From Methylomarinovum caldicuralii (GTDB lineage: Bacteria; Pseudomonadota; Gammaproteobacteria; Methylococcales; Methylothermaceae), in NCBI RefSeq assembly GCF_033126985.1, contig NZ_AP024714.1, positions 620,001-684,000 on the forward strand: a stretch of DNA of 64,000 nucleotides, in the 5' to 3' direction. The notes below the pieces were generated by a model, which was not told the origin of the DNA, did no database searches, and was given only the letters and a program-made list of their open reading frames with translations. Positions 1 to 64,000 of the stretch are shown here, in pieces. Position 1 is the stretch's first letter; each line of letters opens with the position of its first letter. The position numbers and the translations under genes were made by a program.

Positions 1-765
1 GCCGGGGCTGTTGGGGGCGGTGCTCAGCGGCGTCCCCATGTCGCGGGGTTTGACGCCGGCGATCCCCGCCGGCGGCACCGCGTTGACGTCGCCGACTACC
101 TTGAGGCGGCGGGCGTCTTCGAGGATTTCCTCGTCGAGGACCTGGATTCCGGCCTTGGTGGTGTTGAAGATGATGTCCGCCCGTCTCACCAGCCAGGCCT
201 TGCTGGCCCCGGAGCTGGCGAAGGTTCCCTTGATGTTGCAGCCGCAGCGGCGGCTGTATTCCGAGGCGATCTGCATCGCCGTGTCCAGGCTCAGGTGATC
301 GACGATGGTGACGTCGGCCCCCGCCAGGGCGGCGATGACGCCGGTGGAAATCCCCACCGGCCCGGTGCCGCCGAAGACGATGGCACGGCAGCCTTGCATC
401 TCCAGCCCGTGTTTTTCCTTGAGCTGCTTCTCCACCGCCGCCACCAGCGCCGTGGCGGTGGTGAAAGCCCCGGACGGGTCGGCCAGAACAGAAACCTCAA
501 AGGGCGGCACCATCGCCTTCTGGACGGTTTCCATCATGTCGAGGGCGAGGCCGATGTCGCGGCCGCCGATGAAGATGGCGGTCCGTTTCACCCCGGAGGG
601 TCCGCGGGAGAAGATGATGTCCTGGGTCAGCCCGTAAACCTGATCCGGTTCGACATTGGCGTGGGGGAAGATCATGTCGAAACCGGCATCGACCGCCATG
701 TTGATGTCGAACGGGCTGACCTGAGGCCGGGGGCTGAGCATGTGGAGTACGGTGCGCGTGGTCAT
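1..765 (-). CDS. Second MtdB-type methylene-tetrahydromethanopterin dehydrogenase (3' end outside window)
   Basis: NAD(P)-dependent oxidation of methylene-H4MPT in the formaldehyde oxidation pathway is the expected role, in the cytoplasm. I translated the first 255 residues from the minus strand; the C-terminus lies beyond base 1. It shares with the gene just upstream the blocks HML, SPFDxNMAxDAG, FSRGPxGVKRTAxFIGGRD, MVPPFExSVLADPSGAFTTA, GTGPVG and DVNAVPPxGIAG, so the two are paralogs. The start at 765 is preferred because an AGGA lies 8 bases upstream; an in-frame ATG at 771 overlaps the stop of the upstream gene but sits too close to that AGGA. The two genes are 5 bases apart and probably co-transcribed. 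Family assignment rests on recalled MtdB motifs. Whether this copy is active or has another pterin substrate is unknown. Confidence 0.8.
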   Translation of the reverse strand, partial: MTTRTVLHMLSPRPQVSPFDINMAVDAGFDMIFPHANVEPDQVYGLTQDIIFSRGPSGVKRTAIFIGGRDIGLALDMMETVQKAMVPPFEVSVLADPSGAFTTATALVAAVEKQLKEKHGLEMQGCRAIVFGGTGPVGISTGVIAALAGADVTIVDHLSLDTAMQIASEYSRRCGCNIKGTFASSGASKAWLVRRADIIFNTTKAGIQVLDEEILEDARRLKVVGDVNAVPPAGIAGVKPRDMGTPLSTAPNSPG

Positions 766-770
766 CGGCA

Positions 771-1682
771 TTATCCTCGTTTGGCTTGAACGATTTCCCG
801 GGCCGTTGCGAAGGCTTCGTCGAAGGCTAGATAGACCGGCTTTTCGGTTTCACGCATCTGTCTGAGCAGGCGGGCGTGGGTCTGGTATTTGATATTGCCG
901 ATGGCCAGGGCACCGATGCCCACCGCCCCCGAGGGGGAATCCTCGATCGGCGCGCCGTCGGCCTGCGGGTCGATGCCGGCTATCCCTGGCGGCGGCACCG
1001 CGTTGACGTCGGCGGCTACCATCAGCTTGGTGGCGGCGGTGACCTGTTCGGCGGTCAGCAACTGAATGCCGGCCGCCCCGGTGGCGAAGATGACCTCGGC
1101 CTCCGGCAACAGCTCCGGCAGTTTGTCGTTGCCCAGCCCCTTGATGCGGGTCTGGCCCTGGCCGAAGAACTCATTGCACAGTTTGGCAATACGCTCGGAC
1201 TTTTCCTGCTGGCGGCCAAGGATGCTCACGTCGCAGCCGGCCTTGGCGCACAGGACCGCGGCGATCTGGCCCACGGGACCGGTGCCGGCGAGAATCAGCA
1301 CCTTGCAACCGCTCAGGGTGGTGTCGAACTTGTCCGCAAGTTCGCGCTCGGCGGCGGCGACCATGGCGGCGGCGGTGGTGAAAGCACCGGAGGGATCGGC
1401 CAGGACCGAAATCTCGAAGGGCGGCACCATCGAGGTGCGGGCGGTCTCGAGCATCTTCATCGCCGCCTCGGGATCGCGCCCGCCGATGAAGGCGGCGGTG
1501 CGCTTGACGCCCTTGGGTCCACGGGAGAAGATCGCATCCTGGATCAGGCCCTGAACCTCGCCTTCTTCCACCTGCAGGTACGGCATGGTTACCTGCCAGC
1601 CGGCGTCCTGGGCCATGTTGACATCGAAGGGGCTGAGATTCTTCTCCGTGGTGAGCATGTGAAGGATGTAGGGTTTTTCCAT
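771..1682 (-). CDS. mtdB: Methylene-tetrahydromethanopterin dehydrogenase MtdB
   Basis: Catalyses NAD(P)-dependent oxidation of methylene-H4MPT to methenyl-H4MPT, the second step of H4MPT-linked formaldehyde oxidation in methylotrophs. The 303-residue protein has the usual MtdB length. It begins with the HMLTT...SPFDVNMAQDAGW block typical of MtdB rather than MtdA. The substrate-domain block SVLADPSGAFTTAAAMV is followed by a Rossmann glycine motif, LILAGTGPVGQIAA (around residues 130-143), and the conserved DVNAVPPPGIAGID. It leads a two-gene minus-strand unit with a paralog directly downstream and faces a RibD-like reductase gene across an 83-base divergent gap. MtdA cannot be fully excluded, but the N-terminal motif favours MtdB. 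Confidence 0.87.
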   Translation of the reverse strand: MEKPYILHMLTTEKNLSPFDVNMAQDAGWQVTMPYLQVEEGEVQGLIQDAIFSRGPKGVKRTAAFIGGRDPEAAMKMLETARTSMVPPFEISVLADPSGAFTTAAAMVAAAERELADKFDTTLSGCKVLILAGTGPVGQIAAVLCAKAGCDVSILGRQQEKSERIAKLCNEFFGQGQTRIKGLGNDKLPELLPEAEVIFATGAAGIQLLTAEQVTAATKLMVAADVNAVPPPGIAGIDPQADGAPIEDSPSGAVGIGALAIGNIKYQTHARLLRQMRETEKPVYLAFDEAFATAREIVQAKRG

Positions 1683-1765
1683 CGGACGGACTCTTGTTCT
1701 TGTTGACCGGAAACCGTTGCAGCGCGCCGCAGACGGCAGATTTCACCAATTATTACGTGGCCGAT

Positions 1766-2596
1766 ATGCAAAAACAAATTTTTCGTCTCTATCCCGCGCC
1801 CTTTGCGGAAGTCCCGCTGTCCGGGCTGTATCTGCAGCACCGGGTCTTCACGTTGGGATCGCCGCAAAAGCCTTTCGTCTATGCCAATTTCCTCGCCAGC
1901 CTCGACGGCCGCATCGCCCTGGAGGATCTGCACACGGGCCAGCCCTATCTGCCCAAGAGCCTGACCACCCCGGCCGACTTCCGCCTGTTTCTGGAGCTGG
2001 AGGCCCAGGCCGACTGTCTCATCACCCACGGCGGCTATCTGCGGGCCCTCGCGGAAGGGAGGCTGGGCAACATCCTCCAGATCGGCACCCATCCCAGCGG
2101 GGCGGATCTGGTCCCGTGGCGCCGGCAGCAGGGGCTGGCGCCGCAGCCAGCCATCGCCATCGCCAGCGCCAGCCTGGATTTCGTCATTCCCGACTCGGTC
2201 CGGACGCACCGCCAGCAGGTGTTCATCTTCACCGGGGAAGGCGCCGACCCCGACAAGGTGACCGCCTGGCGCAAGGAAGGGTATCCGGTCATCTTCGCCG
2301 GCCGCGACACCCTGGTGGAAGGACGCCGCCTGATCCCCATCCTGGGGGAACTGGGCTTTCGCAGTATCTATCTCATCGCCGGCCCCGCCATGCTCGACAC
2401 CGTGGTGCGCAGCGGCCACCTGCAGCGACTGTATCAGACCATCACCCATCAGCTCATGGGCGGGGAGGCGTTCCGCACCATGGTGCCGGGGCCGGAACTG
2501 GGACCGGCCGGCCACCTGACCCTGCGCACCTTGCATTACGATCCCGCCGGCCCCGGCGGGGCGGGGCAATGGTTCGCCTGCTTCGACAATCAGTAA
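1766..2596 (+). CDS. RibD C-terminal-domain (DHFR-fold) reductase
   Basis: A 276-residue cytoplasmic protein of the riboflavin-specific reductase (RibD C-terminal) family, which reduces pyrimidine or pterin substrates with NAD(P)H. Visible family motifs are NFLASLDGRIAL near the N-terminus, the ADCLITHGGYLRAL segment, VIFAGRDTLVEG, and the late glycine-rich segment LIAGPAMLDTVV. No deaminase domain is present, so it is not a bifunctional RibD. I chose the ATG at 1766; an in-frame TTG at 1694 would add 24 residues with no family similarity and would use up the divergent promoter space. No strong ribosome binding site is visible. Its position opposite mtdB suggests a pterin-related role such as a dihydromethanopterin reductase, but that is inference. 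Confidence 0.75.
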   Translation: MQKQIFRLYPAPFAEVPLSGLYLQHRVFTLGSPQKPFVYANFLASLDGRIALEDLHTGQPYLPKSLTTPADFRLFLELEAQADCLITHGGYLRALAEGRLGNILQIGTHPSGADLVPWRRQQGLAPQPAIAIASASLDFVIPDSVRTHRQQVFIFTGEGADPDKVTAWRKEGYPVIFAGRDTLVEGRRLIPILGELGFRSIYLIAGPAMLDTVVRSGHLQRLYQTITHQLMGGEAFRTMVPGPELGPAGHLTLRTLHYDPAGPGGAGQWFACFDNQ

Positions 2597-3108
2597 CCGG
2601 CGGCGTGGCGCTCGGCCTCGCGCGCTCCGGAGGCATCCCCGCTGCGGCGGCGGGCCTCGGCGATCAGGCGCCAGTCGCGCTGCTGCAATTCGACGTCGCC
2701 CCGGGCCAGCTGCAGGGATTTCTTGGCCAGTTCCTCGGCCAGCCGCGGCTGGCCCTGTTCCAGCCGCACCACGGCCAGTTCGTACCACAGCCGGGCGTTT
2801 TCCGGCTGGATTCTCAAAGCCCGTTCCAGGCGCCCGGCGGCCCGCTCCAGGTCCCCGCGGCGGCGGTCCTCCCGGGCCTGTGCCACGAGCGCCACCACCG
2901 CCGGCGGGGGCGCTTCTGCGCGAACCGGCGGTGGAGGCGCTGCACTAGCCGGTGGCGGCGGGGCGGACTGGCGGGCCTGAGGCGCAGGATGGGCCGGCGG
3001 GGCCGGGTAACGCGGTTGCGGCTGCACCACCGGCCCCGGTGTGAACAGGGGATCGAGGGAACAGGCGGACAGCCCCAGCATCAGGGCGAGGATCAGCGCA
3101 CGTTTCAT
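2590..3108 (-). CDS. TPR-containing lipoprotein
   Basis: A 172-residue predicted lipoprotein. Residues 1-16 form a signal peptide ending in a lipobox (LSAC, lipidated Cys16). A proline/alanine/glutamine-rich linker (about 25-70) follows, then a helical region (about 72-150) with TPR-like spacing: GDLERAAGRLERALRIQPENARLWYELAVVRLEQGQPRLAEELAKKSLQLA. It probably acts as a periplasmic or outer-membrane scaffold. The start codon overlaps the stop of the upstream membrane-protein gene by four bases (ATGA), implying translational coupling. The 3' end overlaps the convergent reductase gene by 7 bases. No specific function is recognised. Confidence 0.75.
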   Translation of the reverse strand: MKRALILALMLGLSACSLDPLFTPGPVVQPQPRYPAPPAHPAPQARQSAPPPPASAAPPPPVRAEAPPPAVVALVAQAREDRRRGDLERAAGRLERALRIQPENARLWYELAVVRLEQGQPRLAEELAKKSLQLARGDVELQQRDWRLIAEARRRSGDASGAREAERHAAGY

Positions 3109-3602
3109 GGCGCCGGCGCCTCATCGGCCGGTCCGGGGGCGGGCGCTGCGGGGGTTTGGTTCGCTTGCGGCGCCGTCACCGCCGGCTTGCGGCCGGGGGG
3201 CGGCACCCGGCGCTTGTTCCTGGGGCCGTAGTACATTCCCAGCAGGGTCATGAAGCCCATGAACAGCGCCGCCGCTATCGCCATCACCCACAGGCGGTCC
3301 AGCCTGTCGGTGCCGAAGACCCAGCGGGGATTGATCAATCCGAAGATCAGGAAGATCACCGAAAACAGCACCACCGCGTGGATGGCGGCGACCTGCCAGG
3401 GATTGCCGAGGCGCAGACTGAAAAAGAAATAGCTGACCAGAAACAGCAGCGAACCGGCGGCGAACATATAGACGGGCTTGGGATTTTTCATCCACCCCAG
3501 GAACCACTGGGGCCGGAGCACCCCGACCAGGATCACCAGCAGGGACAGCACCACCAGCGACTGAAAGACGACCAGTTGGATATCGACCACTCCTTCCTGC
3601 AT
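3105..3602 (-). CDS. Four-helix inner-membrane protein of unknown function
   Basis: A 165-residue membrane protein I do not recognise. Hydrophobic segments lie at about residues 8-25, 45-65, 70-92 and 105-125, followed by a proline/alanine-rich C-terminal tail starting near RNKRRVPPPGRK. The start at 3602 has a strong GGAGGAG about 7 bases upstream. Its stop overlaps the start of the lipoprotein gene downstream (ATGA), so the pair is probably an envelope-associated two-gene unit. The positive-inside rule would place the tail in the cytoplasm. Confidence 0.65.
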   Translation of the reverse strand: MQEGVVDIQLVVFQSLVVLSLLVILVGVLRPQWFLGWMKNPKPVYMFAAGSLLFLVSYFFFSLRLGNPWQVAAIHAVVLFSVIFLIFGLINPRWVFGTDRLDRLWVMAIAAALFMGFMTLLGMYYGPRNKRRVPPPGRKPAVTAPQANQTPAAPAPGPADEAPAP

Positions 3603-3693
3603 AAACCTCTCCTCCGGGATTCCGTTGTGGTTTTTCTCATGGCTGCGCAGCAGCTTAGGTGCAAACCCAGGCGAAATCAACCAGCCCCGCCCG

Positions 3694-4176
3694 TCATGGC
3701 GTCTCGAGCCAGCGCCAGCGGGAAAAGCAGGCGGCCTGGCCGATGAGGCGCCCCTGGGCGTCGAGCACGTTCCAGACCGTCGCCTGCTCGATGAGGAAAC
3801 GGCGGCCGCTGCGGCTGATGCGGACACCGTGGTAATCACCGATGTAGCCGTGGCGCGACACCTGCTCCAGCAAGCGCCGACGCTCCTCACGCAGGGGTGC
3901 CTCGGCGGAAAGGCGTGAAGGCAGGCCGACGAATTCCTCCCAGCGGCGTTCGAACAGACGCTGGGCGGTGAGATTGGCGTAATCGAAGCGGGGATCGGCC
4001 TGGTCATCGTGGGACACCAGGGCGAAAGGGGCCCGGTACAGCCGGCGCGCCGCCGCCACCGGATCCAGCGCCGGATCGACCAGATCGCGCCCGGTCCAGT
4101 GACGGAAACTGCGCCGCAGCCGTTCAGTGTGCTCCGCCAGCCAGGCGTTGGCCGGGGAAGGGGGTGTCAGGCTCAT
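3694..4176 (-). CDS. MEKHLA (PAS-like) domain protein
   Basis: A 160-residue soluble protein with a PAS-like MEKHLA fold. Visible features are FALVSHDDQADPRFDYANLTAQRLFERRWEEFVGLPSRLSAE in the first half and GYIGDYHGVRISRSGRRFLIEQATVWNVLDAQGRLIGQAACF in the second, the typical order of a MEKHLA domain. These domains are thought to sense small molecules, but the ligand is unknown. The start overlaps the stop of the upstream POT transporter gene by four bases, so the two are translationally coupled. This suggests, without proof, a sensory or accessory role linked to the transporter. Confidence 0.75.
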   Translation of the reverse strand: MSLTPPSPANAWLAEHTERLRRSFRHWTGRDLVDPALDPVAAARRLYRAPFALVSHDDQADPRFDYANLTAQRLFERRWEEFVGLPSRLSAEAPLREERRRLLEQVSRHGYIGDYHGVRISRSGRRFLIEQATVWNVLDAQGRLIGQAACFSRWRWLETP

Positions 4177-5522
4177 AGCCGCTCCAGGGGGATTTCGATC
4201 TGAACATAGCTGCGCCCGCGGTAGTGGCGCACCACGATCAGGAACAACAGGGCGGTGACCAGCATCGCCGCGGTAAAGAACCAGAAATAGTCCGCCCCGG
4301 CCAGGCGGCTGCCGCCGTCGGGGTTGCGGATCAGGAAATTGACCGCGCTGGTGAACAGGTTGCCGGCCGCCACCGAGAGCATGAAGAAGGCCATGATGAA
4401 GGACTTCATCGCGTTGGGCGCCTGGGTGTAGGAAAACTCCAGGCAGGTGATCGATACCATCACCTCGGCGCAGGTCAGGATCACGTACGCCAGCAGCTGC
4501 CAGGCGATGGACGGAGTCTGGCCGGCGTCGATCCTTTCCTGCAGCCAGGCCGCCAGGGCGAAGGCGAGGGCGGTGACGAACAGGCCGGCGGCGATCTTGC
4601 GCAGCGGCGTCAGTTCCACCCGGCGCCCCACGGCGGGATAGATGACGTAGGAAAACAGCGGCACCAGGAGCATGATGAGCAGGGGATTGCTGGCCTGAAT
4701 CTGGGAGGGCAGCACCTCGTAGCCCCAGAGGTGCCGGTCCATGCGTTCGGCCTGCAGCACCCAGGACGAGCCGGTCTGATCGAACAGGGCCCAGAACATG
4801 GCGACGAAAACGTAGACCAGGCTGAGTCGCCCCACCACCTGCAACCCCTCGCGGCTGAACACCTGGCGCACGAAGCCCATGCCCTGGGGCGGGACGTGGG
4901 CGTAACGGTAGCGGCCGAGCCAGAAGATCAGCGTGGCCAGCGCCATCAGGATGCCGGGCACGGCGAAGGCCACCGCAGGACCGTGACGGTGCAGCAGGTA
5001 AGGGGTGATCAGCATGGCGCTGAAGGCGCCGAGGTTGATGGCGAAGTAGAACCAGCCGAACGCCCGGCCGAGCAGATGGCGGTTGCTGGCGCCGAACTGA
5101 TCCCCCAGGTGGGCGGAGACGCACGGTTTGATGCCGCCGGCCCCCAGCGCGATCAAGGACTGGCCCAGCAGCAGGCCGGTGCGGGTGGCATCGAGGGCGA
5201 GGACGAAATGCCCGAGGCAGTACACCAGCGACAGGGTGACGATGGTGCGGTACTTCCCCCACAGGCCGTCGGCCAGCAGCGCCCCCAGCAGCGGGGTCAG
5301 ATAAACCGCGGACACGAACAGATGGAACCAGCCCTTGGCCTCCTCCTCGGTCATGGGATCGGGGCGGCCCAGGGAATCGCTCAGATACCGGCTCATGAAC
5401 ACCACCAGGATCGCCCGCATGCCGTAATAGCTGAAGCGCTCGGCCGCCTCGTTGGCGACGATGAAGGGGATGCCCGGCGGCATTTCCGGGATGGCCAGGG
5501 GGGCGCGGCGATAGTCGGACAT
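4173..5522 (-). CDS. POT/PTR2-family proton-dependent oligopeptide transporter
   Basis: A 449-residue inner-membrane transporter of the proton-coupled oligopeptide (POT) family. The N-terminal signature ANEAAERFSYYGMRAILVVFM matches the family ExxERFxYYG motif that couples protons to peptide uptake. The second signature lies in GAGGIKPCVSAHLGDQF, and 12 or more hydrophobic helices follow. The start at 5522 is preceded by GGAGCAAC; a longer in-frame extension to 5654 has no family similarity. The gene is coupled to the MEKHLA gene downstream. The substrate is probably di- or tripeptides but could be other small solutes. Confidence 0.88.
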   Translation of the reverse strand: MSDYRRAPLAIPEMPPGIPFIVANEAAERFSYYGMRAILVVFMSRYLSDSLGRPDPMTEEEAKGWFHLFVSAVYLTPLLGALLADGLWGKYRTIVTLSLVYCLGHFVLALDATRTGLLLGQSLIALGAGGIKPCVSAHLGDQFGASNRHLLGRAFGWFYFAINLGAFSAMLITPYLLHRHGPAVAFAVPGILMALATLIFWLGRYRYAHVPPQGMGFVRQVFSREGLQVVGRLSLVYVFVAMFWALFDQTGSSWVLQAERMDRHLWGYEVLPSQIQASNPLLIMLLVPLFSYVIYPAVGRRVELTPLRKIAAGLFVTALAFALAAWLQERIDAGQTPSIAWQLLAYVILTCAEVMVSITCLEFSYTQAPNAMKSFIMAFFMLSVAAGNLFTSAVNFLIRNPDGGSRLAGADYFWFFTAAMLVTALLFLIVVRHYRGRSYVQIEIPLERL

Positions 5523-5621
5523 GTTGCTCCGCTCGAATGTCACGAAGGTCGAAATTATAGGCCAAGAAACGAGAGGGCCTGTTTTACAATGGCAGGCAAA
5601 CGACAATAGGGGGGCAAGCCC

Positions 5622-6392
5622 ATGTTTCCGGTACGCGACACCATTTCCAGCCATTCACCGCCGCTGATGACCTGGGCGCTGATCGGCGCCAACTGCGGGG
5701 TCTTCCTGTTCGAACTGGCGCTGCCGCCGGAACAGCTGCAGGCGATGTTCTACTGGTTCGGCATCGTCCCGGCCCGCTACACCCATCCCGAATGGGCCAT
5801 GATCCTGGGTCTGCCGGTGGACAATTACTGGCCCCTCCTGACCTGCCTGTTCCTCCACGGCGGCTGGCTCCATCTCATCAGCAACATGTGGGCCCTGTGG
5901 ATCTTCGGCGACAACGTGGAAGACCGCATGGGCCCGTGGCGGTTCCTGATCTTCTATCTGTTGTGCGGCGTCATCGCCGGCATCGTACACTGGGCCACCA
6001 ACCTGCATTCCCCGGTGCCCACCGTGGGTGCCTCCGGGGCCGTCGCCGGAGTGATGGGCGCCTATCTCCTGCTCTATCCGCGCGCCCACATCATCACCCT
6101 GATCCCGCTGTTCTTCTATCCGCTCTTCGTCGCCCTGCCGGCGGCCACTTTCATCCTGATCTGGTTCTTTTCCCAGCTGTTCTCCGGCGTCGCCGCCCTG
6201 TTGGGGCCGGAACAGGTGGGCGGAGTGGCCTGGTGGGCCCACATCGGCGGTTTCATCGCCGGCATGATTCTGTGCAAGCCGTTCCTCGATCCCAACCGGC
6301 GTCAACACTTTTACAAGGATGAATTTACCTTCGAGAACGCCTGGGATGTCGCCCTGGACGAACCCAAAGAAAAACTCAAAGGAGACTCGTGA
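5622..6392 (+). CDS. Rhomboid-family intramembrane serine protease
   Basis: A 256-residue rhomboid protease that cleaves transmembrane substrates within the membrane. Visible features are the FLHGGWLHLISNMWALWIFGD segment (HxxxN oxyanion region, about 79-98), the catalytic serine in GASGAVAGVMGAYL (Ser138) and the catalytic histidine in AHIGGFIAG (His208). Six or seven hydrophobic segments are present. The start at 5622 follows an AGGGGGGCAAGC purine-rich stretch. The stop overlaps the ATG of the next gene (TGATG), so it is co-translated with a ClpP-like membrane protease; the phosphoribosyltransferase gene follows. Confidence 0.9.
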   Translation: MFPVRDTISSHSPPLMTWALIGANCGVFLFELALPPEQLQAMFYWFGIVPARYTHPEWAMILGLPVDNYWPLLTCLFLHGGWLHLISNMWALWIFGDNVEDRMGPWRFLIFYLLCGVIAGIVHWATNLHSPVPTVGASGAVAGVMGAYLLLYPRAHIITLIPLFFYPLFVALPAATFILIWFFSQLFSGVAALLGPEQVGGVAWWAHIGGFIAGMILCKPFLDPNRRQHFYKDEFTFENAWDVALDEPKEKLKGDS

Positions 6393-7228
6393 TGGATTTC
6401 GCTTCCCTGTTCTGGCTGTTCTTCATTCTGTCGGCGCTGCAGCCGGTCATTCACCAGCGCATGCTGGAGGCCAGTCGGGCCCGCCTGATCTCACGCATCG
6501 AGGCCAAGCGCGGCAGCCGGGTGATCCTCATGATCCACCGCCAGGAGTCCATGAATCTTCTCGGCTTCCCCGTGGTGCGTTACATCGACGTCAACGATTC
6601 CGAGGAAGTCATCCGCGCCATCCACCTGACCGATCCGGAAGTGCCCATCGACCTGGTGCTCCACACCCCCGGCGGCCTGGTGCTCGCCGCCCTCCAGATC
6701 GCCCGCGCCATCGCCCGCCACAGGGGTCGGGTGCGGGTCATCGTGCCCCATTACGCCATGTCCGGCGGCACCCTGATCGCCCTGGCCGCCGACGAGATCA
6801 TCCTGTGCGAGCACGCCGTCCTCGGCCCGGTCGATCCCCAGCTGGGTCAGTACGCCGCCGCCTCCATCATCAAGGCGGTATCGCAGAAGGATGTCAACGA
6901 GGTCGACGACCAGACCCTGATCCTCGCCGACCAGTCGGAAAAGGCCATTCGTCAGGTGCGCGAGGCGGTCTACGAACTGCTCAGGCCCAAGTTCCCGGAA
7001 GACAAAGCCCGCGAACTGGCCGAGCTGCTGTCCACCGGCACCTGGACCCACGACTATCCCATCACCGCCGACGAGGCCAAACGGATGGGGCTGCCGGTCA
7101 ACACCGACATGCCGGAGGAGTTCCTGCAGCTCATGAGCCTGTACCCGCAGCCGGTCAAGCGCATGCCGACGGTGGAATACCTGCCGGAGCGGCGCATGGG
7201 CCAACCTGCGACCCAAAGGAGGCAATGA
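6392..7228 (+). CDS. SDH-family (ClpP-fold) membrane-associated serine protease
   Basis: A 278-residue protein of the serine dehydrogenase proteinase family (ClpP/crotonase fold, related to SppA). Residues 3-20 are a membrane anchor. The HTPGG block (91-95) and the nucleophile in HYAMSGGTLIAL (Ser124) match the SppA-like catalytic arrangement, and VLGPVDPQ follows. The start is ATG 6392 with GGAG 7 bases upstream; a GTG at 6389 is also possible. Coupled to the rhomboid gene upstream and followed within 4 bases by the phosphoribosyltransferase gene. Probably involved in membrane-protein turnover; the substrate is unknown. Confidence 0.8.
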   Translation: MDFASLFWLFFILSALQPVIHQRMLEASRARLISRIEAKRGSRVILMIHRQESMNLLGFPVVRYIDVNDSEEVIRAIHLTDPEVPIDLVLHTPGGLVLAALQIARAIARHRGRVRVIVPHYAMSGGTLIALAADEIILCEHAVLGPVDPQLGQYAAASIIKAVSQKDVNEVDDQTLILADQSEKAIRQVREAVYELLRPKFPEDKARELAELLSTGTWTHDYPITADEAKRMGLPVNTDMPEEFLQLMSLYPQPVKRMPTVEYLPERRMGQPATQRRQ

Positions 7229-7232
7229 ACCT

Positions 7233-7937
7233 GTGACCGATCTGCCCGCCAACGTCATCGACCAACCGCAGCTGCGCGACACCGTCGGCGTCTTCGAGGA
7301 CCGCGCCGAGGCCGGTGAGGTGCTGGCGGAGATGCTCGCCGGGCTGGCCGGGGAAAAGCCGGTCGTCCTCGCCATCCCCGCCGGCGGCGTGCCGGTGGCG
7401 GCGGTCATCGCCCGGCGGCTGAAGGCGCCCCTGTCGCTGCTGGTCACCAGCAAGGCGACGCCCTCGTGGAACACCGAAGTGGGCTTCGGCGCCGTCGCCT
7501 TCGACGGCACCGAGCTTGTCAACCCCGAGGCCGTCGAACGGCTGGGGCTGAGCGAGGCGGAAGTCGCCGAGGGACTGGCCCAGGCCAGGGCCAAGGTGGC
7601 CCGCCGTTACCGGAACTTCCTGGGGGAGGCGGGCATGCCGGAGGTACGCGGCCGCACTGTCATCCTCGTGGACGACGGCCTGGCCACCGGCTACACCATG
7701 GAGGTGGCCATCAGGGCGCTGAAGAGGCTCGGGGCCGGCAAAATCATCGTCGCCGTCCCCACCGCCCACCGGCAGGCGTTGCGGCGCATCGCCCCGCTGG
7801 TGGACAGGATCTACTGTCCCAATGTCCGCGGCGGCTGGGTCTACGCCGTGGCCGAAGCCTACCGCCACTGGTACGACGTGCCTGAGGAGGAAGTCACAGC
7901 CCTGCTGACGGACCAAGGCCGGCAGGGCGGCGCCTGA
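7233..7937 (+). CDS. Phosphoribosyltransferase-family protein
   Basis: A 234-residue type I PRTase-fold protein. The PRPP-binding motif is VILVDDGLATGYTM (about 144-157), and LAIPAGGVPVAAVIARRL is the usual early loop. The start is GTG 7233, with AAAGGAGG 9 bases upstream; the ATG at 7225 is followed by an immediate stop. This family is often annotated as putative phosphoribosyl transferase or hydrolase-linked PRTase, with unknown base specificity. It ends the rhomboid-protease operon and abuts the convergent prlC gene with no gap. Confidence 0.8.
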   Translation: MTDLPANVIDQPQLRDTVGVFEDRAEAGEVLAEMLAGLAGEKPVVLAIPAGGVPVAAVIARRLKAPLSLLVTSKATPSWNTEVGFGAVAFDGTELVNPEAVERLGLSEAEVAEGLAQARAKVARRYRNFLGEAGMPEVRGRTVILVDDGLATGYTMEVAIRALKRLGAGKIIVAVPTAHRQALRRIAPLVDRIYCPNVRGGWVYAVAEAYRHWYDVPEEEVTALLTDQGRQGGA

Positions 7938-9983
7938 TCACTCTTCGGTGCTGATGCCGCTGTGGCGCAGCAGCGCGTCGATCTTCGGCTCGCGCCCGCG
8001 GAAGGCCTTGAAGGATTCCAGCGCCGGGCGGCTGCCGCCCACTTCCAGGATGTGCTGGAGGAAGGCCCGCCCGATTGCCGGGTCGAAGATGCCCTCCTCC
8101 TCGAAGCGGGAGAAGGCGTCCGCCGACAGCACTTCGGCCCACTTGTAACTGTAGTAGCCGGCCGCGTAACCGCCGCCGAAGATGTGGGAGAAACTGTGGG
8201 CGAAGCGGTTGAAGGCCGGGGGCCTGAACACCGCCACTTGATCGCGCACCTCCTCCAGAATCTCGTAGATGCGCCCGCCCCGGGCCGGATCGTATTCCAG
8301 GTGGATGCGGAAATCGAACAGGGCGAACTCCAGCTGGCGCACCATCATCATGCCGGCCTGGAAATTCTTGGCCGCGAGCATCTTCTGGAACAGCGCCTCC
8401 GGCAGGGGCTCGCCGCTGCGGTAGTGGCCGGAAATCAGATCGAGGGTTTCGCGCTGCCAGCAGAAATTCTCCATGAACTGGCTCGGCAGCTCCACCGCGT
8501 CCCATTCCACCCCGCGGATGCCGGAAACGCCGCTGTAGTCCACCTGGGTGAGCAGGTGGTGGAGGCCGTGGCCGAATTCGTGGAACAGGGTCAGGACTTC
8601 GTCGTGGGTCAAGAGGGCGGGATCGTTTCCGGCCGGCGGGGTGAAGTTGCAGGTGAGGAAGGCGATGGGCACCTGCACCTGGCCCTGGAGCCGGCGGCGG
8701 GCGACGCACTCGTCCATCCAGGCCCCGCCGCGTTTCTTGGGGCGGGCGTAGAGATCGAGATAAAAACGGCCGCGGACCTCGCCCCGGGCGTCGCGGATCT
8801 CGTAGCAGCGCACGTCCGGATGCCAGACGTCGATCCCCTCCAGCGCCTGAATGTCGAGTCCGTACAGGCGCTCGACCACCCGGAACAGCCCGGGCACCAC
8901 CCGGGTGGCGGGGAAGTACTGCTTGACCTCCTCCTGGGACAGCCGGAACTTGTGCTGGCGCAGCTTTTCCGAATAGTACATCAGGTCCCACGCCTGCAGT
9001 TCGTCGATCCCGTGATGGTCGCGGGCGAAGCGGCGCAATTCGGTCAGATCACGCTCGGCCACGGGTTTGGAGCGGGCCGCCAGCTCGTGGAGAAAATCCA
9101 GCACCTGTTGCGGGGTTTCCGCCATCTTGGTGGCCAGCGACAGCTCGGCGAAGTTGGCATACCCCAAAAGCCGGGCCTTTTCGTGACGCAGCTGCAGGAT
9201 CTCCTCCATCACCTCGGTATTGTCCCAACGGCCGGCGTGGGGGCCCTGATCGGAGGCGCGGGTGACGTAGGCCTCGTACAGTTCCCGACGCAGACCGCGG
9301 TCATCGGCGAAGGTCATCACCGCCGCATAACAGGGAAACTCCAGGGTCAGGAGCCAGCCGTCCAGCCCCCGGGCGGCGGCGGCCTGGCGGGCGACTGTTT
9401 TGGCGGTCTCCGGCAGGCCCTGGAGGCGGGCTTCGTCGGTGACGTGCTTGGTCCAGGCGTTGGTGGCGTCGAGGACGTTCTCCTCGAAGCGGCTCGCCAG
9501 TTTCGACAGGCGCTGCTCGATGGCCTTGAAGCGCGCCTTGCGTTCCGGGGGCAGGGCGACGCCGGCCAGGCGAAAGTCGCGCAGGGCGTCCTGGATGATC
9601 TTGCGCTGGGCCGGATCCAGGCGCTGGAATTCCTCGCTGGCGGCGATGGTCTGGTGGGCCTGGTAGAGGGCTTCGTTCTGGCCCAGGTCGGTAGCGTAGT
9701 CGCTCAGCTTCGGCAGACAGGCGTTGTAGGCCTGGCGGAGCGCCTCGCTGTTGACCACGGCGTTGAGATGGCGCACCGGCGACCACGCCTTGTCGAGGCG
9801 GTCGTCCAGATCTTCCAAGGGTCGGATGAGATTGTCCCAGGTGTAGGGGCCGCCGCGCTGGAGCAGGCGCGCCACCTGCTGGCGGTTGTCGTGGAGGATC
9901 CGGGTGATGGCCGGCTCCACGTGCTCGGGACGGATACGGGAAAAGGGGGGAAACTCGTAAGCTTGCAACAGGGGATTGGTCAT
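7938..9983 (-). CDS. prlC: Oligopeptidase A (M3 zinc metallopeptidase)
   Basis: A 681-residue cytosolic oligopeptidase, the normal length for PrlC/OpdA, which degrades peptides including cleaved signal peptides. The zinc motif HEFGHGLHH sits in LTLFHEFGHGLHHLLTQ, with the downstream SGIRGVEWDAVELPSQFMENF block conserved in M3A peptidases. The N-terminus MTNPLLQAYEFPPFSRIRPEHVEPAI matches the OpdA start. It is monocistronic and transcribed convergently with the phosphoribosyltransferase gene and divergently from the cation antiporter. Confidence 0.95.
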   Translation of the reverse strand: MTNPLLQAYEFPPFSRIRPEHVEPAITRILHDNRQQVARLLQRGGPYTWDNLIRPLEDLDDRLDKAWSPVRHLNAVVNSEALRQAYNACLPKLSDYATDLGQNEALYQAHQTIAASEEFQRLDPAQRKIIQDALRDFRLAGVALPPERKARFKAIEQRLSKLASRFEENVLDATNAWTKHVTDEARLQGLPETAKTVARQAAAARGLDGWLLTLEFPCYAAVMTFADDRGLRRELYEAYVTRASDQGPHAGRWDNTEVMEEILQLRHEKARLLGYANFAELSLATKMAETPQQVLDFLHELAARSKPVAERDLTELRRFARDHHGIDELQAWDLMYYSEKLRQHKFRLSQEEVKQYFPATRVVPGLFRVVERLYGLDIQALEGIDVWHPDVRCYEIRDARGEVRGRFYLDLYARPKKRGGAWMDECVARRRLQGQVQVPIAFLTCNFTPPAGNDPALLTHDEVLTLFHEFGHGLHHLLTQVDYSGVSGIRGVEWDAVELPSQFMENFCWQRETLDLISGHYRSGEPLPEALFQKMLAAKNFQAGMMMVRQLEFALFDFRIHLEYDPARGGRIYEILEEVRDQVAVFRPPAFNRFAHSFSHIFGGGYAAGYYSYKWAEVLSADAFSRFEEEGIFDPAIGRAFLQHILEVGGSRPALESFKAFRGREPKIDALLRHSGISTEE

Positions 9984-10060
9984 GGCTGGAATCCTGCGGT
10001 GACGATGCGGTCATCTTAATTCCCACGGAGGAAAAGGCAACTGGTTATAATGACCGGCTT

Positions 10061-11041
10061 ATGACGACCGACTTGTGGATCTATGCCGACGCCCTCGTCG
10101 TCGGCCTCATCGCCCTGGTTTACTGCGCCGACCGTTTCGTGATCGGGGCCGCGAGCATCGCCCGCAATCTGGGGGTGCCGTCCCTCATCATCGGCCTGAC
10201 CATCGTCGGCTTCGGGACCTCGGCGCCGGAGATCCTGGTGGCCTCGGTGGCGGCCTGGCACGGCAACACCGGCCTGGCGGTGGGCAACGCCATCGGCTCC
10301 AACATCGCCAACATCGGCCTGATTCTGGGCTGCACCGCCCTGTTGGCGCCGGTGGCGGTGCATTCGCGCACCCTGAAACGCGAGATCCCCATGCTCCTCG
10401 CCGCCTGCCTGACGGCCTTCGGCCTCAGCTACGACGGGGAACTGAGCCGTCTCGAAGGGGGGCTGTTGCTGGCCGCCCTGATCGCCTTCCTGGGCTGGCT
10501 GGGATGGATTGCGCGCCGGGCGCCGGCCACCGCCCCGGTGGCCCTGGAGGTGGAAAGCGAAATCCCGGCCCCACTTCCCACCGGCCAGGCCTGGTTCTGG
10601 TTCGGTTTCGGGCTGTTCGGACTGGTGCTCAGCTCCAGGCTGCTGGTGTGGTCGGCCAGCGGCATCGCCCATTCCTTCGGCATCAGCGATCTGATCATCG
10701 GCCTGACCATCGTCGCCCTGGGAACCAGCCTGCCGGAACTGGCCGCCTCCCTCGCCAGCGTGCTCAAACAGGAGGACGATCTGGCCATCGGCAACATCGT
10801 CGGTTCCAACATGTTCAACATACTGGCGGTGTTCGCCATGCCCGGCCTGATCCATCCGGGCCGTCTGGAAGCGGTCGTGATCCGGCGGGATTTCCCCTGG
10901 ATGCTCGGCTTCACCGTCGCCCTGCTGATACTGGGCAACGGCTGGCGCCGCTCCCCGCAGATCGGCCGCCTCGGCGGCCTGGTGCTGCTGGCCGGTTTCT
11001 GCACCTATCAATTCCTGCTCTACCGTAGCCTGCATTCATGA
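10061..11041 (+). CDS. yrbG: CaCA-family sodium/calcium antiporter YrbG
   Basis: A 326-residue inner-membrane antiporter of the Ca2+/cation antiporter superfamily. It carries two alpha repeats: [35 protein letters not shown] in the first half and [35 protein letters not shown] in the second, each with the conserved acidic ion ligand (APE, LPE). Ten or so hydrophobic helices are seen. It opens the classical gammaproteobacterial yrbG-kdsD-kdsC-lpt cluster and overlaps kdsD by four bases. A ribosome binding site is not obvious near ATG 10061. Confidence 0.92.
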
Positions 11042-12021
11042 CTGAAACTCAACATCAGCGTCTGTACCAACTGGGACAGGAGGTCATCCGCCTGGAAGCG
11101 GAGGCGGTCGCCCGCCTGGCGCGGCGCATCGACGCCAACTTCGCCCGCGCCTGCCAGCTGATGCTGCGCTGCGAGGGACGGGTGGTGGTGACCGGAATGG
11201 GGAAATCCGGCCACATCTGCGGCAAGATCGCCGCCACCCTGGCCAGCACCGGCACGCCGGCCTTCTTCGTCCACTCCGGCGAGGCCAGTCACGGCGACCT
11301 GGGGATGATCACGCCCAGGGACGTGGTCCTGGCGCTGTCCAATTCCGGCGAGACCGACGAGCTGGTCTTCATCATCCCCCTGATCAAACGCCTCGGGGTG
11401 CCGCTGATCGCCATGACCGGCCGCCCCGATTCCACCCTGGCGCGCCAGGCCACCGTCCACATCGACGTCAGCGTGGCGCAGGAGGCCTGTCCGCTGGGCC
11501 TGGCGCCGACCGCCAGCACCACCGCCGCCCTGGCGATGGGCGACGCCCTTGCGGTCGCCCTCCTGGAGGCTCGCGGCTTCACCCGGGAGGATTTCGCCCG
11601 TTCCCATCCGGCCGGCAGCCTGGGAAGGCGGCTGCTGCTGAAGATCGACGACATCATGCACACCGGCGACGCCATCCCCAGGGTGCCCGAAACCGCCACC
11701 CTCGATCAGGCGCTGCTGGAAATGACCGCCAAGAAACTGGGCATGACCGCGGTGGTGGACGGGGACGGCCGCGTGCAGGGCATCTTCACCGACGGCGACC
11801 TGCGGCGGCTGTTCGAGCGCGGCGACTGCGACATCCACACCACCCCGATCCGCGAGGTCATGACCCGGGGCTGCGCCACCGCTCCGCCGGGGATGCTCGC
11901 CGCCGAGGCGGTCAAGCTGATGGAGGACCGCAAGATCAACGCCCTGCTGGTGGTTGATGACGACAACCGCCTGGTGGGGGCCCTGAACATGCACGATTTG
12001 CTGCGCGCGGGAGTGTTCTGA
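11038..12021 (+). CDS. kdsD: D-arabinose 5-phosphate isomerase (KdsD/KpsF family)
   Basis: Converts ribulose 5-phosphate to arabinose 5-phosphate, the first step of KDO synthesis for LPS. The 327-residue protein has an N-terminal SIS sugar-isomerase domain (about 40-180: [36 protein letters not shown]) followed by two CBS repeats (about 210-327). It overlaps yrbG upstream by four bases and kdsC by one, so the genes are translationally linked. Confidence 0.95.
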
Positions 12022-12548
12022 TGCGAGCCGAAATTCTGGAACGGGCCAGGCGGGTGCGCCTGGTGATCTTCGACGTCGACGGCGTCCTTACCGACGGCCG
12101 GCTGTTCTTCGACCACGAAGGCCGGGAGTACAAGGGCTTTCACGCCCGCGACGGCCACGGGCTCAAACTGCTGCGCCGCAGCGGCGTGGCGACGGCGGTA
12201 ATCTCCGGCCGCTCCTCCCGCTCGGTGGCGCTGCGCTGTGAGAGCCTGGGGATAGAGCACGTCTATCAGGGCTACGAGGACAAGCGCCTGGCGCTGCAGT
12301 CCCTGCAGCAGGCCACCGGCATCGCCCCGGAGGCGATGGCCTGCGTCGGCGACGACGTGCTCGACCTGCCGCTGCTGACCCGGGTGCATCTGGCCATTGC
12401 CGTGGCCGACGCCCACCCGGTGGTCAAGCGTCATGTCCACTGGGTCACCGCACTGCCCGGCGGCCGGGGCGCGGCCCGGGAGGTTTGCGATCTCGTCATG
12501 GCGGCACAGCAGACTCTGGATGCAGCCATCGGGGAGTACTTGCGATGA
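12021..12548 (+). CDS. kdsC: 3-deoxy-D-manno-octulosonate 8-phosphate phosphatase
   Basis: A 175-residue HAD-family phosphatase that releases KDO from KDO 8-phosphate in the cytoplasm. The HAD motif I is IFDVDGVLTDGRLFF (around residues 15-29), motif II is VISGRSSRSV, and motif IV is CVGDDVLDLPLL. Length and sequence fit KdsC, which lacks a cap domain. Its stop overlaps the start of lptA by four bases; no lptC lies between them. Confidence 0.95.
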   Translation: MRAEILERARRVRLVIFDVDGVLTDGRLFFDHEGREYKGFHARDGHGLKLLRRSGVATAVISGRSSRSVALRCESLGIEHVYQGYEDKRLALQSLQQATGIAPEAMACVGDDVLDLPLLTRVHLAIAVADAHPVVKRHVHWVTALPGGRGAAREVCDLVMAAQQTLDAAIGEYLR

Positions 12549-13027
12549 AGCGGCTGCTGCTCTGTCTTGCCCTGCTGGCGCCGCACCCGGCGCTGGCGCT
12601 GGAGGACGATTCGGAAAAGCCGGTCTACATCGAGGCCAACAGCGCCCACTACGACGAAAAGACCGACACCAGCACCTACACCGGCAAGGTGATCCTGATT
12701 CAGGGCAGCCTGCGGGTCGAGGCCGACAAACTGGTCGCCTACAGCCCCGGCGGTGAGGTCCAGAAAGTGATCGCCTACGGCAAGCCGGTCCGCTTCTGGC
12801 GGAAACCCAAACCCAACGAGGAGATCCACGGCACCGCGAAAAAGGCCGAATACTATCTGGACAAGGAGCTGATCGTCCTCATCGGCGATGCCGTGGTCTG
12901 GCAGAACGGCAACAAATACGCCAGCGACCGCATCGAATATGATCAGATCAAGGGCCTGATCAGGGCTGGCGAACCCACCTCGGACACCAAGCGGGTCAAG
13001 ATCCTGCTCCAACCGAAGAAGGACTGA
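12545..13027 (+). CDS. lptA: LPS transport periplasmic protein LptA
   Basis: A 160-residue periplasmic protein that bridges LPS from LptC to the outer-membrane LptD/E complex. A signal peptide of about 18 residues (MKRLLLCLALLAPHPALA) precedes an OstA-like domain with repeated beta-strand patterns: VYIEANSAHYDEKTDTSTYTGKVILIQGSLRVEADKLV and AEYYLDKELIVLIGDAVVWQNGNKYASDRIEYD. The start at 12545 overlaps the kdsC stop (ATGA). lptB follows after one base. In the usual order lptC would precede it, but it is absent here. Confidence 0.92.
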   Translation: MKRLLLCLALLAPHPALALEDDSEKPVYIEANSAHYDEKTDTSTYTGKVILIQGSLRVEADKLVAYSPGGEVQKVIAYGKPVRFWRKPKPNEEIHGTAKKAEYYLDKELIVLIGDAVVWQNGNKYASDRIEYDQIKGLIRAGEPTSDTKRVKILLQPKKD

Positions 13028-13028
13028 G

Positions 13029-13757
13029 ATGGCGGCGCTGCTCGAAGCCGAACGGCTGGTCAAACGCTACCGTCGTCGCACCGTGGTGGATGGCGTGTCA
13101 CTGACCCTCAAAAGCGGGGAAATCGTCGGCCTGCTGGGGCCCAACGGCGCCGGCAAGACCACCACCTTCTACATGATCGTCGGCCTGATCGCCCCCAGCG
13201 ACGGGAGGATCCGCCTCGACGGCCAGGACATCACCGCCCTGCCGATTCACGTCCGCGCTCATTTCGGCATCGGCTATCTACCCCAGGAGGCTTCGGTCTT
13301 CCGCCGTCTCAGCGTGATGGACAATCTTCTGGGCGTGCTGGAACTGCGTCCCGAACTGACCCCGGGACAGCGGGAACTCATCGCCGCCGAGCTGCTGCAG
13401 GAATTCGGCCTGACCCCGCTGGCCCCGCAGCAGGCCGCCAGCCTTTCCGGCGGCGAACGCCGACGTCTGGAAATCGCCCGTGCCCTGGCGCTGGAACCGC
13501 GTTTCGTGCTGCTGGACGAACCGTTCGCCGGCGTCGATCCCATTTCCATCCTCGACATCCAGAAAATCGTCCGCCATCTGAGCGAGCGCGGCATCGGCGT
13601 GCTCATCACCGACCACAACGTGCGCGAGACCCTGGGGATCTGCCAGCGGGCCTACATCATCAATCAGGGCCGGGTTCTCACCACCGGCGCCCCGGAACAG
13701 ATCCTGGCCCATCCCCAGGTGCGGGAAGTGTACCTGGGCGAAAACTTCAACCTCTAA
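13029..13757 (+). CDS. lptB: LPS export ABC transporter ATPase LptB
   Basis: The 242-residue cytoplasmic ATPase that powers LPS extraction through LptFG. Walker A is GPNGAGKTT (about 39-47), the Q-loop region is YLPQEASVFRRL, the signature is LSGGERRRLEIARAL, Walker B is FVLLDEPFAGVDP, and the H-loop is LITDHNVRE. The C-terminal segment (VLTTGAPEQILAHPQVREVYLGENF) is characteristic of LptB. rpoN, which often follows lptB, is not here; a gap of 78 bases precedes zapD. Confidence 0.96.
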   Translation: MAALLEAERLVKRYRRRTVVDGVSLTLKSGEIVGLLGPNGAGKTTTFYMIVGLIAPSDGRIRLDGQDITALPIHVRAHFGIGYLPQEASVFRRLSVMDNLLGVLELRPELTPGQRELIAAELLQEFGLTPLAPQQAASLSGGERRRLEIARALALEPRFVLLDEPFAGVDPISILDIQKIVRHLSERGIGVLITDHNVRETLGICQRAYIINQGRVLTTGAPEQILAHPQVREVYLGENFNL

Positions 13758-13835
13758 GTTTGCTGCGCCGGCCCGGAAAAGGCTCTACAATAATTTTTTC
13801 ATTCACCTTCCACCCCCAAGCGGATCGCTGTCACG

Positions 13836-14603
13836 TTGAACGGCCATATCACCTACGAATTTCCCCTGAACGAGCGGATGCGGACTTTCATCCGCCTGGA
13901 GCAACTGTTTCGACACCTGCACCATTTCGCCCGCGGCGGTTCCGAATACGACAGCCGTGCGGCGGTGGACGGCCTGCTGGACATTCTCGCCATCTTCAGC
14001 CGCAACGACATCCGCTCCGAACTGCTCAAGGAACTGGAGCGCCATTACAAGGTACTGGCCCGCATCGCCCGCAGCCAGGGCATCGACCGCGACAAGCTGC
14101 AGGCGGTGGTGGCACAGATCGACACGCTCAGCGAGCGGCTGCGGAGCATCAACGGCAAACTGAGCGCCCAGCTGAACAGCAACGGCCTGTTCAAGAGCAT
14201 CGCCCAGCGCAGCGCCATCCCCGGGGGGACCTGCAACTTCGATATTCCCGGCTACCACTACTGGCTGCAGCAACCGGCCGGCCAGCGCCAGGCCGATCTA
14301 GGCGCCTGGATCGCCCCCTTCAGCCCCATTCAGGATGCCCTCGGCTTCGTGCTCGACACCATCCGCCACAGCGCCCTGCCGACCACCGAGCTGGCCCAGG
14401 CGGGTTTTTTCCAGCAAAACCTGGACCGCTCCCTGCCGTACCAGATGTTGCGCGTCACCCTTGACGAGGAACTGCCGGTGTTCGCGGAAATCAGCGGCGG
14501 CAAGCACCGCTTCACCATCCGCTTCATGGAACCGGCGTTCGAGGAGCGCCCGCGTCAGACCGAGGCCGATATTCCCTTCCAACTCACCCGCTGCCTTTTC
14601 TGA
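13836..14603 (+). CDS. zapD: Cell division protein ZapD
   Basis: A 255-residue cytoplasmic protein that cross-links FtsZ filaments. The N-terminal block ITYEFPLNERMRTFIRLEQLF and the later ERLRSINGKLSAQ and GTCNFDIPGYHYWLQ blocks match the ZapD (YacF) family, and the length is typical. The start is an unusual TTG at 13836: no ATG or GTG lies upstream in frame, and the next ATG (residue 15) would remove a conserved segment. A candidate -10 TACAAT lies at 13786-13791, with no convincing -35. yacG follows 3 bases downstream, as in many gammaproteobacteria. Confidence 0.92.
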   Translation: MNGHITYEFPLNERMRTFIRLEQLFRHLHHFARGGSEYDSRAAVDGLLDILAIFSRNDIRSELLKELERHYKVLARIARSQGIDRDKLQAVVAQIDTLSERLRSINGKLSAQLNSNGLFKSIAQRSAIPGGTCNFDIPGYHYWLQQPAGQRQADLGAWIAPFSPIQDALGFVLDTIRHSALPTTELAQAGFFQQNLDRSLPYQMLRVTLDEELPVFAEISGGKHRFTIRFMEPAFEERPRQTEADIPFQLTRCLF

Positions 14604-14606
14604 GCC

Positions 14607-14792
14607 ATGCAAGTTCCCTGTCCGATTTGCCGCAAACCGGTGGAATGGCGCCGCGACAATCCTTACCGGCCGTTTTGCAGCCGGCGCTGCAAGCTGATCG
14701 ACCTGGGGGAATGGGCGACGGAAAAGCGCTACATTCCCGGCCCGCCCGCCGAAGACGGCCAGCCCTCCCCGCCGGAAGATTTCGAGCCGTGA
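14607..14792 (+). CDS. yacG: DNA gyrase inhibitor YacG
   Basis: A 61-residue zinc-finger protein that binds GyrB and inhibits gyrase. The four zinc ligands are Cys5, Cys8, Cys24 and Cys28 (CPIC...FCSRRC), followed by the conserved [15 protein letters not shown]. It is co-transcribed with zapD, 3 bases upstream. The segment after its stop contains the candidate promoter of pmoC. Confidence 0.94.
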
Positions 14793-14794
14793 CG

Positions 14795-14824
14795 TTTTCG
14801 GGAACTTTTTCGAAATTATATAGT
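14795..14824 (+). promoter_or_regulatory. Candidate pmoC promoter
   Basis: An AT-rich segment directly after yacG contains a candidate -10 TATAGT (14819-14824). A poor -35 candidate (TTTTCG, 14795-14800) lies 18 bases upstream. The transcript would have a 5' leader of roughly 38 bases ending in the strong ribosome binding site ATAGGAGG, 6-7 bases before ATG 14869. The weak -35 suggests either activator dependence or a misplaced call. Confidence 0.4.
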
Positions 14825-14868
14825 CATAGAATCGTCAACCCGACAATTCTTCCCATAGGAGGTAAGAG

Positions 14869-15690
14869 ATGGCTGCAACAACTCAAGCTGTCAGCGCAAC
14901 GCAGGAAGCCCCCCTTGTGCACAAGGGCTGGCTTGCTTTTGCGATCAGCATTTACACCGTGTTTTATCTGTGGGTCCGGTGGTACGAAGGGGTTTACGGC
15001 TGGAGTGCCGGTCTGGACTCTTTTGCACCGGAATTTGAAACTTACTGGATGAACTTCCTGTACACGGAGATTGTGGCTGAGGTGGTCACTGCCTCGGTGC
15101 TGTGGGGTTATCTGTGGCGGACCCGTGACCGCAATCTTGAAGCGGTGGAAGGGACCCGTGAAGAGCTGCGCCGCAACTTCACCCACCTGATCTGGCTGGT
15201 GGCCTATGCGTGGGCGATTTACTGGGGAGCGAGCTACTTCACCGAACAGGACGGCACCTGGCACCAGACCATCGTTCGTGACACGGACTTCACGCCGAGC
15301 CACATTATCGAGTTCTATCTTAGCTACCCGATCTACATCATCACCGGGTTTGCGGCGATGATTTATGCGCACACCCGTCTTCCGTACTTCAACTATCAGA
15401 AGAAGGGTCTGTCGCTGCCGTACCTGATCACGGTGGTGGGGCCGTTCATGATTTTGCCGAACGTGGGTCTGAACGAATGGGGTCACACCTTCTGGTTCAT
15501 GGAAGAGCTGTTTGTGGCGCCGCTGCACTATGGCTTTGTGGTGTTTGGCTGGTTTGCGCTGTCGATTCTGGGGCTGCTGCTGCAGGTTTTTGCCAGCTTC
15601 CTGAATCTGATTGGCAAGCCGCTGTGCGGTGAGGTCTACGACGAAGCGGTTGCCCGCGTCGGCGAAGACCAGGCCGTGTGGGCCGACTGA
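14869..15690 (+). CDS. pmoC: Particulate methane monooxygenase subunit C (orphan copy)
   Basis: Membrane subunit of the copper enzyme that oxidises methane to methanol. The 273-residue protein contains all the copper-ligand residues known from PmoC: Asp128, His132 and His145 in the pattern D-x3-H-x12-H (DGTWH...TPSH), and Asn202/His206 in LNEWGHTFWFMEELF. Five or six hydrophobic helices are visible. No pmoA or pmoB follows; instead a strong terminator lies 30 bases downstream and the next gene is convergent, so this is a single-gene unit. Codons with U in the third position (GTT, TTT, GAT, CGT) look commoner than in neighbouring genes, which may reflect high expression or separate history. 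AmoC is the alternative name for homologs in ammonia oxidisers; the rest of the window favours a methanotroph. Confidence 0.93.
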   Translation: MAATTQAVSATQEAPLVHKGWLAFAISIYTVFYLWVRWYEGVYGWSAGLDSFAPEFETYWMNFLYTEIVAEVVTASVLWGYLWRTRDRNLEAVEGTREELRRNFTHLIWLVAYAWAIYWGASYFTEQDGTWHQTIVRDTDFTPSHIIEFYLSYPIYIITGFAAMIYAHTRLPYFNYQKKGLSLPYLITVVGPFMILPNVGLNEWGHTFWFMEELFVAPLHYGFVVFGWFALSILGLLLQVFASFLNLIGKPLCGEVYDEAVARVGEDQAVWAD

Positions 15691-15719
15691 GTCGCTGACC
15701 GGAATCCAGAAACTTCAGC

Positions 15720-15758
15720 AAAAAAGCCCCGGCACCATTTGCAGGTGCCGGGGCTTTT
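15720..15758. terminator. Bidirectional intrinsic terminator between pmoC and the AP2-like gene
   Basis: A 12-base GC-rich stem (AGCCCCGGCACC paired with GGTGCCGGGGCT) with a short loop is flanked by an A-run on one side and TTTT on the other. It can therefore terminate pmoC on the plus strand and the AP2-like gene on the minus strand. Confidence 0.9.
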
Positions 15759-15799
15759 GTTTCGCTGCCCGTCAGTTTCGCGGTGGAAGTGAACCCGCC

Positions 15800-16357
15800 T
15801 CAGGCGATGGCCGATTGCACCGCCACCGGCGAAGAAAGACGGTCGTTTCGCGCCGCGCTTTCTTCCGGAAGCTCGTAAAGCCGGATCCGCTTCCAGTTGC
15901 GGAACAGGGTATCGTCGAAAGGACGGTCGTGGTCGATCGCATACTCATAGGCCTTGCGGAACGCCACCGCGGTCCGGTAGGCGTGCAGCTCCTGGTCTGC
16001 GGTCACGCTCTTGACGTTGCCGACCTGGAAAGTCTTGTTGCGCGGTTTGCCGTCCTTGATCCAGAAAACGGTGTAACACAAGTAGCTCTTGTCCTTGCGC
16101 TTGTCGTACTTGATCGTCCGCGAAACCCCGGTCACCCCGGTGGAAATCTTGTTGCGCGGGGTCTTCATGAAGCGGGTACGGCTGCCTTTGAGGATCACCA
16201 GCATCTGATCCCGCCAGCGGATGGCGGCCTGCAGGGATTTCTTCTTCCCGCCCCACAGCTTGTGAGAGAAATAACGGCTCCGTTCCACCCCCCGGCGCAC
16301 GATTCGCACCTGATACCCGAACGGATCGGGCTCGGTGATGTGTTTATGTTCAGCCAT
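15800..16357 (-). CDS. AP2-like DNA-binding-domain protein
   Basis: A 185-residue basic protein with what look like two AP2/ERF-like units. The first covers about residues 14-52 (YQVRIVRRGVERSRYFSHK, then GGKKKSLQAAIRWRDQML). The second covers about 74-138 (GVTGVSRTIKYD, then YTVFWIKDGKPRNKTFQVG and a closing helix). The GVxGVSR strand and the aromatic/basic strands followed by one helix are the hallmarks of the AP2 fold. No nuclease domain is fused, unlike many bacterial AP2 proteins in homing endonucleases. The start at 16357 has GGAAGA upstream. The gene is convergent with pmoC and divergent from a peroxiredoxin. A transcription-factor role is inference. Confidence 0.65.
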   Translation of the reverse strand: MAEHKHITEPDPFGYQVRIVRRGVERSRYFSHKLWGGKKKSLQAAIRWRDQMLVILKGSRTRFMKTPRNKISTGVTGVSRTIKYDKRKDKSYLCYTVFWIKDGKPRNKTFQVGNVKSVTADQELHAYRTAVAFRKAYEYAIDHDRPFDDTLFRNWKRIRLYELPEESAARNDRLSSPVAVQSAIA

Positions 16358-16397
16358 AATCTTCCAACCTGAAAGTTAAGTGGTTATTGTTGTTGTG

Positions 16398-16427
16398 GAC
16401 AGCAGGCGGCTCGCGTCGCCTGCTGTC
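16398..16427. promoter_or_regulatory. Strong inverted repeat upstream of the AP2-like gene
   Basis: Perfect 11-base arms (GACAGCAGGCG and CGCCTGCTGTC) flank an 8-base loop, about 40 bases upstream of the AP2-like start codon. No T-run follows on either strand, so it is not a simple terminator. On the minus strand a TAAGAT (-10-like) lies just upstream, so the repeat could be a 5'-leader hairpin or an operator. Confidence 0.5.
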
Positions 16428-16586
16428 GGAATAATCTTACAAAAATCGCCGGGCGCGCGCAAACATCAGAAAGACCTGATGCGCAAAGCGGCGCATTTCA
16501 GAGTAAATTAGTGTAAAATCAATCCGTTCGTCCCTGCAACGAAGGGACTTTGCAACAAGAAACCAAAACTATCTGGAGGGATTGCG

Positions 16587-17192
16587 ATGAGCGTACTCGT
16601 AGGCAAACCGGCACCTGATTTCACCGTTCCGGCAGTCCTGGCCGACGGCCAGATTGTCGACGAATTCAACTTTTCCGAAGCCACCAAGGGCAAATACGCC
16701 GTTCTGGTGTTCTATCCCCTCGACTTCACCTTCGTCTGCCCCAGCGAGCTGATCGCCCTCGACCACCGTGTGGACGAGTTCGCCAAGCGCAACACCGAAG
16801 TCATCGCCATTTCCATCGACTCCCAGTTCACCCACAACGCCTGGCGCAACACCCCGGTGGAGAAGGGCGGTATCGGTCCGGTGCGCTATACCCTGGCGGC
16901 GGACATCGGTCATGAAGTGGTGCGTGCCTATGACGTGGAGGCCGAAGGCGCCCACGTGGCCTATCGCGGCAGCTTCCTGGTGGACAAGGAAGGCATCGTG
17001 CGCCACCAGGTGATCAACGATCTGCCTTTGGGGCGCAACATGGACGAGCTGATCCGCATGGTCGACGCCCTGCAGTTCTTCGAACAGCACGGCGAAGTAT
17101 GCCCGGCCAACTGGAAACCGGGTCAGGAGGGCATGAAGCCCGATCCCCAGGGCGTGGCCGAATATCTGGCCAAGCACGCGCAGGAACTCTGA
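16587..17192 (+). CDS. 2-Cys peroxiredoxin (AhpC/TSA family)
   Basis: A 201-residue cytosolic peroxidase that reduces H2O2 and organic peroxides. The peroxidatic cysteine is Cys51 in FTFVCPSEL and the resolving cysteine is Cys172 in GEVCPANW, making it a typical 2-Cys enzyme. The C-terminal YLAKHAQEL resembles the C-terminal helix of sensitive peroxiredoxins. The start at 16587 follows CTGGAGGGATTGCG. A candidate -10 TAAAAT lies at 16514-16519. It stands alone and ends at a strong terminator; no AhpF is nearby, so thioredoxin is the likely reductant. Confidence 0.95.
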   Translation: MSVLVGKPAPDFTVPAVLADGQIVDEFNFSEATKGKYAVLVFYPLDFTFVCPSELIALDHRVDEFAKRNTEVIAISIDSQFTHNAWRNTPVEKGGIGPVRYTLAADIGHEVVRAYDVEAEGAHVAYRGSFLVDKEGIVRHQVINDLPLGRNMDELIRMVDALQFFEQHGEVCPANWKPGQEGMKPDPQGVAEYLAKHAQEL

Positions 17193-17218
17193 TCCCTGCG
17201 TACCCGCTTTATTTAGGG

Positions 17219-17252
17219 AAGGCTGCCGAACGCCCGTTCGGCAGCCTTTTTT
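17219..17252. terminator. Intrinsic terminator after the peroxiredoxin gene
   Basis: A 12-base stem (GGCTGCCGAACG / CGTTCGGCAGCC) is followed by a run of seven T on the plus strand. On the minus strand it directly follows the stop of the small membrane protein gene and could serve that gene too. Confidence 0.92.
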
Positions 17253-17546
17253 TCATTCCTCTGAATCCTGCTTGCGCTGGCTGGCCACCCAGCGGCTGCG
17301 GACGAACCAGACAACTGCCAATCCTGCCAAAATACCGCCGTATTTGAGCGCCGCCAACATGGCCTGGCTTTGATGGTGCAAGGCGGCGCTGGCGGGCTTG
17401 AGCACCAGAAACCACCACAAAAAAACGACGATGTAATAGACGATGACGCCATTGGCCGCCCACATGAAGGGTTTGGGGTCGTCGATCTCCACCGCGGTGC
17501 GGTAGAACCAGATGGCGATCGCCAGGGCAACGAGTCCTCCGAGCAT
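17253..17546 (-). CDS. Small inner-membrane protein of unknown function
   Basis: A 97-residue protein with three hydrophobic segments (about 2-16, 28-50 and 66-82) separated by short polar loops, ending in a charged tail (RSRWVASQRKQDSEE). The start at 17546 is preceded by AGAGGAGG at ideal spacing, which supports real translation. I do not recognise a family. It is a single-gene unit divergent from the AsmA gene. Confidence 0.7.
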   Translation of the reverse strand: MLGGLVALAIAIWFYRTAVEIDDPKPFMWAANGVIVYYIVVFLWWFLVLKPASAALHHQSQAMLAALKYGGILAGLAVVWFVRSRWVASQRKQDSEE

Positions 17547-17669
17547 AATCTGCCTCCTCTCTTGCTTGTTATGATAAGCCCGTACATGATAGGGCAGTTT
17601 CAGGCGGAATTCAGCCTGCCGGACCGATGATGTTCTCCGTTGGAATCCCCGCCGTAGGAGAAGGGAAAA

Positions 17670-19769
17670 ATGAGATACCTGCTGTACGTCCTTGCCGGTC
17701 TGATACTCGTGGTCATCGTGGCCGTCGCCGGACTGGCCCTTTTCGTCGACCCCAATGCGTACCGCGACGACATCGCCAGGGTGGTCGAAGAAAAAACCGG
17801 CCGCGCTCTGACCATTGAGGGCGATCTGCATCTGTCCGTCTTTCCCTGGCTGGGAATCCGTACCGGCCCGCTGGCGCTCGCCAATCCGCCCGGTTTCGGG
17901 GATGAACCCATGCTCCGGGTCGAGGGTGCGGAGATCCGGGTCAAGCTGCTTCCCCTGCTGCACAAACAGGTGGAACTGGACCGCATCGTCCTTGCGGCTC
18001 CCCGCATCCATCTGATCAAAGACGCCGGCGGACGGGGGAACTGGGAATTTTCCACCGGTGAAACCCGGCCGTCCGCCCCGGCGGAAAAAAGCACCCGGCC
18101 GCAACCGCTTCCAGCCCTGGTCATCGGCGGCCTGACGATCAAGGACGGGGAGATCTTCTGGGAGGATCGCCAAAGCGGCAAGAAAATCCAGCTGGCGCAT
18201 GTCAATCTGGATCTCGGAGATTTCGAATTTGGCCGCCCTGCCGATCTGGCGCTCGGCTTTGTGCTGACATTGCCGCAAGCACATCTCAAGGAGACCCTGG
18301 CGCTGGAAACCCGCCTCACCGTCGGCGCCGATTTGCAACGTTTCGAGCTGGCGCAACTGGAAGTCCACTCCCATAGCGAAGGGGAATCCCTTCCCGGCAA
18401 ACAGCTCCGCGCCGAACTGAGTGCCGCGGCGATCATCGCCGACCTGACCCGCCAGACCCTCGAGGCCAGGGAACTGCTGCTTTCCGCCGCCAAGGCACAG
18501 CTTCGGGGAGAACTGGAGGGCAGCACCATCGTGGACGCGCCAAAATTCCAGGGCAAGTTCCAACTGGAAGCGCCTCTCAAGGAAACCCTGACGGCACTGG
18601 CCGTCGCCATCGCCCCCGCCGACCCCAAAGCGATGCAGCAGCTGCAACTGGCCTTCAAACTGCAGGCCGAACGCCAGAACATGGCCATCGACGCCCTTCA
18701 GGCCAAACTCGACGACACTACCCTCGGTGGCTGGCTCAAGGTGACAAACTTCGCCCACCCGTTCGTTCGTTTCGATCTCAAGGCCGATACTCTGGATGTG
18801 AACCGTTATCTTCCCAAACCGGCACTGGAACCTGCCGGAAAGGCTGCCGCCGCCCCCAAAGCAGCCCTGGAAAAACCGTTGCCGCTGGCGGCCCTGGCCG
18901 CCCAGCGCGTGGACGGGGTGGTACGGATAGATCGCCTCAAGGCGCAGCGTCTGCAGATACAAAACGTGCGCCTAAAGCTCAAGGGCGACCACGGGATTGC
19001 GACCCTCACACCCTCACTGCAACTTTATCAGGGACGTTATCAGGGGCGGCTACAAATCGACGCCCGGAGGAAAACCCCACACCTTGCCCTGACCTCGCAA
19101 CTGGAACAGGTGAAGATCGGCAACTTGCTGCAGGATTATCTCGCCAAGCAGCCACCCCTGACCGGAACGGCGGACTTGAATCTCAATCTCCGGGCAGACG
19201 GCCAGACGGAAACAGCCCTGAAACGGAGCCTCGACGGCCGGATCGCCCTGCAGGTGCAGAACGGCCGTCTCGCCAACAGCGAACTGCTGCAGATGCTCGA
19301 ACAGGGGCTGGCCTGGTGGCAGGCCCGGGGCGAGTCCGTCCAGGTGGCGGAAAAGCTTCAGCAGCTGGATTTCGTCACCCTGGACTTTCTTGCCAACATG
19401 GATGACGGCGTCATCCAAACGGAGCGCCTGCTGATCGACAATCCGAAACTGAAGATCACCGGCACGGGTACGGTGGACCTGGTCCGCGAACGGCTGGATT
19501 ACCGCATCCGCGCCCTGCACACCAGCGGCAACCGCAAGCCCGGCAGCAAACTCGGCAAGATCGCCCGCGATCTGCCCATCATCGTCCGCATTGAAGGTCC
19601 CCTGGCCAAACCGAAATACCGTCTCGATCTGGTTCAGATGGCGCAGGAGAAATTCCGGGAAAAGATCGAGAAGAAGAAAGCCAAGCTGGAACAGAAGCTC
19701 GGTGAAAAATTGGAGAAAAAACTGGGGCCGGGCGCCGGCCAGCTGCTGAAAGGACTGTTCGGACCATGA
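17670..19769 (+). CDS. AsmA-family protein
   Basis: A 699-residue envelope protein. One N-terminal transmembrane helix (about 3-27) is followed by the AsmA signature VDPNAYRDDIARVVEEKTGRALTIEGDLHLSVFPWLGIRTG. A long periplasmic beta-rich body follows, with the AsmA C-terminal module (ALKRSLDGRIALQVQNGRLAN). It ends in a lysine/glutamate-rich helix (about 660-690). AsmA-like proteins are thought to bridge lipids between the membranes. It overlaps mutY by four bases, the pairing found in many gammaproteobacteria. Confidence 0.9.
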   Translation: MRYLLYVLAGLILVVIVAVAGLALFVDPNAYRDDIARVVEEKTGRALTIEGDLHLSVFPWLGIRTGPLALANPPGFGDEPMLRVEGAEIRVKLLPLLHKQVELDRIVLAAPRIHLIKDAGGRGNWEFSTGETRPSAPAEKSTRPQPLPALVIGGLTIKDGEIFWEDRQSGKKIQLAHVNLDLGDFEFGRPADLALGFVLTLPQAHLKETLALETRLTVGADLQRFELAQLEVHSHSEGESLPGKQLRAELSAAAIIADLTRQTLEARELLLSAAKAQLRGELEGSTIVDAPKFQGKFQLEAPLKETLTALAVAIAPADPKAMQQLQLAFKLQAERQNMAIDALQAKLDDTTLGGWLKVTNFAHPFVRFDLKADTLDVNRYLPKPALEPAGKAAAAPKAALEKPLPLAALAAQRVDGVVRIDRLKAQRLQIQNVRLKLKGDHGIATLTPSLQLYQGRYQGRLQIDARRKTPHLALTSQLEQVKIGNLLQDYLAKQPPLTGTADLNLNLRADGQTETALKRSLDGRIALQVQNGRLANSELLQMLEQGLAWWQARGESVQVAEKLQQLDFVTLDFLANMDDGVIQTERLLIDNPKLKITGTGTVDLVRERLDYRIRALHTSGNRKPGSKLGKIARDLPIIVRIEGPLAKPKYRLDLVQMAQEKFREKIEKKKAKLEQKLGEKLEKKLGPGAGQLLKGLFGP

Positions 19770-20815
19770 CCCCGGCCGAATTCGCCACCCGCCTGCTGGA
19801 CTGGTTCGACCGCCACGGGCGCAAGGACCTGCCCTGGCAGCATCCCCGCACCCCTTACCGGGTCTGGATCTCGGAAATCATGCTGCAGCAGACCCAGGTG
19901 GCAACTGTCATTCCCTATTTCGAGCGCTTCACCGCCCGTTTCGCCCATCCCCAGGACCTGGCGGACGCGCCGCTCGACGAGGTGCTGGGGCTCTGGTCCG
20001 GGCTGGGTTATTACGCCCGCGCCCGCAACCTCCACCTTGCCGCCCGTCAGATCGTCGAAAGGCATGGCGGCGAACTTCCGGCCGATCCGCAGACTCTAGC
20101 CGCGCTGCCCGGCATCGGCCGTTCGACGGCCGGAGCGATTCTGAGCCTCGGTTTCGAGCAGCCGGCCCCCATCCTCGACGGTAACGTCAGGCGCCTTTGG
20201 TGCCGCCTCTACCACATCGACACCTGGCCCGGAGACAGCGCCACCCAGCGCCGTCTTTGGCAGCTCAGTGAAATCCATCTGCCCGGACAGCGGGCTGCCG
20301 ACTATACCCAGGCGCTGATGGACTTTGGCGCCACGGTCTGTACGCGCACCCGGCCCCGGTGCAACGAATGTCCGTTCGAGCCTTCCTGTCAGGCCAGAAA
20401 GGCCGGCATCGAAGCCCGGCTGCCCGTCCCCCGGCCCAAGCGCCAACTGCCGCAACGCACCGCTTACTGGCTGGTCCTGCGCGACGCCCGGCGGCGAATT
20501 TATCTGGAACGACGCCCGCCTGCCGGGGTATGGGGCGGTCTCTGGGCCTTCCCCGAATGGCCGGATTCCGATGCGCTGACGCACCATTGCCATCGTCTGG
20601 GCATCGCGCCCGAATCCCTGACTCCGCTGCCCTCCCGGCGCCATACCTTCACCCAGTTCCGGCTGCACTACCACCCGGTCATCGCGAACGCAATTTCCGT
20701 CACCCAATGTCACGATCACCCGGGAAACTGGCTTTACCCCCAAGAAGCGCTGGATCTGGCCCTGCCTGCCCCGGTCCGGAACCTGATCACCGAATTGGAC
20801 ACAGCGGCATGCTAA
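19766..20815 (+). CDS. mutY: Adenine DNA glycosylase MutY
   Basis: Removes adenine mispaired with 8-oxoguanine in DNA. The 349-residue protein has the catalytic glutamate in [10 protein letters not shown], the HhH motif [13 protein letters not shown] and the catalytic Asp in LDGNVRR. The 4Fe-4S ligands follow the pattern C-x6-C-x2-C-x5-C ([18 protein letters not shown]), and a C-terminal NUDIX-like 8-oxoG recognition domain covers about 225-349. It overlaps asmA and is followed 37 bases later by yggX, the standard mutY-yggX pairing. Confidence 0.96.
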
Positions 20816-20852
20816 TATAAACGGATTCGTTTCAATCGACGGAGTCTTCACC

Positions 20853-21140
20853 ATGCCACGCACGGTCAAATGCACCAAACTCGGGATCGAAGCCGAAGGA
20901 CTGGACGCGCCCCCCTTCCCGGGCCCGGAAGGCCAGCGCATCTACGAAAACATCTCCAAACAGGCCTGGGAAGAATGGTTGCAGGTCCAGACCATGATCA
21001 TCAACGAGCACCGGCTGGTAGTATTCGAACCGGAGGCCAAGGAATTCCTGGCCCGCGAACGGGAAAAATTCCTCTTCGGGGGCGGCACCGCCACGCCCGA
21101 AGGCTACATACCGCCGCCGGAAACCCTCGATCGGACTTGA
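20853..21140 (+). CDS. yggX: Fe(2+)-trafficking / oxidative damage protein YggX
   Basis: A 95-residue cytosolic protein thought to protect Fe-S clusters from oxidation. The N-terminal [11 protein letters not shown] has the conserved cysteine (Cys7). The blocks [26 protein letters not shown] and MIINEHRL and the length are diagnostic. It lies downstream of mutY, an Fe-S enzyme, as in Escherichia coli. Confidence 0.96.
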
Positions 21141-21180
21141 CAGCATCCCAACGGCCTAGTTTAATACTTTCTTTCTTTCT

Positions 21181-21256
21181 GGCCAGGTAGCTCAGTTGGT
21201 AGAGCAGGGGACTGAAAATCCCCGTGTCGGCGGTTCGATTCCGTCCCTGGCCACCA
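21181..21256 (+). tRNA. tRNA-Phe (anticodon GAA)
   Basis: A 76-base cloverleaf. The acceptor stem GGCCAGG pairs with CCTGGCC. The anticodon stem GGGGA/TCCCC carries loop CTGAAAA with GAA at 21214-21216, and the T-arm contains GGTTCGATTCC. The 3' CCA is encoded. It follows yggX by about 40 bases. Confidence 0.97.
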
Positions 21257-21261
21257 ATAAA

Positions 21262-21298
21262 ATCAAAGCCCTACCGGATCTTTCCGATAGGGCTTTTT
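21262..21298 (+). terminator. Intrinsic terminator after tRNA-Phe
   Basis: The stem AGCCCTACCGG / CCGATAGGGCT has one mismatch and a short loop, and is followed by TTTTTT. It begins 5 bases after the tRNA 3' end. Confidence 0.85.
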
Positions 21299-21371
21299 TC
21301 TTGGGGCTATGCGCGATGTTAGGCGCAAACAGCCCGGCGTTTTTAACGCCACAGGGTGCGACCGGTTTGTT

Positions 21372-22220
21372 TCACTGAATGGTTGGCGCTGCCTGCCGAT
21401 ATGCCGCCTGAATCCGTCCCCGACCGTAGATGCGCTCCAGACGGCGGAGGGTGAAGTGGGCCTGGGCGGTTTTCTGGAAGTGGTCCATGAAGATGACGTT
21501 GACCGTCGCGCCGCTCGCTGCTCCCAGCAGCGGCAGCGACTGAACCGCCAGCTTCTGTGAAACCTGAACGCTGAAACGCTGGGCGACCGCGCTCATGAAC
21601 CTTACCAACGCCGGCGCCCCTTCCTTGGCCAAGCCTTTTTTGACGATATGTTTGGCCGATTCCTCCAGGGTTTTGGAGAGAAAAGCCCGGACTGCGTAAT
21701 ACCCGATTTCGGCATTGTCGTCGCTGCGGCTGCTTCCGCCCAGGGCGAACACTTCGAGGCAGGCCAGGCGGACCCGGGGGTCATCCAGGTCTTCGCCATG
21801 CTCGTGGGCAGTCGCGGCGATGGCGCGAAGCATCAGCGTGGCCGACACCGGCAACTCCACGGCCAGGCTGGCGATACCGAAGCTGCCGCCCACCGCGCCG
21901 CTGAGACCGGCCAACAGCTTGTGACTCAGTTTGGGAGCCGGCCGCGGCACCGCCCCGGCGGGCATGGTCAGCAGGGCGGCATCCAGGGCTTTTCCCAGGG
22001 CTTCCTGGGTGAGGCGCGTGACCGGCTTGACCCAGGTTTCGGGCAGGCTCGCCAGCGCCTTTTCCACGGGCATGCCGATATAATTGGACAGGCGTGCTGC
22101 CAACCCCGGACTTTCCAGCTGGCGCACGGCAGTGAGCAGCCGCTGGTAATCATCCGCGGCCAGGGGCGCCCGCTGCCATTGCAGGGCAGTGTCATCAGGT
22201 GCAACGATCAACGCTTTCAT
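21372..22220 (-). CDS. EcsC-family protein
   Basis: A 282-residue protein of the EcsC family, whose biochemical role is not settled. Recognisable features are the central LSGAVGGSFGIASLAVELPVSATLMLRAIAATA segment with moderate hydrophobicity, a helical C-terminal half (SKTLEESAKHIVKKGLAKEGAPALVRFMSAVAQRF) and LPLLGAASGATVNVIFMDHFQKTAQAHFTLRRLE at the end. It is a single gene, divergent from the SRAP gene with only 17 bases between start codons. Confidence 0.8.
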   Translation of the reverse strand: MKALIVAPDDTALQWQRAPLAADDYQRLLTAVRQLESPGLAARLSNYIGMPVEKALASLPETWVKPVTRLTQEALGKALDAALLTMPAGAVPRPAPKLSHKLLAGLSGAVGGSFGIASLAVELPVSATLMLRAIAATAHEHGEDLDDPRVRLACLEVFALGGSSRSDDNAEIGYYAVRAFLSKTLEESAKHIVKKGLAKEGAPALVRFMSAVAQRFSVQVSQKLAVQSLPLLGAASGATVNVIFMDHFQKTAQAHFTLRRLERIYGRGRIQAAYRQAAPTIQ

Positions 22221-22237
22221 CAGGTCCTGTTACATCA

Positions 22238-22921
22238 ATGTGTGGCCGTTTCTTTTTGACCGCTTCCGGCGAGGAAATACGCCGGACTTTCGCCACTGTC
22301 AATACCATCGACTGGCAGCCGCGTTACAACATCGCTCCGTCGCAGCCGATTCCCCAGGTGCGCCGTGACGCACCCGGCCGCCTCGCCGAACTGGCACGCT
22401 GGGGGCTGATCCCCTTCTGGGCCAAGGATGCCCAGATCGGCCAGCGCCTTATCAACGCCCGCGCCGAGAATCTCCACGAGCGCCCCGCCTTCCGGGCCGC
22501 CCTGCGGCGACGGCGCTGCCTGATTCCCGCCAGCGGCTTCTACGAATGGGCCCGCAGCGGCCGGCGCAAACAGCCTTACGCTGTCGTCCCCCGCGACGGT
22601 CGCCTGATCGCTTTCGCCGGCCTGTGGGAGGATTGGCGCAATCCGGAGACGGAAGAAACCGTACGCTCCTGCGTCATCATCACCACCGATGCCAACGAAA
22701 CCCTCAAGCCGCTGCACCACCGCATGCCGGTGGTGCTGGAACCGGAGCACTGGAACACCTGGCTCGATCCGTCCCACCCCGCTCCCCAGACGCTGCTGAG
22801 GCCGTGCCGGGACACGCTGTTGCGTACCTATCCCGTCAGCACCTACGTCAACAACCCTCACCACGACGATCCCCGCTGTCTGGCGCCGCAGGAGCCAACT
22901 CAGCCGCTGTTTACCGAATAA
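22238..22921 (+). CDS. SRAP-domain protein (YedK/HMCES family)
   Basis: A 227-residue protein that forms a covalent cross-link to abasic sites in single-stranded DNA and shields them. The catalytic cysteine is residue 2 (MCGRF), which fixes the start at 22238 although upstream in-frame codons exist. RYNIAPSQPIPQVR carries the conserved Asn, ASGFYEW carries the active-site Glu, and LKPLHHRMPVVL carries the His. Its 3' end overlaps the convergent WGR-domain gene by 22 bases. Confidence 0.95.
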   Translation: MCGRFFLTASGEEIRRTFATVNTIDWQPRYNIAPSQPIPQVRRDAPGRLAELARWGLIPFWAKDAQIGQRLINARAENLHERPAFRAALRRRRCLIPASGFYEWARSGRRKQPYAVVPRDGRLIAFAGLWEDWRNPETEETVRSCVIITTDANETLKPLHHRMPVVLEPEHWNTWLDPSHPAPQTLLRPCRDTLLRTYPVSTYVNNPHHDDPRCLAPQEPTQPLFTE

Positions 22922-23163
22922 GGCCCGTCGATACGCACGCAGCGGTAACCGTGGCGCTGACGGGTGCGGTCGATCTGCCGCAGCAGTTTCATGCCGTCGG
23001 CCCGGGACGGGCAGGGCACGTGCAGAACCCGGCCCAGGCGGCCGCCGCGCCGACCCCAGACCCGGGTCACGATCCATTCGCCCCACAGATCCTGGTGCAG
23101 ATGGGCCTCGTAATAACGGCTTTCTTTCTCCCAGCGCAGCTTGACCCAGGCGTCGGTGTCCAT
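22900..23163 (-). CDS. Stand-alone WGR-domain-like protein
   Basis: An 87-residue protein resembling a WGR domain: RYYEAHLHQDLWGEWIVTRVWGRRGGRLGR contains the W-G-R signature, followed by a helix with DGMKLLRQIDRTRQRHGY. WGR domains bind nucleic acids in PARPs and bacterial homologs. It starts one base after the ppnN stop, so it is probably translated from the same mRNA. Its tail overlaps the SRAP gene antisense. The function is unknown. Confidence 0.75.
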   Translation of the reverse strand: MDTDAWVKLRWEKESRYYEAHLHQDLWGEWIVTRVWGRRGGRLGRVLHVPCPSRADGMKLLRQIDRTRQRHGYRCVRIDGPYSVNSG

Positions 23164-23164
23164 T

Positions 23165-24538
23165 TCACGAGGGAATCAGGCGGTAGGTGGGTTCGTAGTG
23201 ATCGGCCAGCTTCATGCGCTTCTGCGCCACTAGATCATCCAGCAGGCGCTGGAGTGGTTCCAGGATGCGGCAGTCACCGCGAATCTCGAATGGACCGTGG
23301 TGTTCCACCTCGAGGATGCCGAGTTCCTTGACATTGGCGGCGACGATGGCGGAGAAGGCCCGGCGCAGCTCGGCCGCCAGCTCATGGGGCGGCAAATCCA
23401 GGCTCAGGCGCAGTCTGGCCACCTTTTCGTGGGTGGGGAGGAAGGGTTGCTGGAACGCCGGGTCGATTACCAGGCGCCAATTAAAGTAATAGGCGCCGTG
23501 CACCTTGATCCGGTAGCGGTGCACCGCCTGCAGTCCTTTCTGCATCTCCCGGGCCACGGTGGCCGCGTCCCCGACCACGATACGGTAACGCGTCCGCACC
23601 TTCTCTCCCAACACCTGGACCAGAAAGGCGTTGATACGCTCGAAATAGGCCCGGCTGGCTTCCGGTCCGGTGAACAGCAGAGGGAAGGGGAGGTCATCGT
23701 TGGCCGGATGCAGCAAGATGCCGAGTAGGTAGAGGATTTCCTCGAACGTGCCGACCCCGCCCGGGAAGACTACGACCCCATGCCCGACCCGGACGAAAGC
23801 CTCCAGGCGTTTTTCGATATCGGGCATGATAACCAGCTGGTTGACAATGGGATTGGGTGGCTCGGCGGCGATGATGCCGGGCTCGGAAATCCCCAGATAA
23901 CGGCCGTCGTAGAGACGCTGCTTGGCATGACCGATGGTTGCCCCTTTCATCGGCCCCTTCATCGCTCCCGGACCGCAGCCGGTGCAGATGTGCATCCCGC
24001 GCAGGCCCAGTTCGTAACCCACCTGCTTGCTGTAGTCGTACTCTGCCGGACTGATGGCATGACCGCCCCAACACACCACCAGATCAGGCGGGCGATGGGG
24101 AATGAGCACCTGGGCGTTGCGGAGAATGTGGAATACCGCATCGGTGATGTCACCGGGACAATTCAGATCGAATGCCCCGCTTTCGACGATCTGCTGACTG
24201 GTATAGACGATGTCGCGCAACACGGCGAACAGATGTTCGCGGATCCCGCGGATCATTTGCCCGTCCACGAAGGCGGATGCCGGCGCGTTGACCAGCTCCA
24301 ACTTGATGCCGCGCTCCTGCTGGCGGATGTGGATGGCGAAATCGCGGTAACGCTCGAACACCGCCTTGGAATCATCAAGATGGGTGCCGCAGTTGAGCAC
24401 CGCCAGGGCGCACTTGCGGAAGGTTTCGAACAATTCGCTGTGGGCACTATCGAGCAGCAGCGCCACTTCCTTCTTTGACAGAACCTCGAGGGCACCGTCG
24501 GGGGTGATCTGAATAGGGCCGTTGAGAAGGTCAGACAT
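23165..24538 (-). CDS. ppnN: Pyrimidine/purine nucleotide 5'-monophosphate nucleosidase PpnN
   Basis: A 457-residue enzyme of the long LOG-like class (YgdH/PpnN), which hydrolyses nucleotide monophosphates to base and ribose 5-phosphate and responds to (p)ppGpp. The LOG motifs are CTGCGPGAMKGPMKGA and VFPGGVGTFEEILYLLGI (PGGxGTxxE). The N-terminal and C-terminal extensions (about 1-140 and 350-457) are those of PpnN and are absent from short LOG proteins. The WGR gene follows one base downstream. A perfect DnaA-type 9-mer lies 10 bases upstream of the start codon. Confidence 0.92.
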   Translation of the reverse strand: MSDLLNGPIQITPDGALEVLSKKEVALLLDSAHSELFETFRKCALAVLNCGTHLDDSKAVFERYRDFAIHIRQQERGIKLELVNAPASAFVDGQMIRGIREHLFAVLRDIVYTSQQIVESGAFDLNCPGDITDAVFHILRNAQVLIPHRPPDLVVCWGGHAISPAEYDYSKQVGYELGLRGMHICTGCGPGAMKGPMKGATIGHAKQRLYDGRYLGISEPGIIAAEPPNPIVNQLVIMPDIEKRLEAFVRVGHGVVVFPGGVGTFEEILYLLGILLHPANDDLPFPLLFTGPEASRAYFERINAFLVQVLGEKVRTRYRIVVGDAATVAREMQKGLQAVHRYRIKVHGAYYFNWRLVIDPAFQQPFLPTHEKVARLRLSLDLPPHELAAELRRAFSAIVAANVKELGILEVEHHGPFEIRGDCRILEPLQRLLDDLVAQKRMKLADHYEPTYRLIPS

Positions 24539-24547
24539 GGAGCAACC

Positions 24548-24913
24548 TGTGGATAACTTTGTGGAAAATCAGGGAGGAAACTGTCGGCAAACGGTGTAAA
24601 GGACAAACTTATTTTTCAAATCAACGATATACAAAGAAATATCGCTGCCGTTTGCTGAAATCTCATTGTGGATAATCCGAGAATGACGCCAGTGCCGAAG
24701 GCGGCACGATTTTCCACAGAATCTGTGGAAAACTTTGTGAACAACTTGCTGAAAATCGCCGCCAGACAACGCATTTCCTTGCCTTTCTTCAAATTGTAAA
24801 AATTTTGGCCATCCCAAATTACCACCTTCAAATCAATGGCTTGCAAGATGCGTCCAATACCCGCTCAGGACTTGACAAACGCAGGAAAGAAGCTCCTGGC
24901 GATCTGTGCATAA
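24548..24913. promoter_or_regulatory. Gene-free AT-rich region with a DnaA-box cluster (origin-like)
   Basis: Between ppnN and the CBS gene (24539-24916) I see no plausible gene. Three perfect DnaA-box 9-mers occur in one orientation: TGTGGATAA at 24548-24556 and 24667-24675, and TGTGCATAA at 24905-24913. Near matches are TGTGGAAAA at 24560-24568 and 24724-24732, TTTTCCACA at 24710-24718 and TGTGAACAA at 24736-24744. AT-rich stretches lie at about 24598-24650 and 24775-24835, candidate unwinding elements. This is how an oriC or another DnaA-titrating locus looks. The rRNA operon just to the right would be transcribed against a fork leaving this site, which argues against oriC. Confidence 0.55.
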
Positions 24914-24916
24914 CTT

Positions 24917-25363
24917 TCACGGGGTGCGGACTTCACGCTGCTGTTCCCGCTTCACGAGTCGGGCCAGGTCACCCAGCATTTCCGCCAGCAAATCGATAAG
25001 ATCGTCCAGGGTGACGATGCCGACCAGGCTGCCGTCGGCGGCGACCACGGGCAAGCGGCGGATGGCGGCATCGCGCATGCGTTCGACGGTGGGCAGGATT
25101 TCCGCCGTCTCGGCCACGGTTTCCGCCCCGGCGCTCATGATTTCCTGCACCCGCAGATGGGCAGGCTCCAGACCACGGGCCAGAACCTTGACGACGATAT
25201 CCCGGTCGGTCACGATACCGACAGGGATGCGTTTGCCGTCCTGCTCCTCCACGACCACCACACTGCCCACATGGAATTGCCGCATCAACCTGGCGGCTGC
25301 CAATACATCTTCGTCGCGGTGGACGATCACCACTTCGCGGTTGCAGATATTCCCGACGGTCAT
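24917..25363 (-). CDS. CBS-domain-pair protein
   Basis: A 148-residue stand-alone Bateman module. The first CBS repeat (about 1-60) contains VGSVVVVEEQDGKRIPVGIVTDRDIVVKVLA and the second (about 70-130) contains IRRLPVVAADGSLVGIVTLDDLIDLLAEML. Such modules bind adenine nucleotides or NAD and regulate partners. The start at 25363 has GGGGGAAAGG upstream; an upstream in-frame start at 25408 would add an unlike extension. No partner gene is obvious nearby. Confidence 0.85.
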   Translation of the reverse strand: MTVGNICNREVVIVHRDEDVLAAARLMRQFHVGSVVVVEEQDGKRIPVGIVTDRDIVVKVLARGLEPAHLRVQEIMSAGAETVAETAEILPTVERMRDAAIRRLPVVAADGSLVGIVTLDDLIDLLAEMLGDLARLVKREQQREVRTP

Positions 25364-25567
25364 GCCTTTCCCCCTGATGTGACGAGAAACTGACCAAGCG
25401 CCCGTCATCCCGGGACTGGGACGCCCGACGTTGTTTCCCGAGGTATTTTACGCGAACCGATGCCGCCCCACAGCGATTCCGGTTGGCTCACAGCGAGCGG
25501 GCAGGGGGCAAAATTCACCCCAGGTGACTATGCTTAGAAGAATCGGACCATCGAAAAGGAGCGAAAC

Positions 25568-26371
25568 GTGGAACCCCTGGCGATCGAAGACCTCACCCTG
25601 TTGCTGATCGAACCCTCGAACACCCAGGCCAAGATCATTCGTGACCAGCTGCATGACGAGGGGGTGGAGAAGGTAGACTGGGTGGCCAACGGCAACGATG
25701 CCATGGCCCAGCTGGAGCATTACACTCCTGACCTGGTGGTCAGCAGCATGTATTTGCCGGACATGACCGCTGTGGAACTGCTCACCCAGCTGCGCACCGA
25801 ACCCCGTTATCAAAGCCTGCCGTTCATGCTGGTTTCCAGCGAGACCCGCCTGAGTGAACTCGAACCGGTCCGTCAGGCTGGCGTGGTCGCCATTCTGACC
25901 AAGCCTTTCAACCGCAACGATCTTCACCGGGCGCTGATAGCGACGCTGCAATATTTGGAACCGTCTGAAATCGAGCTGGAGAATTACGACGTCGAACAGC
26001 TGCGGGTATTGGTTGTTGACGACAGTCGTCTGGCGCGCCGCCACATCGTGCGCGTGCTCAACGACATGGGACTGGACAACATCGCCGAAGCCGAGGACGG
26101 GCAGCAGGCGGTACAACTGCTGGCAGAGCAGGAATTCGATCTGGTGGTGACCGATTACAACATGCCCCATATGGACGGCATGGCGCTGACCCAGTTCATC
26201 CGCGAACAGCTCGACAATCCGTTCCTGCCGATCATCATGGTCACCAGCGAGCAGAACCAGACCCGCCTGGGCGCAGTACAACAGGCAGGTGTGTCCGCCA
26301 TCTGCGACAAACCGTTCGAGCCGGCAAACGTCAAGGAAATCCTGTACCACTGCGTGGAAGCCCAGGTGTGA
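25568..26371 (+). CDS. Response regulator with a degenerate and a canonical receiver domain
   Basis: A 267-residue protein made only of two receiver (REC) domains. REC1 (about 10-128) keeps the switch lysine (LTKPF, Lys112), but the phosphoacceptor position is Ser60 (DLVVSSMYLPDM) and the acidic pair is replaced by IEPS, so it probably cannot be phosphorylated. REC2 (about 145-265) is complete: Asp151/Asp152, phosphoacceptor Asp196 (TDYNMPHMDG) and Lys248. There is no output domain. The start is GTG 25568 with AAAAGGAGCG 5 bases upstream. It is a single gene ending at a terminator shared with the rRNA operon. Confidence 0.88.
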   Translation: MEPLAIEDLTLLLIEPSNTQAKIIRDQLHDEGVEKVDWVANGNDAMAQLEHYTPDLVVSSMYLPDMTAVELLTQLRTEPRYQSLPFMLVSSETRLSELEPVRQAGVVAILTKPFNRNDLHRALIATLQYLEPSEIELENYDVEQLRVLVVDDSRLARRHIVRVLNDMGLDNIAEAEDGQQAVQLLAEQEFDLVVTDYNMPHMDGMALTQFIREQLDNPFLPIIMVTSEQNQTRLGAVQQAGVSAICDKPFEPANVKEILYHCVEAQV

Positions 26372-26392
26372 CAGGGCAGGGGAGGGAAAAAC

Positions 26393-26426
26393 AAAACCCC
26401 CATCCAGATCACTGGATGGGGGTTTT
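26393..26426. terminator. Bidirectional terminator between the response regulator gene and the rRNA operon
   Basis: Symmetrical 14-base arms (AAAACCCCCATCCA and TGGATGGGGGTTTT) flank a short loop. T-runs occur on both strands, so it ends the plus-strand regulator gene and the minus-strand 5S transcript. Confidence 0.93.
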
Positions 26427-26437
26427 GGATGTAAGGC

Positions 26438-26553
26438 GCCTGGCGGTGCCCTACTTTCACGGAGCGGTTGCTCCACTATCATCGGCGAAGCGCTGTTTCA
26501 CTGCCGAGTTCGGGATGGGATCGGGTGGTTCCAGCGCTCTATGGCCGCCAGGC
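26438..26553 (-). rRNA. rrf: 5S ribosomal RNA
   Basis: A 116-base sequence on the minus strand with closing stem GCCTGGCGG / CCGCCAGGC and the conserved core CCCGAACTCGGCAGTGAAAC. The distal position in the operon and spacing after 23S are standard. Confidence 0.96.
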
Positions 26554-26616
26554 AAAACGGGTTGGCAAAACTGTACACTTGCTTTGGATCGACGTCCCAG
26601 ACCCCTTTGGTGTTAT

Positions 26617-29523
<2,907 letters not shown>

Positions 29524-29593
29524 TATAACCCAAAAGGGTCTAGGAACATCGATACAGTGTACAGTTTTACCCAAATTGTTAAAGATCTATCCT

Positions 29594-29669
29594 TGGTGGA
29601 GCCAGGGAGGATCGAACTCCCGACCTCCTGCGTGCAAGGCAGGCGCTCTCCCAGCTGAGCTATGGCCCC
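29594..29669 (-). tRNA. tRNA-Ala (anticodon TGC)
   Basis: A 76-base cloverleaf with encoded CCA. The acceptor stem GGGGCCA pairs with TGGCTCC and the anticodon loop reads CTTGCAC. It sits in the 16S-23S spacer 5 bases downstream of tRNA-Ile. Confidence 0.97.
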
Positions 29670-29674
29670 AATCC

Positions 29675-29751
<77 letters not shown>

Positions 29752-29866
29752 ATAAACTTCGGTCTGTCGCCCTTTCCATCCTGGAATTTCCTGCCTCCTG
29801 GCGCCACCGACAGACTTTGTCGAATCATCCGTGTGGGCCCTAAACCGAGACGCCCGGGCAAAATAG

Positions 29867-31410
<1,544 letters not shown>

Positions 31411-31474
31411 AAGCAGAAAAATTTCTCTTCCGCCCGGACGACCCGATCAAGGACCCACACGGATGATTCGATCT

Positions 31475-31490
31475 GTTTTTTAAAGAACTG
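31475..31490 (-). promoter_or_regulatory. boxA-like antitermination site in the rRNA leader
   Basis: On the minus strand the leader reads AGTTCTTTAAAAAACAG, close to the boxA consensus TGCTCTTTAACA bound by NusB/NusE. It lies between the proximal promoter and the 16S 5' end, where rRNA antitermination sites are found. Confidence 0.7.
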
Positions 31491-31511
31491 CCCGCCGAAG
31501 CGAGAAGAAGA

Positions 31512-31539
31512 ATTCTATCACACCCCCTCCCTGTGTCAA
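31512..31539 (-). promoter_or_regulatory. rRNA operon promoter P2 (proximal)
   Basis: On the minus strand a perfect -35 TTGACA (31534-31539) lies 16 bases from a -10 TAGAAT (31512-31517). Transcription would start about 90 bases upstream of 16S. Confidence 0.8.
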
Positions 31540-31665
31540 CACCCGGACCCAAATTCCTGCTCCGGGACGCCCCTCCCTGTGGCGCAACAGCTGAGACTCC
31601 CACCCAGCCAACAAGTTCCCTTCCCTGAAAAACAGCTCCCGGACCTCCCGCCGAAAGAGCAAAAC

Positions 31666-31694
31666 ATCTTACATCCCTGTAAATGAAACGTCAA
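31666..31694 (-). promoter_or_regulatory. rRNA operon promoter P1 (distal)
   Basis: On the minus strand -35 TTGACG (31689-31694) and -10 TAAGAT (31666-31671) are spaced by exactly 17 bases. This lies 150 bases upstream of P2, giving the tandem promoter layout typical of rRNA operons. Apart from these sites the 31411-31763 gap holds no gene that I can support. Confidence 0.6.
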
Positions 31695-31763
31695 GCGTTT
31701 TTGCGCTTTCTGAGGCTCCTTGCCTCGTTCCTTCAGGAACACAGTCCTGAGAGACGGAGCATT

Positions 31764-32627
31764 TTATGGATTCGTTTTCTTCTCGTCAAGTGCCTGCGGC
31801 CTCTTTTTGCCGCCGGCCTCCACTTGGGCCTCCAGAAGACGCTCGATCCGCTCCAGCCTGCGTTCCAGTTGTTCGATGTGGAGATGAATCGCGGCCTCGT
31901 CGATTTCCAGACGCTGGACCTCGCGCTCAACCTCCCCCAGATTTTCCCCGACCCGGCCGATCAGAGCGGCGGAGATCTGTGCCGTCAACAGCGCGAACAG
32001 GCCGATACCCAGCAGAATGATGAAAATGGCGAGTATCCGCCCCCAGGTGGAGACAGGGACGTAATCGCCGTAACCGACGGTGCTGACGGTGACCCAGGCC
32101 CACCAAATGCCATCGAAAGGCGTCTCGAAGGCCGGATCAATGGCGGACATAACGACCCCGGAGACGACGATGATGACACTGGCGGCGATCAATGTGGCAC
32201 CCAGGGTGTTGCGCCGCAGCACCTGGAAGATCACCTTGAGCAGGCGGAGCAGCAAATCCACCAGCACCACCAGGCGCAGCAGGCGCAGGCTGGCGGGCAG
32301 GGCGGAAATTTTCCACAGGGGTGGGAAGATGACGATGATGATGAAAAGATTGAGCCAGTTCTCCCGCAGATAGCGTTTCGGATCGCGCACGTTCAGGCTG
32401 ATTAGCACCGCCTCGAGGACGAACAGCCCCCAGATGATCCAGTCGAACCCGTAAGCCAGACGGGGATCGAGACGGCCCTTGAATTCGAAGTACCAGCGAA
32501 ACGGGATGAGGACGGCCAGGGCCAGCATCGGCCATTCGAACCATCGCCCCAGCCTCTTGGCCCGGACCGTCTCGTAGGGGGAAACGCCAGCGACACCAAG
32601 GCCGCGTTTCCAGCGCTCGTCGTTCAT
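31764..32627 (-). CDS. Voltage-gated-type potassium channel protein
   Basis: A 287-residue membrane protein with six transmembrane helices and a pore loop. The selectivity filter TVGYGD lies at 183-188 in IWWAWVTVSTVGYGDYVP. An arginine-bearing S4-like helix lies at about 115-130 (RLLRLVVLVDLLLRLL), and a C-terminal coiled coil follows (about 228-275). The architecture matches the bacterial Kv family. The start at 32627 overlaps the ubiH stop by four bases, so the two are coupled even though their functions look unrelated. Confidence 0.88.
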   Translation of the reverse strand: MNDERWKRGLGVAGVSPYETVRAKRLGRWFEWPMLALAVLIPFRWYFEFKGRLDPRLAYGFDWIIWGLFVLEAVLISLNVRDPKRYLRENWLNLFIIIVIFPPLWKISALPASLRLLRLVVLVDLLLRLLKVIFQVLRRNTLGATLIAASVIIVVSGVVMSAIDPAFETPFDGIWWAWVTVSTVGYGDYVPVSTWGRILAIFIILLGIGLFALLTAQISAALIGRVGENLGEVEREVQRLEIDEAAIHLHIEQLERRLERIERLLEAQVEAGGKKRPQALDEKKTNP

Positions 32628-33832
32628 TGCCTTTCGGGAACACCCAGCCTCTGCGCCTTGCCCATCGCCTGGCGGGTGAACCAGCGTTTGGCCAGGGGCA
32701 AGTGATCGAGCGCGACCAAGCCGAGATTGCGCGCCAGTGCCAACGGCGGGGCAGGGGAGGTGAACCACTCGATCAGCCGGTCGCTGAAACCGATGACGCG
32801 GTCGTGATCGCGGGCCCGGGCATGGGCATAGCGCTCTAGTAATATCAAGGCACCGGGATCGCCACCCTGGCGCACGTGGCGGCGGAGCAATCCGGCGAGG
32901 GTCATGACATCGCGCAGCCCCAGGTTGAAGCCCTGCCCTGCGACCGGGTGCAGCTGATGGGCGGCATTCCCGACCACCGCCACCCGCTCACCGAACAGGC
33001 GCCTGGCCCGGATCAGGCGCAGAGGAAATCCCCGCACCGGGGCGACCACGCGCAGACGTCCCAGACGCCAGCCGAAAGCCTGTTGCAGGCGGGCCTCGAA
33101 AGCCGGCGCTTCCAGGGCCATGATCTCCCGTGCGGCCCGGCGATCGTGGGTCCAGATCAAGGCAGCGCGGCGGTGGCCCAGGGGCAGCAGGGCCAGCGGC
33201 CCCGATGCGGTAAAGCGTTCGTAGGCGGTTCCCTCGTGGGGGCGTTCCGCTTCTACCGTAGTGACGACGGCGACCTGACCGTAATCCCGCTCCTGCTGGC
33301 CGATTCCGGCCCACTGGCGTACTTTCGATTGCCCGCCGTCGGCGGCGACCACCAGGCGGGTCCGGCAGGAAAGCGGCCCCGTATCCCGAGCCAGGGTCAA
33401 TTCAACCCGGTTGCCTTGCCAGGTCATGCCCTGCACTTCGGCCGGGCAAATGACCTCCACCCCTTGGCTGGAACAGGCCTCGGCCACCGCCTTTTCCAGC
33501 TCCCGGGCCGGCATGACGTAGCCGAAGGCCGGCACGTCCAGGTCCGCCGCCTCCAGCCGGGTCTTGCCGAAATGGCCGCGGTCGGAAACGTGGATCCGGC
33601 GGATGGCGGTGGCTTTGTCTGCGGCCCGGGGCCAGACGTTCAGTTCCTGGAAGATCTCCACCGATCCCAACGCCAGCGCCAGGGCCCGGTCCCCGGCGGG
33701 GGAATTCCATTTCGCCTCCGGGGTCTGGCTTTCCACCAGCACCACCTTCAATCCCGTCGGCTGCAGCGCCAGGGCCAGGCTGGCGCCGGCCAGCCCGCCG
33801 CCGACGATGACGACGTCGTATTCCTCAGTCAC
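32624..33832 (-). CDS. ubiH: UbiH-type FAD-dependent ubiquinone-biosynthesis hydroxylase
   Basis: A 402-residue flavoprotein monooxygenase of the UbiH/UbiF/COQ6 family, which hydroxylates the ubiquinone ring. The Rossmann motif is DVVIVGGGLAGASLALAL (about 6-23), GDRALALALGSVEIFQELNVW is the family signature, and the second FAD motif is GERVAVVGNAAHQLHPVAGQGFNLGLRDV. Order ygfB-pepP-ubiH matches E. coli; the downstream ubiI is missing and an ion-channel gene takes its place. UbiF-like specificity cannot be excluded from sequence alone. Confidence 0.9.
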   Translation of the reverse strand: MTEEYDVVIVGGGLAGASLALALQPTGLKVVLVESQTPEAKWNSPAGDRALALALGSVEIFQELNVWPRAADKATAIRRIHVSDRGHFGKTRLEAADLDVPAFGYVMPARELEKAVAEACSSQGVEVICPAEVQGMTWQGNRVELTLARDTGPLSCRTRLVVAADGGQSKVRQWAGIGQQERDYGQVAVVTTVEAERPHEGTAYERFTASGPLALLPLGHRRAALIWTHDRRAAREIMALEAPAFEARLQQAFGWRLGRLRVVAPVRGFPLRLIRARRLFGERVAVVGNAAHQLHPVAGQGFNLGLRDVMTLAGLLRRHVRQGGDPGALILLERYAHARARDHDRVIGFSDRLIEWFTSPAPPLALARNLGLVALDHLPLAKRWFTRQAMGKAQRLGVPERQ

Positions 33833-35141
33833 GGGCCGCCTCCATCACCGCTTCGATGGCTTCCACCGTTTTCGGCACCGCCGCGGTCAGCACCTCGCAG
33901 CCGTCCTCGGTCACCAGCACGTCGTCCTCGATGCGGATGCCGATGCCGCGCCAGCGTTTGTTGACCTGCTTGCAATCCCTGCTTATATATAGGCCCGGCT
34001 CCACGGTCAGCACCATGCCCGGCTGCAGTTCGCACCATGCGTCCCCGACCTTGTAGTGGCCGACATCGTGCACGTCCATGCCGAGCCAGTGGCCGGTGCG
34101 GTGCATGTAGAAGTCCTTGTAGGCTTCCTTCTTGATCAGCCGCGAGGGGCGACCTTCGAGCAGGCCCAGCTTCACCAGCCCTTTGGTGAGCACTTTCACC
34201 GCCGCCTCGTGGGGCTCGTTCCAATGGTTGCCGGGCCGGACCTTGTCGATCGCCGCCAGCTGGGCCTCGAGCACCAGTTCGTAGATGGCCCGCTGGGGGG
34301 AACTGAAGCGGCCGTTGACCGGGAAGGTGCGGGTGATGTCAGCGGCGTAACAGTCGTATTCGGCACCGGCGTCGATGAGGAGCAGATCGCCGTCGCGCAG
34401 CTGGGCATCGTTGTCGGTGTAATGGAGGATGCAGGCGTTGTCGCCGCCGGCGACGATGCTGGGATAGGCCGGCGAGCGGGCACCGCCGCGCATGAACTCA
34501 TGCACCAGTTCCGCCTCGATCTGATACTCGTACAGACCCGGCCGGCAGACCTGCATGGCCCGGACATGGGCCCGGGCCGAGATTTCCATTGCCCGTCGCA
34601 ACGCCGCGATCTCTTCCGCCCCTTTGACGAGGCGCATCTCGTGCAGGTCGCGGTCGGGATCGACGATCTCCTCCGGCGCCCGCACCCCCTTGCGCACCTG
34701 GGCCTTGACCGCCTGGAGCCAGCCCGCCAGCTTGCGATCGAAACCGGCATCCCGCCCCAGGGCATAATGGAGCCGGGTACGGTTGGCCAACAGCTCGGGC
34801 ATCACCTCGTCAAGCTGGTCGATGGCGAAGGACTGATCGGCGCCGTATTGCTTGCGCGCCCCCTTGAGGCCGGCGTGGCGCCCCTCCCAGATAGCCTTGT
34901 GCGGATCGTACTCACGACAGAACAGCACGTACTGCCCCTTCTTGCGGCCGGGCAGAAACACCGCCACCGCATCAGGTTCGGGGAAACCGGTCAGATAGTA
35001 GAAATCGCTGTCCTGGCGGTAGGGGTAGTCCACGTCGCGGCTGCGGGGCCGGTCCGGGGCGGCGGCGAACACGGCGACCTCGTCGTCTCCCAGCCGCGCC
35101 AGATAAGCAGCCCGGCGGCGGGCGAACACCTCAGGATTCAT
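33825..35141 (-). CDS. pepP: Xaa-Pro aminopeptidase PepP
   Basis: A 438-residue M24B metallopeptidase that removes N-terminal residues preceding proline. The N-terminal domain covers about 1-170. The C-terminal pita-bread domain has the dinuclear metal ligands: Asp in LLLIDAGAEYDCYAADITRTF (two aspartates), His in GHWLGMDVHDVGHY, Glu in VLTVEPGLYI and a final Glu in GIGIRIEDDVLV. The start at 35141 was chosen because homologs begin close to MNPEVFARRR. It overlaps ygfB by 11 bases and ubiH by 8. Confidence 0.95.
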   Translation of the reverse strand: MNPEVFARRRAAYLARLGDDEVAVFAAAPDRPRSRDVDYPYRQDSDFYYLTGFPEPDAVAVFLPGRKKGQYVLFCREYDPHKAIWEGRHAGLKGARKQYGADQSFAIDQLDEVMPELLANRTRLHYALGRDAGFDRKLAGWLQAVKAQVRKGVRAPEEIVDPDRDLHEMRLVKGAEEIAALRRAMEISARAHVRAMQVCRPGLYEYQIEAELVHEFMRGGARSPAYPSIVAGGDNACILHYTDNDAQLRDGDLLLIDAGAEYDCYAADITRTFPVNGRFSSPQRAIYELVLEAQLAAIDKVRPGNHWNEPHEAAVKVLTKGLVKLGLLEGRPSRLIKKEAYKDFYMHRTGHWLGMDVHDVGHYKVGDAWCELQPGMVLTVEPGLYISRDCKQVNKRWRGIGIRIEDDVLVTEDGCEVLTAAVPKTVEAIEAVMEAARD

Positions 35142-35667
35142 TCCCGGCCTCCCGCTCGTCCTCCAGCAGACCCTCGGCAAAGATGAGCTGGGTGCCGACG
35201 CGCAGGTATTCCACCAGCTCGGCGAAGGCCCGCTCGTCCTCCTCGCCTTCCGCGTCCGGATTCAGCTGGGCGATGGCCTGAAAGTCGCGTAGGATCTCCT
35301 GGATCTGCGCCGGCCACGACTGCCGCCCGCTGAGCCCCAGGCCGTAGAGGAACCCCTGACACCACTGTGCCAGCGCCTGCGCCCGGTCCGGCAGCGGGGT
35401 TTCATCATCGGGAAGCAGGGGCTGGAACCCCAGACTGTCGTCCTCCAGCGCTTTGCGGGTGGCCGCAAACAGGGGCCGCAGCCGCCCGGCCACGCCGGCC
35501 TCGACGGCCGGTTCGTCGTCCAGGGCGGCAATGGCCCGGTCCGCCGGGACGTTCACGTCGCCGCAGAGCAAGCCGCTCCAAAGGCCGTGGGCTTCGGCCG
35601 CGGAACACGGGCGGCCGGCGGCCGCCAGGGCGGCGTCGAATTCGGTATAGGCATCGGCTTTGGTCAT
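35131..35667 (-). CDS. ygfB: YgfB/UPF0149-family protein
   Basis: A 178-residue cytoplasmic protein of the UPF0149 family. Family blocks include AEAHGLWSGLLCGD near the N-terminus and LAQWCQGFLYGLGLSG in the middle, with the acidic stretch DAEGEEDERAFAELVEYLRVG near the end. The ATG at 35667 has a GGAG only 3 bases upstream; a GTG at 35676 is an alternative. It leads the ygfB-pepP-ubiH unit, divergent from zapA, as in E. coli. Confidence 0.92.
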   Translation of the reverse strand: MTKADAYTEFDAALAAAGRPCSAAEAHGLWSGLLCGDVNVPADRAIAALDDEPAVEAGVAGRLRPLFAATRKALEDDSLGFQPLLPDDETPLPDRAQALAQWCQGFLYGLGLSGRQSWPAQIQEILRDFQAIAQLNPDAEGEEDERAFAELVEYLRVGTQLIFAEGLLEDEREAGNES

Positions 35668-35736
35668 CGTCTCCACTCAATCGTTGCGATGTCTTATGCT
35701 AGCATTAGTTTTTGATCGCTTGAAACCAGCCCGCCC

Positions 35737-35958
35737 GTGACATCGGTACCCGACCCGGAACAGGAATTGGCCCGTCTGGCCGAACAGCTCGACCAGCTGG
35801 CCACGCTGTGTCAGCAGCTACGGGCGGAGAACCGCGCCCTGCGGGACGAACGCGACCGGCTGCTGGCCGAACGCGAACACTTCAACCAGCGCACCCAGGC
35901 GGCGCGGCAGCGGGTCGAGGCCATGCTGGAACGGCTGCAGACTTTGAGCCGGACATGA
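35737..35958 (+). CDS. Small coiled-coil protein (TIGR02449/ZapB-like)
   Basis: A 73-residue protein that is almost entirely one coiled coil with heptad leucines (LARLAEQLDQLATLCQQLRAENRALRDERDRLLAER). It matches the small proteins commonly encoded directly before zapA in gammaproteobacteria. The start is GTG 35737 and the stop overlaps the zapA ATG. A cell-division role is suggested by context only. Confidence 0.85.
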   Translation: MTSVPDPEQELARLAEQLDQLATLCQQLRAENRALRDERDRLLAEREHFNQRTQAARQRVEAMLERLQTLSRT

Positions 35959-36260
35959 GTGGCGAAGATCTGATCAGCGTCAGAATCCTCGGCCGGGAAT
36001 ACCGCCTCCGCTGCGCCCCGGACGAGCGCGATGCCCTGCTTGCCGCCGCCGCCCGCCTCGACCGGGAAATGCGGCAGATCCAGAGCCGCTCCCAACTCAT
36101 CGGCAACGAACGGGTGCTGCTGCTGGCCGCCCTCAACATCGCCCACGAGCTGGTGCTGCTGCAGCGTGCAAACGACGATCTGCGCCGCCGGCTGACGCAG
36201 CAGGCCCAGGATCTGAACCGGATCGTCACCCGGATTTTGCAGGAAGAAGACGCATCCTGA
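35955..36260 (+). CDS. zapA: Cell division protein ZapA
   Basis: A 101-residue cytosolic FtsZ-binding protein. The N-terminal EDLISVRILGREYRLRCAPDERDALLAAAARLD is the ZapA globular domain, followed by a long coiled coil (VLLLAALNIAHELVLLQRANDDLRRRL). It overlaps the upstream coiled-coil gene by four bases, and 6S RNA lies immediately downstream, the classical arrangement. Confidence 0.95.
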   Translation: MSGEDLISVRILGREYRLRCAPDERDALLAAAARLDREMRQIQSRSQLIGNERVLLLAALNIAHELVLLQRANDDLRRRLTQQAQDLNRIVTRILQEEDAS

Positions 36261-36282
36261 CTTCCGTTCCGCCATCTTGGTG

Positions 36283-36288
36283 TACAAT
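36283..36288 (+). promoter_or_regulatory. 6S RNA -10 promoter element
   Basis: TACAAT with an upstream TG gives an extended -10 (TGTACAAT) about 8 bases before the predicted 6S RNA 5' end. No good -35 is visible, which is acceptable for an extended -10. Confidence 0.65.
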
Positions 36289-36292
36289 TAAA

Positions 36293-36484
36293 CCAGTATC
36301 CCCTGCAGCGTGCGAAACGTCCCGGGGTTACCTCTTGAGCCTAATTCCAAACCCTGGGAGCGGGTGCCTGGCGCTGGTGTGCACGTCCGCCATGTGCGGG
36401 AAGCCTGATTCGCCACCGAAGCTCCCACTTGAACCGACCGGTTCAAGAGCAAAGGGACGTTACGGCGCCGGCGGGGGATACATT
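36293..36484 (+). ncRNA. ssrS: 6S RNA
   Basis: About 190 bases folding into a long hairpin that mimics an open promoter and sequesters sigma70 RNA polymerase. The closing stem pairs GTATCCCCTGC (36296-36306) with GCGGGGGATAC ending at 36481. The conserved CACTTGAACC...GGTTCAAG hairpin is present near 36426-36447. Its place directly after zapA is diagnostic. Ends are estimates from pairing. Confidence 0.92.
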
Positions 36485-36504
36485 CCTTATCTATCGGCGC
36501 TTTC

Positions 36505-36987
36505 ATGAGCCCATCCACCTGCCGCTACTGGCTGCTGAAATCCGAACCGGCCACCTTCGGTATCGACGACCTGGCCGCCTGCCCGGACCAGACCACCCAT
36601 TGGGACGGGGTTCGCAATTACCAAGCCCGCAATTTCCTCCGCGACCGGATGCAGGTGGGCGATCAGGCCTTCATCTATCACTCCAACTGCAAGGAGCCGG
36701 GCATCGTCGGCACCGTGGAAATTGTCCGCGCCAGCTACCCTGATCATACCGCCTTCGACCCGGACAGCCCCTATTACGATCCCAAAAGCACGCCGGAAAA
36801 TCCGCGCTGGTTCATGGTGGACGTGCGCCTGACGGAACGTTTCCCCCGCACCCTCACGCTGGCGGAGATCAAACGCCACAGCGACCGCCTGGAGGGACTG
36901 GCGCTGCTCCGCCGCGGCAATCGCCTTTCGGTGATGCCGGTGGCGCCGGAGCATTGGCGGTTTCTGCTGGAACTGGCCCGCCGCTAA
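36505..36987 (+). CDS. EVE-domain protein
   Basis: A 160-residue EVE-domain protein (PUA-like fold) that is thought to bind modified nucleic acid bases. Diagnostic blocks are YWLLKSEPATFGIDDL at the N-terminus, TTHWDGVRNYQARNFLRDRM, GDQAFIYHSNCKEPGIVG and NPRWFMVDVRL. It lies between 6S RNA and rpiA, a position often occupied by 5-formyltetrahydrofolate cyclo-ligase plus EVE; here only EVE is found. Confidence 0.93.
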   Translation: MSPSTCRYWLLKSEPATFGIDDLAACPDQTTHWDGVRNYQARNFLRDRMQVGDQAFIYHSNCKEPGIVGTVEIVRASYPDHTAFDPDSPYYDPKSTPENPRWFMVDVRLTERFPRTLTLAEIKRHSDRLEGLALLRRGNRLSVMPVAPEHWRFLLELARR

Positions 36988-37062
36988 CCTCCGTTGCCAA
37001 GCGGCGGCCACGGCCGCTATCATCGTCGGCTCCGAATTCCGAAACCACCCAAGGAGAAGTCC

Positions 37063-37725
37063 ATGAGCTCTGCCGACGACCTCAAACGCAAAGCCGCCGA
37101 AGCCGCCCTCGAATACGTGCGCGGCATTCCCATCCTCGGCATCGGCACCGGTTCCACCGTCAACCATTTCATCGATCTGCTCGCCGATTTCAGGCACCAG
37201 ATCGAGGGCGCTGTCTCCAGTTCCGAGGCCAGCACCGAACGCCTGAAGAAGCTGGGCATCCCGGTTCTCGACCTCAATGCGGTCGGCGACCTGGAGGTCT
37301 ACGTGGACGGGGCCGACGAAATCAATCCCCATCTGCAGCTGATCAAGGGCGGCGGCGGCGCCCTGACCCGGGAGAAGATCATCGCCGCCGCCAGCCGCAA
37401 GTTCGTCTGTATCGCCGACGAGGGCAAGTATGTGGACGTGCTTGGCCGCTTCCCGCTGCCCATCGAAGTGATCCCGATGGCCCGCAGCTACGTCTCCCGG
37501 CAGATGGTCAAACTCGGCGGCCAGCCGCAGTGGCGCGAAGGCTTCATCACCGACAACGGCGGCCAGATCATCGACGTCCACAACCTGGAGATCCTCAAAC
37601 CCATCGAGATGGAACAAACCATCAACAACATTCCCGGCGTGGTCACCGTGGGCATCTTCGCCCTGCGGCCGGCGGACGTGGTCCTGCTTGGCACCCCGGA
37701 TGGCGTCAAGACCCTGAACCGTTAG
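37063..37725 (+). CDS. rpiA: Ribose-5-phosphate isomerase A
   Basis: Interconverts ribose 5-phosphate and ribulose 5-phosphate. The 220-residue protein has [13 protein letters not shown] (phosphate loop), [24 protein letters not shown] (catalytic region with Asp, Glu and Lys) and the end block [25 protein letters not shown]. The start at 37063 is 8 bases after AAGGAGA. Its product, ribulose 5-phosphate, feeds kdsD, and in type I methanotrophs also the RuMP cycle. Confidence 0.96.
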
Positions 37726-37748
37726 ACCTTCTCCCGCCAACCCCCATC

Positions 37749-37773
37749 AAAAAGCCCGCTACGCGGGCTTTTT
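37749..37773. terminator. Bidirectional terminator between rpiA and the UPF0182 gene
   Basis: AAAAAGCCCGC-TAC-GCGGGCTTTTT, a symmetrical hairpin with T-runs on both strands, sits between two convergent genes. Confidence 0.92.
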
Positions 37774-37778
37774 GCGTT

Positions 37779-40448
37779 TCAGGGGGAGACGGCCTCGCGC
37801 GCAGGTTCCGGCAATGGTAGCAAGGGCGCCCCCGGATTGACGCCCTCCAGGGTCTGCCCGCGCAGTTCCAGCTCCCGCATCGTCTTGGCGATCAGCTCCT
37901 GACGCAGCCTGTCGAACGCTTCCTTGAGGGAACGCTCCATCACCACTACATTGCCCATGGAGACGATGATGCGGGTCAGCTGCGGAATGCGGGTCTCGCC
38001 GGCGGCGATCAGATAGACCGGTTGCACGTACAGCACCGAGTGTCCCACCGGCAGGACGATGATGCGGCCGCGCTTGACCTCCGAGCCCTGCTGGTTCCAC
38101 AGGGTGAAGGCGGCGGAGATTTCCGGATCCTGGTCGATGAGGGCGTCGATCTGGGCCGGGCCGTCCACCTGTACTTCCTTCTTGAACTGGTAGACCACCA
38201 GCTCCGGCACGTAGGGTCCTTCGGTCAGGTCGCGGACCCCGGCGATCGCCAGTGCCCGCAGGTTGTCGCGGCCGATCGGGGTCAGGGGGCTGATCTGCAC
38301 GAAGGGCTGCAGCTGGGGGTGGGATTTCTCCACCAGCTGGACCGTCAGGTAGTAGGGCAGTTTGGGCACGTCCTTGACCTTGGCGAAGTCCCAGGTGTCG
38401 GCCTGCTGGAAGAACAGCTCCGGCTCCCGCTGGTGGTACTTGGCGTAGATCTGCATCTGGATGCGGAAGAAGTCACGCGGATAGCGCAACTGGGTCTGGA
38501 TCACGTGGGGCATGGCGCCGATGGGCTTGAACACCCCCGGAAAGGCACGGGCATAGGCGCGGATGATGGGATCTTCCGGATCGGCGACGTAGAAATCCAC
38601 GTGGCCGTCGTAGGCGTCGATGACGATCTTGACCGAATTGCGGATGTAGTTGATCTCCCGCTCCCGCCCCTCCAGGGTGGTGGGCTTGGAGATCGGATAC
38701 CAGTCGGAGGTGGTGTAGGCATCGATGAGCCAGTAGAGCCGGTCGTCGGTGACGATCACGTAAGGATCGCTGTCGATCATCAGGTAGGGCGTCAGCTCGC
38801 GAATCCGTTCGATGATGTTCCGGCGGATGCGCAGGCGGCTCTCCTCACCAATGTTGATGGAGAAGAAGATCTTGGGGTCCTGGAAATAGACCGCGGCGAT
38901 CAGCTTGCGGAACAGGGATTTGATCTCGACCCCGCCGCCACCTTGGTATTGCTGCGGTGTTACCTTCGTTCCCGGCAGCTCGGCGACTTCCAGCTTGTTG
39001 GGCACGATGGCGTAGGTCAGGTTCTCCTGGCCGTAATAGATGTCGGGAGTGTCGATCTTGAAACCGACCGGCGAATACAGGGTCAGGTCGCGGATGTACC
39101 ATTCCATCGGCCGGTCGCCTTCCTGGGCCGCCGGCGTCATCACCACGCCGTAGCCGTGGGTGTAGCGCAGGTGGATATTCTCCCAGTTTTCCACCACCGA
39201 GGCCGGCAGCTTGCTCAGGTTCAGCTCGCGGGCCGCCAGGTTGACCTGCTGCACCCGGCCGTGAATGGTGTAGCGGGCCACGTCCACCGGCGAGAAGCGG
39301 TAGTACGGCCGCAGCCCCTGGAGCTGCTGATAGACGTCATAGAGAAAGTTCTCGTCCCAGACCGGAATGTTGTTGATGTAGTCGGCCACATCTTCGCCGA
39401 TGTCCGTTTCCGGCCGCTGACTGACCTCGAAGTTCACCGCCGTGGCCCCGTCCAGGCGGTAGGCCGCCAGGGTCGCTTCGATGTTGTTCTTCATGAAGCG
39501 GCCTTCGGTGGTTACCGGATTGGCCTTGACGATGTACTGATTCAACATCTCTGGAATCAGCGTGACATGGCGCAGTCCTGCCGCGACCAGGAACACCACC
39601 GCGCCGGTGATGCCGATGACCAGATAGAGGCTCCGGCGCAGATTGGCGTAGAAGATGAAGGCCACCGCTGCGATCAGAAAGGCGAGCAGCGCCAGCCAGA
39701 TCAGCGGCAGATGATAGTAAACCTCGACGAAACCGGGGCCGTAGAAGGTCGGCTCGTGATCGTCCACGTAAAGGAGGGCGAAACGCTGCAGCATCAGCCC
39801 CCAGGCAAGCACCAGCGCCGACAGAAAGGCGAGAATCGACAGATGGATGCGCACGCCTTCGGGAAATTCCTGGCGCTCGACCGGAATCACCCGGTTCTCG
39901 AGCCAGTAAAGGAAGCCCACCCCCACGAACAGAATCAGGAAGGTGGCCAGAAGCCCCCGCTGCAGCATCAAAAAGATCGGCAGGCGGAACAGATAGAAGG
40001 AGACGTCGTTGCCGTAAAGCGGATCGTCCACCCCGGCCCCGGGGCCGAAGAAGAACAACAGCCCGGCTTCCCACTGCTGGTAGAAGGGGATCGCCAGAAT
40101 GATCCCCATCACCAGCGACAGGGGCGTATAGACCTCCATCGCCCCGGTCTGGAATTTGTGGATCCAGCCTTTGGAAACCCGGCCGCGGGCGCTGCGCCCC
40201 AGATAGCGGGAGGCGATCCAGAAGTTGGCGAAGAAGAGAATGAAGAAAAACAGCGTCACCCCGCCCGCGAGAATGTAGCGGTACAGGAGGCGCAGCCAGA
40301 AATAGCCGCCGAAGTTGAGGGACAGATACCACCACAGATCGATGAGAAAGTGGCTGAAAAGAATCCCCAGCACCAACAGCAGCAGCGCCAGGAACAAAAG
40401 ACCGCCGAAGGCGACGATCAACCCTCTCTTCCAGTTACCCATTCCCAT
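37779..40448 (-). CDS. UPF0182-family large membrane protein
   Basis: An 889-residue membrane protein of the UPF0182 (COG1615) family. The N-terminal third has seven hydrophobic helices (about 8-310). The rest is a large soluble domain with blocks LNQYIVKANPVTTEGRFMKNNIEATLAAYRLDG and IYGQ-like DTPDIYYGQENLTYAIV. Function in bacteria is not established. The start at 40448 has an alternative ATG two codons later (40442). It is a single-gene unit, convergent with rpiA. Confidence 0.88.
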   Translation of the reverse strand: MGMGNWKRGLIVAFGGLLFLALLLLVLGILFSHFLIDLWWYLSLNFGGYFWLRLLYRYILAGGVTLFFFILFFANFWIASRYLGRSARGRVSKGWIHKFQTGAMEVYTPLSLVMGIILAIPFYQQWEAGLLFFFGPGAGVDDPLYGNDVSFYLFRLPIFLMLQRGLLATFLILFVGVGFLYWLENRVIPVERQEFPEGVRIHLSILAFLSALVLAWGLMLQRFALLYVDDHEPTFYGPGFVEVYYHLPLIWLALLAFLIAAVAFIFYANLRRSLYLVIGITGAVVFLVAAGLRHVTLIPEMLNQYIVKANPVTTEGRFMKNNIEATLAAYRLDGATAVNFEVSQRPETDIGEDVADYINNIPVWDENFLYDVYQQLQGLRPYYRFSPVDVARYTIHGRVQQVNLAARELNLSKLPASVVENWENIHLRYTHGYGVVMTPAAQEGDRPMEWYIRDLTLYSPVGFKIDTPDIYYGQENLTYAIVPNKLEVAELPGTKVTPQQYQGGGGVEIKSLFRKLIAAVYFQDPKIFFSINIGEESRLRIRRNIIERIRELTPYLMIDSDPYVIVTDDRLYWLIDAYTTSDWYPISKPTTLEGREREINYIRNSVKIVIDAYDGHVDFYVADPEDPIIRAYARAFPGVFKPIGAMPHVIQTQLRYPRDFFRIQMQIYAKYHQREPELFFQQADTWDFAKVKDVPKLPYYLTVQLVEKSHPQLQPFVQISPLTPIGRDNLRALAIAGVRDLTEGPYVPELVVYQFKKEVQVDGPAQIDALIDQDPEISAAFTLWNQQGSEVKRGRIIVLPVGHSVLYVQPVYLIAAGETRIPQLTRIIVSMGNVVVMERSLKEAFDRLRQELIAKTMRELELRGQTLEGVNPGAPLLPLPEPAREAVSP

Positions 40449-40612
40449 AGATAGCCGCCCCTGTTGTCCTACGGCAAACGTTCAAAAAGGAATTAAGGGT
40501 AATACGTCAAGGAAACGGAAACAAGGAGAAAGACGGCGGCAGAAGGGCAGGAGAGGGGCGGGGGGGAGAACCCGCCCCGGATAATGACAATTCCGGTCGG
40601 AAGGTCAGCCGG

Positions 40613-41074
40613 TCAGTGGACTTGACCGTGACGCTTTTCTTCCTCGGTGGCGTCGCGCACGTCGGCGATGTCCACGGAGAAGTGCAGGGTTTCACCGGCC
40701 AGGGGATGATTGCCGTCGACGATGACTTCGTCGCCCTCGACTTTCACCACGGTGAGGATCTGCATACCCGCCGGCGTCTGGGCCTGGAACTGCATGCCCG
40801 GCTTGATTTCGTCCACCCCTTCGAAGGCGCTGCGCGGCACCGCCTGAACCAGGGCGTCGTTCCGCTCCCCATACGCTTCTTCCGGAGCGATGCTGACATC
40901 CACGTGTTCGCCGACGTCCTTGCCTTCGAGCGCTTTCTCCAGCCCGGGAATGATGTTGCCGACACCGTGGAGATAGGTCAGCGGCTCGCGGCCTTCGGAG
41001 CTGTCGATCACCTCACCGGCATCGTTTTTCAGCGTATAGTGGATGGAAACGACTTTGTTTTCAGAAACTTGCAT
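40613..41074 (-). CDS. SlyD-like FKBP-type peptidyl-prolyl isomerase
   Basis: A 153-residue folding enzyme of the SlyD class. The FKBP half-domains contain VVSIHYTLKNDAGEVIDSSEGREPLTYLHGVGNIIPGLEKAL, with an inserted flap domain (VDVSIAPEEAYGERNDALVQAVPRSAF...GNHPLAGETLHFSVDI) as in SlyD. The cysteine/histidine-rich nickel-binding tail of E. coli SlyD is missing. The start at 41074 has AAGG 9 bases upstream. Next upstream is an IS element inserted 75 bases from the start, which may touch its promoter region. Confidence 0.92.
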   Translation of the reverse strand: MQVSENKVVSIHYTLKNDAGEVIDSSEGREPLTYLHGVGNIIPGLEKALEGKDVGEHVDVSIAPEEAYGERNDALVQAVPRSAFEGVDEIKPGMQFQAQTPAGMQILTVVKVEGDEVIVDGNHPLAGETLHFSVDIADVRDATEEEKRHGQVH

Positions 41075-41148
41075 GAAACGAACCTTATATTGCACAATGG
41101 AAACTAACCTCCCATCATACTCCGATGGGAAAAAAAACCAAGTTTTTT

Positions 41149-41158
41149 GTCATTTCCT
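41149..41158. repeat. Target site duplication, left copy
   Basis: The 10-base sequence GTCATTTCCT directly abuts the left end of the IS and is repeated exactly at the right end (42417-42426). Perfect identity suggests a fairly recent insertion. Confidence 0.95.
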
Positions 41159-42416
41159 CAGGGCAATCGCATGAACGCTACGTCCATCCAAGCAACTGAG
41201 CCCGATAGTGGTCACTGGAGGCGGCCAGGAGCCGCCTTGCCTTGATGCCCCCGCGGCGTTTGGTGGGGTCGAGGCGAAAGAGATTGAGCACCATCTGTTT
41301 GAGCAGCGCCAGGTTATGAGCCGCATGTCGGGTTCGAAGGCGCACCTGATCATCGTTGAATACGACATCCATACACCAGTGAAGCGGGTTCTCCACCGCC
41401 CAATGCTGGCGCACCGCCGAGGCCAGCCGTTCGGCATCGGCCGGCAGGCTGCTGATGTAGAAACGCCGTTCCCGGGTGGTTTTGCCGGCGACGGTGCGTT
41501 CGGACTCGACCACGGCAAAGCAGGCCAGATCCGGCCAGCGCTGGGGCCGGTCCAGGCTGTCGAGCTGGTCGAACACATAGCAGCGGCGCACTTCCAGGCG
41601 ACCATGCGCCTTGTCGACCGTCTCGCATTGCTGATGCGGGGTTTTGGCGCGTCCTGAAAGGCCTGGAAGAAATCCCGGATCGATTCGGCCAGACCTTGCT
41701 GGTTGTCCTTGACCGCCAGTACATAGTCGGCCCCCCGGTCACGGATGGCCTTGGCAATCTTGGGATCGGTCCCCATGGCATCGAGGGTCACCACGCATCC
41801 TTTCAAGGCCAGGGTCTCCAGCAGGGCGGGAATGGCCGTCTTCTCGTTGGATTTGTCGGCCACCGCCTCTTGACCGACCACCAACCGGTACTGAGCCGCA
41901 AAGGCACTGACCAGATGCAGGGGATCCTGCCCCTTGGACCGGCTACGCCGACTGGTCTTGCCGTCGATGGCGATCACCTGACCTTCCAATGCCGGAACCA
42001 CGCTCACCGCCCAGCGCTGGAAGGCCGATCCGAACGCTTCCGGATCGATCATCGCCAAAATCCGCCCCAGGGTGTCATGGGACGGAATCCCATGCGGCAA
42101 GGGCACATATCGACGCAGCCAATCCAGCTTCTCTTTGCCCCAAAGTTCAATCTCCACCAACGTATCGGCACCGCAGATCACCGCACACACCACAACCACC
42201 AGCACTTCCACCAGATCGTAGGTTACCTTCGATGATTGTCGCGGGTCCGGAATCGATACGAACACCTCGCTCAGCGCCAGGGGCTTTTCCAGCATCTGTG
42301 CCTCCCACAAAAAGCATGCTCCTCAGAGAAGAAGTCTCTAATCTGCAAGTAATCTGCTGCAAGTCATCGAATCTTAAACCATCGTCTTCGTGGGGTATAT
42401 TCATGCGATTGCCCTG
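41159..42416 (-). mobile_element. ISAs1-family insertion sequence
   Basis: A 1258-base element with perfect 17-base terminal inverted repeats (CAGGGCAATCGCATGAA at 41159-41175, complement at 42400-42416) and a 10-base target duplication. It encodes one ISAs1-type transposase on the minus strand. Length, ends beginning CAGGG and 10-base duplication fit the ISAs1 family. It lies between slyD-like and rpsT without interrupting a gene; the rpsT -35 starts 4 bases beyond the right target duplication. Confidence 0.95.
41178..42295 (-). pseudogene. Frameshifted ISAs1 transposase
   Basis: The first frame runs from ATG 42295 (GGGAGG 5 bases upstream) and carries LSEVFVSIPDPRQSSKVTYDL, the first catalytic Asp in AIDGKTSRRS and the second in TLDAMGTDPKIAKAI. 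At 41642-41645 (an A4 run on the coding strand, within CCAAAACCCC) the family reading continues in the -1 frame: TPHQQCETVDKAHGRLEVRRCYVF, then AVENPLHWCMDVVFNDD with the catalytic Glu, stopping at 41178. Joined, the product would be about 372 residues, the normal family length, so one indel separates it from an intact gene. A sequencing error in the homopolymer or programmed slippage are less likely alternatives. Confidence 0.85.
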
Positions 42417-42426
42417 GTCATTTCCT
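42417..42426. repeat. Target site duplication, right copy
   Basis: GTCATTTCCT, identical to the left copy, marks the right junction of the IS. Confidence 0.95.
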
Positions 42427-42430
42427 TCGT

Positions 42431-42459
42431 TTGACATCGCCCCCACGGCCCACGATAAT
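42431..42459 (+). promoter_or_regulatory. rpsT promoter
   Basis: A perfect -35 TTGACA (42431-42436) and -10 GATAAT (42454-42459) are separated by 17 bases. The -35 begins only 4 bases to the right of the IS target duplication, so the insertion spared the core promoter but displaced any upstream element. Confidence 0.85.
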
Positions 42460-42499
42460 AGGGTTTTTCCTGAATCAACGGCAATCATAGGGGAGCGAC

Positions 42500-42778
42500 T
42501 TGGCTAACATCGCATCTGCAAAAAAGCGCGCGCGCCAGAACCTGAAGCGCTACGCGCTCAACAAATCCCATCGCAGCCGCATGCGCACCTTCATCAAGAA
42601 GGCCATCAAGGCGGTCGAGGCCGGTGATCTGGCGACGGCCCAGGAAGCCTATCGCAAGGCGGTGCCGGTCATTGATTCGATGGTCAACAAGGGCATCATC
42701 CACAAGAACAACGCCGCCCGTAAGAAAAGCCGCCTCAACGCCCGCCTGAAGGCGCTGGCACAGCAGGCTTCCGCCTAA
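42500..42778 (+). CDS. rpsT: 30S ribosomal protein S20
   Basis: A 92-residue basic protein that binds 16S rRNA. The N-terminus [31 protein letters not shown] and the C-terminal [25 protein letters not shown]-like segment (here [18 protein letters not shown]) are diagnostic. The start codon is TTG, preceded by GGGGAG; E. coli rpsT also starts with UUG, where it contributes to autogenous control. The gene ends at a hairpin shared with the convergent proB. Confidence 0.97.
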
Positions 42779-42800
42779 GGCCGAACCGGCAGAAATTTCA

Positions 42801-42832
42801 ACCACCGCAGCGTCAGGCGCTGCGGTGGTTTC
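42801..42832. terminator. Hairpin terminator between rpsT and proB
   Basis: The 12-base stem ACCACCGCAGCG / CGCTGCGGTGGT has a 5-base loop and is followed only by TTTCGT-like sequence, so the U-tract is short. It lies between two convergent genes. Confidence 0.75.
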
Positions 42833-42839
42833 GTATTGC

Positions 42840-45293
<2,454 letters not shown>

Positions 45294-45311
45294 GGTTGCC
45301 TCCGCTGAAAA

Positions 45312-45620
45312 TCAGGAAATGTCGGTGATCTCGACTTCGGTATAATACTGCCGATGACCCTGGCGCTTCATGTGGTGCTTGCGCCGCTTGAACTTGAGAA
45401 TGTTGATCTTCTTGTGGCGACCGTGGGCGATCACCCGGGCGACCACCTTGCGGCCTTCCACGTAAGGTTTGCCGGTTTCGACCCGGTCGTCGGCGCGCAC
45501 CAGCAGAACCTTGTCGAACGCCACCGTGTCGCCTTCGGCCGCGTTCAGCTTCTCGATCCTGAGCTTGTCGCCGGCGCTGACTTTGTACTGTTTGCCGCCT
45601 GTTTTGATTACCGCGTACAT
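45312..45620 (-). CDS. rplU: 50S ribosomal protein L21
   Basis: A 102-residue 23S-binding protein. It begins [25 protein letters not shown] and contains the L21 signature [25 protein letters not shown]. The start at 45620 was chosen by homology and GGGAG upstream; the in-frame TTG further upstream is disfavoured. It is the first gene of the rplU-rpmA-obgE-proB unit, whose promoter is at 45672-45700. Confidence 0.98.
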
Positions 45621-45671
45621 GGCTATCTGCTCCCTTGGCAAGCCGTTGCAATCTTCCAACGTAAACTGGGA

Positions 45672-45700
45672 ATTTTATAGCCGTGATTAAATTTGGTCAA
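45672..45700 (-). promoter_or_regulatory. rplU-rpmA promoter
   Basis: Minus-strand -35 TTGACC (45695-45700) and -10 TAAAAT (45672-45677) with 17-base spacing. Its -35 overlaps that of the opposing ispB promoter almost completely. Confidence 0.7.
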
Positions 45701-45722
45701 GGGTAAAGTCCTGTTGTATTAT
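45694..45722 (+). promoter_or_regulatory. ispB promoter
   Basis: Plus-strand -35 TTGGTC (45694-45699) and -10 TATTAT (45717-45722) with 17-base spacing. It is weaker at -35 than the opposing promoter. Confidence 0.55.
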
Positions 45723-45763
45723 TCCGGGACTCATCCGACCATCGCAGCACGGTTTTTTCCGCA

Positions 45764-46774
45764 ATGACGGACACGGTTTCCGAGAACACGTCCGCCTCCC
45801 CGCAGCAAACTTTCGAGCAGGTCCGTGCCCTGGTCGCCGACCAGGTCGAGGCCGTCGACCGGCTGATTCTGGCGGAGCTCAGTTCCGACGTGGTGCTCAT
45901 CAATCAGATCGGCCGTTACATCGTCAGCAGCGGCGGCAAGCGTCTGCGGCCGCTGCTGCATCTGCTCGCGGCCAACGCCCTCGGCTACGAAGGGGAGGAC
46001 CACATCACCCTGGCGGCGGTCATCGAGTTCATCCACACCGCCACCCTGCTGCACGACGACGTGGTGGACGAATCCGAGCTGCGCCGCGGCCGCGACACCG
46101 CCAACGCGGTGTGGGGCAACGCCGCCAGCGTGCTGGTAGGCGACTATCTCTATTCCAGCGCCTTTGAAATGATGGTGCGGCTGCAACGGATGCGGGTGAT
46201 GGAGGTGATGTCGAAGACCACCACCGCCATCGCCGAGGGTGAGGTCCTGCAGCTGCTCAACGTCAACAATTCGGCCACCAGCGAGCAGCGCTATCTGGAG
46301 GTGATCTGGCGCAAGACCGCCATTCTGTTCAGCGCCGCCGCCCAGCTGGCCGCGGTCATCGCCGGCAGCGACGCCGCCACCGAGGAGGCCCTGCGCCGCT
46401 ACGGTATGCATCTGGGCGCGGCGTTCCAGCTCATCGACGACGCCCTCGATTACCGCGCCGATCCGGATAGCCTGGGCAAGAACCTGGGCGACGACCTGGC
46501 CGAAGGCAAGCCGACCCTGCCGCTGATCTACGCCATGCAGCAGGCCGGGGCGGACGATGCCGGCCTCATCCGCCGCAGCATCGAGGAAGGGAACCGCGAC
46601 GCATTCGCCGAGGTCTACAAAATCGTTGAATCCACCGGCGCAATCGCGTACACTGAAATGCGTGCCAGAGACGAGGCGCGCAACGCGATCGCGGCGCTGG
46701 CACCCATCGCCGCCTCTCCCTTCAAGGAGGCGATGGTTGCCGTGGCCGAATTTTCGGTGCAACGGTCTTACTGA
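45764..46774 (+). CDS. ispB: Octaprenyl diphosphate synthase
   Basis: Builds the polyprenyl side chain of ubiquinone from IPP. The 336-residue trans-prenyltransferase has the first aspartate-rich motif in LLHDDVVDESELRRG and the second in QLIDDALDYRADPDSLGKNLGDDLAEGKPTLPL. Divergent placement next to rplU-rpmA is typical of gammaproteobacteria. The quinone chain length cannot be read from the sequence. tRNA-Pro follows 13 bases after the stop. Confidence 0.95.
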   Translation: MTDTVSENTSASPQQTFEQVRALVADQVEAVDRLILAELSSDVVLINQIGRYIVSSGGKRLRPLLHLLAANALGYEGEDHITLAAVIEFIHTATLLHDDVVDESELRRGRDTANAVWGNAASVLVGDYLYSSAFEMMVRLQRMRVMEVMSKTTTAIAEGEVLQLLNVNNSATSEQRYLEVIWRKTAILFSAAAQLAAVIAGSDAATEEALRRYGMHLGAAFQLIDDALDYRADPDSLGKNLGDDLAEGKPTLPLIYAMQQAGADDAGLIRRSIEEGNRDAFAEVYKIVESTGAIAYTEMRARDEARNAIAALAPIAASPFKEAMVAVAEFSVQRSY

Positions 46775-46787
46775 ATCCGACCAGATT

Positions 46788-46864
46788 CGGGGTGTAGCTC
46801 AGCTTGGTAGAGCGCCGTCTTCGGGAGGCGGAAGTCGCTGGTTCAAATCCAGTCACCCCGACCA
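46788..46864 (+). tRNA. tRNA-Pro (anticodon CGG)
   Basis: A 77-base cloverleaf with encoded CCA. The acceptor stem CGGGGTG pairs with CACCCCG. The anticodon stem CCGTC/GGCGG carries loop TTCGGGA with CGG in positions 34-36, and the T-arm GGTTCAAATCC is conserved. Confidence 0.96.
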
Positions 46865-46953
46865 TTTCCCGCCCTATTTCTCCACTTCAAACGCGGTTTC
46901 CCCGTTGCTATAATCGCGGCTTTTGGTTCGATCCCCGATTGGAGTCGCGTCCC

Positions 46954-49011
46954 ATGATTACAAGAAAAGGCTCGCTGCTGCTTTCCTGCGCCGGCCTGCT
47001 TGCCGTCTCGCTCGCTCCGTCCGCCGATGAACTGCAGCTGGAAACCGTCGAGGTGGTCAGCCGCGCCAGCAACGTGCTTGGGATGACCTCTTCGGCGTCC
47101 GAGGGTTTCGTCGGCCGGCCGGAATTCGAGTTCCGCCCCTGGATGCGGGTGGGGGAGCTGGTGGAAGTGGTCCCCGGCATGGTGGCGACCCAGCACAGCG
47201 GCGAAGGCAAGGCCAACCAGTATTTCCTGCGTGGTTTCAACCTGGACCACGGCACCGATTTCGCCGGCTTTCTCGACGGCGTCCCCCTCAACCTGCCGAC
47301 CCACGGACACGGGCAGGGGTGGCTGGATCTCAACTTCATGATCCCGGAGCTGATCGATTACATCGAATACGGCAAGGGGCCCTATTATTCCGAAATCGGC
47401 GACTTCGCCTCCGCCGGCTACGCCAAATTCCACACCGCCAACCGGTTGGAAAGAGGCTTCTTGAAACAGACCTTCGGCAGCGACAAATACTTCCGCACCG
47501 TGGTCGCCGACTCCATCGATATCGGCCAGGGGACCCTGCTGGGGGCGACTGAAATCGGCTTCTTCGACGGTCCTTGGGACACACCCATGGACATGCAGCG
47601 TTACAAGGGCTTTTTGAAATATTCCTGGGAAGGCATCGGCCGCGGCTTCGACATCAGCGCCAACGCCTACTTCAATGACTGGACTTCCACCGACCACATC
47701 CCGGAACGCGCTGTCCAGCAGGGCCTGATCTCCCGTCTGGGGACCATCGATCCCAGTGATGGCGCCCAGGTGCATCGCTTCGGTCTCACCTTCAACGGCT
47801 GGAACGATTCCCGCTGGGGCCAGACCCGCCTGACCCTGTACACCTATTATTCCGACCTGCGGCTGTATTCCAATTTCACCTACTTTCTCGACGATCCGGT
47901 CCACGGCGACCAGATCTTCCAGAAGGACCGCCGTTTCGTCCTCGGCGGCAAGCTGAGCCATCATTGGCACTGGGTGTTCCACGGCATCGACGCCGGCTTC
48001 AAGCTCGGCGCCCAGGTGCGCCAGGACTTCATTCCCAAGGTCGCCCTGTACCACACCCAGCGGCGCCGCATCATCAATCCGGTCCGCATCGACGAAGTCA
48101 ACGAAACCCACGTGGGCCTGTTCCTGGAGAACAACACCCGCTGGCACGAGAAGGTCCGCACCATCGCCGGCCTGCGGGGCGACATTTTCTTCTTCGACGT
48201 CCAGGACCGCTTCATCGACGCCAACAGCGGCGACACCTCCGATTACAAGATCAGTCCTAAGTTCGGCATCGTCCTGGGGCCGTGGTACGACACCGAACTG
48301 TATTTCAACTACGGTTTCGGCTTCCACAGCAACGACGCCCGCGGTACCGTCACCAAGGTCGATCCCCAAAGCGGCGCACCGGTCCGGCCGGTCGATCCCA
48401 TCGTCGGTTCGCGCGGCTTCGAGGCCGGCCTTCGCACCTACTGGATTCCCAACCTCAGCACCACCCTGGCGCTGTGGCAGCTGCGACTGGATTCGGAGCT
48501 GGTGTTCGTGGGTGACGCCGGCACCACCGAGCCCAGCGGGGAGAGCAAGCGCTACGGCATCGAGCTGAGCAACACCTACAAGCCCCTCGACTGGCTCACC
48601 CTGGACTTCGACATGGCCCTGACCCGGGCCCGCTTCCTCAACGCCGGCAGCCACGCCAACAATGTCCCCAACTCCGTCGGCCGCGTCATCACCGGCGGCA
48701 TCACCGTCGATCATCCCACCGGCGCCTTCGGTTCCATTCGGGTACGTCACTTCGGTGCCATGCCCCTGGAGGAAAGCGGCACCCACGATGCCGACAGTTC
48801 CACCATCGTCAACATGGGGGTCGGCTGGCGCTGGCGCGACCGGCTGCGGGTGTCTCTCGACATTCTCAACCTGACCGACAGCGATGACTCCGAGATCCAG
48901 TACTACTATGCCTCCCGCCTGCCCGGCGAACCCGCACAGGGGGTAGAGGACTATCACTTCCATCCGTTCATGCCACGGCAGTTCCGCGGCACGGTGCAGT
49001 TGTTCTTCTGA
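46954..49011 (+). CDS. TonB-dependent outer-membrane receptor
   Basis: A 685-residue outer-membrane receptor. A signal peptide (about 1-25) is followed by a TonB-box-like ETVEVVS segment. A plug domain (about 45-150) contains VGELVEVVPGMVATQHSGEGKANQYFLRGFNLDHGTDFAGFLDGVPLN, and a 22-strand-type barrel ends in a terminal phenylalanine (GTVQLFF). The start at 46954 has GGAG about 11 bases upstream. Downstream genes include CopC and a PepSY protein, so a copper or iron chelate is the likely cargo; which one is not shown by the sequence. exbB-exbD later in the window could energise it. Confidence 0.9.
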   Translation: MITRKGSLLLSCAGLLAVSLAPSADELQLETVEVVSRASNVLGMTSSASEGFVGRPEFEFRPWMRVGELVEVVPGMVATQHSGEGKANQYFLRGFNLDHGTDFAGFLDGVPLNLPTHGHGQGWLDLNFMIPELIDYIEYGKGPYYSEIGDFASAGYAKFHTANRLERGFLKQTFGSDKYFRTVVADSIDIGQGTLLGATEIGFFDGPWDTPMDMQRYKGFLKYSWEGIGRGFDISANAYFNDWTSTDHIPERAVQQGLISRLGTIDPSDGAQVHRFGLTFNGWNDSRWGQTRLTLYTYYSDLRLYSNFTYFLDDPVHGDQIFQKDRRFVLGGKLSHHWHWVFHGIDAGFKLGAQVRQDFIPKVALYHTQRRRIINPVRIDEVNETHVGLFLENNTRWHEKVRTIAGLRGDIFFFDVQDRFIDANSGDTSDYKISPKFGIVLGPWYDTELYFNYGFGFHSNDARGTVTKVDPQSGAPVRPVDPIVGSRGFEAGLRTYWIPNLSTTLALWQLRLDSELVFVGDAGTTEPSGESKRYGIELSNTYKPLDWLTLDFDMALTRARFLNAGSHANNVPNSVGRVITGGITVDHPTGAFGSIRVRHFGAMPLEESGTHDADSSTIVNMGVGWRWRDRLRVSLDILNLTDSDDSEIQYYYASRLPGEPAQGVEDYHFHPFMPRQFRGTVQLFF

Positions 49012-49085
49012 GGTGATGGATCGGAGCCGGAACTAACCTCCGCACGGACAATCCAATCCTGCGATTCGAATCTAAGGGGATTTTT

Positions 49086-49466
49086 ATGGCTACGAGGCGA
49101 TTGTTGCTGTTCTGGCTGGCGGCCTTACTGCCGCTGTGGGCCCAAGCCCACGCCATCCTGGTAGAGGCCAATCCGGCTCCGAAATCGGTCATCAAGGTGA
49201 GCGAGGCGCCCAAGGAGATCTGGCTGCGCTTCGACGCCGGCGTCGGTGAGCGTTACCTGGCGCTGGCAGTGATCGACCGCAGCCGCAAGAAGCGGGTGGA
49301 CGCCAAGGACGCCGACCGGGATTTCACCGATCCCAGCATCGTGCGGGCGAGCTTCAAGGAACCGCTCCAGCCGGGCAAATATCTGGTCCGCTACCGGGTC
49401 CAGTCCGCCGACACCCACATCATCACGGGCCGTTTCCAGTTCACCGTCGTCGAGGATGACCAATGA
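49086..49466 (+). CDS. CopC-family periplasmic copper-binding protein
   Basis: A 126-residue periplasmic protein of the CopC/YobA family. The signal peptide (1-21, ending AQA) would expose His22 as the mature N-terminus (HAILVEANPAP). Together with Asp109 and His111 (SADTHIITG) it reproduces the CopC Cu(II) site (N-terminal His, Asp, His). The Met-rich Cu(I) site of some CopC proteins is missing. The start at 49086 lies 75 bases after the TonB receptor gene with AAGGGG upstream. It overlaps the next gene by four bases. Confidence 0.92.
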   Translation: MATRRLLLFWLAALLPLWAQAHAILVEANPAPKSVIKVSEAPKEIWLRFDAGVGERYLALAVIDRSRKKRVDAKDADRDFTDPSIVRASFKEPLQPGKYLVRYRVQSADTHIITGRFQFTVVEDDQ

Positions 49467-50083
49467 ATCTGCGCATTTTCATCACCCTGCTGGCGCTGCT
49501 GGTCGCCGGTTTCTCCCTTCCCGGACAAGCCGCCCCCAACATGAAGGGACGCGCCTGCATGGTGACCACCGACTTCTACATCGTCCACTTCTCGGCCTTC
49601 CAGCCCCCGGCCAAGAAGCCTGAAACCGACGCCGAGCGCAAGGAGGCCTTCCGTCCCTACTGTCATGAGCTGCCGCGCACCGGCACCACCTATCTCGGCA
49701 TGGACTTCATCGACCGCGACGTGCGGGAGATGCCCATCAGCATGAAAGTGGTGGAGGAAAAACCGGGCGCTGGCGAGGAAGGCAAGTCGCAGGTCACACG
49801 GGTGATCAAGGAAGTTCCGCCCAAACTGTATCCCCAGGGGGTCGCCGACCTGCGGGTGGATTTCGACAAGCAGGGACACTACGCCCTGATCATCCAGTTC
49901 GGCGGCGAGGACGCGCTGGAGGAGGACATCATGCGGATTCCTCTGACCGTGGCCCTGACCTCACCCTGGGCGCATATTCCCTTCATCAAATACGCTGCGG
50001 CAGCCGCCATCGTGGTGTTCTTCACTATGGTGATCTTCTTCATTTCCCATTTCCGTGGCGCCCGCAAGGCCACACAGGCGTAA
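49463..50083 (+). CDS. Membrane-anchored periplasmic protein of unknown function
   Basis: A 206-residue protein I do not recognise. A signal peptide (about 1-23, ending GQA) precedes a periplasmic domain of about 145 residues with two cysteines (Cys32, Cys67; GRACMVTTDFYIVHF and YCHELPRTG) and beta-strand-rich segments. One C-terminal transmembrane helix (about 176-196) and a short basic cytoplasmic tail follow. It overlaps copC by four bases and the next gene by 29, placing it firmly in the CopC operon. A metal-handling role is inferred from context only. Confidence 0.7.
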   Translation: MNLRIFITLLALLVAGFSLPGQAAPNMKGRACMVTTDFYIVHFSAFQPPAKKPETDAERKEAFRPYCHELPRTGTTYLGMDFIDRDVREMPISMKVVEEKPGAGEEGKSQVTRVIKEVPPKLYPQGVADLRVDFDKQGHYALIIQFGGEDALEEDIMRIPLTVALTSPWAHIPFIKYAAAAAIVVFFTMVIFFISHFRGARKATQA

Positions 50084-51194
50084 ATCCCACAGCCACCGCT
50101 GGCTGATCACCGGCCGGCGGTGGGCTTTCCGCCTGCACCGCTGGCTCGCCCTGGGCACCGCCCTGCTACTGGTGCTGCTGGGGCTGAGCGGCAGCCTCTT
50201 GGTCTATCGCGACCCGCTGTACCGGCTGCTGCATCCCCAGACCCGGATTCAGATCAGGGAGCAGCCCGCGCCTTTGGGACGCCTGCTCGACGCCGCTTTC
50301 ACCTTGTATCCCCCCGACTCCGGCGCCTGGCGGCTGGTGCTGCCCACGCAAGCCGGCGAGCCGGCCAAGGCCACCTATGTCAGCGACGACCCCTTCGAAG
50401 GCCCGGAAGGGGAGGTGATCGTCTGGATCGATCCGTACCGTGCCGAGGTCCTGCGTGCCTTCGAGAAGGACAGGGACTGGTTCGAAGGGTGGTTGTACCG
50501 CTTCCATTCCACCTGGCTGCTGGAGGAAGGAAAGCTGCTCAGCGCCGCCCTGGGGGCGGTTCTGGCGATCCTCATCGCCACCGGCCTGTTCCTGTGGTGG
50601 CCGACCCGCCGCCGCCTGCCCCTGGATCTGGCCGGCAGCCACCGCTGGCTGGGGGCCCTGGGCAGCCCGCTGCTGCTGTTCAGCACCCTCACCGGGCTCT
50701 ATCTCGCCATCCCCCACGCCTGGCTGCCGGCGCTGTATCCGGCCATAGTCAGCGAGCCACGCCCGCCTGTCCTGGAGCCGGCGGACACCGCACCGCTGGA
50801 CATCGACACCCTGGTGACCCGCATCGTCCGCCGCCATCCACGCCTGGAACTGCGGGCCCTGTCGCCGCCGCGCAGCGAAACCGATCCCTGGCTGCTGGAG
50901 TTTCACCGCCAGGGGGACTACGACGCGCCGCCGAGCTGGGACAAAGTCTGGATCGATCCCTGGCACGCCCGCCTTGCTGGCCGGATTGCGCCACCGCCCA
51001 CCTGGCGGGAGACGCTGCTGCGCTGGATGTTCCCGCTTCACAGCGGCGCAGCCGTCCCGCCCGAAACCCTGCCGTTGCTGGCTCTCACCGGCCTGCTGCC
51101 GCTGCTGCTGGCCTGCACCGGTCTGTGGCTGTGGCTGCGGCACCGACTCAGGAGACGACACCGTGCTCTATCTGCTCGCCAAAACCGTCATTAA
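50055..51194 (+). CDS. PepSY-associated transmembrane (PiuB-like) protein
   Basis: A 379-residue inner-membrane protein of the PepSY-TM/PiuB type. Visible are an N-terminal helix after RLHRWLALGTALLLVLLGLSGSLLVYRDPL, a central pair of helices around LLSAALGAVLAILIATGLFLWWP and HRWLGALGSPLLLFSTLTGLYL, and a last helix near the C-terminus. PepSY-like periplasmic segments separate them. Such proteins often accompany TonB receptors and are suspected of siderophore or metal reduction. The start is GTG 50055, inside the previous gene. Confidence 0.85.
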   Translation: MAPARPHRRKSHSHRWLITGRRWAFRLHRWLALGTALLLVLLGLSGSLLVYRDPLYRLLHPQTRIQIREQPAPLGRLLDAAFTLYPPDSGAWRLVLPTQAGEPAKATYVSDDPFEGPEGEVIVWIDPYRAEVLRAFEKDRDWFEGWLYRFHSTWLLEEGKLLSAALGAVLAILIATGLFLWWPTRRRLPLDLAGSHRWLGALGSPLLLFSTLTGLYLAIPHAWLPALYPAIVSEPRPPVLEPADTAPLDIDTLVTRIVRRHPRLELRALSPPRSETDPWLLEFHRQGDYDAPPSWDKVWIDPWHARLAGRIAPPPTWRETLLRWMFPLHSGAAVPPETLPLLALTGLLPLLLACTGLWLWLRHRLRRRHRALSARQNRH

Positions 51195-51504
51195 CGCCCT
51201 CATCATCACCGCCGCCAGCGAAGCAGCCAAGCGCAGCCCACTGATCGGTGCGGTGCTGGCGTCGATCCCGCTGGTTTCGGTACTGGCGATGATCTGGATG
51301 TACCACGAGCAGCACGACGTGGCCCAGATCGCCGCCTTCGCCCGCGACATCTTGTGGCTGGTGCTGCCGTCCCTGCTGCTGTTCGCGATCCTCCCGCTGC
51401 TGTTGCAGCGGGGACTGCATTTCTATCTCAGCCTGGCCATCGCCATCGCCGTCACCGTCGCCGGCTACGGACTGATGGTGGTATGGTTGCGCCGTGGCGG
51501 TTGA
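51163..51504 (+). CDS. DUF3147-like small membrane protein
   Basis: A 113-residue membrane protein with three or four helices. The N-terminus LYLLAKTVINALIITAASEAAKRSPLIGAVLASIPLVSVLAMIWMYHE matches the DUF3147 pattern. The start is GTG 51163 with AGGAG 9 bases upstream, inside the 3' end of the PepSY gene, so it is co-translated. Function unknown. Confidence 0.78.
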   Translation: MLYLLAKTVINALIITAASEAAKRSPLIGAVLASIPLVSVLAMIWMYHEQHDVAQIAAFARDILWLVLPSLLLFAILPLLLQRGLHFYLSLAIAIAVTVAGYGLMVVWLRRGG

Positions 51505-51565
51505 TTTCCCCCGCCGAAAACCCTATTTTCCTTAAGAAAAAGCGAATTTTTGGAGGAGCGCTGCG

Positions 51566-52117
51566 ATGAGCGAAACGAAACAACTGTGGGACCGGCCCCT
51601 GCAGCACTGGTTGATCGGCGGCGGCATTGGGCTGGCTGTGATCGTCGGCTGGGCCCTGTTCTCCGGCGAGGAGGCGCAATACCAAGAGAAGGACAAGGTG
51701 CTGGCCCGCTGTCAGGACAACTACCTGCGCGGCTGGATCAAACGGGTGCGGGCCACCGGTTACGAGGTCAAGTTCGACAAGGACACCCAACCGATCCTGT
51801 GCACCCCCTATCTCTGGAAGCCGATGTTTCTGGAGCCTTATCAGCCGGCCACGGAGGTCGAGGTCGGAGGGACGACCTACAAAATCGGCGACAAGGTGGC
51901 CTTCGAGATCAAGGTGGAAAAAAAGCGCTACAAACTGATCGCCGAAATCGTCGATCTCACCGCCGACGGCAAAGCCAGGCTCAAGGTGGTTGATGGCGAT
52001 CCCCTGGCGCGGGGCTACTATGACCAGCACATCGGTTCCAACTATATCGCCCTGGATCGCTTCGAGCTGATCAAAGTCCACCGAGAACCCCGCGTCAGGG
52101 ACAGCCGTCAGCCGTAA
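51566..52117 (+). CDS. Single-pass membrane protein with SH3-like soluble domain, unknown
   Basis: A 183-residue protein I do not recognise. One transmembrane helix (about 15-33) is followed by a periplasmic domain rich in beta strands, with RCQDNYLRGWIKRVRATGYEVKFDKDTQPILCTPYLW near the start and EVEVGGTTYKIGDKVAFEIKVEKKRYKLIAEIV in the middle. The paired strands look SH3- or Tudor-like, but that is speculative. The start has GGAGGAG 7-8 bases upstream. It lies 61 bases after the DUF3147 gene and may belong to the same transcript. Its 3' end overlaps the convergent gene by 10 bases. Confidence 0.65.
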   Translation: MSETKQLWDRPLQHWLIGGGIGLAVIVGWALFSGEEAQYQEKDKVLARCQDNYLRGWIKRVRATGYEVKFDKDTQPILCTPYLWKPMFLEPYQPATEVEVGGTTYKIGDKVAFEIKVEKKRYKLIAEIVDLTADGKARLKVVDGDPLARGYYDQHIGSNYIALDRFELIKVHREPRVRDSRQP

Positions 52118-52686
52118 AGATCCAGCCCCAGCGACGCTTCGGCAACCCGAACGTAGCCGTAGGCGCTGATGCCCGCTTCCTGCCCTACGTTCCGGCGCAG
52201 GGGATTGTTGCCGCCATCCTGACGCTGCTGGATCTCGATCTGTGCCTTCATCGCCATCGCCGCCGCGGCGGCGGCGACGCTGCGGTCCTGGGGCGAGGGA
52301 TCGCCGGGAGCGAGGGCGGCGCGGCGGATGGTTTCCGCCTTGCGCAAGGTCGCCTCGGGATCGCCGGGAACCGGGGAGGTGTCGATGTTGACATGACCGC
52401 CGATGGCATAGCGCCGGCCGTCCGGTCCCACCTGGTACTCGAACGTCGGCCCGCCCAGGGCGTAGGAACCGGCGGCGGCCAGATGGGCCATTTCATGGGC
52501 CCGCACTTCCCGGTCGCGCTGGCGCAGTTGTTCCACCTGCCGCAGCTGAGCCTGGTCCAGCTGCAGGCGGTTTTCCGTACCACTCTTGGGTTTGCCCTCG
52601 CTTTCGGCGTCACGGCCCGCCGCCGCATCCGCACCGGCCACCTGAACGTGGGGAAGAAACGCCGGGGAGGTGGAATGAACCTGCAT
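52108..52686 (-). CDS. SprA-related putative metallopeptidase
   Basis: A 192-residue protein of the SprA-related family (putative metalloprotease). The zinc motif HEMAHLAAAG (HExxH) is preceded by a charged helix QAQLRQVEQLRQRDREVRA and followed by GGPTFEYQVGPDGRRYAIGGHVNID. The N-terminal 60 residues are low-complexity and probably disordered. The ATG at 52686 was chosen; a GTG at 52695 is an alternative. It is the last gene of the minus-strand run that begins at purE, or a separate unit. Confidence 0.78.
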   Translation of the reverse strand: MQVHSTSPAFLPHVQVAGADAAAGRDAESEGKPKSGTENRLQLDQAQLRQVEQLRQRDREVRAHEMAHLAAAGSYALGGPTFEYQVGPDGRRYAIGGHVNIDTSPVPGDPEATLRKAETIRRAALAPGDPSPQDRSVAAAAAAMAMKAQIEIQQRQDGGNNPLRRNVGQEAGISAYGYVRVAEASLGLDLYG

Positions 52687-52741
52687 ACCCGTCACCGTAG
52701 AAACCGCCTCTTTGCCGTTAGCGGCCGCCGCCCCGGATCCT

Positions 52742-53764
52742 TTAGGGATCAGTCTCGTCCAGACGCTCCATCAGATAGCACAGGCAGTCCTGACGGATGA
52801 CACGCGCGTCCAGGGTCAGCATCGACGGCATCACCCGCTGGCACTGGATCAGCCTACTGTCTTCCACCGCGAAATAGCGCCCCGTCACCTCCCGGCCTTC
52901 CTCGTCCACCACCTGCACCGGCATCCGCTCGGTGTGCACCTCGCCCCAGGCAACGCCGGGCGGCAGCTTGGTGAAGTTGAGGTGGTCCAGGTCGCCGCGC
53001 AGCACCAGATCGGCGCTCTCGTCGTGAAAACTGAAGCGGATGTCGTCGGGAATCCTGACCTGGGCCACGGTGTGGAACAGGTCGATGGCGCCGCGGCCGA
53101 TGGGTTTGTCGGGAACCTGGCGCAGATGCAGGCAGGTGTCGATGAAGTCGGCGGCATGGACCGCGCCGCGTTCCACCCCGGGCCTGCCGCATTCCAGGGT
53201 CACCGCCGGGCACAGTTCGGCGAAGGCCAGCGACTGCACCCCGCGGGGCCGCAGGAAATACACCACCAGGTGACCGAACAGCGCCGCCAGGTGGAGGAAC
53301 GGCCGCTCCAGTTTATTGACGCAGGCGTAGTGGGGATTGCGGCCGGTGTTGTTGTGGACGTCGATACTGGCGAACACCCGGCGCCGGCGCATGATCTCCC
53401 ACACCTGCCGCATCAGCCGCACCTCCGGGCAGTCAGGGTGGTCGGTTCCCGGCCAGACCCGGTTGTAGTCCGGCTGGCCATCGAGCCGCCGCATTCCCGC
53501 CGCCGCAGCGGCGACATTGCCGAAGAACACCGACAGGGAGCGCGGCAGCGGCGCAGCCCGGTATTTGCGCAGGAGGCGCTGAACCGCCTGCAGCCCGGTC
53601 ACCTCGTTGCCGTGCAACAGGACGGAAACGAACAGGGGGCGCGTCTCGCGGCCCGGCAGATGCAGCAGGGTGGGGCCCGGCAGCAGGGTGTGCAGGTCGC
53701 GGGCCTCGATGTCGAGCAGACCTTCGGGAACGCAGTCGATTTGATGCAGGGTCAGATCGGCCAT
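52742..53764 (-). CDS. AstE/AspA-like (succinylglutamate desuccinylase/aspartoacylase) hydrolase
   Basis: A 340-residue zinc hydrolase of the M14-related AstE/AspA family, which cleaves N-acyl or amide bonds of amino acids. LLHGNEVTG carries the HxxE zinc ligands, DVHNNTGRNPHYACVN the second histidine, and VTLECGRPG the catalytic glutamate. The C-terminal domain (about 240-340) is beta-rich. It begins within the end of the upstream glutamate-cysteine-ligase-like gene (13-base overlap), suggesting linked steps on a gamma-glutamyl or acyl-amino-acid compound. Confidence 0.83.
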   Translation of the reverse strand: MADLTLHQIDCVPEGLLDIEARDLHTLLPGPTLLHLPGRETRPLFVSVLLHGNEVTGLQAVQRLLRKYRAAPLPRSLSVFFGNVAAAAAGMRRLDGQPDYNRVWPGTDHPDCPEVRLMRQVWEIMRRRRVFASIDVHNNTGRNPHYACVNKLERPFLHLAALFGHLVVYFLRPRGVQSLAFAELCPAVTLECGRPGVERGAVHAADFIDTCLHLRQVPDKPIGRGAIDLFHTVAQVRIPDDIRFSFHDESADLVLRGDLDHLNFTKLPPGVAWGEVHTERMPVQVVDEEGREVTGRYFAVEDSRLIQCQRVMPSMLTLDARVIRQDCLCYLMERLDETDP

Positions 53765-55170
53765 GTATGGACAGGGTCTCCTTGGCGTTGATGATGAAGA
53801 TAGGCTGCCGTCAGAGCGGTGAAGTCCCGCCCGTGGGCGGCGGCGAAGCGGCGCTGCCACAGGGCGCCGTTCTGGTCGGCCAGCACCCGCTGGCGCACGA
53901 TGTCGAGATAGAATTCGCGGTCACGGCGGCATATCCCCAGCCGCTGCAGTCCCTCCCGCGCCCGCGGAATCAGCTCGTCACGCAGCAGTCTGGACAGGTG
54001 CCAGCGCTGGCCCCCGGTCCAGGTCACCCGCGTGTCCCAGCCGTGTTTGGCGGCGCGGTAGAAATTGTCCCGGGCGACGGCGAAGGGCAGGGGCTTTTCG
54101 TGGCTGAGGGACTCGGCCAGCCCGTAGTACAGCGCCGCGTTGGCGATCATGTCCACCAGGGTCGGGCCGGCGGGCAGCACCCGGTGCTCGATGCGGAAAT
54201 GGGGGGTGCCGTCGGCGTCGAACCCCACCAGCGGGCGGTTCCAGCGCCAGATGGTGCCGTTGTGCAGGCGCAGATGGGCCAGCTTCTCCGGCGGGGTGTC
54301 GAAGCAGATCGGCAGCAGCGGCGGAAAATGCCGCAGGTTCTCCTCGAACACCTCGCTCAGCTGGCGGCGGGCGTAGCCGCTGCCGAAGCCGACCCGGCGC
54401 AGGGGGCCGCGCACCGCCGCCCCGTAACCGCCCACTTCGATGGCTTGCTCGAACAGGGGGATGCGGGTTTCGGCCCACAGATCGCGGCCGAACAGGAACG
54501 GCGAATTGGCCCCGGCCGCCACCGTCGCCGCCGAGGCGACGATCGATGCGTTGTAAAGGGCCACCGCCCGCCCCCGGGGGGCCTGCAGATGAATCTGGAA
54601 CGAGGTGGCGGCTGACTCCAGCATGACGTCGTGATGCAGGCACTTGAGATGTTCGAGGCCGTGGATGTCCAGCTGCAGCGGCTGGCCGCCCCGCTGTTTC
54701 AGAATCTGCTCGTTGAGCGCCAGATAGCGGTTCAGCGGCGACAGGTTGGCCAGGCTGAGATCGGCCTGCCGCAGCGTGGGCAGAATGCCGATCATCAGCA
54801 GCGCCAGGTCGAGGCGGCGGGCGCAGGCATCGGCCCGGCGCCACAGCTGCGTCAGCTCGTGATGGAAGCGGCGCAAAGCGTCCTCACGCAACGGACGGGG
54901 CTGATTGTTGAGCTCGACGTTGAAGCGCGCCAGCTCCGCCGAGGCCAGGGGATCGGCCAGGGCCTTAAGATAGCGGACGTTGTCCGGCGCCGGGCGCAAC
55001 CGGCGGTCCACCAGCCAGGCCTCGATTTCGAAGCCGCCCACCGGCTCGCGTCCGGAAAGACGGTCTTCGTCCTCCAGCACCCGCAGCAGGCGGGTTTCTT
55101 CGGCGACCCGGCGGCGGAAGCACTCGAAATCCGCCGGCATGAAGCGGATACGTTCGATTTCCTGACCCAA
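53752..55170 (-). CDS. Glutamate-cysteine-ligase-like enzyme
   Basis: A 472-residue protein of the glutamate-cysteine ligase-like (GCS2-type) carboxylate-amine ligase group. The N-terminal FEIEAWLVDRRLRPAPDN and FNVELNNQP carry the acidic metal ligands typical of this fold, and SFQIHLQAP and IEHRVLPAGPTLVDMIANAALYYGL follow. It is not the classical GshA, so the acceptor substrate is unknown. I chose a TTG start at 55170 because homologs begin MGQEIxRxxF; the ATG at residue 12 would remove this segment. GGAG lies 10 bases upstream. Confidence 0.78.
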   Translation of the reverse strand: MGQEIERIRFMPADFECFRRRVAEETRLLRVLEDEDRLSGREPVGGFEIEAWLVDRRLRPAPDNVRYLKALADPLASAELARFNVELNNQPRPLREDALRRFHHELTQLWRRADACARRLDLALLMIGILPTLRQADLSLANLSPLNRYLALNEQILKQRGGQPLQLDIHGLEHLKCLHHDVMLESAATSFQIHLQAPRGRAVALYNASIVASAATVAAGANSPFLFGRDLWAETRIPLFEQAIEVGGYGAAVRGPLRRVGFGSGYARRQLSEVFEENLRHFPPLLPICFDTPPEKLAHLRLHNGTIWRWNRPLVGFDADGTPHFRIEHRVLPAGPTLVDMIANAALYYGLAESLSHEKPLPFAVARDNFYRAAKHGWDTRVTWTGGQRWHLSRLLRDELIPRAREGLQRLGICRRDREFYLDIVRQRVLADQNGALWQRRFAAAHGRDFTALTAAYLHHQRQGDPVHTWPI

Positions 55171-55195
55171 GTTGAGCGATCTCCTCGGCCGAAGG

Positions 55196-56032
55196 TTACA
55201 GGTTGAAGGCGTTCCACACCGGCTCGACGCCCGGCGGCAGCGGCTCCAGCCGCCCGAGATCGATCCAGGGAAAGGCCGGATCGTGGAAATCGGACCCCAC
55301 CGACCCGGCCAGACGGTAACGGCGGGCGTAATCGGCGCAGGTGGCGATCTGGTTGGGGGTGCTGTTGCCGTTGACCACCTCGATTCCCACCCCGCCGGCG
55401 GACTGGAACGCCGACAGAAAGCGCCGCAGCCAGCTGGCGGTGAGCTGATAGCGCAGCGGATGGGCCAGCACCGCGACGCCGCCGGCGGCGCGGATCCATT
55501 CCAGGGCCTCTTCCAGCCCGGCCCAGCGGGTGGCGACGTAACCGGGTTTGCCCCGCACCAGATAGCGGTCGAAGACCTCGGCCACCGAAGCGGCATAATC
55601 CCGGGCCACCAGAAAGCGGGCGAAGTGGGTGCGGGTGATCATGCCCTCACCGGCCATTTCCTCCACCGCCGCCAGACTGCCCTCGATGCCGTGTCTGGCC
55701 AGATTCTCGGCCATCGCCGCCGCCCGCTCGCGGCGGATCCGCTGCAGGCCGGCCAACCCCCGACACAGGGTTTCATTGGCGGGATCGACGCCCAGACCGA
55801 GAATGTGGAAGCAGCGCTTCTCCCAGGTGACGGAGATTTCCACCCCGGCGATCAGGCGGACACCGAGCACCTCGGCGGCGCGGCGGGCGCTCGCAATGCC
55901 GGCGACGCTGTCGTGGTCGGTAAGGGCCAGATGACGCACGCCGTTCTCCGCCGCCCGCCTCACCACCCGGGCCGGGGACAGGGCACCGTCGGAGGCACTG
56001 GAATGACAGTGGAGATCGAACGCCGAGGTCAT
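55196..56032 (-). CDS. PHP-domain phosphoesterase (YciV/RNase AM-like)
   Basis: A 278-residue PHP-domain enzyme. Metal-ligand motifs are DLHCHSSASDG (His8, His10, Asp15), LTDHDSVAG, GVEIS and HPLRY, ending with GSDFHDP. The arrangement with an inserted helical segment (about 95-165) matches the YciV group, which hydrolyses 5' phosphate-containing nucleotides or short RNA. It overlaps the ABC exporter gene by four bases and is 25 bases upstream of the ligase-like gene. Confidence 0.88.
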   Translation of the reverse strand: MTSAFDLHCHSSASDGALSPARVVRRAAENGVRHLALTDHDSVAGIASARRAAEVLGVRLIAGVEISVTWEKRCFHILGLGVDPANETLCRGLAGLQRIRRERAAAMAENLARHGIEGSLAAVEEMAGEGMITRTHFARFLVARDYAASVAEVFDRYLVRGKPGYVATRWAGLEEALEWIRAAGGVAVLAHPLRYQLTASWLRRFLSAFQSAGGVGIEVVNGNSTPNQIATCADYARRYRLAGSVGSDFHDPAFPWIDLGRLEPLPPGVEPVWNAFNL

Positions 56033-57852
56033 GGCAAGGCCTGCTGGCGTTTGCCGTACAGCCTGGCGTAAAGGCCGCCCTGGGCCAGGAGATCGGCATG
56101 GCCGCCCTGTTCGCAGATGCGGCCGTCCTCGAACACGTAGACCCGGTCGGCCTGTTTCACGGCGCTGAGGCGGTGGGCGACGATCACCGTGGTGCGGCGC
56201 GCCAGGAAGCGGGACAGCGCTTCGTGGAGGCGCTGCTCGGTTTCGGTGTCCAGCGCCGAGGTGGCCTCGTCGAAGATCACCACCTTGGGTTCGGCCAGGA
56301 TCATCCGGGCGATGGCGAGGCGCTGGCGCTGTCCTCCGGAAAGACGCATGCCGCTGCGGCCGATGACGGTGTCCAGGCCGGCGGGCAGGGCGGCGACGGT
56401 GTCGGCCAGCTGGGCGGTCTCCAGGGCCTGCCACAGGCGGCGGTCGTCCAGATCGCGGCCCAGGGTCAGGTTGGCGCGGATGGTGTCGTTGAACAGCACC
56501 GGCTGCTGCAGCACCGTGGCCACGTGTTCGCGCACCACTTCCATGCCGATGCGGGTGATGGGCTCGCCGTCGTAATAGACCATCCCCCGTGTCGGCGCGT
56601 AGAGGCCGATGAGCACCTGCACCAGGGTGGACTTGCCGCCGCCGCTGGCGCCCACCAGGGCGATCTTTTCACCCGCGCCGACGTCGAGGCTCACGCCCTT
56701 GAGGACTTCGTCCCCCCGGTCGTAGCGGAAGTGCAGATCCTCGACCCGGATGGACACCGTGGGCTTGCCGCGGAAGGGATTGACCTGATGCGGGTAACGC
56801 GGCTCCTGGCGCAACGCCAGCAGGCGGTTGATCCGCGCCAGCGCCGCCTGGGCGCTGTAGAAGGCGTACTGGATGCCGAGCAGTTCCTGCACCGGCCCCA
56901 TCATGAACCACAGGTAACCGAACACCGCCAGCATCTGGCCGATGCTGAGATCGGAGAACAGCACCATGGTCATGGCGGTGGCGCGGAACAGATCCACGCC
57001 GTGGAGGAAGACCACGAAGCTGAAGCGGTTGAGAGCGTCGCTCTTCCAGGCGTACTGGCCGGCGCGGTGGCGCACCTGGTCGGCGCGATCGCGCAGGCGC
57101 TCGAAGTAATAGCGCTCGCGGTTGCTGGCGCGGATCTGCTGGATGGCGTCCAGGGTTTCGGTCAGGGCCTGCTGGAACGCCTCCAGAGCGCCGTTTTCCT
57201 GCTTCTTGAGCTGCTTGACCCGTTTTCCCAGGGCGCGGGTGAAATAGATCACCAGGGGGTTGAGACAGAGGATGAACAGGGCCAGGGGCCAGTGGATCCA
57301 CAGCAGGATCGCCGCGGTGCCGACGATGGTGAGGGCGGCGATGAGGGAACGGCTGATGGTGGCGCCGAGAAACTGGTCCAGGGTGTCGACATCGGTGACC
57401 AGGTGGGTGACCACGGTGCCGCTGCCGAGGGACTCGTATTCCGCCATCGACACCCGTTCCAGGCGCTTGAGCAGATCGGTGCGCAGCCGGTAGGTGACGT
57501 CCTTGGAAATCTCGGTGAACTGGCGCGTCTGCCAGACGTTGAAGCCCAGGGCCGCCAGCCGCAGCAGGAACGACAGCACCAGCACCGCGCCGATGTACCA
57601 CAGAGCCCGGTCCCAGGGGAACGCCGCCGGCGGCGGCAGCCAGCGGTCGATGAAAGCGGTCACCGGTCCCGGATGTCCCAGCAGGACCTCGTCCACCAGG
57701 GTCGGGATCAGCAGCGGCACCGGCACCGCCGCCAGGGCCGCCAGCAGCGCCACCGCCTGGGCCAGGAGCAGCTTGCGCCGGTGACGCAGGCTCAGGCGGA
57801 TCAGGGTGCGCCAGTCGTAGCGGCGCGGCGGCAGGGCGGCGGTGCGGGACAT
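56029..57852 (-). CDS. ABC exporter, fused permease and ATPase
   Basis: A 607-residue half-transporter of the ABCB/MsbA type. Six transmembrane helices (about 30-320) precede the nucleotide-binding domain with Walker A GASGGGKSTLV, signature LSGGQRQRLAIARMIL, Walker B VVIFDEATSALD and H-loop VIVAHRLSAV. The ATG at 57852 was chosen over a TTG at 57861. It sits 6 bases after the Wzz-like gene, so glycan or lipid-linked substrate export is a reasonable guess; the substrate is unknown. It is not msbA by neighbourhood. Confidence 0.9.
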   Translation of the reverse strand: MSRTAALPPRRYDWRTLIRLSLRHRRKLLLAQAVALLAALAAVPVPLLIPTLVDEVLLGHPGPVTAFIDRWLPPPAAFPWDRALWYIGAVLVLSFLLRLAALGFNVWQTRQFTEISKDVTYRLRTDLLKRLERVSMAEYESLGSGTVVTHLVTDVDTLDQFLGATISRSLIAALTIVGTAAILLWIHWPLALFILCLNPLVIYFTRALGKRVKQLKKQENGALEAFQQALTETLDAIQQIRASNRERYYFERLRDRADQVRHRAGQYAWKSDALNRFSFVVFLHGVDLFRATAMTMVLFSDLSIGQMLAVFGYLWFMMGPVQELLGIQYAFYSAQAALARINRLLALRQEPRYPHQVNPFRGKPTVSIRVEDLHFRYDRGDEVLKGVSLDVGAGEKIALVGASGGGKSTLVQVLIGLYAPTRGMVYYDGEPITRIGMEVVREHVATVLQQPVLFNDTIRANLTLGRDLDDRRLWQALETAQLADTVAALPAGLDTVIGRSGMRLSGGQRQRLAIARMILAEPKVVIFDEATSALDTETEQRLHEALSRFLARRTTVIVAHRLSAVKQADRVYVFEDGRICEQGGHADLLAQGGLYARLYGKRQQALP

Positions 57853-57857
57853 GGGCT

Positions 57858-59804
57858 TCAAGGGCGCAGACAGGGATAAACCGGGTCGATCTGGTCCACG
57901 TCTTTGTCCGCCGCGATGGCGAGCGGCCGGTAACGGCTCAGTTCCTCCAGTGGCAGGGGACCGACGAGGGCTTCCAGCTGAGTCAGTTTCAATCCCTGGC
58001 GAAGCAGATGGACGATGTAAGCATGACGAAGCGCTTCCGGGGTTACGCTTTCCGGATCTTCCAGTCCGGCTTCGACCGCGGCCAGATAGAGCGATTTGCG
58101 GACCGCTTCCGGATCGCCGGGCACCAGGGGCGTCCCCCCGCTGGCCGCCAGCCAGGTCTTCAACCGCGGAGCCAGGGGCAGGGAGCGCCGGTGCGGGGGC
58201 GGGACCAGCAGACGCGCATGGGCCAGATCCACATCCGTGGTTTCCAGGCGGGTCAGCTCTTCCGGGGTCAGGCCGCTAAGAAGCAGGGCGATGGTCTGGC
58301 GGGTCTTCAGGTCGGCGTGGTCGATCAGGCGTTGCAGCGTCCCGGTATCGAGCTCCTGCGGCTGGGAAGGCAGCCTTTCCGGCACCGTTTCCGTCCTCAG
58401 AGCTTCGGCCGGCGGCGGTCGGGAAAACAGGGGAGCCTGACCGGGATCGGCATAAACGTGCACCCCCGCGAGGGTCAGCCGGGTGTCCGGCAGCCGTGCC
58501 TCCCGCCGGGTCAGGAATTCCAGCAGCCAGACCGCCACCAGTCCCAGCCCGAAGGCGAGCAGCACCACCACCCCGGCATCACGCCAGTAATGGGGCCGGA
58601 TGGGGCTTTCCGGCGTGTAGGCCTTTTCGACCACCTCCACCTGGGGATACTGTTCCAGCTGCTTGACCTCCAGCTGGGTGATGCGGGCCTGGAGCTCGCG
58701 CTGCTGTTCTTCCAGCTGTTCCAGGTCCTTCACCAGCGACTCGTGCTCGGCGAAGCGGGTGCTGAATTCCTGCGCCTGGCGTTTGTGCGCCTCCAGCTGG
58801 CGCCGGGTTTCTTCCACCGTCTGGAGGGCGGCGGCGTAATCCTGCTGCGCCTGGGCCAGCACCACCCGGCGCCCCCGTTCCACCAGCGCCGCGATCTTGG
58901 CCTCCACCTCCCGCAGCTGCTGCGGCACCTTGCGGTAGGCAGGATTGAGGCGGATGTACTGGGGGGTGAAACGCTGCTTCATGGCGGTCAACTTTTCCCG
59001 CAGCGCCTGGGCCCGCTGCTCCAGCACCGCCAGCACCTGCTGGTCTTCCTCGGGGACCACGGGCTTGCCGGCGGCGACCGCCGCTTTTACCGCATCCAGC
59101 CGCGACCTGGCCTCGATCACCGCCTCGTTGGCCTTGTTGAGGGCCTCGGTCAGACCGTTGAGACGGGCGAGCACGGTGTTTTCCCCGCGCTCCAGGGAAG
59201 CGATGTCGTAACGCTGACGGAAATCCTCCAGGGCCTTGCGGCGGGCGGCGATTTTGCCCTGAAGCGCCGCCAGCCGTTCGCGCAGCGCCCGCAGGGTGGC
59301 GCCGGTGGAAGCCTCGATCTCCCGCGCCCGCGCCTCCCGGTAGACTTCGACCCAGGTGTTGACCAGGGGGGCGAGCAGGTCGCGGTCCGGGCCTTCGGCG
59401 ATCAGGCGCACCAGATTGGTGTCGGGCACCGGTTCCACCCGCAGCATCTCCCTGACCGCCGCCGGGGTCAGGCCCGGCGGCAGGCGGCCATCCCATTCCA
59501 GCCGTTTGAGGGTTTCCTCCAGCAGCGGCTGGCCGGTAAGCAGGACCCGCTGGATGGCGATGTGCTGGGGATCGACGACGATCTCGTTGGCATCGGCCGC
59601 CGGCGGCGGAGTGGTCAGCAGGGTGGCGCCGGCCTGATAGATCGCCGGGCGCAGAAACACGACCAGCCAGCCCAGCAACAGGGTCGCGGCGGCGACGGCG
59701 GTGAACACCTGGACCCGGCGCTGCCGGTACCAGGGCAGAGGCGGGACGCTGGCGGGCGGGGCCGGTTCCGGCCCGGAAATTCGTTCCACGGGGATCTGTG
59801 CCAT
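57858..59804 (-). CDS. Wzz/GumC-type polysaccharide co-polymerase fused to a degenerate tyrosine-recombinase-fold domain
   Basis: A 648-residue inner-membrane protein. Wzz architecture: TM1 at about 33-52, periplasmic Wzz domain and long coiled coil (about 55-400), a proline-rich IRPHYW motif just before TM2 (about 410-430), then a cytoplasmic tail. Residues about 488-628 align by eye with tyrosine recombinases: LLLSGLTPEELTRLETTDVDL matches box I (TGLR-xSEL-xxLxxxDIDL), and VTPEALRHAYIVHLLRQG matches box II. Catalytic residues are largely lost: the box I Arg is Thr513, the HxxR His is Glu590 (Arg593 kept), and the GH His is Pro616; Tyr625 may be a relic nucleophile. No tyrosine-kinase domain is present. 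The domain is probably a binding module rather than an enzyme. Confidence 0.75.
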   Translation of the reverse strand: MAQIPVERISGPEPAPPASVPPLPWYRQRRVQVFTAVAAATLLLGWLVVFLRPAIYQAGATLLTTPPPAADANEIVVDPQHIAIQRVLLTGQPLLEETLKRLEWDGRLPPGLTPAAVREMLRVEPVPDTNLVRLIAEGPDRDLLAPLVNTWVEVYREARAREIEASTGATLRALRERLAALQGKIAARRKALEDFRQRYDIASLERGENTVLARLNGLTEALNKANEAVIEARSRLDAVKAAVAAGKPVVPEEDQQVLAVLEQRAQALREKLTAMKQRFTPQYIRLNPAYRKVPQQLREVEAKIAALVERGRRVVLAQAQQDYAAALQTVEETRRQLEAHKRQAQEFSTRFAEHESLVKDLEQLEEQQRELQARITQLEVKQLEQYPQVEVVEKAYTPESPIRPHYWRDAGVVVLLAFGLGLVAVWLLEFLTRREARLPDTRLTLAGVHVYADPGQAPLFSRPPPAEALRTETVPERLPSQPQELDTGTLQRLIDHADLKTRQTIALLLSGLTPEELTRLETTDVDLAHARLLVPPPHRRSLPLAPRLKTWLAASGGTPLVPGDPEAVRKSLYLAAVEAGLEDPESVTPEALRHAYIVHLLRQGLKLTQLEALVGPLPLEELSRYRPLAIAADKDVDQIDPVYPCLRP

Positions 59805-59829
59805 CGTCTCACCTCGTTCGGCTGATGAT

Positions 59830-60909
59830 CTAGGGTAACAGGGCCAACAGGTGGTGCAGGCGCGCCTCCAGGGCCTTGGCCGAGGCCGCCCGCACTGTGG
59901 CGTGACCGACCTTGCGCCCCGGGCGCTCGGCCTTGCCATAGAAATGGCAGTGGACACCCGGTTGCGCCAGCACGTCGGCCAGCGCCGGCAGCACGCCGAT
60001 GAAATTCACTATCGCCGCATGTCCCACCGGCTCGGTGCCGCCCAAGGGCAGGTCGAGGATGGCGCGCAGGTGGTTTTCGAACTGGCTGGTTTCCGCCCCC
60101 TCGATGGTCCAGTGACCGGAGTTGTGCACCCTGGGCGCCATCTCGTTGGCCAGCAGGCGGCCGTTCACCTCGAACAGCTCCAGAGCTAAGACCCCGACAT
60201 AATCGAGACGTTCAAGCAGGCAGCGGGCATATTCCTGTGCCTGCACCGCGGCGGGATCGCCCGGGCGGCAGCGGGCGAGATGAAGAATGCCGTTCTTGTG
60301 GAGGTTCTCGCTGAGGGGATAGAAGGCTGTCTCGCCGCTGGCGCGGCGCACGGCGATGACCGAAACCTCGCGGTCGAAGGGAATGAAGCCCTCGCCGATC
60401 AGCGGCCGGCCTGCCAGCTCGGCCCAGGCGGCATCCATGTCGGCGGCGGTGCGGATCAGAAACTGCCCCTTGCCGTCGTAGCCGAAACGGCGGGTCTTGA
60501 CCAGGAACGGCCAGCCCAGCTGCTTGGGCGCCTCCTCCAGATTCTCCCGGCTGTCGATGGCGACGAAGGGCGGGGTGGGAATGTCGAGGCTGCGAAACAG
60601 CGATTTTTCCCGCAGGCGGTCGCGGCTGGCTTCCAGAGCCGCCAGCGGTGGATAGATGCGGGTGCGGTCCTGCAGCCTGCTCAGCCCTTCCAGGGACACG
60701 TTCTCAAACTCGTAGGTGATGACTTGGCAGGTGTCGGCCAGCCGCGCCAGCGCCTCCGGATCGTCATAGGGGGCGACCAGGTGTTCGGCCAGGGGGCCGG
60801 CGCAGGCATCCGGGGCCGGGTCGAGGACGGCGAAATCCAGCCCCAGGGGGTAACCGGCTAGAATCAGCATCCGCGCCAGCTGGCCGCCGCCGATGATGCC
60901 GATCTTCAT
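59830..60909 (-). CDS. purK: N5-carboxyaminoimidazole ribonucleotide synthase
   Basis: ATP-grasp enzyme of purine synthesis that carboxylates AIR with bicarbonate. The 359-residue protein starts [23 protein letters not shown], contains ITYEFENV and the ATP-grasp blocks [19 protein letters not shown] and [28 protein letters not shown]. It overlaps purE by four bases. Confidence 0.96.
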
Positions 60910-61409
60910 GAGGCTACCTCGCGGGGATCGGGATGGGCCAGCACGGTTTCGGTCTGGCGCTGGCGGTAGGCAACGAGCGCGGCGTCGATCCCCGGGTATT
61001 CCGGGGCCAGGATCGCCGCCGCCAGCAACGCGGCGTTGACCGCCCCGGCGCGGCCGATGGCCAGGGTGCCGACCGGAACCCCGGCCGGCATTTGCACGAT
61101 GGACAGCAGCGAGTCCAGGCCGTTGAGGGTGCGCGACTGCACCGGCACCCCGAGCACCGGCAGGGTGGTCTTGGCCGCCGCCATGCCCGGCAGGTGGGCA
61201 GCCCCGCCGGCGCCGGCGATGATGACCCGAAGGCCGCGCTCCCTGGCGCTGCCGGCGTATTCGAACAGCAGATCCGGGGTACGGTGGGCGGAGACGATGC
61301 GCACCTCGAAGGGGACCTCGAGCTGCTCCAGCATATCGGTGGCGTGGTGCATGGTGTCCCAGTCGGATTGGGAACCCATGATCACGCCGACGAGAGGTTG
61401 GGTAGTCAT
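60906..61409 (-). CDS. purE: N5-carboxyaminoimidazole ribonucleotide mutase
   Basis: A 167-residue class I PurE. Diagnostic motifs are [28 protein letters not shown] and [28 protein letters not shown]. The ATG at 61409 has no clear ribosome binding site. It opens a long minus-strand run of tightly spaced genes through purK to the AstE-like gene. The divergent DUF1931 gene shares the upstream region. Confidence 0.95.
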
Positions 61410-61565
61410 GAAAATTTTTGTCACGCTGAATGGTTGCGGCGATGTTATTATGACAAAATTCAGCCGTTCCGGCGGCAGTTCCCGGTTCGCCGCTCTTGAG
61501 AAACGGCCGGCCGACCCCAGATTTGTCGTGTAGCCAACTCTGAAAGAACCAAGGAGATCCAACTG

Positions 61566-62015
61566 ATGAGTATCATGGGCATCAGCCAGTTCGAGCGCTT
61601 TTTCCGTGAAGCCGCGTCCCTGGACGTGGACAAGAACGACCTCAAGCGCCTGTCGGACTTCATCAACCAGAAACTGCACGACCTGCTGTTGATGGGCGTG
61701 GCCACCGCCAAGGCCAACGGCCGCGACGTCATCCTGGTGCACGACCTGCCGATCACCAAGGGGTTGCAGGAAAGCATCCACCAGTTCCGCAAGCTGGACC
61801 TGGCCCTGGAGCTGCAGCCGATCCTGGACCAGCTAGCCAAGCTGCCGCCGCTGGAACTGGCTTACGGTGAGGACGTGGAAGCCAAACTGCCGGAAATCGT
61901 CGGCGGCCTGACCTACGCCATGGCCAAGACCTTCAAGATCGTCGACCCGACGCTGAAAAATCCCCAGACCGAGCACTGGAACCGGGTCGCCGACATCTTC
62001 AGTCTGCTGCTGTAA
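61566..62015 (+). CDS. DUF1931 bacterial histone-fold protein
   Basis: A 149-residue protein of the DUF1931 family, a bacterial histone doublet with two histone folds in one chain. Fold 1 (about 5-75) contains [43 protein letters not shown] and [24 protein letters not shown]. Fold 2 (about 80-149) contains [33 protein letters not shown] and ends [18 protein letters not shown]. The match is essentially full length to the family pattern. The ribosome binding site is AAGGAG, and a strong terminator makes it a single-gene unit. DNA binding has not been shown here. Confidence 0.9.
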
Positions 62016-62040
62016 GCCGCAGCCGGATCATCCCATCGGC

Positions 62041-62066
62041 AAAGCCCGCCTCCGTGCGGGCTTTTT
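62041..62066 (+). terminator. Intrinsic terminator after the DUF1931 gene
   Basis: The stem AAAGCCCGC / GCGGGCTTT with a short loop is followed by a T-run (CTTTTTG) 26 bases after the stop codon. Confidence 0.9.
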
Positions 62067-62129
62067 GCCGCCTGCCTGCCGGCCGAGACTGGGTTACAAT
62101 TAACCGGTTTTTCCCGAGGAGATCCGAGC

Positions 62130-62759
62130 GTGTTGGAAATCATCGAAGCGGGCGGCTGGCTCATGTGGCCGATCCTGGCCTGTTCCGTGCTGGCGACCGC
62201 CATCGTCTGCGAACGCTTCTGGAGCCTTCGGACTACCCGCATCATCCCGCCGCACCTGGTCACCCAGGTCTGGCGCATGTTCCGCCAGGGAGAGCTGGAC
62301 GCGAACCACATCCGGCAACTGCAGACCAGCTCCCCGCTGGGGGCGATTCTGGCCGCCGGCCTGAGCAACTACCGCTACGGGCGCGAGGTGATGAAGGAGG
62401 CGATCGAGGACGTCGGCCGTCAGGTGGCCCACGAGCTGGAGCGTTTCCTCGATCTGCTCGGCACCATCGCCTCGGTCACCCCGCTGCTGGGCCTGCTGGG
62501 CACGGTGATGGGGATGATCAAGGTCTTCAGCGCCATCACCGCCGTCGGCGTCGGCGACCCCAAGGTGCTCGCCGGCGGCATTTCCGAAGCCCTCATCACC
62601 ACCGCCGCCGGATTGTCGGTGGCGATCCCCAGCCTGATCTTCTACCGCCACTTTCAGGCCAAGGTGCAGGATCTGGTGCTGAAAATGGAAAACGAGGCCC
62701 TGCGCTTCATCGACATTATGTACAGCGAAACCGACCACGAGGAGCCGAAAGGGGAATGA
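62130..62759 (+). CDS. exbB: ExbB/TolQ-family proton channel protein
   Basis: A 209-residue inner-membrane protein that, with ExbD, energises TonB or a TolA-like partner. Three helices are visible (about 8-28, 112-140, 150-172), with TPLLGLLGTVMGMIKVFSAI and ITTAAGLSVAIPSLIFYRHF as conserved blocks. The start is GTG 62130 with GAGGAGA upstream. It overlaps exbD by four bases. Confidence 0.92.
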   Translation: MLEIIEAGGWLMWPILACSVLATAIVCERFWSLRTTRIIPPHLVTQVWRMFRQGELDANHIRQLQTSSPLGAILAAGLSNYRYGREVMKEAIEDVGRQVAHELERFLDLLGTIASVTPLLGLLGTVMGMIKVFSAITAVGVGDPKVLAGGISEALITTAAGLSVAIPSLIFYRHFQAKVQDLVLKMENEALRFIDIMYSETDHEEPKGE

Positions 62760-63172
62760 ACTTCCGCACCACCCGGCGCGAGCGCCTCGAACTGAGCCTG
62801 ACGCCGATGATCGACGTGGTGTTCCTGCTGCTGATCTTCTTCATGGTCACCACCACCTTCGAGCGCCAGGCCCAGCTCAAGCTCGAACTGCCCCAGGCCA
62901 AAAGCGCGGTCCAAAGCCCCCGGCAGAAACCGCTGGAGGTGGTCATCGACGCCGCCGGCCATTACTACATCGGCGAGCACGAACTGGTCAACACCCGCCT
63001 GGAGACCCTGAAAAGGGCCATGCAGCGGGCGCTGCAACAGGGCGTGCGGCCGGTTGTGGTCATCGTCGCCGACAAGCGCACTCCCCATCAGGCGGTGATC
63101 CGGGTGCTCGACGCCGCCCGCCAGCTGGGCCTGAGCCACATCTCCTTCGCCACCGAAACCACCCAAGAGTGA
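62756..63172 (+). CDS. exbD: ExbD/TolR-family protein
   Basis: A 138-residue single-pass protein. The N-terminal helix carries the proton-accepting aspartate in [21 protein letters not shown] (Asp20), and the periplasmic domain ends with [29 protein letters not shown]. It is coupled to exbB upstream (ATGA). A Trm112-like gene follows 4 bases later. lpxK, which often lies between exbD and Trm112/ycaR, is missing here. Confidence 0.93.
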
Positions 63173-63176
63173 ACCG

Positions 63177-63371
63177 ATGGACAAGAGACTCCTGGACATC
63201 CTGGTCTGCCCGGTCTGCAAGGGCAAACTGATCTACGCCGCCGAGACCGAGGAGCTGATCTGCAAGGCCGACCGGCTGGCCTATCCGATACGCGACGATA
63301 TCCCGGTGATGCTCGAAGAGGAGGCCCGCAAGCTGAGCCTGGAGGAATACGACCGTCTCAAGGACCGATGA
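63177..63371 (+). CDS. Trm112/YcaR-family protein
   Basis: A 64-residue protein. [14 protein letters not shown] has the CPxC pair, while the second metal-ligand pair is partly present (Cys30 in ELICKAD), so zinc binding is uncertain. [17 protein letters not shown] is the usual end. It lies immediately upstream of kdsB, overlapping by four bases, as ycaR does in E. coli. Confidence 0.92.
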
Positions 63372-64000
63372 CCGGCTTCAAGATCGTCATCCCCGCCCGC
63401 GCCGCCTCCTCGCGCCTGCCCGACAAACCCCTGCTGCACCTGGCCGGCGAGCCGATGATCGCCCACGTCTGCCGCCAAGCGCTCAAGGCCGACGCCGACG
63501 AGGTGGTGGTCGCCACCGACGATGCCCGTATCGCCGAGGCCGCCCGCGGCGCCGGCGTGGAGGCGGTCCTGACCTGCCCGTCCCACACCAGCGGCACCGA
63601 AAGGATCGAGGAGACCGCCCGCCTCAAAGGCTGGGACGACGACACCATCGTGGTCAACTGGCAGGGGGACGAGCCGCTGTTGGACCCGCGCCTGGTCAAC
63701 CGCCTGGCCTGCGACCTGGATGAACATCCGGACGCCATGGTCGCCACCCTGGCGGCGCCGGCGAGCGAGACCGAGATCTTCAATCCCAACGCCGTCAAGG
63801 TGGTCATGGACCAGGCCGGCTACGCCCTCTATTTCAGCCGTGCCCCCATTCCCTGGCATCGCGAATCCTTCGCCACCGACCGCCCCGATCTCGCAGCCGC
63901 CTGCTACTGGCGTCACATCGGCGTCTATGCTTACCGGGTCGGGCTGCTGCACCGCTACGTGCACTGGCCGCCGGCACCGCTGGAGCAGGCCGAGGCGCTT
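63368..64000 (+). CDS. kdsB: 3-deoxy-manno-octulosonate cytidylyltransferase (3' end outside window)
   Basis: Activates KDO to CMP-KDO for LPS core assembly. The visible 211 residues contain the nucleotide-binding [40 protein letters not shown] and [13 protein letters not shown]. It is truncated by the window end; the remaining residues should be about 40. Confidence 0.95.

What the first reader, a model, noticed from the sequence alone, without database searches (positions are those of the whole stretch)
57858..59804. Polysaccharide co-polymerase fused to an inactive tyrosine-recombinase-fold domain
The cytoplasmic tail (about 488-628) shows boxes I and II of the tyrosine-recombinase fold, but Arg, His and GH-His positions are replaced (Thr513, Glu590, Pro616). 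Wzz-like proteins usually end after TM2 or carry a kinase, so a DNA-enzyme-derived fold in a membrane glycan regulator is unusual. It may have become a protein or nucleotide binding module linking glycan length control to the co-encoded ABC exporter.
Basis: partly seen in the sequence, partly recalled or inferred. Interest (0 to 1): 0.75.

Follow-up and report, generated by a model that had tools for sequence, protein, structure and literature searches.

The report
Sugar-chain regulator with dead recombinase tail
A membrane protein of the kind that sets the length of bacterial surface sugar chains carries, where its relatives carry a kinase or nothing, a DNA-recombining enzyme's fold whose cutting machinery is broken; the combination is kept under selection in several groups of bacteria, so an old DNA enzyme seems to have been reused for another job.

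Summary
The gene is on the minus strand (ATG 59804, stop 57858; 648 aa): a Wzz/GumC-type polysaccharide co-polymerase (PCP) whose cytoplasmic residues 480-648 form a tyrosine-recombinase (YR) catalytic domain. A profile of 42 tails matches XerA-like and XerD structures (E 2.8e-13 to 1e-10); the predicted tail (pLDDT 93) superposes on XerA at Z 15.8. In 56 distinct tails, Arg-I and the hairpin Lys are kept in 0, each catalytic His in 1, but the acidic residue and Arg-II in 56 and Tyr in 54. The tail is acidic, unlike four real recombinases of the same genome. It is a pseudo-recombinase. The fusion occurs in Methylococcales, Chromatiaceae, Alteromonadaceae, Nitrosomonas, Accumulibacter and Rubrivivax, evolves under purifying selection, and has apparently lost its tail in one genus. 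The ABC exporter is a neighbour in 10 of 54 fused loci, so that link is local. Exosortase-family genes occur in 38 of 41 fusion genomes against 84 of 274 class genomes, but tail-less relatives have them too. Best explanation: the tail stands where classical PCPs carry a tyrosine kinase and works as a non-catalytic protein-interaction or assembly module. Fold and loss of catalytic residues are computed; the role is inferred.

The parts
57858..59804 (-). PCP/pseudo-recombinase fusion gene, 648 aa plus stop
   Evidence: ortholog at 95% identity in G009
59652..59714 (-). TM1, about residues 31-51
   Evidence: hydropathy; helix 25-51 in the full-length model
58581..59651 (-). periplasmic PCP domain with long coiled coil, residues 52-408
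   Evidence: TIGR03007 E=4e-16, 58.3 bits, far under its cut-off of 278.85; profile match to Wzc and PslE structures; Foldseek match of the full-length model to Wzc, KpsE, WzzE
58509..58580 (-). TM2, about residues 409-432
   Evidence: hydropathy; helix 406-432
58368..58508 (-). linker, residues 433-479, predicted disordered
   Evidence: pLDDT under 50 at 434-479
57861..58367 (-). tyrosine-recombinase-fold tail without its catalytic set, residues 480-648
56029..57861 (-). MsbA-like ABC exporter directly downstream; in-frame ATG at 57852, six bases after the fusion's stop (TTG 57861 would overlap it)
   Evidence: PF00005/PF00664; best NCBIfam TIGR02203 E=4.5e-107 but under its cut-off; sequence
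59830..60909 (-). upstream ORF, PurK-like by eye (name recalled, not searched); PurE-like ORF beyond it
   Evidence: neighbour order kept in six other loci of the group

Best explanation
It is an inner-membrane polysaccharide co-polymerase in which the cytoplasmic position held by the tyrosine-kinase module in Wzc-type PCPs is taken by a domesticated tyrosine-recombinase catalytic domain that lacks the catalytic residues and the basic character of real recombinases. The tail most likely works by protein-protein contacts: under the membrane it helps the PCP subunits assemble, or docks a cytoplasmic or membrane partner, and so tunes chain growth or export. Shown by computation: PCP body, fold of the tail, loss of catalytic residues, purifying selection, spread, one apparent loss. 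Inferred: cytoplasmic side (from PCP topology), no recombination, contact role, which partner.
For: PCP body matches Wzc, KpsE, WzzE and PslE structures. Tail is a YR catalytic fold. Of the seven catalytic positions, 56 distinct tails keep Arg-I in 0, acidic residue 56, Lys 0, box II His 1, Arg-II 56, GH His 1, Tyr 54; in the 22 rows that did not come from the RHTY pattern scan 0, 22, 0, 0, 22, 0, 21. Net charge of the last 170 residues is -7.0 on average (range -12 to 0; 42 tails) against +4, +4, +15, +14 for four recombinases of the same genome. No Walker A motif, so no kinase. Tail dN/dS 0.06-0.25 in 10 of 10 pairs. Precedents: EcpK, a pseudokinase proposed to scaffold a PCP by contacts alone (PMC12004946, abstract and introduction); MrpR, a YR fold that lost recombination and is a repressor, and whose Tyr-to-Phe change lowers stability by about 6 C, so a kept Tyr can be structural (PMC10516654, abstract and two sections).
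Against: No partner or oligomer was tested; no general operon partner exists. Tail dN/dS is higher than the body's in 9 of 10 pairs. Four genomes of one genus have the PCP without the tail, so it is not indispensable. Conserved acidic residue, Arg-II and Tyr could mean a kept ligand site rather than structure. MrpR shows that a degenerate YR fold can still bind DNA. Net charge is a crude measure.
Confidence: 0.55

Rival explanations
1. The tail still binds DNA, so that the protein tethers DNA to the membrane or acts as a membrane-bound regulator, as the degenerate recombinases MrpR and SroF bind DNA in phages.
For: Same fold as DNA-binding degenerate relatives: SroF Z 12.6, YopR 11.6, MrpR 11.3; MrpR lost a similar set of residues.
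Against: No core-binding domain, the hairpin Lys is lost in all 56 distinct tails, the tail is acidic; MrpR keeps a core-binding domain, its Lys and a positive groove.
Confidence: 0.12
2. The old active-site pocket is kept as a binding site for a small phosphorylated ligand or a phosphotyrosine of a partner kinase, and the tail is a sensor that gates the co-polymerase.
For: Acidic residue and Arg-II in 56 of 56 and Tyr in 54 of 56 distinct tails; family-specific conserved Tyr and Gln on the Arg-II helix (Arg-II helix columns are biased by the search pattern).
Against: The same positions can be conserved for folding (MrpR Tyr); no ligand known; positions normally touching phosphate (Arg-I, both His) are lost.
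Confidence: 0.15
3. The tail is a passenger that came by gene fusion and only tethers or stabilises the protein.
For: Lost in one genus while the PCP stayed; somewhat weaker constraint than the body in 9 of 10 pairs.
Against: Kept over wide divergence; dN/dS 0.06-0.25 in 10 of 10 pairs; invariant residues.
Confidence: 0.1
4. The tail specifically serves the downstream MsbA-like ABC exporter.
For: Near-overlapping genes in the window; same order in all 7 loci examined of the window's group and in 3 others of the order.
Against: No such neighbour in the other 44 of 54 fused loci (some loci are cut short).
Confidence: 0.08

Closest known systems
Wzc-type polysaccharide co-polymerases (PCP-2a)
   Same: Two membrane helices, large helical periplasmic domain, cytoplasmic C-terminal module; profile E=2e-15 and Foldseek match of the body.
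   Different: Cytoplasmic module is a YR fold; no Walker A motif and no Tyr-rich end.
XrtA-system chain length determinant TIGR03007 / EpsF / GumC-like PCPs without kinase
   Same: Best family for the body, E=4e-16; exosortase-family genes in 38 of 41 fusion genomes.
   Different: 58.3 bits against a cut-off of 278.85; gene is not near the XrtA gene in the window's genome, where a separate 522-aa PCP lies about 9 kb from it.
XerA/XerC/XerD tyrosine recombinases
   Same: Catalytic-domain fold and sequence relation.
   Different: No core-binding domain; Arg-I and Lys gone in 56 of 56 distinct tails, each His in 55 of 56; acidic.
MrpR/YopR and SroF, degenerate YR-fold phage repressors
   Same: Exapted YR fold with Arg-I and the His residues lost and the Tyr kept.
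   Different: Soluble DNA-binding proteins with a core-binding domain and kept Lys; here a membrane PCP tail.
EcpK pseudokinase with EpsV (Myxococcus xanthus)
   Same: A dead enzyme fold proposed to serve a PCP by contact rather than catalysis.
   Different: EcpK is a separate protein of the kinase fold; here the module is fused and has a recombinase fold.

Membership tests
Polysaccharide co-polymerase (Wzz/Wzc/GumC) | Two membrane helices around a large helical periplasmic domain | tested here: met
   overall pTM of the full-length model is only 0.41, so domain placement is unsure
Polysaccharide co-polymerase (Wzz/Wzc/GumC) | Octameric ring | not testable with these tools
   No multimer prediction available
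PCP-2a with tyrosine kinase | Walker A and Tyr-rich end | tested here: not met
   No [AG]xxxxGK[ST] in the protein; one Tyr in the last 20 residues
TIGR03007 XrtA chain length determinant | Score over the curated cut-off | tested here: not met
   58.3 against 278.85 bits
Tyrosine recombinase | Catalytic-domain fold | tested here: met
   Z 15.8 to XerA, 145 residues
Tyrosine recombinase | Catalytic set R-D/E-K-H-R-H/W-Y | tested here: not met
   In the window 3 of 7 kept (E, Arg-II, Tyr); Arg-I, Lys, both His lost
Tyrosine recombinase | N-terminal core-binding domain | tested here: not met
   Tail is preceded by a disordered linker and TM2
Tyrosine recombinase | DNA binding and strand exchange | not testable with these tools
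   Only net charge computed
MrpR-type YR-fold repressor | Core-binding domain, kept Lys, positive groove | tested here: not met
   against the paper's description; the groove itself was not computed

The most novel reading that the evidence does not exclude
A third way to run a polysaccharide co-polymerase: a pseudo-recombinase module takes the place of the tyrosine kinase, and its former active site, still marked by the acidic residue, Arg-II and Tyr, is a repurposed pocket that reads a phosphorylated ligand or a partner's phosphotyrosine to gate PCP assembly and chain growth.
Probability: 0.15. Interest if true: 0.88.

Novelty: new variant of a known kind. Interest (0 to 1): 0.7.

Why it matters
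PCP function is thought to depend on kinase-driven assembly and disassembly (PMC12004946 introduction). A PCP subfamily whose cytoplasmic module is a dead DNA recombinase would be a separate solution to the same control problem and a bacterial case of a recombinase reused in a membrane machine. It can be tested in cultured, genetically usable hosts.

Tried and rejected
Spurious plus-strand ORF (58008-59825, 605 aa): rejected as the shadow of the minus-strand gene; the plus translation was not searched. Chance or false profile hit: rejected. Pseudogene or decaying relic: rejected for the ten pairs tested; one copy, L044, is broken. Tail split off as its own gene in the tail-less genus: no strong match; best tail-profile hits in those four genomes are 1.4e-12 or weaker in frames of ordinary recombinase length, against 1e-55 to 1e-64 for the real tails. 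Conserved operon partner: none found; representatives of neighbours are SNF2 helicase, glycosyltransferase 2, URO-D, UvrD, DTW, thiG, hemerythrin and others (20 representatives scanned, not every neighbour). Exosortase link as evidence for the tail itself: rejected, since the four tail-less genomes have hits too and phylogeny is not controlled. PslE of Pseudomonas (662-670 aa in the PDB) matches the PCP body only; the nature of its own C-terminal part was not tested, it is not in the tail profile's PDB list at E<=1, and only 50 of 107 Foldseek rows were shown, so a related tail there is not excluded.

Nothing came of: single-protein scan of named genomes, 29 stretches, no relative; my first extraction took wrong frames for loci held in the other orientation; replaced.

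Full report
What is there. Residues 1-433 are a PCP: TIGR03007 E=4e-16, under its cut-off; the family profile matches Wzc structures at 2e-15 and PslE at 1e-9, and the full-length model (pLDDT 83.2, pTM 0.41) finds Wzc, KpsE and WzzE. A disordered linker (434-479) leads to the tail.

The tail. Alone it reaches PF00589 at E=1.8e-5, slightly under the curated cut-off. Of 42 related tails 34 match PF00589 at E<=0.01. Their profile finds archaeal Xer-like 4a8e (2.8e-13), XerA (7e-13), IntI4 and XerD. The model of the tail is confident (pLDDT 93.1, pTM 0.88) and its nearest solved structures are XerA (Foldseek 1.9e-7; Z 15.8). The last 15-20 residues lie beyond most structural alignments and carry a family motif ending in a Pro-rich YP/HP stretch.

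Catalysis. Aligned with four recombinases of the same genome, the window keeps 3 of 7 catalytic positions: the acidic residue, Arg-II and Tyr. Over 56 distinct tails: Arg-I 0, acidic 56, hairpin Lys 0, box II His 1, Arg-II 56, GH His 1, Tyr 54 (the Lys column is in a loosely aligned hairpin). The scan that brought in 41 loci required RHTY, so Arg-II is fixed by construction there; the 22 rows found otherwise give 0, 22, 0, 0, 22, 0, 21. Net charge averages -7.0 (42 tails) against +4 to +15 for four of the six other PF00589 genes over the cut-off in the genome (two not computed).

Spread. The scan of named genomes found 51 stretches, 41 of them relatives; 40 of 41 lie in open frames of 652-989 aa and one, L044, is broken. 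They are Methylococcales, Chromatiaceae, an Ectothiorhodospiraceae MAG, Nitrosomonas marina, Paraglaciecola and Aliiglaciecola, Accumulibacter, Rubrivivax and unnamed gammaproteobacterial MAGs. In relatives 20 of 61 genomes have the full fusion, one more is cut by a contig end, and four of one genus have the PCP without tail. In even samples the fusion is rare: 4 of 274 class genomes and 3 of 398 phylum genomes, the own genome included, at E<=1e-40.

Evolution. In a quick tree of the PCP part the tail-less rows sit inside the fused ones (SH-aLRT 90 and 94, not starred) and Nitrosomonas inside Methylococcales; this suggests loss of the tail and a transfer, with long branches a caution. Tail dN/dS is 0.06-0.25 in 10 of 10 close pairs, above the body's in 9 of 10. 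The tail-less genomes hold no separate tail gene.

Context. There is no general operon partner. The ABC exporter, at 60% identity or more and co-directional, is beside 10 of 54 fused loci (41, 12, and the window): 7 of 7 of the window's group and L033, L098, L099. Exosortase-family hits (TIGR03109, E<=0.001) occur in 38 of 41 fusion genomes, 28 over the XrtA cut-off, against 84 and 51 of 274 class genomes. Among relatives it is 19 of 20 fused against 19 of 41 others (Fisher 2e-4) and 10 of 10 against 8 of 14 genera (0.024). Relatedness is not controlled, the class sample includes four fused genomes (taken out in the test), and the four tail-less genomes also have hits, so the link is to this PCP, if real, and not to the tail. 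The window's genome has two other PCP-like genes, one about 9 kb from its XrtA gene.

Mechanism. Shown by computation: PCP body, YR fold, loss of the catalytic set, acidic tail, purifying selection. From established PCP topology: the tail is cytoplasmic. Inferred: no recombination, and a contact role at the place where Wzc carries its kinase. EcpK is the nearest functional idea (PMC12004946, abstract and introduction), MrpR the nearest case of a reused YR fold (PMC10516654, abstract and sections on structure and mutants); the MrpR Tyr mutants lose stability, which offers a plain reason for the kept Tyr.

Known or new. Searches of the held open-access papers for such a fusion listed none by title; one hit and the six were seen only as listings. 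The library lacks most subscription papers. I call it a new variant of a known kind: a PCP with a new cytoplasmic module.

Noticed in passing
G029, G038, G041, G059 (L024-L027, L109, L110): Four genomes of one genus of the order carry the orthologous PCP ending at about 485 aa without the recombinase-like tail.
   Followed up: partly
L048, L050 (Nitrosomonas marina): The fusion groups inside Methylococcales rows in the PCP tree, suggesting transfer between methane and ammonia oxidisers.
   Followed up: partly
G060:C1 (five places): Five near-equal matches to recombinase box II in frames of 195 aa, each with one in-frame TAA: perhaps a repeated element.
   Followed up: no
window 55196-56032, minus: PHP-domain gene matching 3',5'-nucleoside bisphosphate phosphatase NF041577 (E=1e-106, under its cut-off), next to the ABC exporter.
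   Followed up: no
window 53752-55218, minus: ORF with only a weak glutamate-cysteine ligase match (E=3.7e-6) kept in order in the window's group.
   Followed up: no
fusion C-terminus, residues 626-648: A conserved Pro-rich end beyond the YR fold, confidently modelled; could pack on the old active site or on a neighbour subunit.
   Followed up: no
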